Under the pieces are notes generated by a model. It was not told where the DNA came from, searched no databases, and was given only the letters and a program-made list of their open reading frames with translations. Both the position numbers and the translations under genes were made by a program. A stretch of DNA of 64,000 bases from Lineus longissimus. Its lineage: Eukaryota > Nemertea > Pilidiophora > Heteronemertea > Lineidae. This document shows, piece after piece, positions 1 to 64,000 of this stretch (its first letter is position 1; every line of letters starts with the position of its first letter). Location: the NCBI RefSeq assembly GCF_910592395.1, contig NC_088320.1:3720001-3784000 (forward strand). Reading direction: 5' to 3'.

Positions 1-3000
1 GGATTTGTTCAGGAATATGAACAACATGGTGAAGGGTATATTACATTTGATTGGTTGCATTTCTGACGAAGGTGGACTTTGTGGTTTAGCATTTTGCTCT
101 ATCAAAACTTTTACAAACAATCGAAGGAAGACGAAATCTACATATTTCCGACAAAGAATTGCATTATCATGATGACTGTAAATAATGATCAATCAATAAA
201 TGCGATTGAAAAAATAGTGTTCAGTTTTGGTATGATTTCCATCTTTTTGTTGAAAGATTCTGGTATAATTTTGGCTTGACTCTTTGTTCACTTGCGGACC
301 TCAAATATCCGTAGAGAGCTGATATTATGTGCAAGATGTCGAGGGAAGCTTTTTTTCTCTTTCTTTGCGGAAAGACTTGCATTTGAGCATCGCCACTGCT
401 TTGGGAGTGTAGTTATAGAGGTTGATTTGAGTGCAGGCTGTAAAGAAAACAATTTCATAGGAATGTTGAAAAGGACTGTCGCTCCAACTGAAGATAGTCA
501 TAACCATAATAGGCCATGATATGATAGTTTGATCAATTACCTAAGAGCCACCACACACAGGGTTAAGATAAACAGCAAACCGCGAACACGCCACGGTTCG
601 CTACTCCCCTACACCTACTGATGTCTTCCTTGAAGATGAATAGCCCGAGTGTCCCCGGTGCGGTCCGGCCCGTCACAGACCCATCCAAGTATCTTGATCG
701 GACAATAATACCAAGTTGTCATGAAAGCTATCTTGTTGGTCATCTTAATTTGGTTCCATAGTTCACGGTGGCGACGTGGTCTTGGGGTGGATGAGCGAGG
801 TCAGAGGGCGGTTCCCTAAGGTTCGGGACTTGCTGGTCGAGATTGATTCAAGTCCCAGGTCTAACCAGGGAAAAGATAAGACATTTATGGCAAGACATTT
901 ATGACAAGACATGCAATGCGGGGAATAATAAGCAGTATATGTTGTTCATATTTTGCTCAAGATACGGTTAAAGTCGGTATACTTACTGGCGTTCTTGTCT
1001 TAAAAAGAAAGCATATAAAACTGTCAGTCTCAAAATATATCATTATATCATACAAAAACCTCACAAATATGACGAGACGGCAACCCTTACCTGACTTTAG
1101 CTACATGTATTTGTAGAAAAAGATACTCTAAGACGGTCGTCGCCGAAACGACGTCCAAACGAATAACAGTGGCATCCCGACGTTATGGTTAAACACTGTA
1201 AAGTTAGATACCAATAAGAAGGGATATTACAAAACCGTCATTGAACATCTTCAAAGCAAGATGTCTCCCCAGATGATAAATGAGCAATGAAATGAAACGT
1301 TTAAAGATGGCCGCCATATTGGTGACGGTGCAGATTTGAACTTGAAGAAAAGATGGCGGCAATCAATCACGCTGTAGAGACAACGCGCAACAATGGGATT
1401 CACAGGTCTGTAATTAACGCTGACCGGGTGGACATGAGGCTACATCCTCAACCTGAAATATAAATCAAATCACGACTCAGGTTTGTATAAAGGTATCTTT
1501 GAAGATCAGAAGCACATTATTAAATCATCAATCAACTCTAACTTGATATTGCTACATCAATCAAATGCAAGTTTACAACTTTCTTGTGTGAAATTATGAA
1601 ATAACTATGGCGTATATAGCAATTTTAATACGATCGCTGATGATCACAAAGATGCATCTCCATTTGAAGTGAAAAAGAATGTCCACATCTTCAGGTCTGG
1701 CCAAACCTGATTGTGTATAACAAAATGGCGGTCTACTTACTTTCATTTCGTTTGTATCTCATCGCTGACCAATCAGAACTGTTTTAACTTGCGATATGGT
1801 GTAATCATGGTATCTGTCTGGAAGAGAAAGCTAGACAACAACGAGAAAAGGATAATTAAAAGTGTGTATTGAATGGACAGGCATGAGAACTTGTTTGACG
1901 GAAGATGTCGGTGAAATTAATGAAAATCAAATCATCAGCGGGAACAGAAAACAATTAGTTTGGCTGTTGAGAAGGACGCGTTGCATTCCCTCCGCCATCA
2001 TTACCATGAGGAAATAACCATAAATAAACAACTCTTCCTTAGTCTTCTTCCATTTAGCTCGTTTTTTTAGCCATGATGGGATTTTCCCGCCCTGCGACTC
2101 CATGTTAGATTATCACCACTCAAAATGGTTACAATCAAATGTCTTAAGCATACCAGCGTTTCTCCTGTCTTGGTCTCTACAATTTTTCTCATCCCCAACT
2201 ATTCAAATTTCAATTAGTACTAAATGATCAGCGTTTGCAAAACGGAACAGCGTTATTTGACACTATTTTCACCTCTTGTCTAGCAATTTCCTGTATCCGC
2301 ACTACAACACCATCGCGGCCGTTTAATCACAAGACGGTATGACAGGCGTTGTCAATGTGAATCAATTAAAACGAAGAGCGAGCTTTAATCTCATGCTAAC
2401 ACTCAATCGCTTTCTAATGTCCATCATTTTAGATTTATTAAAAACTAAGGCAGGGGTGAGCGAGGCTATTATGACTGATTATAACTGTCATTTTGCCAAC
2501 ACATATTATGGCTACAAAGTAATTGAGTCGTGAAGAATCTTGCTGTATATCATGATCATTTGACAGCAATTGTATCATTTTCAATAATATTGGTGTTGAG
2601 AGTCATCAGAGGTTTCGAGGAGATTGGCGATTATTGTTCTTGTGGCAAGCAGCGTGAAGAGATAGTGATGATGGCGACCAGAAACACAGAAGAGGAGGAG
2701 CCCCTGGGAGCATTTATTATCTCTAGGTTGTGGGTATACATCGCGGGTACCCCGTGCCCAGGCGACCGTTTATTATTGGTTACCAATAATGCGTGATGAC
2801 TTCTGGTAAGATAATTATGTGCCGTACATACAAGTACTTCACCATATAAACCCATTATTCCTAGCTGAACTAGATAGGAGAGGTACTTTGCCGCAAAGAT
2901 GGCCTTCACTGAAGTAGGCTATCAAATGGGCACAACGACCAAATTCATACTATATTGATCGACATTCAATCCATATAAAATGTTCAATGATAGAACAAAG

Positions 3001-3255
3001 TAGGCCTCCAATGTTAAGAGTAGATACTTACCGTATAACAAGGTCCATGAAGGAATCATTGCAAAATTGACATTCATAAGTTAAAGTTGGATGCTACAAG
3101 TCGACTCGCGCCTTTTAAAGCGAGTGAAACCCTTTTCTGTTTAAAGTCGGAATAGGGCCTATTCATTTTCACCACAACCACAACATCGTTAAGTTAGCTG
3201 TGCATTGTGCATTGGTGAATACGTAGGTGTAAATAGGAAGGATAACGAAGCGATC
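1..3255. other. Region without a recognisable gene
   Basis: I found no open frame here that resembles a known protein, and none with convincing splice sites. The stretch holds a possible tRNA-derived SINE near 760-865, a short 14-bp tandem repeat near 876-905, and a near-perfect 19-bp palindrome near 2772-2792 made of two opposed ATTGG/CCAAT boxes. The last few hundred bases probably contain the promoter and 5' leader of the transporter gene that starts at 3256. A small hairpin (ACTCGC and GCGAGT arms) lies near 3103-3125. Confidence 0.5.
760..865 (+). mobile_element. Candidate tRNA-derived SINE head
   Basis: The sequence at 769-779 (TGGCGACGTGG) matches the RNA polymerase III A-box consensus at about 10 of 11 positions. 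The sequence at 845-855 (GATTCAAGTCC) matches the B-box at about 10 of 11. The boxes are in the correct order and about 66 bp apart, wider than in most tRNAs but tolerable for a leucine- or serine-type derivative or a SINE. I could not fold a cloverleaf, so I do not call a functional tRNA. No second copy is obvious in the window. Confidence 0.3.
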
Positions 3256-6200
3256 ATGGATCGGGTGTCAAATCACGAGACTGACCATCAAGGGCCTGGT
3301 GGTACACATGAAGGAGTACGCGGCTTGCCCATCGTGATCTGCCATTCTCCATCAGACGACGACTTTGAAAACACACCCCTGCTTTTGGGCGCAGAGGACC
3401 ACGACGAAGCCCAAAGCCCGATGCCGCAATCCCCCGCAAGCTCGAGGAGTTCTGGCGATACCCTCTCCTTGTCAAGCCTGGAAAGTGAAGGCAGCGCAAG
3501 TGCGTGTTCCCCAGAAACTAACCTTGTCGTCGGCTCTGCTCCAGAAACCCGAGGCCAAGTCTCTAATACGAATACGCCAGCGAATGGGATGGATAACCAT
3601 ACCTCCGACTATTTCTCGAAGCCCAAAAATATGCATCTACATCGAGTGGCTGCTGACGTGACATGTCCCTCTTCGAGTGTCCCGACCGGAAATACGGGCG
3701 AGGACAAGCGGACCCGGGAATGTCTTAAGCAAAATGGTATGAACAAGAAGTTGAAGTCAATTTTGAAGAGAAGAGGGAGTGACCATACGCGGGATGTTCG
3801 TAAGATTAGCACGGCAACGTTCAAAATTGATTGCATTGCCCAAGCAGAGACCCGCACGGAAAGGACTTCTCTCTTGCAAGTTGAGGGAAGTGACGAAAGT
3901 CGCAGGGTTTCTTACAGCCTGCCCGATGGGCACGACGAAACTCGTCAAACATTGCCTTCAGCGGGTATGCCTTTCAGAGTTTATAATACAAGATAGTAAG
4001 TATCTTCAACAGTGGGCCCAGTTGTACAAAACAAGTTTCGTCAGCAACGTCTAGCCCATTAGACTTACCACCGTAGTGGCGAACTAGTTTTGAACAACCT
4101 GGCACTGAAGCTGACTTTATTTCAAAAACTTTGATATAACCTGGACACGACGTGCGTTAAAGTTCAACTGTGGGGATACATACATGTAGTTAAAAGAATA
4201 AGGACTACACGGACAACGACTCTCTTATTTGAAAATGTTTGCAAAACTGCCACGGTATTGCCATATGCCAGTACCTCGACATTTACATTTTCATTCCAGT
4301 TATGTTTTGTTCATCTTCTGCGCCTTTGGCTTCATCTATGGCTTACTATGGAACACCTCGGGACCAGTAGCCAAAACTGTTAAAGCTCTTTTCGACTTCA
4401 ATAATGGTGACATTGCCCTGATCGCTAACTGGGGGCCAATTGGGTTCACGCTTTCACTGGTGATCTATACTCTCATCATCCAGAGGAAAGGTGGGTATAT
4501 GGGTACTCTCTAAGGCATAACCGCTTTGACTTCTTGACGATGTCACAATCCAAGTAGGCCTACGCATTCCGACGGATGCGATATCTTAACGGTAGCTTGT
4601 GAAATGCGGACACGGTGAACAACATAGTGTGTTGTACCAGCGATGAAGCGAAATAGCCTCTGTCTTACTCCTTCGTGCAAGATGTTCGTCAACCAGCATG
4701 GATAATAAGGTTTAGTATCGGTTAGTTATCATTTTTCTCAACATCATGAAGGCTGGGAAACACGAACGTTGGCATAGCAAGAGAAGAGATGCCGAGTCTC
4801 TGCTCAAGGCAAAATTAGTACACCTCCCATTCTTTAACAGTCATTTCTGCTAAAACTGCATCGCCTAAAATCGTTTCTTTATTTCAGGTCTGCGCTGGGC
4901 ATGTCTTTGCAGCGCCACTATCATGTTTCTCGGCGCTGGGATACGTTGTCTGGTGGCATGGCAGAGGGTGTACGCGAGATGGTAAGGGGTAGCCTAACTA
5001 CACGAAGTGGACGAACTCGTCGCCAACGAGGCCGACTAATAGCAGTTGAATTAAAATTCACACACGTACTGGCATGTGTGACAAATCCCATAGTGTACGC
5101 CCTGATCATGTAGAAGTTTGCGATTGGATTTTTGGAAAGAAAGCTCAACTTCAGATGCCTAACTCTCGAGACCTGAGCGATCGGCCACCCAAATATCACG
5201 AGATCTCTCAGGGAGGTGCATGATTTTACCAGGGTGGATGGTACGACCTCCGGTTCCCCGAGTTATAGCCCGGCGTCAAAGCGCCAGTCGAGAAGGCAGT
5301 TTTTTACTGTTACTTTCCATTTGTGGCTCTGATGGAGTAAATTATTTTCCAGGTTCTTTAACACTGGCTACCTCTGTGTTGGCTTGGCCAGATTCATGGC
5401 ACAGGTAGCCGCACCAGTCCTATCAGCCACTTGGTTCAAAGCGGAGCAGAGGACAACAGCTACTGCTACAGCGGTGCTGATGCCTCAGTTGGGCATGGCG
5501 CTATTCTCAGTAGTTGGTAAGGTTATTTTTCAACCACACTGCCTTGAGAAAACACACCACGAGAAAGCGCTAATCTCGCCAAACGTAAATATCACCCAGT
5601 GTTCTCAAACCTAACTAGAGCCAAGAATCTTTAGGATCTTAAGATAAGATCGATCGTCTACAAGAGCCGTGGCGGACATATAAAACAGTGGCACAAATGA
5701 ACCCTTGCTCTGTAGCGCACAATGCATGATCAGGCAAAAACCACAAAAATAAGACATCGAGCTGAGACTAGGATGCGCCACATTCGGGACAGACATGCTA
5801 CATCGATGTATGTGCTTGATTTCAGAATCCTACATGGTTGAAGAAGAGTGGAACACAACAGGTCAGACAGCCGCAAATGTCAGTGACCGCATAGCTGCTT
5901 CAGGTGAAGATAAAACAGTTTAGTTCTTCTCCAGAAAATGAAAACGAAGTTAACCCAAAATGTATATTGCTGTTTCAATCTTCTGATGTGCCAACGAATT
6001 GGAAATAGACAATTTCTCCTCTTCAACCGATCGTAGCGCAACCTTCATTTTGGCTACATCCATTGGCTATTATCCATATTCTATAATTGTTCTTTCAGTT
6101 GTTGAGGATCGCATATTCAACGAAATGATGCAGTACATGTACGTTCGTAAGTAGCAGAATTCCTCTATAAAGGGGCACAGTCCAATAACTTAACTCCAAA

Positions 6201-8731
6201 AGGCTGAGTTCATTAAGAGCGAGAGGGCAGAAGTGCAACCATCACACCTCAGGTCGGCCCGGGTCTCGCACCAGAAGCTGGTGGGATACTAGTAGCTCCT
6301 ATAATTACAGAAACATGCCGATCGACGAGTATAAGCTGGCAACATCTTTTAAAGAATCCAGGCTATATGAACCGTCATAGTGATCATGATAGATCTTCCG
6401 ATAATTTTCAGAAGTGTGTCTCGCTGGCGGCATCTGTTTCGCCATGTGGATCTTCTTCCCTGCCCGACCACCGAGTCCGCCAACTAAATCAGCAAGTGTA
6501 ATGCGAATGACACTACGGCGAGGGTTTCGTATGCTTTACAGGTCAGTAGGCCTCACAGAGTGGTGATGACAAATGTTTTAGAGTCTTGGTTAGGCAAAGG
6601 AATGTCACTAAAACGATTTCAGTCAAGCACCATTTTGTTGGTCAGCAAGTACGAATGATTGCAACGTTGTTGATAGCAGTGACAACCTGAACCGTAGCCA
6701 ACGACTGTCGGCGACTATACCCCGACAAGACTACATGAATGTCGAGACCTAGCAGCCCCACGGAAATGTTTTAGTTGATAAACTTAAAAATCTCAACGAT
6801 TTTATAAAACATTGTCCCTGATAAAACCACTGACACTAGAAGGTCTGTACGCTAGTCTCAGTGATAAAATTAACTCGGTCATTTGCAGAAACCACGCCGT
6901 CAATTTTGACAATCCTCTGTCATGGCCTCTGGTGGAAGTGCGACTAAGCATCGAAGCGTCTCTGTTGTCTCCCCCTCTCAGAACACAAGAAACATTTGAT
7001 TCTTCATAGTTGTCATATTGCAGGAACCGAAACTTCTGGATTGTGGCCATTCCTGCCAATGCTGTTAGTGGTGTCTTAGTGGGATGGATTAGTCTCATTG
7101 AGTTAATCTTCGAAGCCGGCCCCTACTTAGAGCAGCACATGTGTGGTTGGATGATCTTCGGCAATGTATTCGGTGGGCTAACTGCCGGACTCATCATAGC
7201 AAGGTTGGTGAAATCTGTCTCATGATTTTAATCGGTCACTACAGCCCGTGCATTGAGATCCTCTGCAATTGCTGTTGCCACATTGACAATGTCACTGGCG
7301 TTGAGAAACAGCACATAGCTATATATCCGTGATTGCACACACCATTCTTGCATATCTTCACGGTGGAATATATCTCACCCAACAGCGATGTGCCTTTTCC
7401 TCTATATTGAAGAACCTCAGACGACAGTCCTTTTTTTTACAGGGCTTCAGATAGAAAGGTATCTCGTATGAAGCCCCTTCTCCTGATCCTGATGTGTGGA
7501 GGTTTTATAGCTATGCTGCTGTTCACGCTCCAAGTCAACCAGATCATTCCCAGCTTGGAAGGCAAGTCATTTTCCATTTGAGTCACACATATCCTTCATG
7601 GCGACAATCTGCAAGGAATTTAGCAGAGAAATATTTCCGCAGAGTCAATTCCATCTCAACTTCTATAACATATGTTTGCAGCAGGGAACGGAATTTTGAC
7701 AACATGCACATGCCAAGGTTTGATATTGCAAGATAGCCTACTACTGTCCATTTTGTCACAGTGTCATATCTTAAATTCCAGTTACAACGTACGCCTCATG
7801 TGTTCTGGTTGGGATCTTCCTCTACGCAGCTCTGCCCCTGATATGTGAGATATCTGCAGAACTAGCCTACCCTGTCCAAGAGCATGTTGCATTGGTCATG
7901 AATATCATCATAATGAACCTGGCCACATTCTTTTATCTTTTGCCACCCTTGTTTCCTCAAGTCCGTAAGTTTACTTCTTGCTATCCTACTGACATCAGTA
8001 TCCAGACTACTTTCTTTAAAATCAGCTACAAGTCTTGTCATTGTCTTCCGATTGTGGCTTAGGACCAATTCACATTGGCTTCCCTAGCCAACAAAATAGA
8101 CTTTCGTGGATTATTTCCATGGGGACAAAATAACAGATAACTTTGGAGTCTGCAGAGAATCAACTTATTTGTAATCTGCATTTGTTGACTTTGCAGCGAG
8201 TTAGTCCGCTGTGTGTTGTTCCTTGGCCATAGTTTACATACATACATGCCAGCATGCAGCTCATTAGCAGCCTCATCAATAGTCACCGGTAACCAAAAAG
8301 ATATCACAATTAGTCTTCTCTTCCCCGGCTTCTTTTGAACAACCTTGACGTACCGGTACATCATGATCTATCCCTCATGAACCATCTTCTTTTTTGTAGC
8401 TGTAACATGGATTAACTGGACCTTCCTGGGTGTTATAGGCGTGGCTCTTCCTATCACCGCATGCTACAAACAAAAGTACCTGAGAGCGGAGCATGACAAA
8501 TACCTTGACATGCCAGCAGATGGAATTGGGACGTACAAAGTAAATGAGTGGCTACGTAAGGATGTTGTTGAAAATGAACCATTAGCCAGTGACATGAACT
8601 GGATCGAGGACAGGCGATCCAGTACAGCGACAATAGGGAGCATACAAGAGGAATCGTCACCTGTGCTGCGAGGTAAAGAAGGAGGTTCAGAAGAACAGGG
8701 GACAAGAAAGGGTGCTAGTGTTGTAGTGTAG
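3256..8731 (+). CDS. SLC49A4: SLC49A4/DIRC2-like lysosomal major facilitator transporter
   Basis: Exons: 3256-3995, 4300-4490, 4888-4981, 5353-5516, 5826-5903, 6099-6146, 6412-6541, 7024-7203, 7443-7561, 7782-7964, 8400-8731. They join in frame to about 752 aa. From residue about 247 the protein aligns along the whole human SLC49A4 (DIRC2): FIYGLLWNTSGP in TM1, VLSATWFKAEQRTTATA in the middle, and LAYPVQEHVALVMNIIIMNL near the end. Human SLC49A4 is a lysosomal membrane protein reported to move pyridoxine with protons; that role is inferred here from family. The cytosolic N-terminus carries an acidic dileucine motif (ENTPLL, residues 38-43), matching the lysosomal sorting motif of the human protein. 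The N-terminal tail is about 246 aa against roughly 50 in human. The ninth intron appears to use a GC donor. The start is the first ATG in exon 1; no upstream coding exon was seen. Confidence 0.9.
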
Positions 8732-9330
8732 TCAAACACAAGGAAAAGAAGGGAAGTTGACCAGCTTCTCGAGAGTGAAGTTAAGTTGATGGAGGACAGT
8801 CACATACAAGGACATACACGACAGAATGTCTCGTCAGCTTTGAATGTTGGATGGAGCCCTGATGCCAAAAAGGCAAGCACGATGTAGCATTTCAAAGGGA
8901 AGTAAAAGGAAGAAGAACCACGCTGGAGGCGACATTAATAGGACTCTGGACAGGTTTTCTGGTGAAGGGACAATGAGCACCGCACGTGGGATATAAAGAC
9001 ATAGTGGTGTTGTGTAGCATAGAGTCAAGAAGTGAATGACCAAATGCCAGCATTGAGAACTAGTAATGAATGTACTTTGGAAGTATGTTGCATGAGTACG
9101 GCCACACCCAAACTCAGTCAGTCCAAATTTATCCCTTTGAGGAGAATTTATATACTCCATAATATGGACAAGTCCTTCGCTGTACAATCTCTATCAGGAG
9201 AGGAGACACCCAAAGAGGCCCAGTTTGCGAGAGACAATTACTTGACAAAACGAAAGATTTGTAATAATTCAAATATCAATTTATTTAATTACGGATTCAA
9301 CATAAGTAAATAAAGATTTAATCAACAGTA
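8732..9330 (+). other. 3' UTR of the SLC49A4-like gene
   Basis: This stretch follows the stop codon at 8729-8731 and contains no other recognisable coding sequence. A canonical AATAAA polyadenylation signal lies at 9309-9314 and would end the transcript close to 9330. The next gene, on the opposite strand, converges on this point. Confidence 0.6.
9309..9314 (+). terminator. Poly(A) signal AATAAA, SLC49A4-like gene
   Basis: A canonical hexamer about 580 bp past the stop codon, and the first good one on the plus strand after the gene. Confidence 0.5.
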
Positions 9331-9334
9331 CAGT

Positions 9335-10785
9335 CAATCGCCTGGGAATGGTTGGTGGTTGACATTGCAATAAGAACAAGACTTATTTCAGAAATGAAAA
9401 AAATTAACCCATTGTTGAAATACAGACATACATGTACCTTAGAATTTTAAAAAATCTCTAAGCCATGATTCGCTGTGGACTCGGGACTTATTGCTGTCCA
9501 CAACATTCTGAATACAAAGGCGTTAACCTTCACTTGGATGTCATTTATTTAGAACGTCCCATGTTAGAATTCCCAAATCGAAATAAAAAAGAAGCACATG
9601 CACATTTATATGATCACAATTAGTTGGTTGAGTAAACATCACAATGATATATCATACATTTCACATAAAAGTTCATCTGTGACACTGGTTCAGTAACACC
9701 TCAGGAGAGCTTAAGAGACAGTCAGAGAGACCATGTCGATTGCATGACTGCAACTCCTTTTAAGGACTACTCAACCCATTTAACTACTTTAAGATCCCAG
9801 GCCTTTCACATACAAACTAGCACATCTTATAATGCTGATCAGTCTATTCTAGTCCCAAACGAAGACATGGCAGACTGTATCCCATAATCATAAATTTATA
9901 ATTTTAAGGCATTGGCCTTTTAAGACATACAATTGCTTAAAATGGTGAACCTAGAACTGTTCAAATTTACACATGTCCAATACAAGTACATGTATACACA
10001 ATAATACCTCGCATAGCCAAATAAGTTGATCGACACTTGAGGGGGCCCCTAACCTCGCTACACTTTCTATGCCGTTTGTTGGAGTTCAGCAATATTATAT
10101 TCTACAAGCATTTCTTTCCCCACATCTCACAGATGATCAAAATGGAATTTCATTTTGGGACACCCTTAGTATTTTGTTTGATCAACAAGAAAGTTTTCCC
10201 AGAGATATTGTGCATCACAAGAGGAGTATCATCCATATATATAGAACTCTTAAATTTACACCTATTTACATTAAGATGCTAGAATATTATGAATATTACA
10301 TCACATGACTATACTATTATGACCCTGGTTTAACATCTTCACACTTATAATTACCAGCATTATTCAGAACGGAACTTTGTTCCACAAACTATAATACAGA
10401 CACAATTAACAGTCACATTTTTGTCTACTAAATGCAATCTAATTATATTGCAATGGCCATACATGTACATCAAGTGCAGTTGGAGAGTCAGGAGGGTTCA
10501 GACGCTCTGCTTTTTCTTCAGTGCAACCCTAGCCCCTACCCCACTAACACACGCACACACACACACAATTCAAATAAGACATCATCAACATTTTTTATTC
10601 TACAATGGTCCCAACACCTTCTGTATCACTGTCAGTGTGTGTGTGTGTGTGTGACCAGGTTAAGGGTCAATTTTTTCAAGATTTCAATCTTGACTTGTTG
10701 GTGCTGCCGCCTCAGAAGATCAACTTCCGTCGGCGCTATCCTCCTTCAGAGTGACAAGCATTTTGTTTGATGGCACAAGTCACTA
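9335..10785 (-). other. Probable 3' UTR of the TBC1D5-like gene
   Basis: Read on the minus strand this follows the TBC1D5 stop codon (10786-10788). A minus-strand AATAAA (TTTATT at 9544-9549) is a plausible polyadenylation signal and gives a UTR of about 1.2 kb. It contains a GT tract at 10634-10653 and a CA tract at 10546-10567, which are complementary on one RNA. The open frames here are low-complexity and not convincing proteins. Confidence 0.5.
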
Positions 10786-13700
10786 CTATGAAAACAAGTT
10801 GGCATTCTCTTCTGAATCATAATTCTGATTCTCTGTATCAGAACTTGACTGCCCAAATCCTTTCGTACTAGAACCAGAGCTCCCAGTCCGGCGGTGGGTA
10901 GTTCTCACATTATCCACACGGTGGAGTCCCCGGCCTAACTCCACACTGATTGGCACACGTTTATTCATGGCATCGCCACCGTTACAATCATTATCAATAT
11001 TCACATAGTCCTGTATCACCTGATCGACATGGAAATTATTCCCACTCGTTTCCACATTCTCCAAATCTGGTGGGCTTTCATTACTATCACTTGCATTATT
11101 TGCATCTAACTTTGTGTCCATAACCGGTGTGGGCTCTGCACCATAATGGTTGTCGTTTATACTAATCTCATCGCTATCCAAGACGTTGTGAGCAAATTTC
11201 AAAGTCCCTTTAAGAACATCTCTAACCTGAAAGAAAAACGAGATGATGATAAGATACAATAAGACAAAATCGCCAAGAAATTAAGATTATCGCCATCCAT
11301 CACACCAAATTAGGTCGCAAGTCGGCTGGCCTGGTATTGAACAATCAATTGACATCTAAAAGGGTTGAAATGCCTCCACCCTTTATACACCGATCAAATT
11401 TCTCAAATGATACAAACCTGTTTAATGCCAGCCACCGCCAAATATATTTCATCTTCACTTTCAAGCACTGGTTGTTTCAAAAGCATATTCTGGAGTTTTT
11501 CTAAAAGATAATACATGGAGATCAGTAACCAGTACTTGAGATTACATAAGCCAGTAAATCCAATTGATAAAGTTGTATCAAACATTTTATCCAGTCACGG
11601 TTTAGGCCTCAACATTGGTCAACGGAAGACAGTCCGAAGCATTTAACACAAAATGATGTGTACATATGTGTCGTCTTTTTAGACCATCTAAGCAATGCCA
11701 AGCATAAACCTACCAATATGAATGTCCATCTTGCTAGCACAGTATTTACACATAGCCTCCATGTCATTGATGCGACCTTGAAAAAAGGCCGAGTCATTCT
11801 GAACCACAATGTTCCCAGAGTCCTGCGGCAAAGAAGGAAAGAGAAAATTCATCAAAGTACCACCTCAGGGTGACCCTAGGATATGCTAACAAAGATGTTT
11901 GCCTCATATAAAGAGAGGGGAAAAATGCAACTCGTCATCTCCTTTTCAAATGTTGCCAAATGCTAGAAATTGGTCTCCTGCTTACCGTCTTGCGATGTCT
12001 TTTCACCTTTGACTTATTCGGCAGTGATTTAGACTTTGATCCATTAGCACCATATTGCTTCTCTGGGGAGAATTGTTCCATTTTCTGGGGACTAGCATTC
12101 GATTCGGATGATCTCAGGCTGAGCGTTTCCATTCGGGCCAGACTCTGCGCAGAGACGGCAGGTCTGACGGGAGTATCTGAAAGATCATCGCGCATGGTCT
12201 CCACCATGGACAGACTAGCACTCGATAGTTTACGATGCGCATCTTTCTGGGGCACTTCTGAAAATGAGAAAAAAATCAAGTCCACGTAAATATTAATTTA
12301 ACATGTTTAAAGAGTATAAAAGGAGCATTTGCATTTGTGTTTTCTGACTAACAATATTGTCAACAAATTAGTTACTGTAAATAGGTATTTTTTAAAATGA
12401 CCAACATGACCACTTTCACAAAGCAGTAAAATAGGCACAATTTAATTTGCCGCACACAATATGAATGCGCAGTAGTCATGATAATGAAATCAAAGAGACC
12501 TTTCGAATGGACATGCCAAATAATACAGTTAGCAGACATAGAGAGTGCTAGTCCATAATGTTAGATTTACAATGCAGCACGCACTGTTTTGTCAAACTAT
12601 ATGAACTAGGCCTAATTCAGGAGGCAAACATCACTTCACGTTTGAGGGAATAAATCCGTCAAACTTCAAAAATTGAATAACATTCAAACACGTGCAGTAC
12701 TATAGTGATCTGTGCAACTGCCTGTTAGAACATGGTTAATAGGTGCACTATACTACATCTACAACTACGTAGCATTATGCTGTTGTCTAGTCTAACTACA
12801 ATACTAACCCGTACCTGGTGAAACGTCCGTTAGTAAATTCATAGGTTCACTGGTGGATTTGTGAAGTGGTTGGGAGGAAGCGGATAGTGTCAGGCTCTTC
12901 GGCCGTGACGACGACGAGTTATTCATTTTTCGTGTTAGCGATGAGAAGCCGGTGAATGCGGAGGCTTTGAATTTGTTAGCAAGGTCGACGGCCGAGACTA
13001 GAATGGAAAGCAATGTGTGTGTGTGTTAGTAACGTACAGATAGGGATGGGTTAGAAGGTCGGGAAAATACGTGTAGTTTGGTAAGGGATGGTCAAACAGG
13101 TTGGTGATAACTGGAATTTCATATCATAATAATGTTAATGGCATTTTCTTGATTGCAATTTCGTGATTTGAAATGTGATGTGATGACTTTTGACGTTCTG
13201 TCTAGACGGTTGGTGGAGGTGTGCATGAGGCTGACCAACAAGAACACACATGACACCTTTCATGCTTTTCTAAACTCTATTTGAACTTTTGTTAGTGGTA
13301 AGACAAGCTCAGTGTCGATTTTTCATTGGTTTATAGGGGCTTACCACTTCGCCAAGGCTTTTTACGGTTTCTTGCTGAAATACAGCATTTAATCATGTGA
13401 TATTATACCTATACCACCATAAACGGATAGCAGATGAAAACTTTTCCTTCCTTTGAAACGTACATTTTACCCAAAGCGAAGGAAATATACACCCAAAAGA
13501 ACCAAACTGATCGAACAAAATGACCATGACCAAAACGAAATTGATCCAAAACCAGATATTTGTTAAAATAAACATACATGAACTGTGTGATTGTCTTGCA
13601 TCGGGAGATAAAAAATACCCATGGAAAGACTTTGGTCTTGGTCGGTGTGATACTCTCAGACCTGAATTGATTTGATACAACATAGTGAATCCGATGTACC

Positions 13701-16700
13701 TAAATATGGCCAAAACTTTCAACTTCCTTTGACTTGAAAAAGCATGTCACAAGCACATACGGCTACACATACAGGAATTTGACAACTGAATTTCTGCTGA
13801 TATTGTTTGTATGGTCATTAGGATAAACCTCAAATTACGTTAACATTTCTGGGCTGGCAAGTTGGGTTCGGTCTGCACTTGGTCTACCCCACCAGTCTTG
13901 AGTGGATAACCAAGAACCGCCAGCTTAGTATCAAATTCAAAAACCATTTGGGATGATATTGTTTGTATGGTCATCAGTTCCCAAGAGGAGAGGAGAACTT
14001 TGAAGCAGGTAGGCCATGGCCTTCTCTATAAGGAAATATGAATGAACAAGTGGTCAGAGGAGCATTTTTACAGAGCAATTCCAAATCTTCTTTTCAAAAT
14101 CCTACCTTTGTTATGTTTGGCACTTGATTTGTTTGAGTTTCCACGACTACTCGAACTTGTACTTGTGACTGGAGATGTTACCGATGGTTGAGGTATAAAC
14201 CGCTGACACGTGTAGTTTGGTGGTCTCGGGTGTATATTCGGGTCCCGTAGGTACATGGCCTTGTCTATGAGGTAGTGGACATCACCTACAGCGGGGTAGC
14301 GCATCAGGATGCCAAGGCAGCTCGGGTAGTCGCTGGTCAATACTAGAAGGAATGTTCGAATGACAAAATTTCTCAAATGTTCTGGGGCAGAAAGAAACCA
14401 CTGTTCAAACCAACCCTCAGCTCCCTCCATGTATTCCCCATTTCATGAAAAAATGGCACAGCATGCAAAAAATTCAAAATGGCTGGAAGAAGTTGTCAGT
14501 ACTTCACATCAAATGCCACCAAAATAGCAAAAGCAATGATTATCTAAGAACATTTTTAAAGAATACCACAAAATTTCATTTTCAACTTACACAGATCTCT
14601 GATGTAGAGGAGCATGGCCACAAAGATATAGTCAACCAGATCAAAGGCAATACTGTCAGCGAATATGGCGTCCCAAATCACGAGGAGGTCCTGCATGGGA
14701 AACTCACGACCAAATAATAATCTCAACCACCGACTGAAATAAAGAATGCAGTGTCAAGAGTTACTTTGGAAATATGGTATCAAAGGGGTACGCAGTTCTT
14801 ATATATCATGGGTCAGGAAAATTGAAATGCAGTTAATGCCGTAGTGCAGTTACTATGCACGCCTGGTGCATACGTAAAATATCAAACCAATTCGGACAAT
14901 TTGCAGAAGAATTTCAGCAAAACTTACATTCCGTATATCTGAGGTGCAATATCCAATCTCTCCAGATGCATGTGTAATTCTAAATCGTGTTTCTTCAATA
15001 TGTAGTCCTGGATGCGAGTGAGTTTGTTCACGATCACGTTAGAAGGCTGCATGTCCTGGGGCCGCGTGAACGGCTGTGCCACCAAGATAGCCTCGGCTTT
15101 GGTGGGGGGCGTGATCTCGCGTGATTGATACCAGGGCTCTGATGTCTCCATCACTTGGCAGAACATAGAACTGGAATGGAAACAAAATAGGGTTGATTTG
15201 TTTTTGAAATTTCGTTTGTTGAATGGTACGACAGGAAGACTCCTTTTTATCTTTGGCAGCAACGAGACTGGGATCGGAACATTTTTTGGAACTTTTTGGT
15301 AAATTTTTCAGGGGCAGCTGCCCTTTTCCTTCATTCACTGAGTCTCGAATAGTTTACTTACTAAGCATCGTGTTCTAGGTAAGTTGTATCAAGAAGCTCT
15401 TGCACAACATCTCTGAAAAACATGAAGCATTAAATTAAACACGCTGCTTATACCTCATTTGATATACAACTTGGTTTATTCAGTACGTCTTATGTACACT
15501 CAAAGAAGTTGAAGGTATGGAAATGTTGTCTCATAGAAATTTTGCAAAAATCATTTACTTCTGCTGATAAATGGTGATGGCAGAGTGAAATCAAAAGGCT
15601 TGGTTAATAATGTATTCAAATGTAATCAGGTGTAGAAATAGCATGTATAGTGAGGGCGTTTACCTAGTACTAGTAGCAAAAGCACAGAATTGATGTCACT
15701 AAAGTTATACCTCATTGTCAAGCCAAGTAACTCTAAAACTGCCTCTGTGACTCTGCAAAAGTTCCTTAACATTCTGGCTAAATACTGAAGCTTGATAAGA
15801 AAATTCTACCAAACCGGATCATTTATAGATGCATATTTTTTAAAGCAAAATATCAAGACGAGCTTTAGATATTTTTCTATGATAATTGTCAGAGAAGAGC
15901 AGAAAAGAGCCTGTCACCTTCAAAAGCATAATGTTACAGCAGGAGAGGAAAACAATTGTTGTTTTTGTAGTCTTAAGTTGTGCACTGCATGTAGAGGGGT
16001 CAGCCACCAACGAAAATAAGAATGTTGACAGAGATGTTAGCAAGAATTCATGAAGACTTTATGAATTCTTGATGTTAGGCATAGAAATAAACATTGTGCA
16101 AACCTTTCTGCAGTCTCTATCATACTGAAATCAAAATAACCAAAACTTATCACAGATAAACCAACAGAATTGTGACAGACAAGGAATAGACTTGGGGAAA
16201 AGTACTTATGGCCAGAAAATGAATTATCGTAGGAGTTTGATCAGGGCTTTTTTGGCAATTGTCAGTCAGGCCAGCGAGTAGTAGGGGAGTTACTCTAACA
16301 GTGACAGCAGTAAGTGGGATAGTAGGCAGGTTTCGCAACTCCTACAAAGAGTTCCGAATGACAAAGTATGAAGTATGCAAGTGTACTTTTTTTGGAAAAT
16401 TTCCCCGATTCCTCCCACTTGAACTAAGTATTTAAAAACAAAGATTAACGACCGTCGCGTGAATGAATTAGCACCGATCTGATGACACCACTGACCAGTT
16501 TGAGTTATACGAGACATTTGTACTTCTCAGGAATTGAAACCTGCCCGACATTTCCCTTTGAAGGAAACATTAGGACCCAGCTAGGGGAATTTCATTCTAA
16601 ATGATTAGTGGGTAATATATGGTAACAGATCAGCGAGGGAATAAACGGATTACCCCATAGGCTTAAAGAAGTACAGTTTGCCATCTAACTACATGGTGCT

Positions 16701-19700
16701 ATTACTACTATTAGTACAAGTATTTCAACTTACTCGACAGTGTCCAGCTCACATGCATGTAGGAATGCCTGATGATCGCAATGGAGTACGAATATGAGAG
16801 GCGCCAGCAGCTCGTGCATGCCCTGAAAAGAGGAGATGGAACCGTAATTTTATATTCTGGTTTGGAGAGAGTTTTATTCAAATTACTCATTTGACAATGA
16901 ACATAATTGAAGAAGAACTTTCAGGTACCAACATTACAATTTGCAACATTGAAAGGCTTACGCCATTTGGGGACACTGATAAAAGACCTCAAGTTCAGGC
17001 AACAAGTAAGCTACTTGCAAAGAATGCAAAACCTACAGAATTCAGAAATACTGGGGAAAATGCAAGAAGTGGCTGAATTTTCTGATTTTACACGGCGGCC
17101 CCTTATTGCAATTTCTACAAATAGATGTGTGCACACCATGCTAGAGTGGGCGAGTCTAGAGCAAACACGCTGATCTTCATCATGTTCATGCAAAGTACAC
17201 AAGCAAAATGGCTGATTCATTATGAATTGGGGCAACCACAATCATCATCTTTTTCATAAGAATACAAAGAGGACGTTTGGGGAGGGGGGGTCATGCGTTC
17301 TTTGTTAGGCTTAACTTTGTTATCTCAACTACGGTAGGCAATGGCAGGAGACAGGTCAGGGTATTAACTTTGTTAGTTTTTTCTAATATCTTAGAATTAT
17401 AATTTCAGCACCTGTCGATATAGAAGGCCGTAATTTTCCCGCGCTGTGATGAACAGGATGTTGGTCATGATTTCTCGGATGGAATCGTTATGGAAGAACT
17501 CCAGCTCGGGAAAACTAAAGAAAACACAAGAAAAACACACAAGCTAGTAAATACTTCAAAACAACAAATGGAGAGAAACTGCTTATATGACTCCCAAGAC
17601 TGACTGCCAAGAGAAATGAAAAATCGTCAAAACTTTTGATCAGCCAAAACCACATGCTGGAAACATCTGGCTCAGCCAGTTCCAATGGCGTCATCGTTAC
17701 TTTTTTTGTTTGGCACCAAAACAAAGCTCACCAATTTTCTAATACTTTTACTAAAATTTCGCTTCAATGTATCAAAGGCTGAGAAAGATATAGTGTATGT
17801 CAAATTATGTCAGATTTGAACACATCATTTCTCATGGCTTGCAGCGATATGTGCATATTCAGGTGGAAAGATGTTGTCCCTAAGGCCAAACAGATATAAA
17901 GACAAAACAAAGTTAAAAAACTTCGATAAATTTTTGATTGAAAAATAACACACAAACACTAACATCAAATGTAGGACAATTGAAACAATTCCAGGAATTG
18001 GGATTTCTCGAAAGATATCACAAGGGGGCAGAAATAGAAGTAAAATGTAGATGACTGAAATCACCTATGCTCTGAAACCCATGTTGCTGAAAATGGGGTC
18101 AAGGACACATTGTGTAGAGAATGGGAAACGGAAATGGCACATTCTTCAAAATACGAACCAAGACAGTGTCCCAGTGTAAGGGCAAAGTTATGGCTAACAA
18201 AAATGTTGAAGGGGGGGAGGCATGTAGAGGTGTCATGCATGTCATGTCATGAGGCAGGGAACCAGTTACTTCAGATGTTTCCCAATTCCAGAAATGGTCT
18301 AGTACTAGTCTTTCCTCTGTGCAATTTGAGATGTGAGGGTAGTTATTTGGCTGACTTAACAGAAGAAGAGAGCAGTGTTCATGCAGAGGTGATGCAGTAT
18401 AGAATGAGTGGATGCCATGCTGCAGCTTCCCTTCCAAACAACCATTTCTGAATCACTTTACTACTTCCTAACATCTGCGTCTTCTTAAGTCTAAGATTTG
18501 TGCATGATTCCAGGCAGGCAGTGCTGTAGCATGCTACACTAGTGACATACTTGTCTTGCACAGTTGAAAATGAGATCGCCGGCAGGTGGCAACTGTAGAA
18601 CATTTCCAAAGCTTTAACTGGCAAGCTTGTCATCAGGGCGGGTATCCAGTGCATAAGCCGGCAGCACTGTGCCCAATTCTTAAAACTTGTCAAGACAAGT
18701 CTCAACTGGGCAAGACAAGTATGGGAAATTACATCAATAAAACTTACAAGCACACAACACATACAATTTTCAAAAATCCACCAACATGCGTCACATCTCA
18801 AAAAGCACAGATTCCGACACGAGAAAAAGACATTCGAAAATAAGTGCGACAATGATGAATGGTTCAGAGCGTATACCTGTCGATAAGATAAATCTGGGTT
18901 TATTTTAGCATAGATGAACAGGCTGTCGACCATGACGGTACGCACAAAGTCTGAGCTAAAGAACTCTAACTTTGGGTAGCTGTTGGAATAGAAAGGCTTG
19001 TTAGAGATTTAACCTTGACAAGAAAGATGTCAACGACTAAGAAAAATGTATACAACTCGAGGAGAAACAGGGTCACTTCTTGGGGGGGCTTTTAAACTGG
19101 AGGTCCACGCTGCATACTTGAAAGAGTACAGCTGGGGTGATGCCCTTTTGATAACAATAATCCTATCAATCTTAATCCAGAAACATGGTAAAGCCACAGA
19201 TATAGGTCATCACACCACTAGTTTTGGTGAGCTCAGCTGTACCATTACTAATACAGCGGTCTTGCTAGTGCTCCAATAAAATCAAAGCAGACTCACTCCC
19301 TTCCAATATATTATGCAATACAATTCATAAACACGATAAAAGTTTGGCAATACTCACGTCCTAATCACGTCTTGTTTTATGGTCAACCTCAGCTCGTTAT
19401 CTTGGAAGAATCGGTTCCATGGGCTCTGAAGAAAAGAAATCACAAAGTTATTGCTGGCTTGAGTCGCAAGGTTATCAGTAGTTCTAACCATATACATGTA
19501 TTGTTCTGAAATAGGGGGAAGCTGAAGCCCCAGAAATATTGTCTTGCCATTTACAGCACTCTCAATCAACACAATATCAGCATTAAGGCTAATTACAGCA
19601 CGTGCCTATAATCCCCCTTTTAATCAGGCTCCCTACCTCTTGGTCCTGTGAGAGTGGATTGTTAAAGATCAGATCTTGATCTTCCTCCATCTCTTTCCTA

Positions 19701-22341
19701 GGGTTCAGAATCAACTGGAAAAGACAAACAGCTTTAGAATCATGCAAAGTATTCAAGTGGTCATGGTACGTTTTTTTTAAAGCATTCATTTTTAAAAGCA
19801 GTCATGGTGGGCACCTCAATGGTCTCTCATAATGTAAAACAATGCCTTACTTTCTCCTTCAACTCTGCATACTCTGCTCGCAGCTCTCTTGTTTTCTGGA
19901 TCCATTTTGTGCGGTCTTCGGGAAGCACATCAAGATACAGCTGCAATCAAATACGCAAAAACAAGACATTTAATACTGCATGTGAACTAAATTACACCAA
20001 ATGCGAAACGGAAGTCCGGATCAGTGGCCTTATTTTTATAGCTACATTCAATTCCCAGAAGCCAGCTTAATTAAATTTCCCAACAAAATCTCATTTCATT
20101 AATTCCTATGACCATCTGTTGTTCACTGACAGCTGACATCTCAAGCATTGTCTGATAAATCGATGAGATTGCGGGGTGCAAGTAGGCCACTGGCTGCATT
20201 TCACATTCAGGATACTGGCCTGCTGGATATTTGCTGACACTGACAGTGACAAAGCATTGTTACATATGCTGCCTCACATAATTGGATTGGGACGCAATGG
20301 TCTCTCTTGACTAAGATACAGGCTGGCAGTACCCAAACCAGGTAGATGACAACTCTTTCAAGAGTCGTAGTGTACAGGCTTTTCCCACAGCCTTCAATTC
20401 AACCACATCAATGCAAAGTTGTAATTATATTTTCTTATCTGAGGTCAAGTTGAACCTTACCCGCCAACAAACACTCCTAAATCTGCTGCTGCGGAGGAGG
20501 CCATCTAGGCCAAGACTCCTCAATCCCTTCAGGTAATCTTTCAAGCCAAACAGCCTCTCCCACTCATCACTACAAAAGACCAATGAGACTAGAGAGAGGA
20601 GGGGTATCAATTGATATTTTTTAATACTGTTACTTTAAGGGTAGCGTTACTCTCCCATGCTGTGGTTCCCTGTCCTTGAGTAGTTGGTCACATTGAACTG
20701 TGGAAAAGGGCTAGACAATTTGAACCTCTTCAGATTGGTTCAAGAGTTTATCAAATGTAGACGATAGGAAATAAGTACCACTTCAGCCCATGTACACATC
20801 GTGAGTTCTCCAAGAGTGCTGGCATGCAGGAAATCAAGCAATACTGCTTCCCGAGCCAGCCTACATCACTCTGTGTGCATTCTGCAGATTGCATGAAAAA
20901 TCAATAAATCTTAGTTGATAAACATAAAAACAGATCAGTATTCAGTTCATGGCAAAATGGCAGAGGATGTTTTGCAATGAGATCAGCTGCGAGATGTAGA
21001 CAATACAGTCACAGTGGTAAAAAATGACCCCCCTGGAGGACAAGGCAGTGGGTCAGAGAATCCTGCTTGAGGTGCAAACAGGGGGAATGTACAACCCCCC
21101 AGTGAACACAGAGCAACACAGCAATTAGGTTGACCACCACAGTGAATAGTTATAATTGTATCGGGTCTTTTTCGGTTGGCCTACATTTTAATGAAACCGT
21201 CGTCACATCTCATGAATTGGTCACCAGTAGAACATGTAATATGGTCTTATTCTTAACAACTCTTGATATATTTGTTAGCCCTAGATTCATTCCCTAATTG
21301 GATTGTGGCCAGTTAGTTCATGAAATCAGATTATTTCACAACAATCGACCCATTTGAAACTCTAGGGAGAATCAGAACAAGGTGAAGTCATGATATCACT
21401 GACATAGATCATGCAGAAAGAACATGCTGTGTTACGAAACTGAATATCATCGAAAAGTGAACTGACTTTGTCCTCAAGACCAGAATAGGTTGCGCCTACT
21501 CACCAATACGAATTTGAGAAGCTGACGCTCTGAGTATACTCCATCCTCTTTTGTTCCTGTTCCGTCAGTGCCAGGCCAGGGGCGACATGATCCGCACCTC
21601 CATTTTTAGAGGGCCGGGAATGTGGAAACCTCCCTGAAATCAAGAAAAACACAATTACAAAATACTGAAATGCAGTAGACTTCAAATATTGTTAGGCGTT
21701 GGTGTTGAAGCCCGTCTATGATACCATAGAACTTGCATGATCAATTTGAATATCTCAGTCAACTGAATAACACTTAACAGTCATTAGTGAGGAAAGAAAA
21801 TAGCGCTCAATGCAACCAGTAGATTGTTTGGTATACAGTGCTAGTCATCCTCATGTTCTGCTTACCGCTTTAGGTGTCACAGTGGTATTTACATGCAAAT
21901 TGTCCTTCTATATTGTGGCTAACAGCTGTCTGTCACTGCCAGACTGTCACATGCTTTCTAGGCCTGGCAAAACATGCTGCACCATGTGATTGATATGCAA
22001 ATTGCTGCATCGATTTCAACAGTGCAATATTGAGTTATGAGTATCAGTAGAGTATGAGATACATTATTATTATGCTTAAATTGATCTTTTTCTTGACCTT
22101 GCAACTGCAACTTGAGGAAGCACCGGGCACAAGGAAAGTTCTATATTTTTTATGTCTCATTCATCAAGGACATGATTCGATCATAGAAACATGATAACCT
22201 ACCATTTGCATGCGGCTCCTTTTCACCAAAGTTATCCAGTGCATTCAGTATTTCCTGCTTCGAGGGGACTGGGCCATTGTTCTTGGGCTTCTGGATTTGG
22301 AGGCGGAATTTTGACATGATGTTTCCACTCTGGCTGCTCAT
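10786..22341 (-). CDS. TBC1D5: TBC1 domain family member 5-like Rab7 GAP
   Basis: Exons in transcript order: 22203-22341, 21504-21633, 20461-20569, 19851-19940, 19637-19714, 19358-19425, then 18877-18979 or 17412-17514, then 16734-16822, 15362-15412, 14928-15170, 14591-14733, 14106-14342, 12815-12997, 11986-12257, 11714-11822, 11418-11500, 10786-11226. With one alternative exon this gives about 855 aa. The human TBC1D5 pattern is clear: an LC3-interacting W-E-R-L at about 93-96, a retromer-binding NNPLSQ loop at about 174-179, the arginine finger IKQDVIR at 198-204, the glutamine finger Y-R-Q at 237-239, then GMHELLAPLIFVLHCDHQAF, IAPQIYG and FGREFPMQDLLVIWDA. A C-terminal coiled-coil region (MEAMCKYCASKMDIHI) follows. 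The family inactivates Rab7 on late endosomes with retromer and switches to LC3-positive membranes in autophagy. The C-terminus ends ENANLFS. The start ATG is preceded by a tiny uORF. Confidence 0.92.
17412..17514 (-). other. TBC1D5 alternative exon 7B
   Basis: This is the second copy of exon 7, again 103 nt with identical entry and exit phases, encoding TFPELEFF through LLYRQ. By eye about 18 of 35 residues match exon 7A. It is closer to the human protein, sharing TFPE, ARE, N and LLY-Q, so it is probably the canonical form. The acceptor is CTTTAG and the donor GTGCTG. About 1.36 kb separates it from 7A. If both copies were spliced in, exon 7B would be read out of frame and hit TAA after eight codons. 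Confidence 0.85.
18877..18979 (-). other. TBC1D5 alternative exon 7A
   Basis: This 103-nt exon enters in phase 2 (completing the AC carried from exon 6) and leaves in phase 0. It encodes 35 residues, from TYPKLEFF to LSYRQ. It covers the TBC-domain segment between the arginine finger in exon 6 and the GMHELL exon, and supplies the glutamine finger Y-R-Q. It is the more diverged of the two copies when compared with human TBC1D5. An AG acceptor (18980-18981) and a GTATAC donor flank it. Confidence 0.85.
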
Positions 22342-22352
22342 TATTTATCCAT
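22341..22352 (-). promoter_or_regulatory. Four-codon uORF overlapping the TBC1D5 start
   Basis: On the minus strand the leader reads ATG GAT AAA TAA, and the last A of the stop is the first base of the main ATG. A scanning ribosome would meet this minimal uORF immediately before the real start, which would then depend on leaky scanning or reinitiation. An AG acceptor just upstream suggests the leader is spliced. Confidence 0.5.
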
Positions 22353-23083
22353 GATGTAGTCCAAACTATGTAAAAATACAATGATTCAAATGAATACACT
22401 GATAAAGTGACAGTCTTTAAAACCTACTCAGTTATTTCAGTAGACACATTATTTGCAAGTGGAACGAGCACTAGTACATGGAGGCCTCATTGATTTACCC
22501 GAGGCGAGCATACATTTTCAGTGCATGCACTGTCACTGTCAAACCGAGCGCTCTGTGACCAGTAGGCAGTATTGCTTCAATTCAATGCTTGCAGATTATT
22601 CACTCAATCACTGGGATCAAGGTGACCCATCCTACAGAAAAACATGTGACCGGTCAACAGAAGCTTACGTCCCAAAATCGAGTTCATGAGTATGACGAGT
22701 GAATTGCCGTCAAGTACCAGTCTCTATAATGAGTGAATGGATCGAGTAGACTGGTGAGTCAGGTGACACTGTGACTGACATTGGATTGTGACAAGTGCAT
22801 GCAATGATGCATGCATGCATGAGTGCATGTAGTGGTGGTATGCAAGATTAGAAGAATCCAGACCGACTAAAAAAACAACCGTTTAAGTCGATCGAACACG
22901 AATACGCTCTCTAAAAAACATATATTAATGAAAATAACAAACAATTGAAATATAATACACCTGTGTGCAATATATTAAATCCCGTATGTTGATATTAGAG
23001 TGGTTTATTCCGATGAAACATTGAAAGGTCCAGAAAAGCGAAGCCATTACAAAATGGCGGGAATTGAAAGCACGTGATTTGCG

Positions 23084-23206
23084 GTAATGACTTTTGAACA
23101 CCCACTTGCCCGGTTTTCCCGATAGCAGCGTCACTGTCTAATCGTGAAAAACAAGTCCAACAGTCGTTCCAGTATGTACCGAGAGTATAACCCGTGAGTT
23201 ATATGA
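23084..23206 (+). repeat. Dispersed repeat family, copy A
   Basis: The copy begins TAATGACTTTTGAACACCCAC and ends near GTGAGTTATATGAA. It aligns with the reverse complement of 24781-24917 and with the two flanks of the LINE insertion at 58960-59501. Shared landmarks are GGTTTTCCCGATAG, CACTGTC and the terminal GTGAGTTATATGAA. Confidence 0.65.
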
Positions 23207-23342
23207 AAAAATATTCAAATATAAAACATATACATGTACAACTTTTCGGTTATACTAATTCACCTTTACCGACTTGCGGAAAATGCTGCCAAAATACAGT
23301 GTTTTTGAACGATGCTAAGTTGAGCAAATAGTCTTGGGAATT

Positions 23343-23648
23343 TTGGGACTTATGTAAGATTAGTTTACTCCGCCAAACCAAAGACTGAAGAATTAACACC
23401 TTGTGTTTAACCTGCTTTCATTTCGCAGTCAATTCATTACTTACCATCATATGCCTTAGAGGGGGCAGAATGGCACGGTTTAGACAAGAAGCCTCTCGAA
23501 CAGCCCCAGGAATATTGGATAGAACGGCACTGTACTGGGTCCCAGTAATAAATATTGCCATAAAGACATATGATATTGTTCTGGGACTTATGTAAGATTA
23601 GTTCTCTCCGCCAAACCCAAGACTGAAGGATTAAAATCTTGTGTTTAT
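23343..23648. repeat. Pair of 65-bp direct repeats
   Basis: The 65-bp sequence beginning GGGACTTATGTAAGATTAG at 23343 recurs with a few substitutions at 23582, ending in CTTGTGTTTA in both copies. About 170 bp of unrelated sequence lies between. A local duplication or solo remnants of a mobile element could explain it. Confidence 0.6.
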
Positions 23649-24780
23649 AGGCTAACAAATGCAAACACTTCCAAGTGAACCCCCTACAAGAGAAGAGTGG
23701 CTCTTCTTCTCTCCGACTTTGACACCCTACGAACATATCAATAGATCAGCCAGCGGTCCTTGGTGTCGCCGCGTGGGTAATGTCCAGTGAAATTGTTTGC
23801 AAAGGTCAGGGAACCACGATCTGACATCCATAACCAGCGTATCCCCTTTTCATGCCAGTTACAGTCGGGTGCTACACCACAGTCGGGATAGTGGCAGCCA
23901 AATGAATGGTTGTTGAATTTAAAACTGTTAACTGTTTACGTCAATTTACATATAATTAGACAAACCTTCATGAATTCAGTACGGTGGAGATTTTCACATC
24001 ACAGGATAGAAGAGCAGTCAGTGATGGGATCTCGCAGATTTAACATGATCACTTCCATCTTCACCATCATGACTTGGACGTGCGCCTTTAGATTCTTTGA
24101 GCAAATGGTATTTGATAAGGGATGGCAATTAAAATTGCCGTTGAACATGTACATGAAGTGCAGTGATGTACATAATTCACTGTCTGACTTGAAATTTCAA
24201 ACTGCGCAGTTCATTCCCGCCTTGATTGTATGACTATTTCTACAATAAAAACCCTTTGAAACCAACCCATATACCTTTATCGGGAATAGATGCTGTGCCT
24301 TACCTTCTGCTGCAGCCGTTTTGATTTGTTTCGGAAAATTTGAAGGCATTTTTACATTTGAAATGGAGAAAGTGTTCCCGCGATGTTCTCCACATCTCAC
24401 ACACCAACCGACTGGCGTTCAAATCAACCGCGACCGACCATGACCAAAGACAATACATTTGACGTCACACCCCTTTGAACCAGGCCGGCTGGTAGTTAGT
24501 ATATCTGCTCAAGCGAGACCATTGTTCTGTCAATGATCAATATGACAGGCATTGTCAAAATGTGGGATTTGCTTTAGCATACATACTTGTACATATGCTG
24601 AGCTTTGGAAATGCATTAGGCAGGTTCCGTAACTAAGCCAACTTTTAAACCCGTTGTAAGGATTTCATTATGTATCCTCTCCAAGAGAGCAATATTTTTT
24701 CAATGTTTACTTATTCATGTTTTGCATGCATTGTATTGTATTCTTTATGCCAAAATACATCTTCTTTATTTAAGTCGTTT

Positions 24781-24917
24781 GTTCATTTAACTCACGGATA
24801 ATGCCCGGTACACACTGTACAACGATTGTTGGACTGGTCATCTTTTTCACAATTAACAGTGGCGCCACTATCGGGAAAACCGGGCATATAGATGCTCAAA
24901 AGTCATAACCATGACTG
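24781..24917 (-). repeat. Dispersed repeat family, copy B (inverted)
   Basis: Reverse-complemented, this reads TTATGACTTTTGAGC, then CCCGGTTTTCCCGATAGTGG, then GACCAGTCCAACAATCGTTG, then ATCCGTGAGTTAAATGAA. It is therefore the same family as copies A and C, and the best preserved of the three. Confidence 0.65.
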
Positions 24918-25915
24918 CGGTTGTTTCGCTCCGACCTTTTCGCCCCCTGTCGTTTCGCTCCCTCGGACTTATTGTTGGCCAGAGTCCTCTATTAAAACAT
25001 GTGTACATTACGTGTACATTGTTGTGCATAGGTTTTGGTAAAAAAAGTTTTATATGTGTCAAGAAGAACCCTTTGCCAATAGCATAATAAAGTTTTTAAA
25101 AATTCCAATACCGATTGCCTGAGAAAAAGAGATTTCCGTACACCATATCCATCAAAACGTCACTGGCGCATTGATATGGCCCTGTCAAAGTACAAGTTCT
25201 AAACTGACCAGTGAGACCACATTTTCTTAAATATATTCAAAAAGCATATTTCTGTGATGGCCTGACTCTGTAGATTAAGAATCAACCACAGATTGAGAAT
25301 TAATTCCACTTTGGTCCATCCCAGCCATGTATTTACCACAACTTGACATTTTGATAAGCTCTATGTGCCACACTTCCGGTCGTGGATGAATACAGGTCTC
25401 TGCCCTGTTGGGATTGAGCAAGTACCCCCTGAAAGTACAAGTGGCAAAGATGTGACTTTCAAGGGTTGACAAAATCTACAAAGAAGGATTCGTTTGGTTA
25501 TCTGCTGTGTGATCTTATGTAGACTCCATCACAGTGTCCAACCGAGGACAGCCAATTAGGCACATCTTCAAGATCTTTCCTAAAAAGCTCCTGGAGCTGA
25601 GAAGACACTGATGTGCCCAGGGAAGGACGAAAACCAAAGTTACTGTCATTAAAACTGTCAAGAATTTTAACCGAAAACTCAAGTTTTGTAAAAATATAAT
25701 TTATTTTGTAAATCAGGGACAATCTGTCACACACTACACCAATTCAGAACAGTAGGAGGTATTAAAAAGATGCATTTCAGGATTGTAAAGTATATCTACT
25801 TTCATCAAACAGAGATTCGACTGGATGCGACATCCCAATAGGTGGGACCAATTTTCGCTATAGTCGGTAATTAGAAGTGTGGCCGTGGTTTTGCTGGAAC
25901 CAGACATAACATTTG

Positions 25916-28900
25916 TCACTGTTCATGCTCCTTTATGAATTCTCTGATCATCGTCTCTGCTTGTTGTCTGTTTACCATCTTGTTTGCCTTGCCTTGGAAA
26001 CGACCATTCTTCCCGGCACCCTTTCCATCAAGAATCCCAGCAACCCTGAAAAAGACAGAATAAGTTCAATGTAAGATTAGAGTCATTTTTTACCAAAGAC
26101 AGGGCATTCAAGGAGGATACTGCATGGCAATTGAGATGGTTCCCACAATGAATTTTCAATAGACCTTCTGATAGTTTCAAGGCCAGATGTGGTTCCGCTT
26201 CTGAATACCTGTCTTGCTGCCTCCAGAACCACTCCAGAGTGCGTCCTACCAGGTTGTCCTGCTCAGAGCTTTTCATTGTCCCTCGAACAAAATCTCGGTA
26301 TGGTGACAGAAGCTTCTCTATTGCAGGTCCCAAACTCTGGAACCAACTCCCAGCCCCCATCAGATCAATCACTGATCTGATGCAATTCAAGTCCGCCCTA
26401 AAGTCCTGGCCATTTTTCATGTAGGTGTTTTTCTTGCGCTTTGAGCAGGGCAACCTGGAAGGGTGCACTACAAATCATGTATTGTATTGTATATCTCACT
26501 GGACAATATGTAGTTGGGATTCAGCAATCAGTCTATATCAGCTCAGCCACATGGGTGCAGCAGTTCTGTCACAATCACATCTACATCAGCTCAGTCACTC
26601 CAGTGTATGAAGCGAGAGAGAAGACAACATGATTAGAACTCACTTTGGCCCAAGATCTTTCAGTACATCATCAGACCCGGCTAACAAGAACAAGCCTTGA
26701 GCTTTTTCATCTCCCACTGTGAGAAACTTCAGCACCTTGTCATCATTTATCTCATTCACGACAATATTCATAAATTCATTATCTCCCTCTTTCCTGAAAA
26801 TAAGAAAGCAAAATATTTCATAATGAATATGCTTCAAAATGAGATAATGAGGCATGATTGGAGGTAACTGAGTAACCCCCCCCCCCCCCCCCCCCTGCCA
26901 CTTACCGGTATAAGCTCTACATTTTAAAGAGAGCAGCTTAAGCTCTAACCCAGTTAACAGCCAATTTAAGTACTTTGATTGACTCAGCAAATTCATAAGT
27001 ATTCTTACCTGTGAAGCACAAATAGGCCGTCTTTATTTTCTCTCTGCTTGAATTTCTCAGCCTCCATAACAGCCATCTCTCGCAGTAAGGTTAATGCAGT
27101 CTGAAGAGACAACAAAAAAAGGCAACTATAGATAAGTTTTTTAGTGTGGGACAGTGCTTTAGATGGTGGGAACCTGGAAGACTTTGATAAATAGGCCAAC
27201 TACCACCAGAAGTTAGTTTTTAGAGGATGACTTAAGAGGTTAGAGTGACGGTCTAGAAGACTTTAACGAATAGGCAAACTACAATGTAGAAGTTGAATTT
27301 TTTTTAGAGGACAGTCAGAGAGACCCTCACCTTATTTGCCTGCTTGCTATTTTTCAGCAGTTTATCCACAAGTTCGGCATGCTGCTCAGGCGCTCCTCTC
27401 AACAAATTTGTCAGCGCTTTCTCGTTCTCATAACATTGTCCCAGATAATTCAACAGTCTATCACCGGCTACGAATATAAGATTTGTTTTTCCCTTTTTGC
27501 CCTTCTCACATGCCAGTAACTTGATAGCCTGTAGAAAAGAAATACAGAAAATAGGTTACAAGAAGCTTTCTTATACCCTTTCTCATGTCTCTAGAGTTGA
27601 CCTTACGGGTAAGCCTAAGGGCTATGAACTTGAAAAGACTAAAATATGGTGACCTTATGTTTTATGTATGATCCTGTCTGGACCTGCACGCTACCGTTGC
27701 ACAGCCAAATAGAATAGAGAATTTCAGGTTTTGCAACTTGAGTCTCATTCAATGATTGTGAAGAGCAAGGGATATAAATCTGTAAATGAATTCTTCTTCG
27801 CCTTTTATGTTCATATTTTGAGATGACCACTAGGAAATCAGTCCTTTGTCAGTAACAAAGTCAGCATAACTCAGTACATCCAGAATCTGGGTTGCCAATT
27901 TGATGTGCTTACCTGCAAATGACCTAAGTTTGACACATGAGTACCACAGCACATATTGCTCTCGATTCCCTCTATTGTGACGACCCTCACAGGACCCTCA
28001 TGGTCGTCTGGCAAGCCTCGAGTACGGACCTAAAGTAATAGATATTGAACTGTATTTAGACATCAAAAAGCTATAAACAACCTGATGACTTTATTGTCAC
28101 ATCCCTATGATGGCCACAAAAGATTTTAAAGTGATCAAAAACAAAAGTAAACGATCATACCTCTGCTAGAGCAGGATCATCCTTGCCCTGATAAAGCAGT
28201 GGATACATCGCGACAGATGAGCGAATCTTCTCATTCACCAGACTCTCTAACTCTTGTCGCTGCTTCACAGTCACTGCTGGCGTGTCCAGTTCGATGGAGG
28301 AGACCTTCTCACCGAGATTCCTTCAAATTTGAGAACATTCATATTAGGCTCTAGAAAGACCTTTGCCCCTACAACACCAAGCCTCCAGATAAACTGCTTA
28401 GAACTTGCAGCACAGAGGGAGGGTTCATGGCCATCTTGAACCTGCATCAACGACCACAGCATGGCGACTCTGTGTATCTGGCCCACCCCCTCCAGCTCCT
28501 GCATCTCCCTTTAAACTTTAGATAGATCGTTTTAAGCAACAAATAAAAAGGATCTCACCAAGACGTTGTGGGGTACCCAAAGGTTTGGTCCGCTATAGCA
28601 GTGATGAGATGTTGACCTGAATGTTGCTGCATGTGATCAAACCGCCTCCTCCAATCAAGTTGAACATGGACTTCTGTACCTGGGTCAATTGGTGAACGGG
28701 TGAAGTGGACAGCTTCGACACCTCTTCTAATAACGGACAGAACATCGACATCATTGATGGTCCCTCGATCATCGGGCTGAAATTATCAACTGATTGATAT
28801 GGTGACGATTGCAACTCTATAGTCCATAGCGGAAAGATGGCACACCCAAGCCTTGGCCATTTCACATAGTAAACACAGCATTTGAACAAGATGATTTCCT

Positions 28901-29431
28901 GTAGTTGCACTATATGTAAGTGACAAGCATTCATGTCTGAAACTGAAAATAGATGTATAGGGCCTACCTGTCCTCCGCCTTCAGGGAATAAAACTGTGTC
29001 TTCCAATATGATTTCAAAGCCATTGATATTTTCTTTCTTCCCATTGACCAATAATTTAGTTTTATGGGGTTCACATGACTTGACAGTTGTAGTCAACTGA
29101 AATGGAAAAACATACAATTGATTCAACATTTTGTACACATCATGTACATTTTGTACACATCATGTACATTTTGTACACATCATGTACATTTTGTACACAT
29201 CATGTACATTTTGTACAGAAGAGATACGGTGGGACAGAAAATCGGACAGATCCACACCTCAATTTTGCAACTAAACAAGCAGCAGTGGTAACAAATTGCA
29301 TGCACTTTGTAGAGTACAAAATGGTTAACATAATCATGTATCTTTTCAAGAGATTTATTGCGCGAAAATAACTCTAAAAGCGAGAGTTTTACCTGTTTCA
29401 AATACGAATCTTTCTGACAGGCGAGTGCCAT
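25916..29431 (-). CDS. AARSD1: Alanyl-tRNA editing protein AARSD1
   Basis: Exons in transcript order: 29393-29431, 28968-29096, 28559-28776, 28161-28320, 27913-28029, 27331-27528, 27009-27100, 26644-26793, 25916-26045. They join in frame to about 410 aa, close to the roughly 412 aa of the human protein, and align along its full length from MALACQKDSYLKQ to a QQAETMIREFI ending. This is the stand-alone AlaX-type editing domain that hydrolyses Ser-tRNA(Ala) in trans and prevents serine-for-alanine errors. The expected zinc ligands are present: HSGQH (H108, H112) and CCGTH (C209, H213). The motif EDTVLFPEGGGQ lies at the end of exon 2. No aminoacylation domain is encoded, as expected. The start was chosen by alignment; an in-frame ATG 28 codons upstream is less likely. 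Start codons of this gene and the MBD5/6 gene are about 760 bp apart, head to head. Confidence 0.93.
26150..26500 (+). mobile_element. LINE reverse-transcriptase C-terminal remnant in AARSD1 intron
   Basis: The plus-strand frame at 26239-26424 ends with RSFSIAGPKLWNQLPAPIR followed by a K-S-A-L-K stretch. This is the signature of the C-terminus of CR1/L2/Jockey-like reverse transcriptases. Upstream sequence appears frameshifted. About 60 bp downstream the sequence ends in short ATTGT repeats (near 26480-26490), a typical LINE tail. It lies antisense inside the last AARSD1 intron and is a dead 3' fragment. Confidence 0.65.
26876..26895 (+). repeat. Poly-C tract (C20)
   Basis: Twenty consecutive C residues lie in the seventh AARSD1 intron; the transcript (minus strand) would carry G20, which can form a G-quadruplex. 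The length may be affected by sequencing or assembly error. Confidence 0.8.
29125..29216 (+). repeat. 20-bp minisatellite in AARSD1 intron 1
   Basis: The unit ATTTTGTACACATCATGTAC is repeated about four and a half times with essentially no divergence, just upstream (transcript sense) of exon 2. The repeats are homogeneous, so the array is either young or being homogenised. Confidence 0.9.
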
Positions 29432-30190
29432 CTTGAATCTCGGGTCTCGCGAGTGGCGGACGAGAGCGATTTTGCCCGATTGCGCATGCTCAGAACCAAT
29501 CCAGCCATTTTCCATCTAAAAATAAATGAAATGTTGAAAACATTTGAGTAAAAAACACCGCTTTATTGGATAAATATGGGAAAATATGGAGGTAGATTAT
29601 CAAAAACATAAATAGAAACTAATTGTATTTCAATGAAATTAAGTAATCGGTGATCGCATAGTGCGATTAGGCTACTTTTGATAGGTAGTGCAGAGGTGTA
29701 TGTGTGCAGTTTTCATGTTGTCTGTCCCAAGTTGAGTGTGTGTTGACTTTCTCTTTTCTGTGATGTCTGGAGTCGTCCTTACAGATTGCCCCTGCCAAAA
29801 TACGACGGTCTGGTGTTAGCACATTAGTGTATTTGCATTTGTGGTCCATGTAGATTCATTGAAAGTAGAGAAATTTTCCCCAGAAACTTTGAAGGCCCAG
29901 TTGGAGGGTCTGTTTACAGGTATTGCTGTAGCCCCAGACCTACTTACCTGGTTCAACTTGCATACTTCTAGTGTTCAAAACTTTTCAATCACCCTTTTTT
30001 ACCTGCATTCGGTAAATAATTCCTTAACCTGGCAAAGACCCCAAGAGTCGCTATGCCATTACTCCTATAGTATGTTGCATATTGACAGCATTCTCTTAGT
30101 CTTGCTGACTGCAGCTGTGTGTTGTAAAATCGTTAGGCCTATCATTCAGTCATGTGTTCTTTATTTCAGAGTGTTGATGGTGGATGATGA
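29432..30190. promoter_or_regulatory. Shared head-to-head promoter region (AARSD1 / MBD5/6)
   Basis: The minus-strand AARSD1 start and the plus-strand MBD5/6 start face each other across this interval. A candidate untranslated first exon for the plus-strand gene ends at 29919 (ACAG then GTATTG), and the next exon begins at 30170 after TATTTCAG. No TATA box or known element was recognised. The bidirectional-promoter reading is inference from spacing. Confidence 0.4.
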
Positions 30191-33100
30191 ATGTCCTACA
30201 TCGGTGTAGGTTGTCTTCGAGCAATGGAAATTCAAGATGATCACCATCAGGAAACCATTAAACCAGGCCGGGGTCTCCAGCATCTACCAGGAAAGGTCAA
30301 CCATTTCTTTGGGCCATACCCCGGACCCCAGGTATAGTTTGAAAACAACAGTGTTCTAGAATCACATCAACACGAAACTTCACTAATCAGGACAGAATTC
30401 AATAAGTGTTGCTGACATGTTTCTTCTCCAACAATCGGCATACGTAATTACTACTAGTACTATTGTAGAATCTACTTGGTAGAAAGAATATCATTCATGA
30501 TAATGCTGCAGCCATCATTAACAATGTATGACCCAAGTTCTTTTTGTTGTTTTCAGGTAGCTGCTGAGATGTTTGGGCAAATCCATCCAAAAGACGGCAA
30601 CCATGGTTTTATGATGAACGGTCCCCATGGTCACATGACACAGCAAGTCGCGTTCGATCCATCTCAAGGTGCTCAGCATGCAAACATCCGTCATGCAATG
30701 AACATGCAGCCAGGAACGTTTGTCCCTCATAATCGCCAGAATGCGGCTATGTTCTTGCAGGGGGCATATGGGCAAGGTCCAACCGGGATTCACGTTGGTT
30801 ATCACAACCAACCACATGTCAACCAAGGACAGCAAAATTTTCAATTTGCTAATCACACCGGTCACAGTCCAAACCAGATGACTCTAAACTTACAGCCTTG
30901 TCATAATTTTAGTTACGGTTGTGCTGTCGAGAAAAACCAAGGAACTGCGGGGATTCCACCAATACAAAACGTTTTTCAGAACAATATACCAACAGAATTT
31001 AACCAATTATATCATAGGAATCAACCCAATGCAAGTTATGTGCCAAATCCTGTTGGAAACGCCCAAGGCTCTCAAATTATGCAGCATCCCCCTCATAATC
31101 CTAATATTCCGGTATCTGTCCATAGTTCATTTACTTTGCCATATACAGTTGCATCGTCGGGCATCCCCGCTTCCGCCATGTTGAATGTAAGTCATGTGAC
31201 TTCATCTGTCCTCCCCACAACTGATACCTCAAAATCTGAATGCGACGGTGATATCACCAGCCGAAAAAGTTCAGAGTCCTGTGATCAGCAGAGTTCAGGA
31301 TACGGGAGTGGATTGGATAATAATTCCAGCGGTGAAGTCCATGGTTCATGTGGGAATGACAGTTATCCTCCTGCGGGTTGCGATTCATCTCGGACTATGC
31401 CATGTGCTAGTGTGACTGTGACATCAGCTGGTGTCCCTTCTCAAAGTGGATCAGTGTGCTCTGCTGAATTTGTGATAAGTTCGAATGTTGCGGCAATTCC
31501 TAATCACGTAGCTGCAGTCGCGCTACAGTCTGGACCTGTGCACGCAGCGGTTGTCCCCTCTAGTATTGGACTGCCTCAACAAAATGAACAAGTTCTGCCC
31601 ATTCCTGGATCTCAGCCCGTACGGACGTACCAGTTTGGATCTGAAATCCCTGCCATTGAATACACAACTGGATTGGACTCGGATGCTCAATCGAATAAAA
31701 TTGTTGCTGAGATGGTTGCAGGGTTACATGCGGATCATCAGTTAAGAACTTGTGCTACAACATGTGCTGCTCTCTCTGTGAATATTCCAGTATCAATCCA
31801 AGTTGGGATGCAGAATATACCCGGCAGTACGAAACCTATGAACCCTCATTATAACATAACAAATCCGTATGGTGGTTATAATATAAACAACCCTACCAAT
31901 CGCCAAGCAGAGGCAATACCGTACCAAAGTTTATCGTGCCAAACTACCGTGACTGCTTCGACGTTTACAAAACCATATGTACCCCCGAGTACACAATATA
32001 ATAACATTCAGAACCAGCATTTTGTGAATAACCCCCAACACTTTTCTGCCCAGCAGGGACTGCAATTCCCTCACCATCAAACTGCAATGGTGAATTTACA
32101 GAACTTGCCAAATCCTATCCAGAGTGGCCAACAAGCACACATGTCACATTCGGTTCAGCCTCCATGTACATGTTCCGCGCCACCTATTGGCAGAGATCCT
32201 AGTTGTATGTATTCGCATCCTGTTGAGAAACCGCACCAAGCTTTGCCGCAGATCTCGTCAATCTTATCAAAGAATTTACCAATGCCTTTGTCGCTGTCGG
32301 GTATATCCACGGGCTCCACCATCAGTTGCGTCACAACCTCTGCCCCTGTTTCAACAACTGTAATCTCAGTGTGCCAGAATCCTGTTTGTTCTGCTAGCGT
32401 TACTCGCAACGCAGGTACTAATGTACAGACAACAAATACGAAAGTGACAACAAAAAAGGAGATGTGTACTTCATGTGTCTCCGCCTGTTCTTGTGCGACT
32501 GTGATGACAGACTCTGTGGTGACTTCGGGTAGCGATCGGTTACATCTAAATGTAAAACAGGAGGATGTATCTACGGAAATGATCAGTGTGCCATTTGGAT
32601 GGAAGAGGGAGCAGGAGCAGGAGAGTAATGCTGTTGTCTACTACAGGTGAGTTGGAATTCGAGATTTGTCTTTGACGATGGGTGGTGTGGTCGAGTGTTC
32701 ATTGCAAGGGGTAAATTGACCATGACAATGAAATTTATATAAATTGTTTGCGAAAATTGTCCTTGGGCACATCTACTCCTTTGAGGACTTTGAATTAACA
32801 CAACGGTCGGCCAATTTTCTAGGTTTTGTAGCATGTTGTGCATGAACACGGGAAGTTCAGCATGTGTACGTGTAGTTCTTATCAATGCCCATGCGTAACC
32901 AGATACATTTCCTGACTCGTTTCTGATTTTTAATGTAACACGGAAGAATGATACTGAATGCACATTCTGTTTGCAGCCCAAGCAATACTAAACTTACCAA
33001 CCAAGAAGATATCCGGGAATATCTCCAAGCTGAGGGGACATGCAAGTGTGGTTTGGAATGTCCTCTGGTTGTTGAAAAAGTGTTCAATTTTGATTCTGCC

Positions 33101-36100
33101 ATATCATCAAAGCCATGGTCAAATGACGATGTTGTTACGACAACAGAACTGGGGACGAAGCTGTGTAATCATAAACGGAAGATCCAGGCCATGGCTACGC
33201 TACATACGACAGCGTCTTTGCAGCGCTCGATGGAGGAGACGGGAGGACCACAACAACGTATGGAAATGAAACTTAAAAATAGAAAAGGTATGCTCAATGT
33301 TTACGACTTGCCTGGTGTTTGCCTCCCAACGCCCTGCTATTGCTACTCCATCAGTGACAGCAAAGCAACATTAGGTAAAGATCTTTTTCCTTCACGGGTA
33401 ATGGCAAAATGCAGTTGCCGTGATAATGACAAGTTTAACTTCACGTATAGGTAAATCTTTCCCTGCTACTGATCTCGTTAACTCACCTCGCTCACTTCGT
33501 TTGTTGTTGCAGATTCTAAGAAGAAGCAGAAGCTTAAATCAAAAGCAAGTCCATATGACGGGGGCGTCCTCGTGTCCCAGCTTCTGGCGCAGCGAGACAA
33601 AATGCAGGAAATCAAACGTAAGAAAGAGGTTCCAGCAGATAAAGTCGGCTCGAACTTCAATCACGATGGATCGGCGTTAAAAACCATGGACTATCTTATG
33701 CAACAGACTAAAGCATTACAGCAACAAATTAAAGACGTAAATTCCGAATGTGTGCCAGTTCAAGGTCATATTGGAGTGATGGGTATGGACTCTATGCCGT
33801 GCCCTTCAGATGGAAAAGACTTACAAGCTAATTTGATGTGCCAACCAGCGAAATCTCCTTACATGCCATCACAGTTGAGTCCAGCAGGGCCAATGGGTCA
33901 TATGGGTCTCGCATCGCAAAGACCTCCTCATGTACAATTTGCAAATGTGCCGCCAGGTCATGGCCAAGTACCAGGACAGTTTCATAATTTTCCGCGGAGC
34001 CCGGGAATGCCTGGGTTCATGGGAAATTTCAGTAATCGTGTACCAAATCCGAACTTTCAGCAAATGCATCAGCAAGGGTTTGGAAGTCCGCCACAAGCAA
34101 TGCCAGGACAGTTTAGCCCTGTTGGTATGGGCTCACCCCCTGGTGGTCACCCTATGCACCAGCAGCAGATGGCGAATATGTTCATGAATCGGCCCGTCAG
34201 TCCGTACTTTCAGCAACAGCAAAACGTGTCGAACGTTTTCTTCTCCGGTCAAATGAACAATCCATTAGAAATTAACCCGTTTAGTTATTTCAATAGCCAG
34301 TGGGAAGAAGAACCGAAATTAAAAAAGAAAAAGAAAAAGGACAAAAGAAAATATAACAGTGTTCTAGATAGGACGGATCCGTGTCCAAACATTGACGTTC
34401 GGCAAATACCGTTGGAAAATATGAAGCAGATGACGTCCGTCGAAAATCCTGTCACATTTTTCCAACAACAACTTGCGATGTCACACAGACAACATTCCAC
34501 TAAGAACGCCCAGGAAAACTGCCAGCGACCAGCTAGCCCTTCACTGTCAAATAAAAGTGCCACTCATTCGGATAAGGTTCCCTCTAGTCCTGCATGTGGC
34601 AGCCAGATGTCACCACGCTCTAATATCTCGATGCCAAAATGTACTGTTGCACCAGCATCTGTGTGTACACCAGTGTCCAGTGTTACAGCATTGTCGACAG
34701 TGGCAACGACAACTGTCACGACGGCCACGTCCGCCATAAAAGTACAAAATACTTTAAGTACGAGTCAAACCAGGACTGTAGCATCTAGTCAGGCATTGGA
34801 CTTAACTAAAACCGGTGATAAGCAAGTTATAAAACCTGAAGCAGAGGAAAAATCTCATGATATCAGTACGAATGCCCATTCAAAGACTAGTACGGCTTCT
34901 TCACTATCTCAGAACTCTTCAAATGCCCAGTCGAGTGTGGGTGCAAAATTCCTTTTGAATTTAGGACAGGCGACGGGGGAATTTCCTGCTAGTAATCTTT
35001 TATCGGCAGCTGCTAGAGCACAAACGGGCATTAGCACGACAAGTCAGGCAAGCGTGCCGGCACAAGGACCGAGCCAGGTTGCTCTTGCCCAGTTTCCCAA
35101 CCTCATGCAGCATCAGAATTTCGGTATGCTACAGGCACAGTTGCAGCAATTACAGCAACAACAACAGTTGGCTAGTGCACTGAACTTAGAGCAGCTCAAA
35201 CAGCTAGGAGCAGCTGCTGGGAACTTTGAACAGTTGAAACAGATGGGTACTGGAGTGAATATTGAACAGTTGAAACAAATATTTGGTGGTGATATGAACA
35301 TGTTGCAAGCATTTATCCAGCAGCAGCAGCTGCAGAGTCTACTGGCTATGCAGGGAGGAATACCGTTCCAGTTGAATTCACCAAACTCCCAGGCATTGGT
35401 TCCAGGATCGCAACAGTACCAGCATCTGATCAACGCGTTTCAGAGTCCCTTGAACGAGAAAGAGCAGACTCCAATACAGATGGTTCAAAACATGATCTCC
35501 GGTCTAGAAGCTACACAGAATGCGTTGGACCAGTCTCTAACCGCAGGGAAAAGTCTACCTTCAGTACTGATGCCGGATATACAAGTTGACCCAGGCGTTC
35601 AGAGTAGTTTAGCAATACCCAGTTTGGCGCAAGACCGCCCAGATGTCAGTGCAGTTCTGTCCAGTACAGCCATGACAAATCACAATGAATCTCAAGTGAA
35701 TATGAGCACAAGTGGTGCATTTTTAGGATCGCCGACGATCAATAGCTCTATGGTTGGGCTACCCAGCAGTTCATCTGCCAGTAATGTCAACTTGGGACTC
35801 CCCATGGTGTCTATGAACTCTTCAATGCCACCAATGACTGTCCCTGTGGTAACTGCTGTGACGAATTCCCTGACGCAGGTCATACCAGCAGTTGGGATAT
35901 CGCAGTCTTTGCTACAACAACCCGTACTTCAAGTCATCAACACACTTGGCTTAACAGCAGTTCAGGCCCCGATGCTTATTCCTAATCAATTGAATCTTCT
36001 AAGCCCAGTCCTTGCAGACAACCAAACTAGTCCTGTCGCTGTGATGAACCAACAACAGCTTGCGGCAGTCATGCAGCAAGCGTTGGCAACCAGTATGGCT

Positions 36101-39100
36101 GGACACGTCCCGACAACCCAAGTTAGCCATGCAAGTGTTTCTACCTCGACACAGTCAGAGGACAGCAACCAAGCTGAACAGATGGACAATAGAACATCGC
36201 CTGCTAATTCTGGTCGGAGTTCACCTGTCAGTCAAGGATCTCAGAGTATCGCTTCTTCTCTTGGTCAGGTGACGGGACTCAACAAACTGAAACAGAAGAA
36301 GAACAGGAAGAGTTCTACACCGACGATTGCTAACATGCTACAGCTGCAGCAGTCAGCTGTTGCCACGTCTGCGTCGCAACTTCTCATGGCACAGTCAATG
36401 CAGAATATGGGGCCGTTGCTTCAAGTTGTCAATCAGCAGCAGGAGGTGGCAGCATCACAGGATAAAACACTTACAGATCCCGCCAATCAACAGTTATTGT
36501 ATATTCCTGGCTCTGGGCTCAACCCCCAGATGTTTATTCAGGCACATGGTTTGAGCCCTGTGGCAGAAAATAATGGCGGCGCGCTCAACCCACAACAGAT
36601 GGGTTTGTCACTCTCACAAGCTCAAGTTGGTTTAAATCCCTCTCTGAACATGTTGGCAGCTGCTGGGATCAACCCTGCACTGATCCAAGCCATTCCAGTT
36701 CACCAACATGTCCTACCGCAATGGGCGAATCTTCTTGGTCAGGCTGGGACTTCTGTCAGCCAGGAAACAACGAGTACAGTCTCAACGTCCGGATCCGGCA
36801 CTCAGACAGAGAGCTCGGCTCTTCAACCCCAGGGACAGGAGGCTGAAAGTCGTACAAACGCTTCCCAGACGTGTCCGCAGCGTGACCAGAGTTCTCCGTC
36901 GATTGCTCGTGTATTGCCACAAGATGTAACGAATGTTTCCTTACCCGTTGGCAGTATTCCTACTCCTACTCAGACAATTTCGCCGATGTCATTCCCGAAT
37001 TCAAATCTACCTGTGATGGTGAATAAGTCAACATCTGCCACTGGTGTAATATCTGCACAGCCTTCGCAGCAGACTGTGTCCATGATGAAACGGTCACCAA
37101 AAGGGTCGTCGCCTAAACGTCATCGCTCAGGTGGGGAGAGAAGTCCAAGGGATTCCAGGAGTCCAAAGGATCTGTCGAGGAGTCCACGTGAGCCAAAAAG
37201 TCCACGGGACAGGAGTCCACGCGAAGCAGTAAAGTTTGGCACCTTGTACGGAAAGGATGGCACAAGGGTTAATAGAACACCGCCCCCCATCAGGGTTAAG
37301 ATCAGTAAGACGCCATCAGGGTTTGCCTCTACAATCATTACAACAAGCTCTGCCTTGAATGCTATCACGGCCTACACTGCGAGTCTCCCTACACCTAAAA
37401 CCTTAACAGAAGCGGTGAATGCAGTTGTACAGGGTAACTGCCTTGAAAGTCCCACCCATGGACCATTAAGTCCTGAACAGGAAAAGGACTTGGAAGCCAG
37501 GTGGAAAAAGATCTCGGAGCCAAAAAATGACTCTTTAGGGCATCGTCTAAATGCTGATAAGTCACCACGTGCTGTCGCTCACTCATCTCTGCCATGGAAA
37601 ACTTCAAACGCACCACAGTGTCGTCCTAGTGCAACGTGTCGATACAATTCTACTGAAAGATCGTTAAATCCAATCTACTCTTCTGCTAACGCGACCTCCT
37701 GTGGTATAGCGCATACAAGTGTGTCGGCATCAACGACGACAAAGTCTTCGGTCAGTTCAGTGAATAGCCCGCAGCGGCCAAAAATCTTATCCAAACTTTT
37801 AGAATCTGATTCAGATGATGAACGCCCCAATTGCCACATGAGTTTAGCCATGCTGGGCATCACGGACACTGACGAAAGTGAAGATGAGGAGTCAATTGCG
37901 ATTCGTAAAGTTTCCGAGTCTGTAATAAATCGTTTGAATAGCTGTGATACGACCCCGTCGGATAACGGGTCGGATAAATCTGACGTGGCACGTGACGGAT
38001 TAAATTTGAATGTGATGCCGTTTGAAACGCGGCCAAACGTTACGCAGCGGCGCAATTCATTATCGGATAATTGTAATAATAATATTCTCGTAAAAGACTC
38101 TTTGGTTGAGAACGAGGAGAGCCCTCGGGTGTTAGGATCTCCAAGGCTGCTGGCCCTGCAGCGACATCATCGAGACGGACTCCTGCTCGGATCAGGCGTA
38201 GATGAAGTCGCCGATCTTCGAGGATTAAAACGGTCTATGGATGACATGGACGACGATGACAGGACTTTCAGCTTCAATGACCATGACGCAGGTGAGTTGG
38301 TGTCTGTCTGCCTTCTTTCGAAATCTTGCCAGGCTAATAAAGGCCTAATACCATTTGCATATGCCCTTCACAGGATGAATGTGCTTTCAAGTCACCACCA
38401 GACCAAGACACATATGTTAATGCTAGGCCTGCAACATGTGACTTTAGGAAAGCTTGTATTGATCCTCTTTCGGAGAACCAAGCGAAGGGTTGGCGCGCCC
38501 GTTCGCACATGAGTGGCGAATGTAAAACAATGTCTGGCTAAAAATTTTGCGAATTCAATTTGAATTGCCATGATTTGGCGAGAGAGTAATAGTGTTGTGC
38601 GAAAATTGATCAAAGACTATCAAAAAGATCCACTTCCACACCAAATGCAGCAAGGAACGATCGTTAGTCAGTCAAACTATATCATATTTGCGGGCGGCCG
38701 CGCTATTACACGTGGTTGCTATCTTCTGCATTGTAGTTCTACCCGTTGCCGCTACAGTGATTTTGGTGGCGCTGCTGGTCGCCTTACGCATACATTATCG
38801 GCTAATTTCCCGCTCGCTTCGTTGCCATGGAGTCTCCGGTCACGGGTTCTTCGAATCGTTCGTTGATTTGTTAGTCTCAGTATTGGCGGGCTTCCATTCT
38901 CGCACATGTTACTGCGGGCTGGGTCGGCCCCAAGATGGGCAAACGATCGGCAATGGCTAGAGCTGACTCAATATGGCTAAATATGGCTGATGTTCTCTAA
39001 TAAATATTTGTTTAATGTTTCCTTTTAGATGATGCTTCAGATGCCTCCGCCGTAGACTCACCGGTACCGTACTACCCTCGCAACTTTAACGTTGGTGACC

Positions 39101-39863
39101 TTGTCTGGGGGCAAATCCGTGGCTTTCCGTCCTGGCCTGGCAAGTTAGTTGATCAGACGGCTGTTAGAGGGGGACACAAAGCAGAGGATGGAAAGGTAAA
39201 AAAAATTCTCCTTTTTTGAACTGGAGGCTACAGATTTAGTTTGGAGCTGAGGTTGAGTACAACATTGTTATTTCTATGAACAACTTTGACAGATTTTGTT
39301 AATGGGTAGTAGGCCTATAGACAAACGCATCAAACTGGTTCTGGTGTACCTGGTACTGGTAGATATTATATTGATTTCCGAAAGAAACACAATTTGCATT
39401 TAACCATTCCAGATGTGGGTGAAATGGTTTGGTGACCACACCATCACTCAGGTTGAGCCAGAAAAGCTAAAGACATTATCAGAAGGATTGGAGGCGCATC
39501 ATAGGGCCAGGAAGAAACACAGAAAGTAAGCTTTTGCTCAATTTCCTTTGAATTACTGAGATTCTGATAAATAATGTTGATAATATTATGACCTAATTAT
39601 GTCTGATTCTCTGACCTGACCCAATTGCGGCCTTGGATTTGTTATTTTCCATGCAGTCTCCATAACGCTGTAAAGATACAAGATCGTTTTACATAGGTGT
39701 TTAATTTCTATCCTTTTTTTCTAGGGGTCGCAAGATGAATTCGAATCTTGAAGCAGCGATACAAGAAGCAATGATGGAGTTAGACCGACAGGCGTCGCAG
39801 GACTTTGACGAGAAAAACGAGGCCAAGTTTCAACAAAAAGCGAAGAAAGCTAAGAAGAGATGA
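30191..39863 (+). CDS. MBD5: MBD5/6-type methyl-CpG-binding-domain and PWWP protein
   Basis: Exons: 30191-30331, 30557-32646, 32977-33287, 33513-38291, 39029-39195, 39413-39525, 39725-39863, joining in frame to about 2,579 aa. The MBD (about 722-783) contains VPFGWKRE, YYSPSN and CKCGLECPL followed by VFNFD, matching human MBD5. The C-terminal PWWP domain contains FNVGDLVWGQIRGFPSWPG and VEPEKLKTLSEGLEA, followed by SNLEAAIQEAMMELD. MBD plus PWWP in one protein is diagnostic of MBD5, so the single gene probably represents the ancestor of MBD5 and MBD6. Human MBD5/6 associate with the PR-DUB (BAP1/ASXL) H2A deubiquitinase; this role is inferred. Between the domains lie glutamine- and serine-rich low-complexity sequence, a lysine-rich probable nuclear signal (KLKKKKKKDKRK), a glutamine-rich helix repeat, and SPR/SPK repeats. 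About 720 residues precede the MBD. The start is the first in-frame ATG after a stop. Confidence 0.9.
32577..33287 (+). other. MBD-encoding segment of the MBD5/6 gene
   Basis: The methyl-CpG-binding domain is split by the intron 32647-32976. The first part, ending in VVYY, comes from the end of exon 2, and exon 3 continues with SPSNTKLTNQEDIREYL and the cysteine-rich GTCKCGLECPL. Human MBD5 does not bind methylated DNA strongly, and its MBD is a protein-interaction surface. The same may hold here. Confidence 0.85.
39029..39525 (+). other. PWWP-encoding exons of the MBD5/6 gene
   Basis: Two exons (39029-39195 and 39413-39525) encode the PWWP fold: the VGDLVWGQIRG strand, the signature SWPG, and the WVKWFGDHTITQVEPEKL strand that closes the barrel. 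PWWP domains read methylated histone H3 lysines. The signature here is S-W-P-G rather than P-W-W-P, as in vertebrate MBD5. Confidence 0.85.
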
Positions 39864-42800
39864 CCCAAGATGAAAACGGGCGTCTCTGGCTGTGACACAG
39901 ATATTCTCATATGATATGTTTAATCAAAGTTATGAATGGATGTTTTTTGTAAGAAAAATTAAAATAACTATCAAAATTGCTGTCCATGAAATGGACACAA
40001 TACGTATTTAGATTAGAGCCATGCTCTTTGAGTGAATTCACTGCTTCGGCTCTGTTGCCAGTCTTGGTTATTGCTGCAATTTCTGGTAAGGGTAGGGGGT
40101 GAAAAGTGGTGCTCTTACCTTGGGGAGCAATTCAGTTTGCCACCCGTAGATGGTTTATTTTCTTTAAAGTGGGTAGTCGTGTCCACTTGTCCCAAATGTT
40201 GAGCTACTCAAAAGTGCCATAAGTAGTATTTTTCCCGAATCGGGAAAGGAATTTTAACACTAACTCTTTGAGTCCTTTGTTCTTTACTGCTTTTGAATTT
40301 GATTGCATGGGTCGATGGGGTACTAGAAGCTTCTTTGCCTACCTTTTTTTAAAAATCTCTTTTGCTTATTTCTGATGGGTGTTGAGTTTTGTTGAATGTG
40401 TTCCATAATGAGGATAGAAAACCAGTTTGTTTTGTTTTGACCAGGTCATGTTGCAGTGCTACGAGTAGTAATGCTAGTTTTACAATAAAGTCTTTGTTAA
40501 AAAGAGTACTGAATCGTATTCTGAATCACCCATTTTCTGAGTGTTTGTTCTGCAGCACAGCTTTGATGAGCTTTTACTACACCACAACAAAATTTCTTTT
40601 GGATAAAATTTTCTCATCTTAGTGGGCCTTCTAGCTTATAACCAGTATTAGATAAGAAATCTCCAGTTCTTGCCTGGACTTCTCTGAGAAAGGTACAGGG
40701 GCAGTCATTTCCCATTACTGTTAGATATAAAAATATTCATGAAAAAATACTCGATCCTTTTCATTGTGTTTGAATCTTCTTAATATATTTTGTTTTCATT
40801 CATTGGTTGATCTCTTCAACTTGTTAAATCTGGTATGATGTGGACGGGCGGGGAGGTACTGAGACAGAAAACCATTTTTAGACACAGATTCTTCTGCCAA
40901 ACTTTGTACAAACAAATAATGGCTTTAAAGGCTCAGTAAGTCTGTTTACCGTGTTTATCTTTGGCCCTGGTAGACTTATCCGCTGTCCATAGGTGGCAGC
41001 AGTGGTCAGCAGCTTAAAGAAGAGAACACATACATGTACATGTGTAGTAATTAAAAGGTAATGTGTGCTGCAACCTTTGGACATACTTTTACACAAGTAA
41101 TTTTAGCTGGGCCGTCAGTAAACAGTGTACCGGTACACAAAACACCTGGCCTGTTCAAATTAAGCCTCCTTATATTGCGACTAAAACATGCATAAATTTG
41201 TACAGAATGCAAATCGATGTTGTGTCCGAAGAAGTTACATATTGCATTTATAGGTGGCACTACTTCAAGTCATAATCATACTGGCCAGTCGGTGTCACAT
41301 TTTAAGTCGATCTGAAATATTTGGGTTGTGGCAGAAATTCATGTTTTCTTAAGTACATCAAATGTACAATGTTTCAGACGATGGTAAACGAAGGTAAGTT
41401 GAAAGTTGTGGGTGTTTGATTATGCTATAAATTTGTATAAAAGGATCACGTTGCTATAGTATCAACTCCTACTACATCTGAGGGCAGGGTTAGAGAGGTC
41501 AGTGCACATCCTGATCTGTTATAACTAGATATATATTGGTGTTTAGATGGCCCCTTTAACGTTGCCTTCAAATGCGAGTTTTTGTACATTTTATTTATAT
41601 TTTCTCCTCATTGAGAATTACGCTATTAAAACCTGTACATGTAATATATTATACTTGTACATGTAAGATATACAGACGTTATTATGCTAGCTTGTACATT
41701 TGCTTCTTCATGTACATGTATGTTAAATGGTGTATAGAGATTCGTCTTATGTATAATCATATTATAATACTGGTATATCTATATATAGATGGACTTGAGT
41801 CTCAAGACTACTTGATTTAGAAAGCAGTCGTTATGACTTGATGATAACACTGTGGGAGTTTGCTATGGAACTTTTTTGATGAGATTGTGCTCTGTAAATC
41901 GATCTAAAAATTGTAGCCTCAGCGGTTGTGCAGGGTTATTCTGAGGAATACAAATACAAGTACAACAAGAAGAAGATTGAGTGTTGGGATAAGTTGCCAA
42001 GCATGCTATGAACTGAGTCGTCTATGGTGAATTTTCAGGGGGCAGTGCTTCGAAGTCTCAGTGCAAACTCCCAAACCTGACTTTACCAGGTTGACAGTGT
42101 ATACATTTTGTGTGTACATATTTTAAGCTTTATGTGGCAACAAGCATTTTTGCTGTAGATAATGGGCATTTTTTTCAAATGAAGCTCGAATTATAGCTTT
42201 TTGGATTGCAGAGACTTTATCTCACCTACCAAGGGACAGGGCTTTTTTGGCTAGATTTCTTTGAATTGCACTTTCTATGAAAGTTATCTCATGATTATGG
42301 CCATAAGCTTGCAAGCCAGGTAAAAACTGCTTTCCCTCAACTTGATACATCACTGCTTTTCAACTTCTCCTCGTATTGGCCTGTTGCTGAAGGTCTGATG
42401 TAGAGATGATGCAGTGAAATACACATGACGCCCCTAACTCACTTCTAGGGATAGATTGTAAGTAATATCATCAGAACTGATGAGGGAGTTTTTGAGGCTG
42501 AAATAGACTTGTTTATAAATGTACTCATTTGCCAAAGTTTTCACCTTAGTACAGAGAAATATATTTTACCTGTATTGCATACCCTTGGCCATAATGATGA
42601 GAAAATTGTTCATTCTCATCAAGAAGGTTAGAATTTTGTGGAATTTTGTCAAAAGATGTCCCATTCTTGGCTGATGAGATAATTATCTTGTGTGATACCT
42701 TGTAAGTGTGTGGTGTTGAGTACAGTACTTGAAGTATAAATATTATACATATGCTAAAAGCAACCTTGTAAAATTGTCTTAACTTATTATAAAAACCTTG

Positions 42801-43735
42801 TGTTGTCTTTTGTAATTTTGCAATATAGATTGCAAATTTTGTGTTTTGTTGTTGTAAACAGAAAAATATACTAAATTACTATGATAATGATGAAGTTTGA
42901 ATCATCCCGGCCAGAGCTAAATTTTCTGTATCATTGCATTGGAATTTTTCAGGTGTTTTCACCCTTGTTATCATGAGGGCATTTCCGTTTTGGACCTTGC
43001 AGGATATTGTATGGTTTGAAATTGCTTCTGACCTTCCAAAAATCATGCTAATTGACTAATCTGGGACTGGCAGATGCTGGTGAGCACTTTAACTCTGAGC
43101 TATTGCATTTTCGACCATTGAACTATTCTATAAACTCCGGAGCTGATTTCTTATTAACTAAACATGAACCAAGACCAATGTTTAGTTCCCAAAAATCCAT
43201 ACTTCGTTTTGGTTCTAGTTGCTTTTACATCTGTCGGGGGCCGTCACACTGCATACATGTAGGTGGCAGCACTGGTAGTATCTTCATAGAATTAGTCAAT
43301 GACTGACTGTTTGGTCAGTATGTGGTTTATTAACACAGAGTTGTAGTGGGATTGCGTCAGAAAATGTACACAGTCCTACTGGCTGTTTTTGGACACTGCA
43401 GGACACTATATTTGTAGCACTGCCTGCCCAGGAACTCCTGTAACTAACTATACGTCATATGTAGTAGCCTGCATTCTGTTGACAGAAGAAGTCCAAGTCT
43501 TTGCTGAGTTCATTTTGGCATACCCTGTATCAACGGCCCTTGACAGTGTAATGTGAGAATGTCTATTAGTAAAAAGTTTGTGGATTCTAGAAAGATGATA
43601 TTTTATTGTAAATTGGTCTGTAGAATATAGATGGGTATATTATCATGTTCAGCTGGGTATAAAATGTGTTGTCAAGAACAGGCCCCTATCTGTACATTTG
43701 CTTGTACAATAAACACACACATGACATATAAACAT
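39864..43735 (+). other. Long 3' UTR of the MBD5/6 gene
   Basis: No conserved coding sequence follows the stop codon at 39861-39863. AATAAA signals occur at 40482-40487 and 43708-43713, so transcripts with a UTR of about 0.65 kb or 3.9 kb are both possible. The interval is AT-rich and carries many TGTACAT and TACATGTA motifs. Its plus-strand frames are short and unlike known proteins. Confidence 0.5.
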
Positions 43736-44903
43736 GGTGTTGTTCTTCAAGTTATTGATTGAAACCTGAGTTAGGTGCACTGAAGATACCTATCCAGGAG
43801 GATCATGAAATGAAATTTGCTGATTCCAGTTTCGGATGGCGTCACAATCGGAAACCCTGGAAACTCCCCCAGTGCCGAAATTTAAAAAAAATCAGACACT
43901 GGAATTGATCAATTGCCGCCATCTTGGATGTCAGCATCCTGAGATTCAGGGTTTTGACAATCCTACGTCATAAAGTGTGTTGCCAGTTCAGACTGTAAAT
44001 CTTATTCAGGCCGAATTAGAGCCACTTTCTCTCATTAAACGTTTTATTTTATTACTAAATAACAAAATATGATCTCTATAAATAAAATTTGACACTTACT
44101 GGTCGATTTTAAGATGATTGTACGGAGAACTGCAAATGCAGCGTAGGGCATCGCAGGATTTGTGGTGATGCGATAACCTCCCTGATCTGCATCCGCGATA
44201 CTGCTTTTCAAGATGGTGGCAACTTACTACTCCTAGAGGCGTAAAAGTTTTAAGGAACGAAATCAGCGCCTCTAGTGTCAAGATTGGAACCAGCTCCGAC
44301 ACGTCATGACGTCATGGCCGTGTCGCCTATGACGTCAGAACAGGTGCACGCTACCGACAACAATGCACGCCAAAACAGAGGACGCCAGGTACCGGACGTC
44401 AGGACATCAAACGGCAGAACGTCGAGCTTTCGAGCAGTCTACCCACTTTTTATACCCCCGAAACAACAAGTTTCATACGGTGTTGGTGAGTATAAAACAA
44501 TTTTACTTTATATAATCTTCAAGGATTGATAACTCAACTGCGATATGCCCGCAAATAATTCATGTCTTCGGTCGTGTTACCTCGCATCACCATCATTCAC
44601 ATTGTCAGCAACAGTCAGTAGCAGTCAATCAGTGAATCGCAATCACTGCACTCAAATCATCCATTCATCATGACATTGTCCTCCTCCTCATCATATCATC
44701 CGTTTTGCCACCATGGTGAATGGCATACCCTTCTGTCCCGGCCCCGGCGTCGAGGACAAATCAAAATGGACATCCACTCCAGTCCGCCTCACAATCCATG
44801 CAAGAGCCGAGAAGCGACCACATTCCATCATGATCATAATAGCTTTGCGGGACAATTTTGTTTCAGAGTTTCTTATTTATAAGATAGCCACCAAGAAACG
44901 GCC
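43736..44903 (+). promoter_or_regulatory. Upstream region and leader of the CALCOCO-type gene
   Basis: The stretch holds two perfect CRE palindromes (TGACGTCA at 44307-44314 and 44330-44337) and further ACGTCA half sites. A candidate non-coding first exon ends at 44485 (TGTTG then GTGAGT). A candidate acceptor at 44866 (TTGTTTCAG) precedes the exon with the start codon at 44904. An in-frame TAA lies just upstream of that ATG, so translation does not begin further 5' in this frame. Confidence 0.45.
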
Positions 44904-47900
44904 ATGATGAATAATCAACCTATATGTGATGAACCCGTCACAATCAACCCAACCTCCGACCTCGTCACTTTCGAGGACACCCCATCCTTCTACGTCCCCG
45001 GACAGGACGTTTTCGTCATCTACACGCTAGGCAGCGACTTCAAGCCCACATCCCGCGACTGGGTGGGTGTGTTCCCGTGTGGATGGAGCAGCCTCTCAAA
45101 ATACCTGACTTTCCAGTGGTCGCCGAAGGAACCGCGCAACTCTAAGTTCCCTAACATCAGAAGTGTGATGTTTTTGGGAAATGATATTCAGGTTTGTATT
45201 TGCTAGCTGGGAAAGGTTGACCCTGTTCATTCAGGCAATGAATCGACTATCGAAATTATTTGTTGGCCTATACCTGGCTTGGTAGTGCCTTGACAGAATC
45301 CGTCAAAACGTCACATTAATCACAAGCTACGCCACACGGAACAACCTGTCTAAGGACGATGACAGCATCCGCCTCAATACAATAAGACGTGGAGTTCGGA
45401 CATGCTGGGTCAAGATACGGTCTCTAAGACGTAAGTGATGAAAATCTTCCGTCACCCCGCGAGATGTTTTATGTCCAACCTGTTCCATCCAACTCATTAA
45501 TACTTTTCTGGTTCTTCATCTCCATGCGTCTTCTTGATTCAGGTTCCATCAAACCAAGACGACAAATTCCAGTTTCTCTACATCAGTAAACAACACGTGG
45601 TTGGTGTCAGTCGAAGCTTTGTCTTCTCAGAGTTCTCCCCCGAAGGACTGACCTGCACGGAGGAGGATTTGGATTCCCTCGGACCTGTCACTATCGTGGA
45701 GACAACAAACGACCAGAAAGGTTCGAATCTCAACCGGCGACTTTCGTTGTGTAAATGATTTATGGTTGTTTATTTGTCGCGAAATGTGTCCCTGTGTTTC
45801 CCCAATCATGCCTGTGAGCAAGACCAAAATTCGCTCTCCACAGACCTGGAGTAATACATTACATGTAGCTCAAGAAGGTAGTGTCGTCCTTATTAATATT
45901 ACGCGGACACTTGATATGCTCCATGGGGGCTGATGTTACTTATCGATCCCGTATTTCCTTAGAAACTTCCACCAACAAGTTGCAAACAAAGTTTATTGGC
46001 TGGAATTCTTTATTCTCTGAGTCTGACTTGACTTTTTCTTCAAATTTCAGGTCTTACGGACAACTACGACCTCCTGGTTAACGCTAGCTCCTCTGACTCT
46101 TGGTCAGACAGTGACCTACCGCCTCTTATTGATGTAAAGGACACCTTTACCTTAGTCGACGTCCCGACTACCAAGCCTAGCCCTCTTGAAATGGTCCCCA
46201 TCAAGCCCGCCAAGGCAGCCTCAGACCCTGACAACAAGGAGACGGCCGTTATCCCCTACAAGTCGAAAACCATTGTGCCCATTTTCAACACGATAGCCAA
46301 AGAAGTGGAGGACGAGTTGCTGTGGCCTATTTCGACCCTTCGGACACCCCCGCGGACACCGTCTCCACTCAAGGACTTGGCGCTGAGAGGCGCCTGCGGT
46401 GGTCCCGCCATCTCCGTGGTGAGCTAAATACCCCGTCATTCTCCGTGAAGGCCGTTCCCTTGGATAGGAAGTCGCACCGTGTTGCTTATTGATTGTTTCC
46501 CGCATTATCACGATTTACGTCGTCGAACGCACTCCACAAAATGATCTGTCTCTGGGCAATGAGGCACAAAAAATTAAAGTCTCGAGGGAATAATTGGTGC
46601 AAGATGAGAATGTATTGGAAGGACTTTATAATATCGTCGTCGTTGTCAAAATATTCTTTTTCTACGAAGGTTTCCAAACCCACCACGGACAAAGTCTTCA
46701 GTGATTTCTTGCAACTCCTGAGCAACCTGAACCTCGAGTCGACGGCTCCTGCACCAGAACGTCCACTCAAGGTCAAGACGGCCCCAAGTCCCATCTTTGG
46801 CAACACGGTCGCGAGGAAGCGGTCCTCGTGCAAGGTGTGCCGCCACAAGGATGTGATTCTGGCCGAGGCCAAGGACCAGATATACTGCCTCAAGAGGGAG
46901 AAGGCGGACATCAAGAGGGATTTGGATGAAGTCCAGTCAGAAATAGACCTCAAGGTTAGTGTATCCGACGTAAATTCCTCCACAGTCTGTATTTTTAATC
47001 ATGCCTCTTACAATACATTCCGTGTCCCGGCACACGAATCTGTGGGATGCTTTAATTTCACCAAGTAAACAGAGATGTTAAGCGACATGAACGTGTACGG
47101 AGACAGAAAGTAACTGAAAAGAAAAAATGAACTAGAGTGGAGAAGGAGCTGGACTAAGCAAGGGAACATTATGTAGAAATAAATACAGTAATGCGTAAAA
47201 ACGGAATAAAGAGAAGTGACTGAGCAGCAAAAAGGGAACTTGTATGGAGAAAGCATATACGCCGGGCCAGCAGATTGAAGGGAAGAATGGAGAAGAGACG
47301 TACCAAAAGTGCCTCATGTGTTAAGAGCGACCTCCTTTTCTTCTGATATCCCTGACGGTGAAAACCACTTATGACCTTTGCTTTCAGAGCATTCTCCTAG
47401 ATGAAATAGCCAAACAGGTCAAAAACCTCATCTCAGAGAACACTAACCTGGTGATGATGAAGGAGAAACTTCAGAGGCAGACGGACTGGTGGGAGTGCTC
47501 CTCGTGCAAGACCAAAGATGACCTCACCCAGGCCATTGGGACTCTCCGCTCGGGAAACAAACGACTCTGCGAACAGAACAAGGACTTGGAATCAAACCTC
47601 AAGGTAAAATTCGTAAATATAGGAATGGCAAGATCCTCACGCTGCGTATTCCGAAAAAAGTTGTTCTTTAGGGCATACTTTGCATCGGTTTTTGCGAATG
47701 CATAGCGTGAGGGCTGACACATTTACGACTTCGGAAAACAGTATGTCCAGACGTCTTGAACACCGTGACATGTTTTGTATGGAAGGAAACTTTACCTGTT
47801 CACCTTGATATGAGGACAACAAAGATTGAACGGTTAACGCCCAACATATCGTGCCTTCAGATACTGAACGAAAGAAAACGAATTGAAATCTTAGTACGTA

Positions 47901-49942
47901 CATTTACATTTCAGTCTTCGCAGTCCGAACGCAACAAACTCAGCAAGGAACTTGATATCCTGAAGTGTCAGCAGCACGACCTCGGCGGGAAGTACTCCTC
48001 TCTGGAACAACATCTCAATGACATCATGTTCACCCTTTCCACCAAGGGAGTGGATAAGATTGTCGACAGGAATGGTAACAACACCACCCTGGACACGACG
48101 CAGGGATCGCTCCTCGACATCGAGGGATGGCAGGTGGCTATGCCAAGGAAAACTGGTGAGCTTGCGTTGTTTTTCTTCAGTGGCGACGCTCGCCTTGTGA
48201 CCGTACTTTGAACTCAAATATGATTCGCTGTGTCTGGCCTGCCGCATATACTTCTCGGATCATAAGTGCGTTTCCATAACCAACATTTTCAACATTGCAT
48301 CCACTTTTCAGGCAAGCATTTGGCGACTATAGCGGCCAAGAATGAGGTGATCAGGGACCTGAGGTCAGCCATGGAGGGATTGGAGTCAAATCTTAACTCC
48401 CTTCAGTCAGACATAGATGCCCTGCGCAAGGACACGAAGGTGAGACCATGATTATTTACCTTGCATCTTCGTATATGACACTTTGCAAAATTACTTTGCG
48501 CGGTTTACTTCGTGACGTGATGATACGCTGACATTTTTCATTCACGCACCGCACATCCACATTGGCAGTGAAACCGTCGAAATATGCTCGAAATGCTTGC
48601 CAAGTGACTCCTCAGAACTCAGCACATAAGTATCTACGCGCAAAGATATTTGACGGTTTGTTTTTTTAAAGTGGGAAACTATAGTGCGATTGTCCTCGCA
48701 ACTACTAATTTCTTGCTGGCGAGAAGCTTTGGGAGCCTAGTCTTAAATTACTGAATTGAGTGTCTTCGCCTAACGCAGGCCTATTCTTCGTATTGTTTCT
48801 AGGACACCAAGTCAGAGCGCGACCACGTAAAAGAGCAACTGGATTTCCTCCAACGGGACCACCTCGAGGTGAAGAACCAAGAGGAGTCTCTCTCGATGAT
48901 GCTGGGAGCCGAGAGGAAGCAGAAGACAGAGCTTATCAGGCAACACAAAGCATCCGAAGAGGATTACAGGAAAAGGATCGACTGCCTCACGGCTGCCCTC
49001 GAGGCTGCCAAGATGGGGTCTAAATGTCGGAAGGACCAGTGCTGCGAGACCACTAGACCAGTGAGTGTGTCTGTGTCAAGCCAGTCGGAAAGCCAAAAGA
49101 GCCTCTCAAAAGCCGTGCAGACGAAGGATAAACAGAGCACCAACAAAGTGCGGGACTGTGAACCGAAGCCTGGACGAGCTGAGAAACAAGACTCGTTTCC
49201 GAGTCCTGATACCTTGGCCACGCCGAGTGCCCCGATCACCATTCAAGCTCCCCCGCTGATTTGGCATGAATTCCCCATGGACCTGACATCTTTTGTGCCT
49301 AAGGAACCTACCATGGTATGCCAACAACCCTCTATTGCCCCCGAATCTCCCAAGCTGCCCGAGTCACATGAGCCAGAGGAAAGACCTCTTCACCCACTGT
49401 GGCCCATGTGCTTCACCAAGGATGATGTAAAGCCTAAGGTCAAACCAGCAGAGAAAAAGGAACCACAGAGGTACAACAGCTTCAAACCTCTCTGGTTGGA
49501 ATCGTTATTCTTCCCTTCCAACACTACGAAAGTCGAGGGAGAGAAGTCGAAGAAATCTTCCGAACACGACAGCCCCGATTCAGCTCCCAAAACACCTGAC
49601 AAGAAAGATGAAAAGAAAACATCAAAGATGCTGCGATTCTCGCCTGCTCCCCTCCCTGCTGACGTCACACCAACGTCTGCTCAAGCCAAGCCGCAGAAGA
49701 CTCGCTACTCTGGGAAAACAAGAAAAGCGAAGAAAGCCGAGTTTGCAAGGATGCTTCGGGAAACCGAAATGCCGAAGCCGTACCAGACTGACTCATTCCG
49801 GAGTTGGGCGATGCCTTCGCGCGACGCCATGAACGACTTCGTCTGCCCGTATTGCGAGTATTTTTTTCCAAGTGGGACTTCTCAAATGACAATCGACCGG
49901 CATCTGCGCTTCCATTCAAAACTCAACTCAAACCTTGAGTAA
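44904..49942 (+). CDS. CALCOCO/TAX1BP1-type autophagy receptor (SKICH, coiled coil, zinc finger)
   Basis: Exons: 44904-45191, 45543-45720, 46051-46418, 46670-46954, 47388-47603, 47915-48155, 48312-48439, 48803-49942, joining in frame to about 947 aa. Residues 1-155 form a SKICH domain (RDWVGVFPCGWSSLSKYLTF, FQFLYISKQHVVGVS). Right after it, DNYDLLVN (159-166) occupies the position of the non-canonical LC3-interacting LVV motif of NDP52 and TAX1BP1. A second candidate, FTLV (188-191), lies in an acidic setting. Exons 4-8 encode heptad-rich coiled coil with CxxC pairs. The last residues form a C2H2 zinc finger (C916, C919, H935, H939) like the C-terminal ubiquitin-binding fingers of the family. 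Members link ubiquitinated cargo to LC3/GABARAP. I cannot decide between TAX1BP1, CALCOCO1 and CALCOCO2 orthology; a pre-duplication homologue is likely. The long proline-rich stretch before the finger is unusual. Confidence 0.85.
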
Positions 49943-52900
49943 ACAGAGCATGAAAACAAATCTCAAAACAGATAAGTCAAAAACACAAATATAAATTCGT
50001 CGTTTACCAAAAAAATAGAAAAAACACAAAATTCTCGTTTTCCGAAAAAAAAGTGAAAAATCAAAAATCTTACAATTGCCATTTAACTTGATTTCTCCCT
50101 TATCTCATATCTTTTGTTTGTTCCTTTCTGCACTTTCAATTCATACGTTATCGCCGAATCTTGTTTCATTTTTTCTTATTTGCCTGCTCTTTATCTTTTT
50201 TGTTTGTGTTTCTCTTTTTGGTTTCTGTCTATCTTTCTCTTCTTTGTTCCAGGTTTTGTTGAGATGCTCTGTTAATAAGGCTATTGCCTTAGACACTGAG
50301 CAATCATGCTCGGCAAATAACCAGTATTCAATCTATTTTAATCCTTGTTTCATCCTTGGTTCCCTTTTCCCGCCTTTCGTTCATTTATGTTTCGCTCTTT
50401 GCTTAATTTATAACTATTTAGTTCTTTACCGCCCTTAGTTCCCCACACTTTCAGATCGTTTGATGGTAAATATAGCTATCACAATCCACCGTGCAATATC
50501 TCTGTCGACAGCAGCAGCTGAAATAGCTTGCAATCATTTTCAGCTCTTTTCACACGGCATACACCATCACCGCCTCAGCCTGCGCCTGAGCCGCACCCCA
50601 GAAGCGCCTAACCCGGGCGCTTAACTAAGATTTCAATGTCTCAGCACAGGCATTTACTCAACTCCAACAATTTGTGCTTGGGTGAATCAACTGCCAGAAT
50701 CTAAACCCTGGACTTGACACACCATTACTTCCATCATCGTCTTTTATTATTTTACAGTGTTTAATGTTCGTTCTATCTAATATACGTACATGCATGTCTC
50801 TTCCTTTTTTTCTGTGTTTTTATGTTCGTTCTGGTAGTTTTTCAGTAGCATCCTACTCGACGTGAGTTGTTCTACACGTTACTTGTTGATAGTTGTAGCG
50901 CGTTACGGATGTGATCAACTGTCTTTCAATTAGTTAACTGTCATTCAGTTGGTTAATCTTGCTCCACTTCATGTGTTATCGATTTCTGCGGAAAACGCTT
51001 GTGCTACAAGAACACGTGAGTTTCTTTCTCAACCTAAGCCGACGACACGCCCATTCGTCCTCGCGCGGGCATTTTGGATATATCACGGTAGTGGGAAACC
51101 GTCTTCAAAATTGCCAACTTCGAGTAACCCATATGGTTATGGTACAGATAACAGATATTTTCTCACAGGGGCATTGCGCTTCTCAAAGTGTATCGAGTAT
51201 GTTGTTGGAAAATTGGAAGAATGTCCGTCAATTTCAAATGTTTTCAACGCGACGACGGCCCGTGGACGACGCGACAGGGTGTTCTCGGCACCGTAAAGGT
51301 TAACGTGTGAAGTTTTTTTTACATGATTTCGATAATTTCATTAATTTTTTTGTACATAATTCAGATTCATTCATGATTGTCAATAACTTGTTTTCATTTT
51401 TTAGTTAATCAACTGACGGCCTTTGCCATTTTTATACCGTTTTGTTACTAACCTTCCTTGTTCCGGGACAGACCCATTACGGCTATTTCGCCCTCTGTTC
51501 CGCTGGTGGCCAGTTGATCATGACGCTCCCAGTCAAGCTCGTCACCAAGAACGTTTCTATTGGTGCTATCATTTCTTTTATCAGTAATGAGTTGCAAGTT
51601 CAGGTCGCTTTCAAGACGCACACTGTTTTAAACAGCACTTCTAGGCGTATGAGGTAGCGAGACAACTAGATGGATCCGTACGTTCTTCCATCCTGTCACT
51701 TTGAAGACCTTCTCACGGTTCATCGCCCTGTAGCAAGTGTAGCGGTATTCCTCGTCGTCTTTGGGTACTTTGCCCAGCAAACTTTCACCACGACATGTTG
51801 GTCACTTTCCCAGCCGTGGTTACGAGAGGATTCAAATGAAATAAATTGTTCTATGTCTTTACTCCCGTGTTCTATGTAACATTTGAATCCTGTAGTTTTT
51901 GGTGAATTGCGTGTGTGGAATTCACACAGTAACATTCGAGATGAATCAATGTGTCAATTTCATGCATGCAGTTGACCTGGGGTTAGGGAATGTGACCAAA
52001 CAGTCGCTTCAAGCTACCATTTGCGTCGAGTAATTTTCACTTGGTACTTTACTTGAAAGTTAGCAGAGACTACGGACGAGTAAATGATTCACGGCAGTTG
52101 ATTCCCCATGCGGACCTCAGTTAGAATCCAAACGCTTGGACTCTTGAAACATAAGGTATATTGTCCAAAATCCATTTGATTACAGTGGTCTTTTGTGCAT
52201 CGACAAAGTCACATCCATCTCTGGCTCGAACGTACATGTATAAGATCTTATAATACCATGGCAGTAGGAGTGCGGCAACATTGAGGCTGAAATCATTGCA
52301 CCTGTTCATGGTTCACTTCACAGACAATATACTTCGCTAAAGAATAGGTAAAAACATGAAAAACGCAAGTGTAAACGTACTCGAATCAAACACTAAAATT
52401 CGAGTTGATCACGTCCAGTTTGTCTTCGTTCAGATGTCGCGTCGTTCTGCCGTTTCACAACCTAGGTTACAGTTAACTTTATTATTTCGGACATGTCGGA
52501 ACAAAAAAAAGGTAACATTTTTTGATTATTGTATTGAACTCGTTTTGTTATATTTAACCAGTTATCACGGATGTATTTTGTTATAAACTGCATTCATGTC
52601 ATAAAGCCACTCACTGGATCACATGTTTTTGGTTGTACGTTGAATGAAGCCATGTCTCATCACAACTGAACAATGTTTCAATCTGTTATAATAAAGTATA
52701 TTTTTATAAAAACCCTCTTCTATCATCTTCTTCCAGGAGCAAGACATACACAGGAAGAGAAGTGAGCCTGAATTGGACTGTCTCGCATGCAAGGCTGTTT
52801 ATATTTCTATGTCCAGTGCTTTGAATAGAGCCTTGCTGGTAACCCCAAGATGATCCTGTTGTTGTCAAAACATGTTAACAAATGATCCTCTTCAATGGGT

Positions 52901-53130
52901 CAGAGGCAGAGAGATTCTGTGGTGTTTGATCACAAGCAGTCTTTTTTATTCATCCAGTCTTCAGAAGACAAAGTCACAACCAGTAGACTGGGATACGATC
53001 ACTGTCACTGGTTGCATGGGATGGATTACCTGTCAGTCACCTTGCACCAAAAGATCCATTTTGAAACACTTTCTTCATAATGAAAACAACAAGAAGTTCA
53101 ATTAGCCAAGATGTTAAGAGGATTATTACA
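49943..53130. other. Downstream region without a recognised gene
   Basis: The first part is very AT-rich and is probably the 3' UTR of the CALCOCO-type gene. Several short open frames occur at 50949-51660, including one after an AG acceptor near 51470, but none resembles a protein I know. A splice-acceptor-like site near 52738 is followed by a frame of about 40 codons (beginning EQDIHRKRSEPELDCLAC, stop near 52852), which could be a terminal exon of an unidentified transcript. Confidence in any gene here is low. Confidence 0.35.
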
Positions 53131-55405
53131 TAACCTTTATTTCATTATTTTACCCAAACCATAACCCCTCCCAATCAATCTCAACAAAATACAAAACAAA
53201 GGAAATACATCTTTCAAATAGAAAGCCATAAAATGTGAGGCAGACTCCAGATTTGTCACGGAATGTCACATGCGACATTGAACATTGAATTCCATGTCAA
53301 CCCAGCCTCATGCAGCACAAAGAAGTCCCCTCGATGTCTTTCCTTATGGCTCCCGACTGATGCTAGCCTACTCATTCATGCATGCACACTCATCACAGCC
53401 GACATGTTGTAAATTGCCAAAAAAATATACAAGCATTGGACAACTACCTGACATGGCAAGAACCAGACTTGACCAAGTGACATTCAAATTTTTGGAAAAA
53501 TGGGCTGGTCCTCGGTCCTCAACTTCTGATTTTCATGCATGAAAAGACCAGGGTCGATTAGTTCATCAAATTTCATCTGCTCATGAGTCTCAACCAGCTC
53601 AAGATCAAGTGTTGGGTTATGAATATTCTTGATATATCGCTGGCTCAGGGTTAACTAGTTGTATCAGTCATTTTGGTAATTACTAGTATGATTTAAAGTT
53701 GTAATTAAATATCATTGAACATGCATTAATTTAAGATAATAAAATCAATTTTGACAAAAATGCAGATACAACTAGTTAACCCTGAGCCCACGATATGTTA
53801 GAACAACTGTCACCAAATTCCTTGAGAACGATTGTTGTCATAAGACTTGAGACTACTGCCTTTGGAATTACCTATTGAATTTTATAGTAATGCGGATTAT
53901 TTGAGCGACCCTTCTTCCCCAGAACACAACATTGATGGATCTTCCATTACATTTGTAGTTTATCATCTGTTCATACAGCACAAAGGTTAGATATTGCATA
54001 TCACATGTTACACAGTGGGTCACGTAATGCTGGTGTGTCCTTTGTAAGCCTTTTGGAATGTGACCCCCAGTAGCCAAGTTCTGTCAAGTCCATTCCGGTA
54101 ATTTTAAGTCGGTAGATAGCATTAAGATTGTTTACCTATGAGATGCCAGCGAGATAAATCAAAACTGACTAAATCTAATGGAAGCTTTGATCCCCAAGAG
54201 CCAAGTGGTGCGTGATTAATGGTTCATGTTTACAGCTCGACTCTTGGGGGTAGGGTGTATGCATTGAAAGGGTTATGTTTCGGAATGATCCTACGACTTG
54301 CCCACAAGATTAGGCCCATAACAGAGGTTGCACACTGTCCCGACTTCCATTCCCACTCTCCGAGGTGATTCCCTTTTGTGCATCACGTCATCAGTTGTCA
54401 AGGAGTTTTCCCATCCTCCTTGTTGAACTCGAGATGTGAAAACAACAGCCTTCAAGTCACAGGCCATTTTTCACTCCTCAGTGCCTGATGCGTCCCTTTT
54501 CACTCACCTGGTGTTGAGACATGCTCACTTAGTCAGATGACAATACATGTACATTTACGTAGACAAAAGTATCACACCATTTAAACTCGGTAGTCATAGG
54601 ATGAGCAGAACCTGCTTTTTTTTGTCCGAACTCCCATTCCAATTGCGAGTCTAACCAGAGTGGTAGTCGGGACGGTGCCCAACTTCTCCATTGCTGACAG
54701 CAAACAACCAGGGTTCAACCATGCACAAACCAAGTGCCTCCTCATTTCAAAAATGGCCCACTGTAATTAGAAGGACACATTTATTCATTCACCTTGTCCA
54801 GGCAAACAACACAGACACTTTGCAGTTTGACTAAATCTCCATTCCTAATTGTTTATTGTCAGCTAATTTTCTACTATAATATCACTAGAAAGGGTCATCT
54901 CCTAAAAATGTCCGCACCAGACCCATTTATACACAACCCTCAAGAGTTTCTCGCAAACAACACAGCATGGCAGCAAAATGCATATGAAAGAGTTTGCGAA
55001 TGATTTCCCCCACTTCACCTTGTCAGTTATTGTCCTGAAGTAAGTCGAATTTATTTTCTATCTCAAGTTCAAGTCCATGTTTAGAACTATCCTCTAATTG
55101 ACGATTACCACCTCGAACGGTTTCGAATCTGCTTTTTGGATTTTCGCGTTCACTGAAAGATGGATTTCAAAAGATGATGAATACACATGTAGAATGGAAG
55201 AGAACTTTTAACTGATGGAATTTTAATCTGTGGTTTTTAATGAAAATGCAGGAAATGTGAATGTGCATCAAGTTGGACTTTGATGGATTTGAAATGTGAC
55301 CAAAACGTGTTTCATAGCAGGGCTATTAAGATAAGAACGAGCGACAATCAGATGGATTTGGTTGGTTCAAATGCAAGAATGACTGAACCCTCTTGAAAGT
55401 TTCAC
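53131..55405 (-). other. Probable 3' UTR or downstream region of CDV3
   Basis: A minus-strand AATAAA (TTTATT at 53136-53141) could end CDV3 transcripts, which would make the UTR about 2.3 kb. I looked for the conserved last exon of long vertebrate CDV3 isoforms and did not find it. The interval contains a 24-bp perfect inverted repeat element at about 53632-53798. Confidence 0.35.
53632..53798. mobile_element. Hairpin element with 24-bp perfect inverted repeats
   Basis: GGCTCAGGGTTAACTAGTTG continuing to TATC (left arm, about 53642-53665) recurs exactly as its reverse complement at about 53764-53787. Similarity continues outward (ATATCG in both flanks) and loosely inward. The centre of about 100 bp is AT-rich. 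The structure suits a small palindromic MITE, though no target duplication was resolved. Confidence 0.55.
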
Positions 55406-57227
55406 TCACAATTCTTTGTCTCTGTGCCTGTCCACCACATCACTCGTACCACCTAGCGTTGGAAAGTGCATCTCACTCTGAATATCGGGTGCCGCCCGTG
55501 GTTTCCCTCGTCTTACAGGAGCGACAGGGGAATTTGCCTCTTCCATCATTGCCTTCCTCAAGCCTGGCGGGATGTATTTTGTGGGAGCTTTTGCAGGTTC
55601 GTCTTTTTTCTCTGCTGTTTCTTCAGACGGTTGGTCACCAGCTTCTATAGACAATGGGGCTATAAAAAATATTTAGAGCTAAACTGAAAGTACACAGAGA
55701 ATATGCCTCTTTCCAGATAAGTCATGAGTGGCCCTAGTGTAGTACAATCTGCTGTGGCAACCAAATTATTGACTAATGGGGTCAACCATGATGTTGCAGA
55801 CAGCTGTGAGTCAGAATATCGCTGCAGCATCTGGTTTATTCTGTCGTCATGGCCGATTTGGTGTCCAAAACATTGACCACCAACTCTGCCACATTGCTTC
55901 TTCTTGCAAGATATTTTAAGAGGTGGTTAAAAATGGAGATGACTGGACACTGGTATATGTACTGTCTAGGTCAACTTGGTACAGGTAGTTTGTTTCAGCA
56001 ATAGGAGAATATCAAGTGAAGTATTTTTCATTGCCCAGGATCAATTCATAGGTGGAACGTCACTAGAACGTTGGGTCATGGTCATACCTGATTCTGTCGG
56101 AGTCTGAGATTGTACAACGCCCGCCCATGGACCTTGGTGAGTGCTTTTGATGCCAGCAGTTTCACCATCCTCATCTTCAGCTTGTTCCTGGTTTTCCCTG
56201 TCTTGTTCCGATTCATCTCTGCAAAGAAAACTCAGGATTACTTCATTTATTAGATCCATACTAATATATCATCCAGGTTTATGCAATTGTACGAGATACT
56301 AGTATGACTTCATTCGGCTCATACCATTTGTCTTCTTAGACATGTTAATGACACCAAAAGACTTTACTTACACTATTTGTAAAGTTTTTATTTTAAGACC
56401 GCTGTAGTTCACTTCTTCATTGTCAACTTCTATCCACTCTTCCTCTTCCTGCAGGATAAAGAAGGCTGTGATGTGAGGAAGAATTGACAAGACAATGCAA
56501 ACAGATGAGGCAATCATTGTCGGGGAGATTGTCGGTCTATCTTAACTGATCGTCATCTCCCAACATCACACGAGGCAGTCACAAAACAACCCAACTTTAG
56601 CTTGTACAGGCACTATGAATCAACGGTACACTGTATTTTGGTTGCTGCTCAGTGCTCGGAATTTGTAGCCTTCAACGGCTTCCTCGGACTCAACTGGTGG
56701 ATTGGCACAAGGTCAAGGATATCTTCTCCGTCTTTATAATCAATCATTGCTGCCGGCAGTACGAACGCATACAGACTACGACGATGTAGGGTAGAGCGTC
56801 CGACCCTGGCAGTGTTTCTGCCAGAAATAAATTCAAGGGGGGGCAAAACCATAATTTTGCAGAAAATCCTGGTCAAAACAACAAATTTTGCCTGTTTTTG
56901 GACAATTTAGGGGGGGCAACTGCCCCCCTTGCCCCCCCCCTCTGGGGGAAACCCTGCCTGGCCCTAGGAAATCTGGTTTTGGGGGCCATCTCTCATCTAT
57001 CTACTCTGAAAAGGCCTATATAAAGAACACACCTCTTTCTTAGTACCATCAGCGACATTACTCTCATCTGATTTCTCCTTGGGTTTCTTCTTCTTTTTTG
57101 GCTTTTCAGATTTCAGAGGTTGTTTTCCATCCTCCAATAAATCTGCCGCTACGAACTTATTTTTCTTGCTTTTGCCCTTTTTATCTTTCTTGGCGAAGAA
57201 ATCGTCCAAACCATCATCATCAGCCAT
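55406..57227 (-). CDS. CDV3: CDV3 homologue
   Basis: Exons in transcript order: 57033-57227, 56372-56448, 56088-56218, 55406-55659, giving 218 aa. The start MADDDGLDDFFAKKDKKGKS matches the LDNFFAKRDKK opening of human CDV3. The conserved core EEEWIEVDNEEVNYSGLKIK, the GPWAGV motif, YIPPGLR and the D-I-Q-S-E-M-H-F-P-T-L block follow in the human order. CDV3 is a lysine-rich, largely disordered cytosolic protein whose biochemical role is not settled. The protein ends HRDKEL where human CDV3 has RKDKEM and may continue. Here the stop codon lies inside a GTGAGT donor consensus, so a longer spliced isoform is conceivable but its exon was not found. A 146-bp transposon remnant lies in intron 1. 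Confidence 0.88.
56810..56956. mobile_element. Short TIR element with G/C hairpin in CDV3 intron 1
   Basis: The ends resemble each other in inverted orientation (GGCAGTGTTTCTGCCAGA against GGCAGGGTTTCCCCCAGA, about 15 of 18). CCTGGC flanks both ends. The interior contains AGGGGGGCAACTGCCCCCCT, a near-perfect hairpin at 56909-56928. It looks like a small non-autonomous DNA transposon, possibly hAT-like; the superfamily is a guess. Confidence 0.4.
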
Positions 57228-57598
57228 GATTTCAGAGCACTTTTATCGTATTTTAGGGTAGAATTTGGGTGAATTTCGCAATAAAACTATTCAATATGGA
57301 AATGCACGTTGTTCCGAGTACACTGATGCCCTGTACTTTTGGTATGCAGATAGTGTAATAAATGTGTTCAGAGAACAAGCCACACTTACGGACTGTCAAT
57401 AGGAAGGTTTCGCATGCTTACATTTAACGTTACGACATAGAACGGGATGAGTTTGAGAGTTTGAGTTCATTTTCTTGGATAGAGAGTTAATTTTGACAAA
57501 ATCTTAATAGCACGACGTTACAAGTCTTCACCAGCCATTGCTGTGATACTTTCCATCATTTTGCGCCGTTGAAAATTCCACATCATGCTCAAGTAAAC
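57228..57598. promoter_or_regulatory. Probable CDV3 upstream region
   Basis: This sequence directly precedes the CDV3 start codon on the minus strand. CDV3 and PDSS1 are divergently oriented, so an undetected PDSS1 first exon could also lie here, but no mitochondrial presequence-like exon could be defended. No known promoter element was recognised. Confidence 0.3.
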
Positions 57599-58265
57599 GT
57601 AAACGCTGGTTCTTCAAAACGCCACAGTGGCAAAACCGTTAGAAGCTGGGGCGCCACCGGCCGGTCTCGATATATTGCTTGCACAGGAGATGGTATATCG
57701 CAATTATTCTCTTTAATAATAATAACATGAACAAACCCGAACACATCACGCACAGCTAGTTCTTCAAAACCCACAATGGCAAATTAACCATTAGAAACTG
57801 GGGACCGGCCGGTCTCGATATACAGCATATCGATATGAACAAACCCGTACACATCACGCGCAGCTAGTTCTTCAAAACGCCACAATAGCAAAACCATTAG
57901 AAACTGGGGCGCCACCGGCCGGGTCTCGATATATACCACGATATGAACAAACCCGTACACATCACGCACAGCTAGTTCTTCAAAACGCCACAATGGCAAA
58001 ACCATTAGAAACTGGGGCGCCACCGGCCGGTCTCGATATACACCACGATATGAACAAACCCGTACACATCACGCGCAGCTAGTTCTTCAAAACGCCACAA
58101 TGGCAAAACAATTAGAAACTGGGGCGCCACCGGCCGGTCTCGATATAAAACCACGCTATGAACAAACCCGTACACATCACGCGCAGCTAGTTCTTCAAAA
58201 CGCCACAATGGCAAAACCATTAGAAACTGGGGCGCCACCGGCCGGTCTCGATATAGATATCGGTG
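57599..58265. repeat. 108-bp tandem satellite, array 1
   Basis: About six head-to-tail units. The landmark AAACCCGTAC (or close variant) sits at 57733, 57841, 57949, 58056 and 58164, giving a period of 107-108 bp. Each unit includes GCTAGTTCTTCAAAACGCCA, GGCAAAACCATTAGAAACTG and GGCGCCACCGGCCGGTCTCG. Because 108 is divisible by three, long minus-strand frames made of a 36-residue repeat stay open, but nothing else suggests coding. Confidence 0.9.
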
Positions 58266-58267
58266 TC

Positions 58268-58405
58268 GATAAAGGTATCGGTTTTGCCATTGTGGCGTTT
58301 TGAAGAACTAGCTGTGCGTGATGTGTACGGGTTAGTTCATATCGATATGCTGCATATCGAGACCGGCCGGTGGCGCCCCACCCCAAGTTTCTAATGGTTT
58401 TGCCA
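58268..58405. repeat. Inverted satellite unit
   Basis: This is one satellite unit in reverse orientation relative to array 1, reading GGTTTTGCCATTGTGGCGTT and later GAGACCGGCCGGTGGCGCC. It joins array 1 tail to tail across ATATCG-rich sequence, creating a large palindrome. Confidence 0.85.
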
Positions 58406-58559
58406 TAATATGCGATCAAAAAGTGACAGAAATGCTCGTGATGTCAGTGTGTATTTGACAGAGTGTACTGTAACATGCCGAATGTTGTCAAGCTTGAGGT
58501 ATGAGATTTTGCCTTATTCTTACTCATTTAGGCCGAATGATATTCAAAAACACTGTCCA

Positions 58560-58870
58560 CTATGGCCGGCGCGAGTGGACAAAATTCAGAATTATGCCGG
58601 ATCTCGTGAAATATGCCGCAGCAGAATTCAGAATTATGCCACGGCATAAATAGGAATTGTGTTGTGGCATAATTAGACCAATCAGAAAGTGCCAATCATT
58701 TCATTTATGGTGCGGCATAAATCGCACTTCCGTCCACAAGTCCTATTTATGCCGCGGCACAATTCACGAGATCCGAAGTTTTGATTGGTCGATTTATTGT
58801 GCACCACAATTCCGATTTATGCTGTGGCCGTGGCATAATCCTGAATTCTGTCCACTCGCGCCAGCCATAG
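58560..58870. mobile_element. Palindromic MITE, 311 bp, with 39-bp TIRs
   Basis: The left end CTATGGCCGGCGCGAGTGGA and the inverted right end CTATGGCTGGCGCGAGTGGA match over about 39 bp with a few differences. The interior is made of further ATGCCGCGGCATA-type palindromes. TCCA precedes the left end (58556-58559) and follows the right end (58871-58874), consistent with a 4-bp target-site duplication. A related uninterrupted sequence at 59955-59990 shows the empty site. There is no coding capacity. Confidence 0.85.
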
Positions 58871-58959
58871 TCCACCGTATATAAAAATATATTACATTCC
58901 GATAAATAAGTTTGGATGGTCAAGTTTGTTGTTTGTAGAATTCCGCTAGGGTGCTGGGG

Positions 58960-59501
58960 TTATGACTTTTGAACACCCACTTTCTTAGTTTTCCCGGTAG
59001 AGGCGCCACTGTCAGCTTGAAACACGATAAAAAATTACCATTATATCAAACGGTCAGTATTTGTAAATTTCGTACTGGATCTATAAAATTCCCAGAAACA
59101 GTAACCAGAATGTATAGAAATGAAACTGCAGAAAATATTTGTGGTCTTTGTGACCAGGTTTGTGTAAGAGACGAACTTCATTATTTTATTACGTGTCCGT
59201 ATTTCCGTCACATGCGAGTAAGGTTGTTTCCAAACTTAAAAGAATTACCTCAGGTTTTTTATCATGAATTTTTCCATCGCATTATGACTAAATGTTCCCG
59301 GGTAAACTTAGACAATATTCATAGTTTTTGTAAAGAATTCATCAGCTTGGTCCACCATATGTAAATGTTAAATCATGTAACCTCTTATACCCGAAAGGGT
59401 TTTTTGGAGAGAAATAAATTATGTTATGTTATGTTATGTTATGTTACGACCAGTCAAACAGGCGTTGAAGTATGCACCGAGCATTATCCGTGAGTTATAT
59501 G
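58960..59501 (+). repeat. Dispersed repeat family, copy C, split by a LINE
   Basis: The left part (58960-59035) begins TTATGACTTTTGAACACCCA and the right part (59447-59501) ends TGAGTTATATGAA. Together they match copies A and B. The intervening 0.4 kb is a LINE 3' end. Confidence 0.7.
59036..59447 (+). mobile_element. LINE 3' fragment with TTATG tail
   Basis: The plus-strand frame ending at 59364 encodes a C-terminal reverse-transcriptase tail with a cysteine/histidine cluster (CGLCDQVCVRDELHYFITC), common in non-LTR retrotransposons. A UTR of about 50 bp is followed by a TTATG pentamer repeat at 59418-59445. Only the last 100 or so codons remain, so this is a 5'-truncated, inactive insertion. 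Confidence 0.75.
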
Positions 59502-59509
59502 AATAATAA

Positions 59510-59845
59510 CATGTGTCGATGAAGAAACCCGTACACATCACACACAGCTAGTTCTTCAAAATGCCACAATGGCAAAACCATTAGAAACTGGGGCGCCACT
59601 GGCCGGTCTCGCTGTACAGCATATCGATATGAACAAACCCGTATACATCACACGCAGCTTGTTCTTCAAAATGCCACAATGACAAAACCATTAGAAACTG
59701 AGGCGCCACCGGCCGGTCTCGACATACAGTATATCGATATGAACAAACCCGTACACATCACGCACAGCTAGTTCTTCAAAACGCCACAATGGCAAAACCA
59801 TTAGAAACTGGAGCGCCACTGGCCGGTCTCGATATCGAAATAATA
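59510..59845. repeat. 108-bp satellite, array 2
   Basis: Three further units of the satellite in the same orientation as array 1 (AAACCCGTA landmarks at about 59525, 59635 and 59746), somewhat more diverged. They are followed by a second copy of the sequence that flanks the MITE. Confidence 0.85.
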
Positions 59846-59897
59846 ATGGCTTCCAAGATCGCAAGTATTAACAGAATGCGGTGTTTGTGTGGTCGAA

Positions 59898-60078
59898 TTT
59901 TGCCTTATTCTTATTCATTTAAGCCGAATGATATAAATGGAAGATTATACACATATTCAAAAACACTGTCCACCGTATATAAAAAGGTATTACATTCCGA
60001 TATTGACTTAATCACGAACTTTGTCGATGGTCAAGTTTGCTGGTTGTAGTTTGTCAGAATTCCGCTAGGGGGCTGGCA
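59898..60078. repeat. Second copy of the MITE-flanking segment (empty site)
   Basis: The copy begins TTTTGCCTTATTCTTATTCA and continues through AAAAACACTGTCCACCGTAT, TATTACATTCCGAT, GATGGTCAAGTTTG and GAATTCCGCTAGGG. It matches 58506-58957 minus the MITE. Confidence 0.75.
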
Positions 60079-60175
60079 AGGTTAAATCTAATGCATGATA
60101 GCATTTCTAATGCCCTGCATGTATATGTTAACAGTTATAGTGTGGAGGCCTACATACAGAATACAGCGGAACGAG

Positions 60176-60308
60176 TTTACAATCCCCGATCACACCCCAA
60201 AAAAAGGTCATCGGTTGACTAACGAAGCACTACTGGCACTGTTCAATGGATTTATAGTTGAATCATGAATGCGATCAAACTACGTCATTTCCAATCGGGG
60301 ATTGTAAA
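60176..60308. repeat. 133-bp segment with 15-bp perfect inverted ends
   Basis: TTTACAATCCCCGAT at 60176-60190 is the exact reverse complement of ATCGGGGATTGTAAA at 60294-60308. It may be a tiny MITE. No target duplication was identified. Confidence 0.45.
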
Positions 60309-60622
60309 TTTTAACCAATACAGCTGGGTCATCGAGGCCAAACACCAGCTTGAGGACTGTAGATAGTTCTTTATAAATTATTACAGAACCAGAACTATCT
60401 AAATCTAGGTTATCGTCAAGACTTTCCATCCCATACAGACCCATATCATGATATGGCCATGGCCTGGGCCGGCTCGGGCCTTGGGTGACAGGCCTAACTT
60501 CTGAAGAGAAGACATCACCATGCGATGCATATCACTGTCAATGTCAATTGTCATTGGGCCCCGAGCATTTAGCCTGAACTGCCTTTTTTAATTCATACTA
60601 TTAACTAACGATTTTTTTACAG

Positions 60623-63593
60623 CAGTCTGTTCTGCAATCACCATCAGTTGACCAATGTTACGTCTCTCCAAGATCTCCAGGCATAAGGTTCTACTCTGAT
60701 GGCACATTACAGCCTCGCCCAAATGAAACCACCGATCCATATCAGTTGGTTGAGATGGAACTTGCAGCTGTTTGTGACAATATCAAAGCAGTAAGTTTTG
60801 GGAGAATCCTATGGGGGGGGAGATATAACGTGGATAATGTGTATCTCTGCAGTCAACCAAATTGAGATTCGATAGACTACTCACGAGGCAGGTAGTACTG
60901 CAGCGTAGATGTTGAGTTTGAGATAAGCCAGTAAAGACAATTCCAAAAATAATATCCAGTTGGTAAATCCATTGGCTACAAGTTATCAGGACGTTTTATT
61001 TTCAGTTCACCCTGTGGAGGCCAAACTATTAACCCTGGGTGTACCAAAATAAGATGCCATTTTGGCTCCCATATGTTGTTTTTAAGTTGGACTCCTGAAT
61101 TGCTGATAAGGTTTGGCAATGGGGTAGCTCCAGCCGTTACAATATTATAAGTGAAAATATTTATCAGAATAGAAATATATGGCAGTGAAAAGAAATTACT
61201 GTGTGTGTTCCATATTCTTAGTCTTATTTGTTTTCAGGAATTATCGACCAAGAAAACATCTCTCAGGGAAATGACTCATTATCATTTTGATGGAAAAGGA
61301 AAGGCATTCCGACCGATGCTTGTTCTACTTCTTGCCAAGCTCATTAACTTAGAACAAGGTGCAAACAGACAGAGGTAAGAGTGAAAGTGATAATATGCAT
61401 AAAAAATAGTAGTATTGGCTATACAAGTGAGTTAGTACAAATCCAAATTGAAATAAGTTTATTGATGACTTATGAAAATTTACAATACATACATGATATC
61501 TCAACATCAGCTCCCTATTAGCTTTTTAAAGCTTTTTCTTTTTTTAGTTATTTATTAGATACACAGAAGAAGGTTGCTGAAATAGCCGAGATGATCCATG
61601 TTGCCAGTTTAGTTCACGATGATGTCATCGATGCATCAGACATAAGACGAGGGAAACCAAGCGTACATTATTCTTGGGGACAACAAAAGGTATGCTAATT
61701 TGACATGACCAATACTCCAATATCTAAATCATTGTCATCGTGTTTAACTGAGTGATAGATAGCCTGTGTGCCGTTTCAAAAAAAAAATAAAAATAAAAAT
61801 TTCTTCTTCAACATACAATCCTCAAACTTTTGTATTGTATGTATTTTCCATTGTGTGAATTAAATTTTTTCAGGCCATTACAGCTGGGGACTACATCCTG
61901 TCAGCAGCATCCATGGCGATCGCACGTATTGGTGATCCAGATGTTGTCATAGTCCTGGCACAAGTTATTGAAGACTTAGTGAAAGGTAAGCGTATAAAGA
62001 GCAGGTAGATTATGGAACTGCACAGCTTTTCACTGTATGACGTCATTATCACCAACATGGCTGAGGTCGTTTTGGTTTGCCCTCTGAAACTTTGATTCAA
62101 ATGCCCGATGTGTTTCAAGTGATGGCTATATTTCAGCAGAGAAATTTCATCACCTGTGATTATCTCGACGGTGTCTCACAGGAAACTGGATTTCAAAAGA
62201 TTCTAAACGCAATCTTTACTGACTCTTTAAGAGGAATAAACAATACAATAACAGATCCCACTGGTCTACTTCTTGAGGAAACCTCTCAACGAAGGAAAGC
62301 TGGGTTATTATTGAAATAGGACGGTGCAAATCTATCAGTGTGTCATAGCGAAGCATTAGCATTTTAGACTATAACAATACCATTGCGTTTTTTTCAGGTG
62401 AATTCATGCAACTGGGAACAAAGGAAAAGCAAAATGAACGTTTCACACACTACTTAAGAAAAACTTATAAGAAGACAGCCAGTCTGATGGCAAACAGTTG
62501 TAAGGCAGTAAGTATACATTGGTTGGTGATTGGTAACTTTTCTCTCAATGCCCTTGAAATTAGGAGCTCTCTGCTGCTCAGGGCAGTGTATAATATGCCC
62601 CTGTTATTCGTCTTTTAAACTCATTTTCGTAACTTCCTTCAATTCACAGGTTGCAATCCTAGGAGATGTTCAAGAATCCGAAGTCGAGATGGCCTACCAG
62701 ATTGGTCGGAATATCGGAATAGCATTTCAACTTGTGGATGACATGTTAGATTTCACAGCCAATGAGCAAATGATTGGCAAACCGACTGCAGCAGATCTCA
62801 AGCTTGGCTTAGCGACAGCACCCGTTCTCTTTGCTTGTGATCAGTATCCAGAACTCCATGAGATGGTGATGAGGCGATTCTCAGAGGAGGGCGATGTGGA
62901 TCATGCCAGGGAGTGTGTGGCTTTGGTAAGATTTGTTTACTGAATATCGTGAAGAAGTGGAACCTCACTTAGCCGACACCTCTATCAGCAGGGCACCCTT
63001 TCTATCTGGGACACTGATTTTGGTCCCAAATTGGTCGTGTTCATTCATTTTGCCCTCTGCAATCAGACACCTCTATATAAAGGACAGTTATTCTCTGTCC
63101 CAAGGATGTGGTGTAGTGAGTCCCCATTACCCTCATTTGTGTTCTTTCATTCTGTAATCACGTTATCCTTCAAAAAGTCATCTTTGATAATAAATAATAA
63201 TAAAATACAGTATATTATAGTGCCCTGTCCAAGCTCTAGGCTTGCTCCAGGGCACTGTACAGAGTTTCAAGCATTTTAAAATGTCTATATGAAAATAATA
63301 ATTAAGTCCATTTCAGTTAAAAGTGTCCATACTAAAAGTGTCCGAAAGGGTTAAATGTCAAAAGCTGATTTAAAAAAAGCGTATGCTCTGCGTATGCTCT
63401 GTTCATTCTGTTATCTCCTATCACCTTGAAACGTCTTTACCTTTCCTTCCAGAGTGACGGTGTGGAGCAAACCAAATGCCTAGCTGAATCGCATTGCAGG
63501 GAAGCCGTCAAGTTATTAAGACATTTCAGATCGTCGCCTGAACAAACTGCACTCATTAGGATAACGGACATGGTGCTGAGCAGAAAGAAATAA
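60623..63593 (+). CDS. PDSS1: Polyprenyl (decaprenyl) diphosphate synthase subunit 1, 5' exon missing
   Basis: Exons: 60623-60790, 61238-61374, 61548-61689, 61874-61985, 62398-62507, 62650-62925, 63453-63593, giving 361 aa without the first exon. The protein matches human PDSS1: [11 protein letters not shown], the first aspartate-rich motif DDVID (61618-61632), [31 protein letters not shown], the second aspartate motif DDMLD (62737-62751), and [20 protein letters not shown]. It is the catalytic trans-prenyltransferase that, with PDSS2, builds the ubiquinone side chain in mitochondria from isopentenyl diphosphate. The exon at 60623 opens after an AG acceptor with no initiating ATG in a suitable place, so a first exon carrying the start and mitochondrial presequence must lie upstream. 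The transposon cluster at 57.6-60.3 kb may separate it. Confidence 0.9.
63219..63258 (+). repeat. Strong hairpin in PDSS1 intron
   Basis: AGTGCCCTG and CAGGGCACT form the outer stem, and CAAGC with GCTTG the inner stem, around a short loop. It lies in the last PDSS1 intron next to a TAATAA-rich tract, and may be the conserved end of a short interspersed element. Confidence 0.45.
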
Positions 63594-64000
63594 CGACAAT
63601 TTTCCTTAGGGTCATTCATATAATCTACTCGTCCTTTTGAAGAGCGTAAATTGACTCCAATTCTTGATAAAATGTCTGTATTTTTTAAAAACTATTCATC
63701 AGATCCAATGTGTTTGATACTCCATTCAAGCTTGGCCGAAGAACATGTGCATTTTAGTATTGCTGTCTGTATGTGGTAAAGTCAGCAACTTTAGCCAAGT
63801 GTTTGTGGAGGGCATTGAGCAATCAGATTGTGAATCTACATTTATCAGAAAGTGTTAGTAGTCATCATGAGTTTTATCCATATGTATCCATGTCTCAATC
63901 AAGACGACACCTTAGTCTGAGGGTGGGTGGGTACTAAAGTCTCAGTTGAAGAATGATTTGTTGAGTTTATAGTAAAAATATAGATTGACATATACCCAAA
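63594..64000 (+). other. 3' flank of PDSS1
   Basis: Sequence after the stop codon at 63591-63593, probably 3' UTR. I see no other gene and no canonical AATAAA before the window ends. Confidence 0.4.

Follow-up and report, generated by a model that had tools for sequence, protein, structure and literature searches.

Does the TBC1D5 gene of Lineus longissimus encode one Rab GAP or two? Within the window analysed here, a 64-kb stretch of genomic DNA, the gene, whose enzyme turns Rab7 off on endosomes, carries two copies, A and B, of the exon that connects its two catalytic fingers. A preliminary description of this DNA had proposed that these exons are used in a mutually exclusive manner. We ask how far the reading frame, the relationship between the copies and the signals around them agree with this proposal, and which other readings of the locus deserve consideration.

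The gene and its product

The exon borders of the gene model were picked by eye to fit the reading frame and AG/GT splice sites. The features discussed below are as follows.

10786..22341, minus strand: the TBC1D5 gene from start codon to stop, with 18 coding exons when either A or B is used, encoding 862 residues
19637..19714, minus strand: shared exon e6, where residues 168-193 (e6-e7), the match to the VPS29-binding TBC1D5 peptide, begin
19358..19425, minus strand: upstream shared exon e7, which contains the IKQDVIR arginine finger and ends two bases into the next codon
18877..18979, minus strand: exon A (7A), 103 nt, residues T-YPKLEFFSSDFVRTVMVDSLFIYAKINPDLSYRQ
17515..18876, minus strand: the A-B intron, 1362 nt, with nested inverted repeats
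17412..17514, minus strand: exon B (7B), 103 nt, residues T-FPELEFFHNDSIREIMTNILFITARENYGLLYRQ
16734..16822, minus strand: downstream shared exon e8 (GMHELLAPL...), entered in phase 0 directly after the YRQ glutamine finger
16104..16124, minus strand: exon e9, 21 nt, containing the TGA-TAG that is reached if A and B are both skipped

The IKQDVIR sequence in e7 is what we take to be the IxxDxxR arginine-finger motif. The assignment of the gene to TBC1D5, also made in the preliminary description, is borne out by a domain profile, a peptide match and the spacing of the fingers. The RabGAP-TBC domain (PF00566) scores 86.9 bits in the protein with A and 87.9 bits with B, against a Pfam cut-off of 25.2. 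In a PDB search the top matches by E-value are other TBC proteins (5.5e-09 and weaker), while the sole TBC1D5 chain matched is the 27-residue peptide of 5gtu, which corresponds to residues 168-193 (E 5.3e-06). The available portion of PMC5105194 describes for TBC1D5 a VPS29-bound loop and two inserts unique to this protein, of which insert 1 binds VPS29; by way of the 5gtu peptide match, the VPS29-binding insert is found here as well. The arginine and glutamine fingers are 35 residues apart with either A or B. The protein is therefore like vertebrate TBC1D5 in its TBC domain, its VPS29-binding insert and its finger spacing (R169 and Q204 in human), and the human R169/Q204 double mutant is catalytically inactive, according to the accessible text of PMC6031384.

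We searched the genome (391,118,348 bases in 30 contigs) for further copies of the gene. Three of the five matches returned are the TBC1D5 locus itself and the other two are weak (E 0.24 and 3.4), so that, judged by the matches returned, there is a single TBC1D5 locus in this genome.

Exon anatomy and reading frame

Exons A and B both sit between the shared exons e7 and e8. Each is entered in phase 2, with the AC that ends e7 and the first base of the exon forming a split Thr codon, and each is left in phase 0; the borders are AG/GT and the frame is open in both. All six junction coordinates given in the preliminary description are correct, and the equal length of 103 nt and the phases that it reported hold at both exons.

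With A or B alone, one frame is kept for 862 residues. If both are included, a TAA is reached after exactly eight codons of B, just as had been predicted, so that 76 nt of B and eleven further exon junctions lie downstream of the stop. Skipping both exons was said to shift the frame and to reach a TAG in exon 9. The shift and the exon stand, although the first stop is a TGA and the TAG follows it directly. Since the frame is lost and an early stop reached whenever both copies or none are present, a transcript for the full-length protein has exactly one. The earlier statement that exactly one exon is usable is thus right for the protein, on which the frame enforces exclusivity; mutual exclusivity in the RNA would be an extrapolation from this. 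The claim that the segment links the arginine finger to the YRQ glutamine finger, with YRQ kept in both copies, agrees with the sequence. The location between the fingers was right, and the 'exon 6' that was said to carry the arginine finger is e7 in the present numbering.

Common origin and constraint

The two exons are identical at 55 of 103 nucleotides (53%) and at 18 of 35 residues, including the split Thr, close to the half of all residues estimated previously. They have LEFF, LFI and YRQ in common, whereas the stretch before the glutamine finger differs at most positions (AKINPDLS in A, ARENYGLL in B). The corresponding segment of human TBC1D5 presumably resembles B more than A.

Could this similarity have arisen by chance? 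The control set consisted of the open AG-N103-GT segments of the window, 36 on the minus strand and 57 on the plus strand, i.e. 93 with A and B included. Each copy is the sole relative of the other in this set, with a score of +86 for the other copy and of -3 for the best of the unrelated segments. When the residues of A were shuffled, 0/100000 shuffles reached the observed A-B score. On these two grounds we reject chance similarity. The same AG-N103-GT scan found no third copy of the exon within the 64-kb window.

The 48 differences between A and B fall on codon positions 1, 2 and 3 in the numbers 15, 13 and 20. By the Nei-Gojobori method pN is 0.34 and pS is 0.87, which is saturated, therefore dS cannot be computed. 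When B was allowed to drift neutrally by 48 changes in 20000 runs, 14563 runs acquired a stop and were set aside, and the observed similarity was reached in 0/5437 of the stop-free runs. The Pfam RabGAP-TBC profile was also applied to an 86-residue test piece, scoring 43.8 bits with A and 45.5 bits with B. Three of eight stop-free drifted controls score 22.0, 18.1 and 14.4 bits, and five are without a TBC match. From the saturated synonymous sites, the drift runs and the Pfam fit it follows that the duplication is old and that the protein reading of the pair has been kept. The pair looks constrained in the sense that purifying selection is seen between the two copies; the present-day hold on each copy is a separate matter.

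Splice signals

A and B are the only two of the 18 donors in the gene that do not have G at +5 (gtatac and gtgctg, respectively; Fisher p 0.0065, for a pattern noticed post hoc). Their U1 duplex energies, -7.2 for A and -6.8 for B, are mid-range among those of the 14 donors examined (-4.9 to -10.8). As these energies are ordinary, 'weak donor' is too strong a term for either exon. By eye, neither resembles a U12-type donor. The acceptors were compared by their pyrimidine count over the 20 bases that precede the final three. That of A has 12, the fewest of the 18 AG acceptors, while B, e15 and e18 have 17 each and e16 has 18.

Comparison with known exon pairs

The defaults with which WebScipio recognizes mutually exclusive exons are a length difference of at most 20 aa and a relative BLOSUM62 score of at least 15%, and it also requires a conserved splice-site pattern and reading frame with no in-frame stop (Pillmann et al. 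2011, PMC3228551, in the portion available). Exons A and B have AG/GT borders, phases 2/0, open frames and a common length of 103 nt, and their relative score is 86/178, or 48%, which is our own division of ungapped scores and not WebScipio output. They also exclude one another by frame shift, as the TAA in B illustrates.

Homologous mutually exclusive exons have been validated in human (Hatje et al. 2017, PMC5740500). In the accessible text of that survey, the RNA criteria are reads that join each exon to the flanking exons while bridging the other, and reads that join both are admitted only where this shifts the frame. Lengths not divisible by three occur in 377/629 human clusters (60%), yet reads with both exons were found in only 83/377 of these, which indicates that in most cases another mechanism contributes (PMC5740500). 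Neither the term TBC nor the term TBC1D occurs in the main text of the survey.

As far as these sources describe them, the human and WebScipio pairs are like ours in being adjacent, equal in length, frame and borders, homologous and located inside a folded domain, and those of the 377 human clusters also in having lengths that three does not divide. The human exons are RNA-validated, and in PKM, a metabolic enzyme, the differences between the isoforms have been measured, whereas our pair is known, and its two forms are predicted, from sequence alone. In other respects PKM is a similar case, an enzyme with two isoforms from two mutually exclusive exons, 9 and 10 (PMC6823945, in the part available).

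The splice events described for human TBC1D5 in the accessible parts of PMC8370746 and PMC10615768 are exon exclusion or skipping, and differ from A and B in that no homologous exon pair is involved there. In the passages of open-licence full text examined we found no description of a mutually exclusive exon pair in TBC1D5, that of vertebrates included, and met none in TBC1D genes. This kind of exon pair is known in other genes; its location in the Rab GAP TBC1D5 appears new, as far as this search of the open-licence literature reaches.

Proposed explanation

The anatomy of the pair, its frame logic, the homology of the copies and the protein constraint between them are established. We consider it likely that they reflect an old tandem exon duplication in a single TBC1D5 gene that has been kept as a mutually exclusive exon pair. 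Each transcript for the full-length protein would carry exactly one of A and B, and an mRNA with both or neither would run into an early stop and should go to nonsense-mediated decay. The exchanged part would be the split Thr and 34 residues, from the arginine finger through the glutamine finger. Both fingers, the distance of 35 residues between them and the VPS29-binding insert would be the same in either form. Two results count against this explanation. The U1 duplex energies of both donors are ordinary, and the codons of A (-0.09 per codon) and B (0.00), scored in frame, rank low within the gene. The second objection is tempered by e8 (-0.06) and e12 (-0.11), exons whose best-frame codon scores are comparable.

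What might the two forms do? As the match to the VPS29-binding peptide lies in e6 and e7, which both forms share, retromer binding should be common to the two, while catalysis or the choice of Rab should set them apart. One may reasonably guess at an altered Rab preference or activity, and we would predict that the two forms dock on retromer alike and that the GAP rate or the Rab target differs. The form with B is probably the default and that with A the regulated one, because the acceptor of B is pyrimidine-rich and that of A pyrimidine-poor. More tentatively, and with doubts that outweigh our confidence, we propose a splice switch that would rebuild the wall between the catalytic fingers of a retromer-bound Rab7 GAP, giving a fast timer and a second form that is slow or aimed differently, both docked on retromer.

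If both forms are made, then the GAP arm of the retromer-associated Rab7 cycle is set by alternative splicing. They would also constitute a natural pair of enzymes, unlike only between the fingers, with which TBC turnover and Rab choice can be probed. Given its age, the exon pair could be common to nemerteans or to more of the lophotrochozoans.

Choice between the exons

How could one exon be chosen over the other? In steric exclusion the distance from donor to branch point is below 50 bp. This is one of several mechanisms and is not required for mutual exclusivity. The A-B intron, with its 1362 nt, is too long for it, which leaves frame and decay, splicing factors, or RNA structure.

Compatible with a mutually exclusive pair is the idea that competing RNA structures set the choice, rather than splicing factors together with frame and decay. 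The nested inverted repeats of the A-B intron, at 18316-18811, are in its favour. They comprise a 22-nt repeat at 95% inside a 21-nt repeat at 90%, and their scores of 19 and 15 are above those of 60/60 shuffles (maxima of 14 and 13). However, inverted repeats scoring at least 16 are found in 5/25 blocks of the window, the block of the nested repeats included, and the nested repeat may be either a mobile element or an RNA structure. Around B, a 12-nt motif occurs twice downstream (17311-17322 and 17364-17375) and has a near-complement upstream (17901-17916), with which it could pair and so loop out B; yet this pairing scores 11, the shuffle average. Whole folds are unremarkable as well, with z of -1.51 (8/100 shuffles as good) and -1.44 (3/20). 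For duplexes between the three introns, compared with 15 shuffles each, the energies of introns 1x2 and 1x3 beat all 15 and that of 2x3 was reached by 3/15, although we judge global long-duplex energies to be a poor measure. Overall, we regard control by RNA structure as unlikely.

Elsewhere in the window there is a strong inverted repeat at 56395-58930, with a score of 80 where most blocks have 10 to 13. This is perhaps a mobile element.

Other readings of the locus

Rather than encoding a second form of the protein, exon A could be mainly a frame-breaking 'poison' exon, with B making the protein and A tuning the level of TBC1D5 through nonsense-mediated decay. Joint inclusion has the required consequence, a stop in B followed by 76 nt of that exon and eleven exon junctions, and the acceptor of A is the one with the fewest pyrimidines (12/20) among the 18 AG acceptors. 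A poison exon has no need of a good TBC segment, though, and A on its own keeps the frame, the length, YRQ and the Pfam score. We therefore hold this reading to be quite improbable.

Exon A might instead be a relic, i.e. a duplicated exon that is no longer spliced and is decaying. Its poorer acceptor would fit. Against this, A has suffered no stop, no frameshift and no loss of AG/GT, and its protein has been kept despite saturated synonymous sites, which is unexpected of a relic of that age. Such a relic seems very improbable to us.

An assembly artefact, in which a second haplotype or a paralogue was stitched into the intron, is conceivable in that five haplotypic duplications were removed by hand in the published Lineus longissimus assembly, if that is the one used here (PMC8593623, in the text available), but it is exceedingly improbable because 53% DNA identity with saturated synonymous sites is far past allelic difference, one TBC1D5 locus is found among the genome matches returned, and direct repeats between the surroundings of A and B do not exceed 23 nt. 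Both a pseudo-exon and a haplotype artefact are disfavoured by the constraint between the copies, the Pfam fit and the single locus.

Further observations on the exons

Beyond the donor of exon A, 165 codons follow in frame without a stop (18382-18876, minus strand); at each of the 17 further exon ends examined, a stop comes within 22. Composition alone gives a probability of about 8e-5 for such a stretch. We considered a retained-intron isoform that ends after A and rejected it: the codon score is non-coding, the intron is without AATAAA or ATTAAA, and Pfam gives no match at E up to 10. A search of NCBIfam, a prokaryote library, returned no match. Finally, exon e9 (16104-16124, minus strand) is an in-frame microexon of 21 nt with the donor gtttgc, and could be optional.
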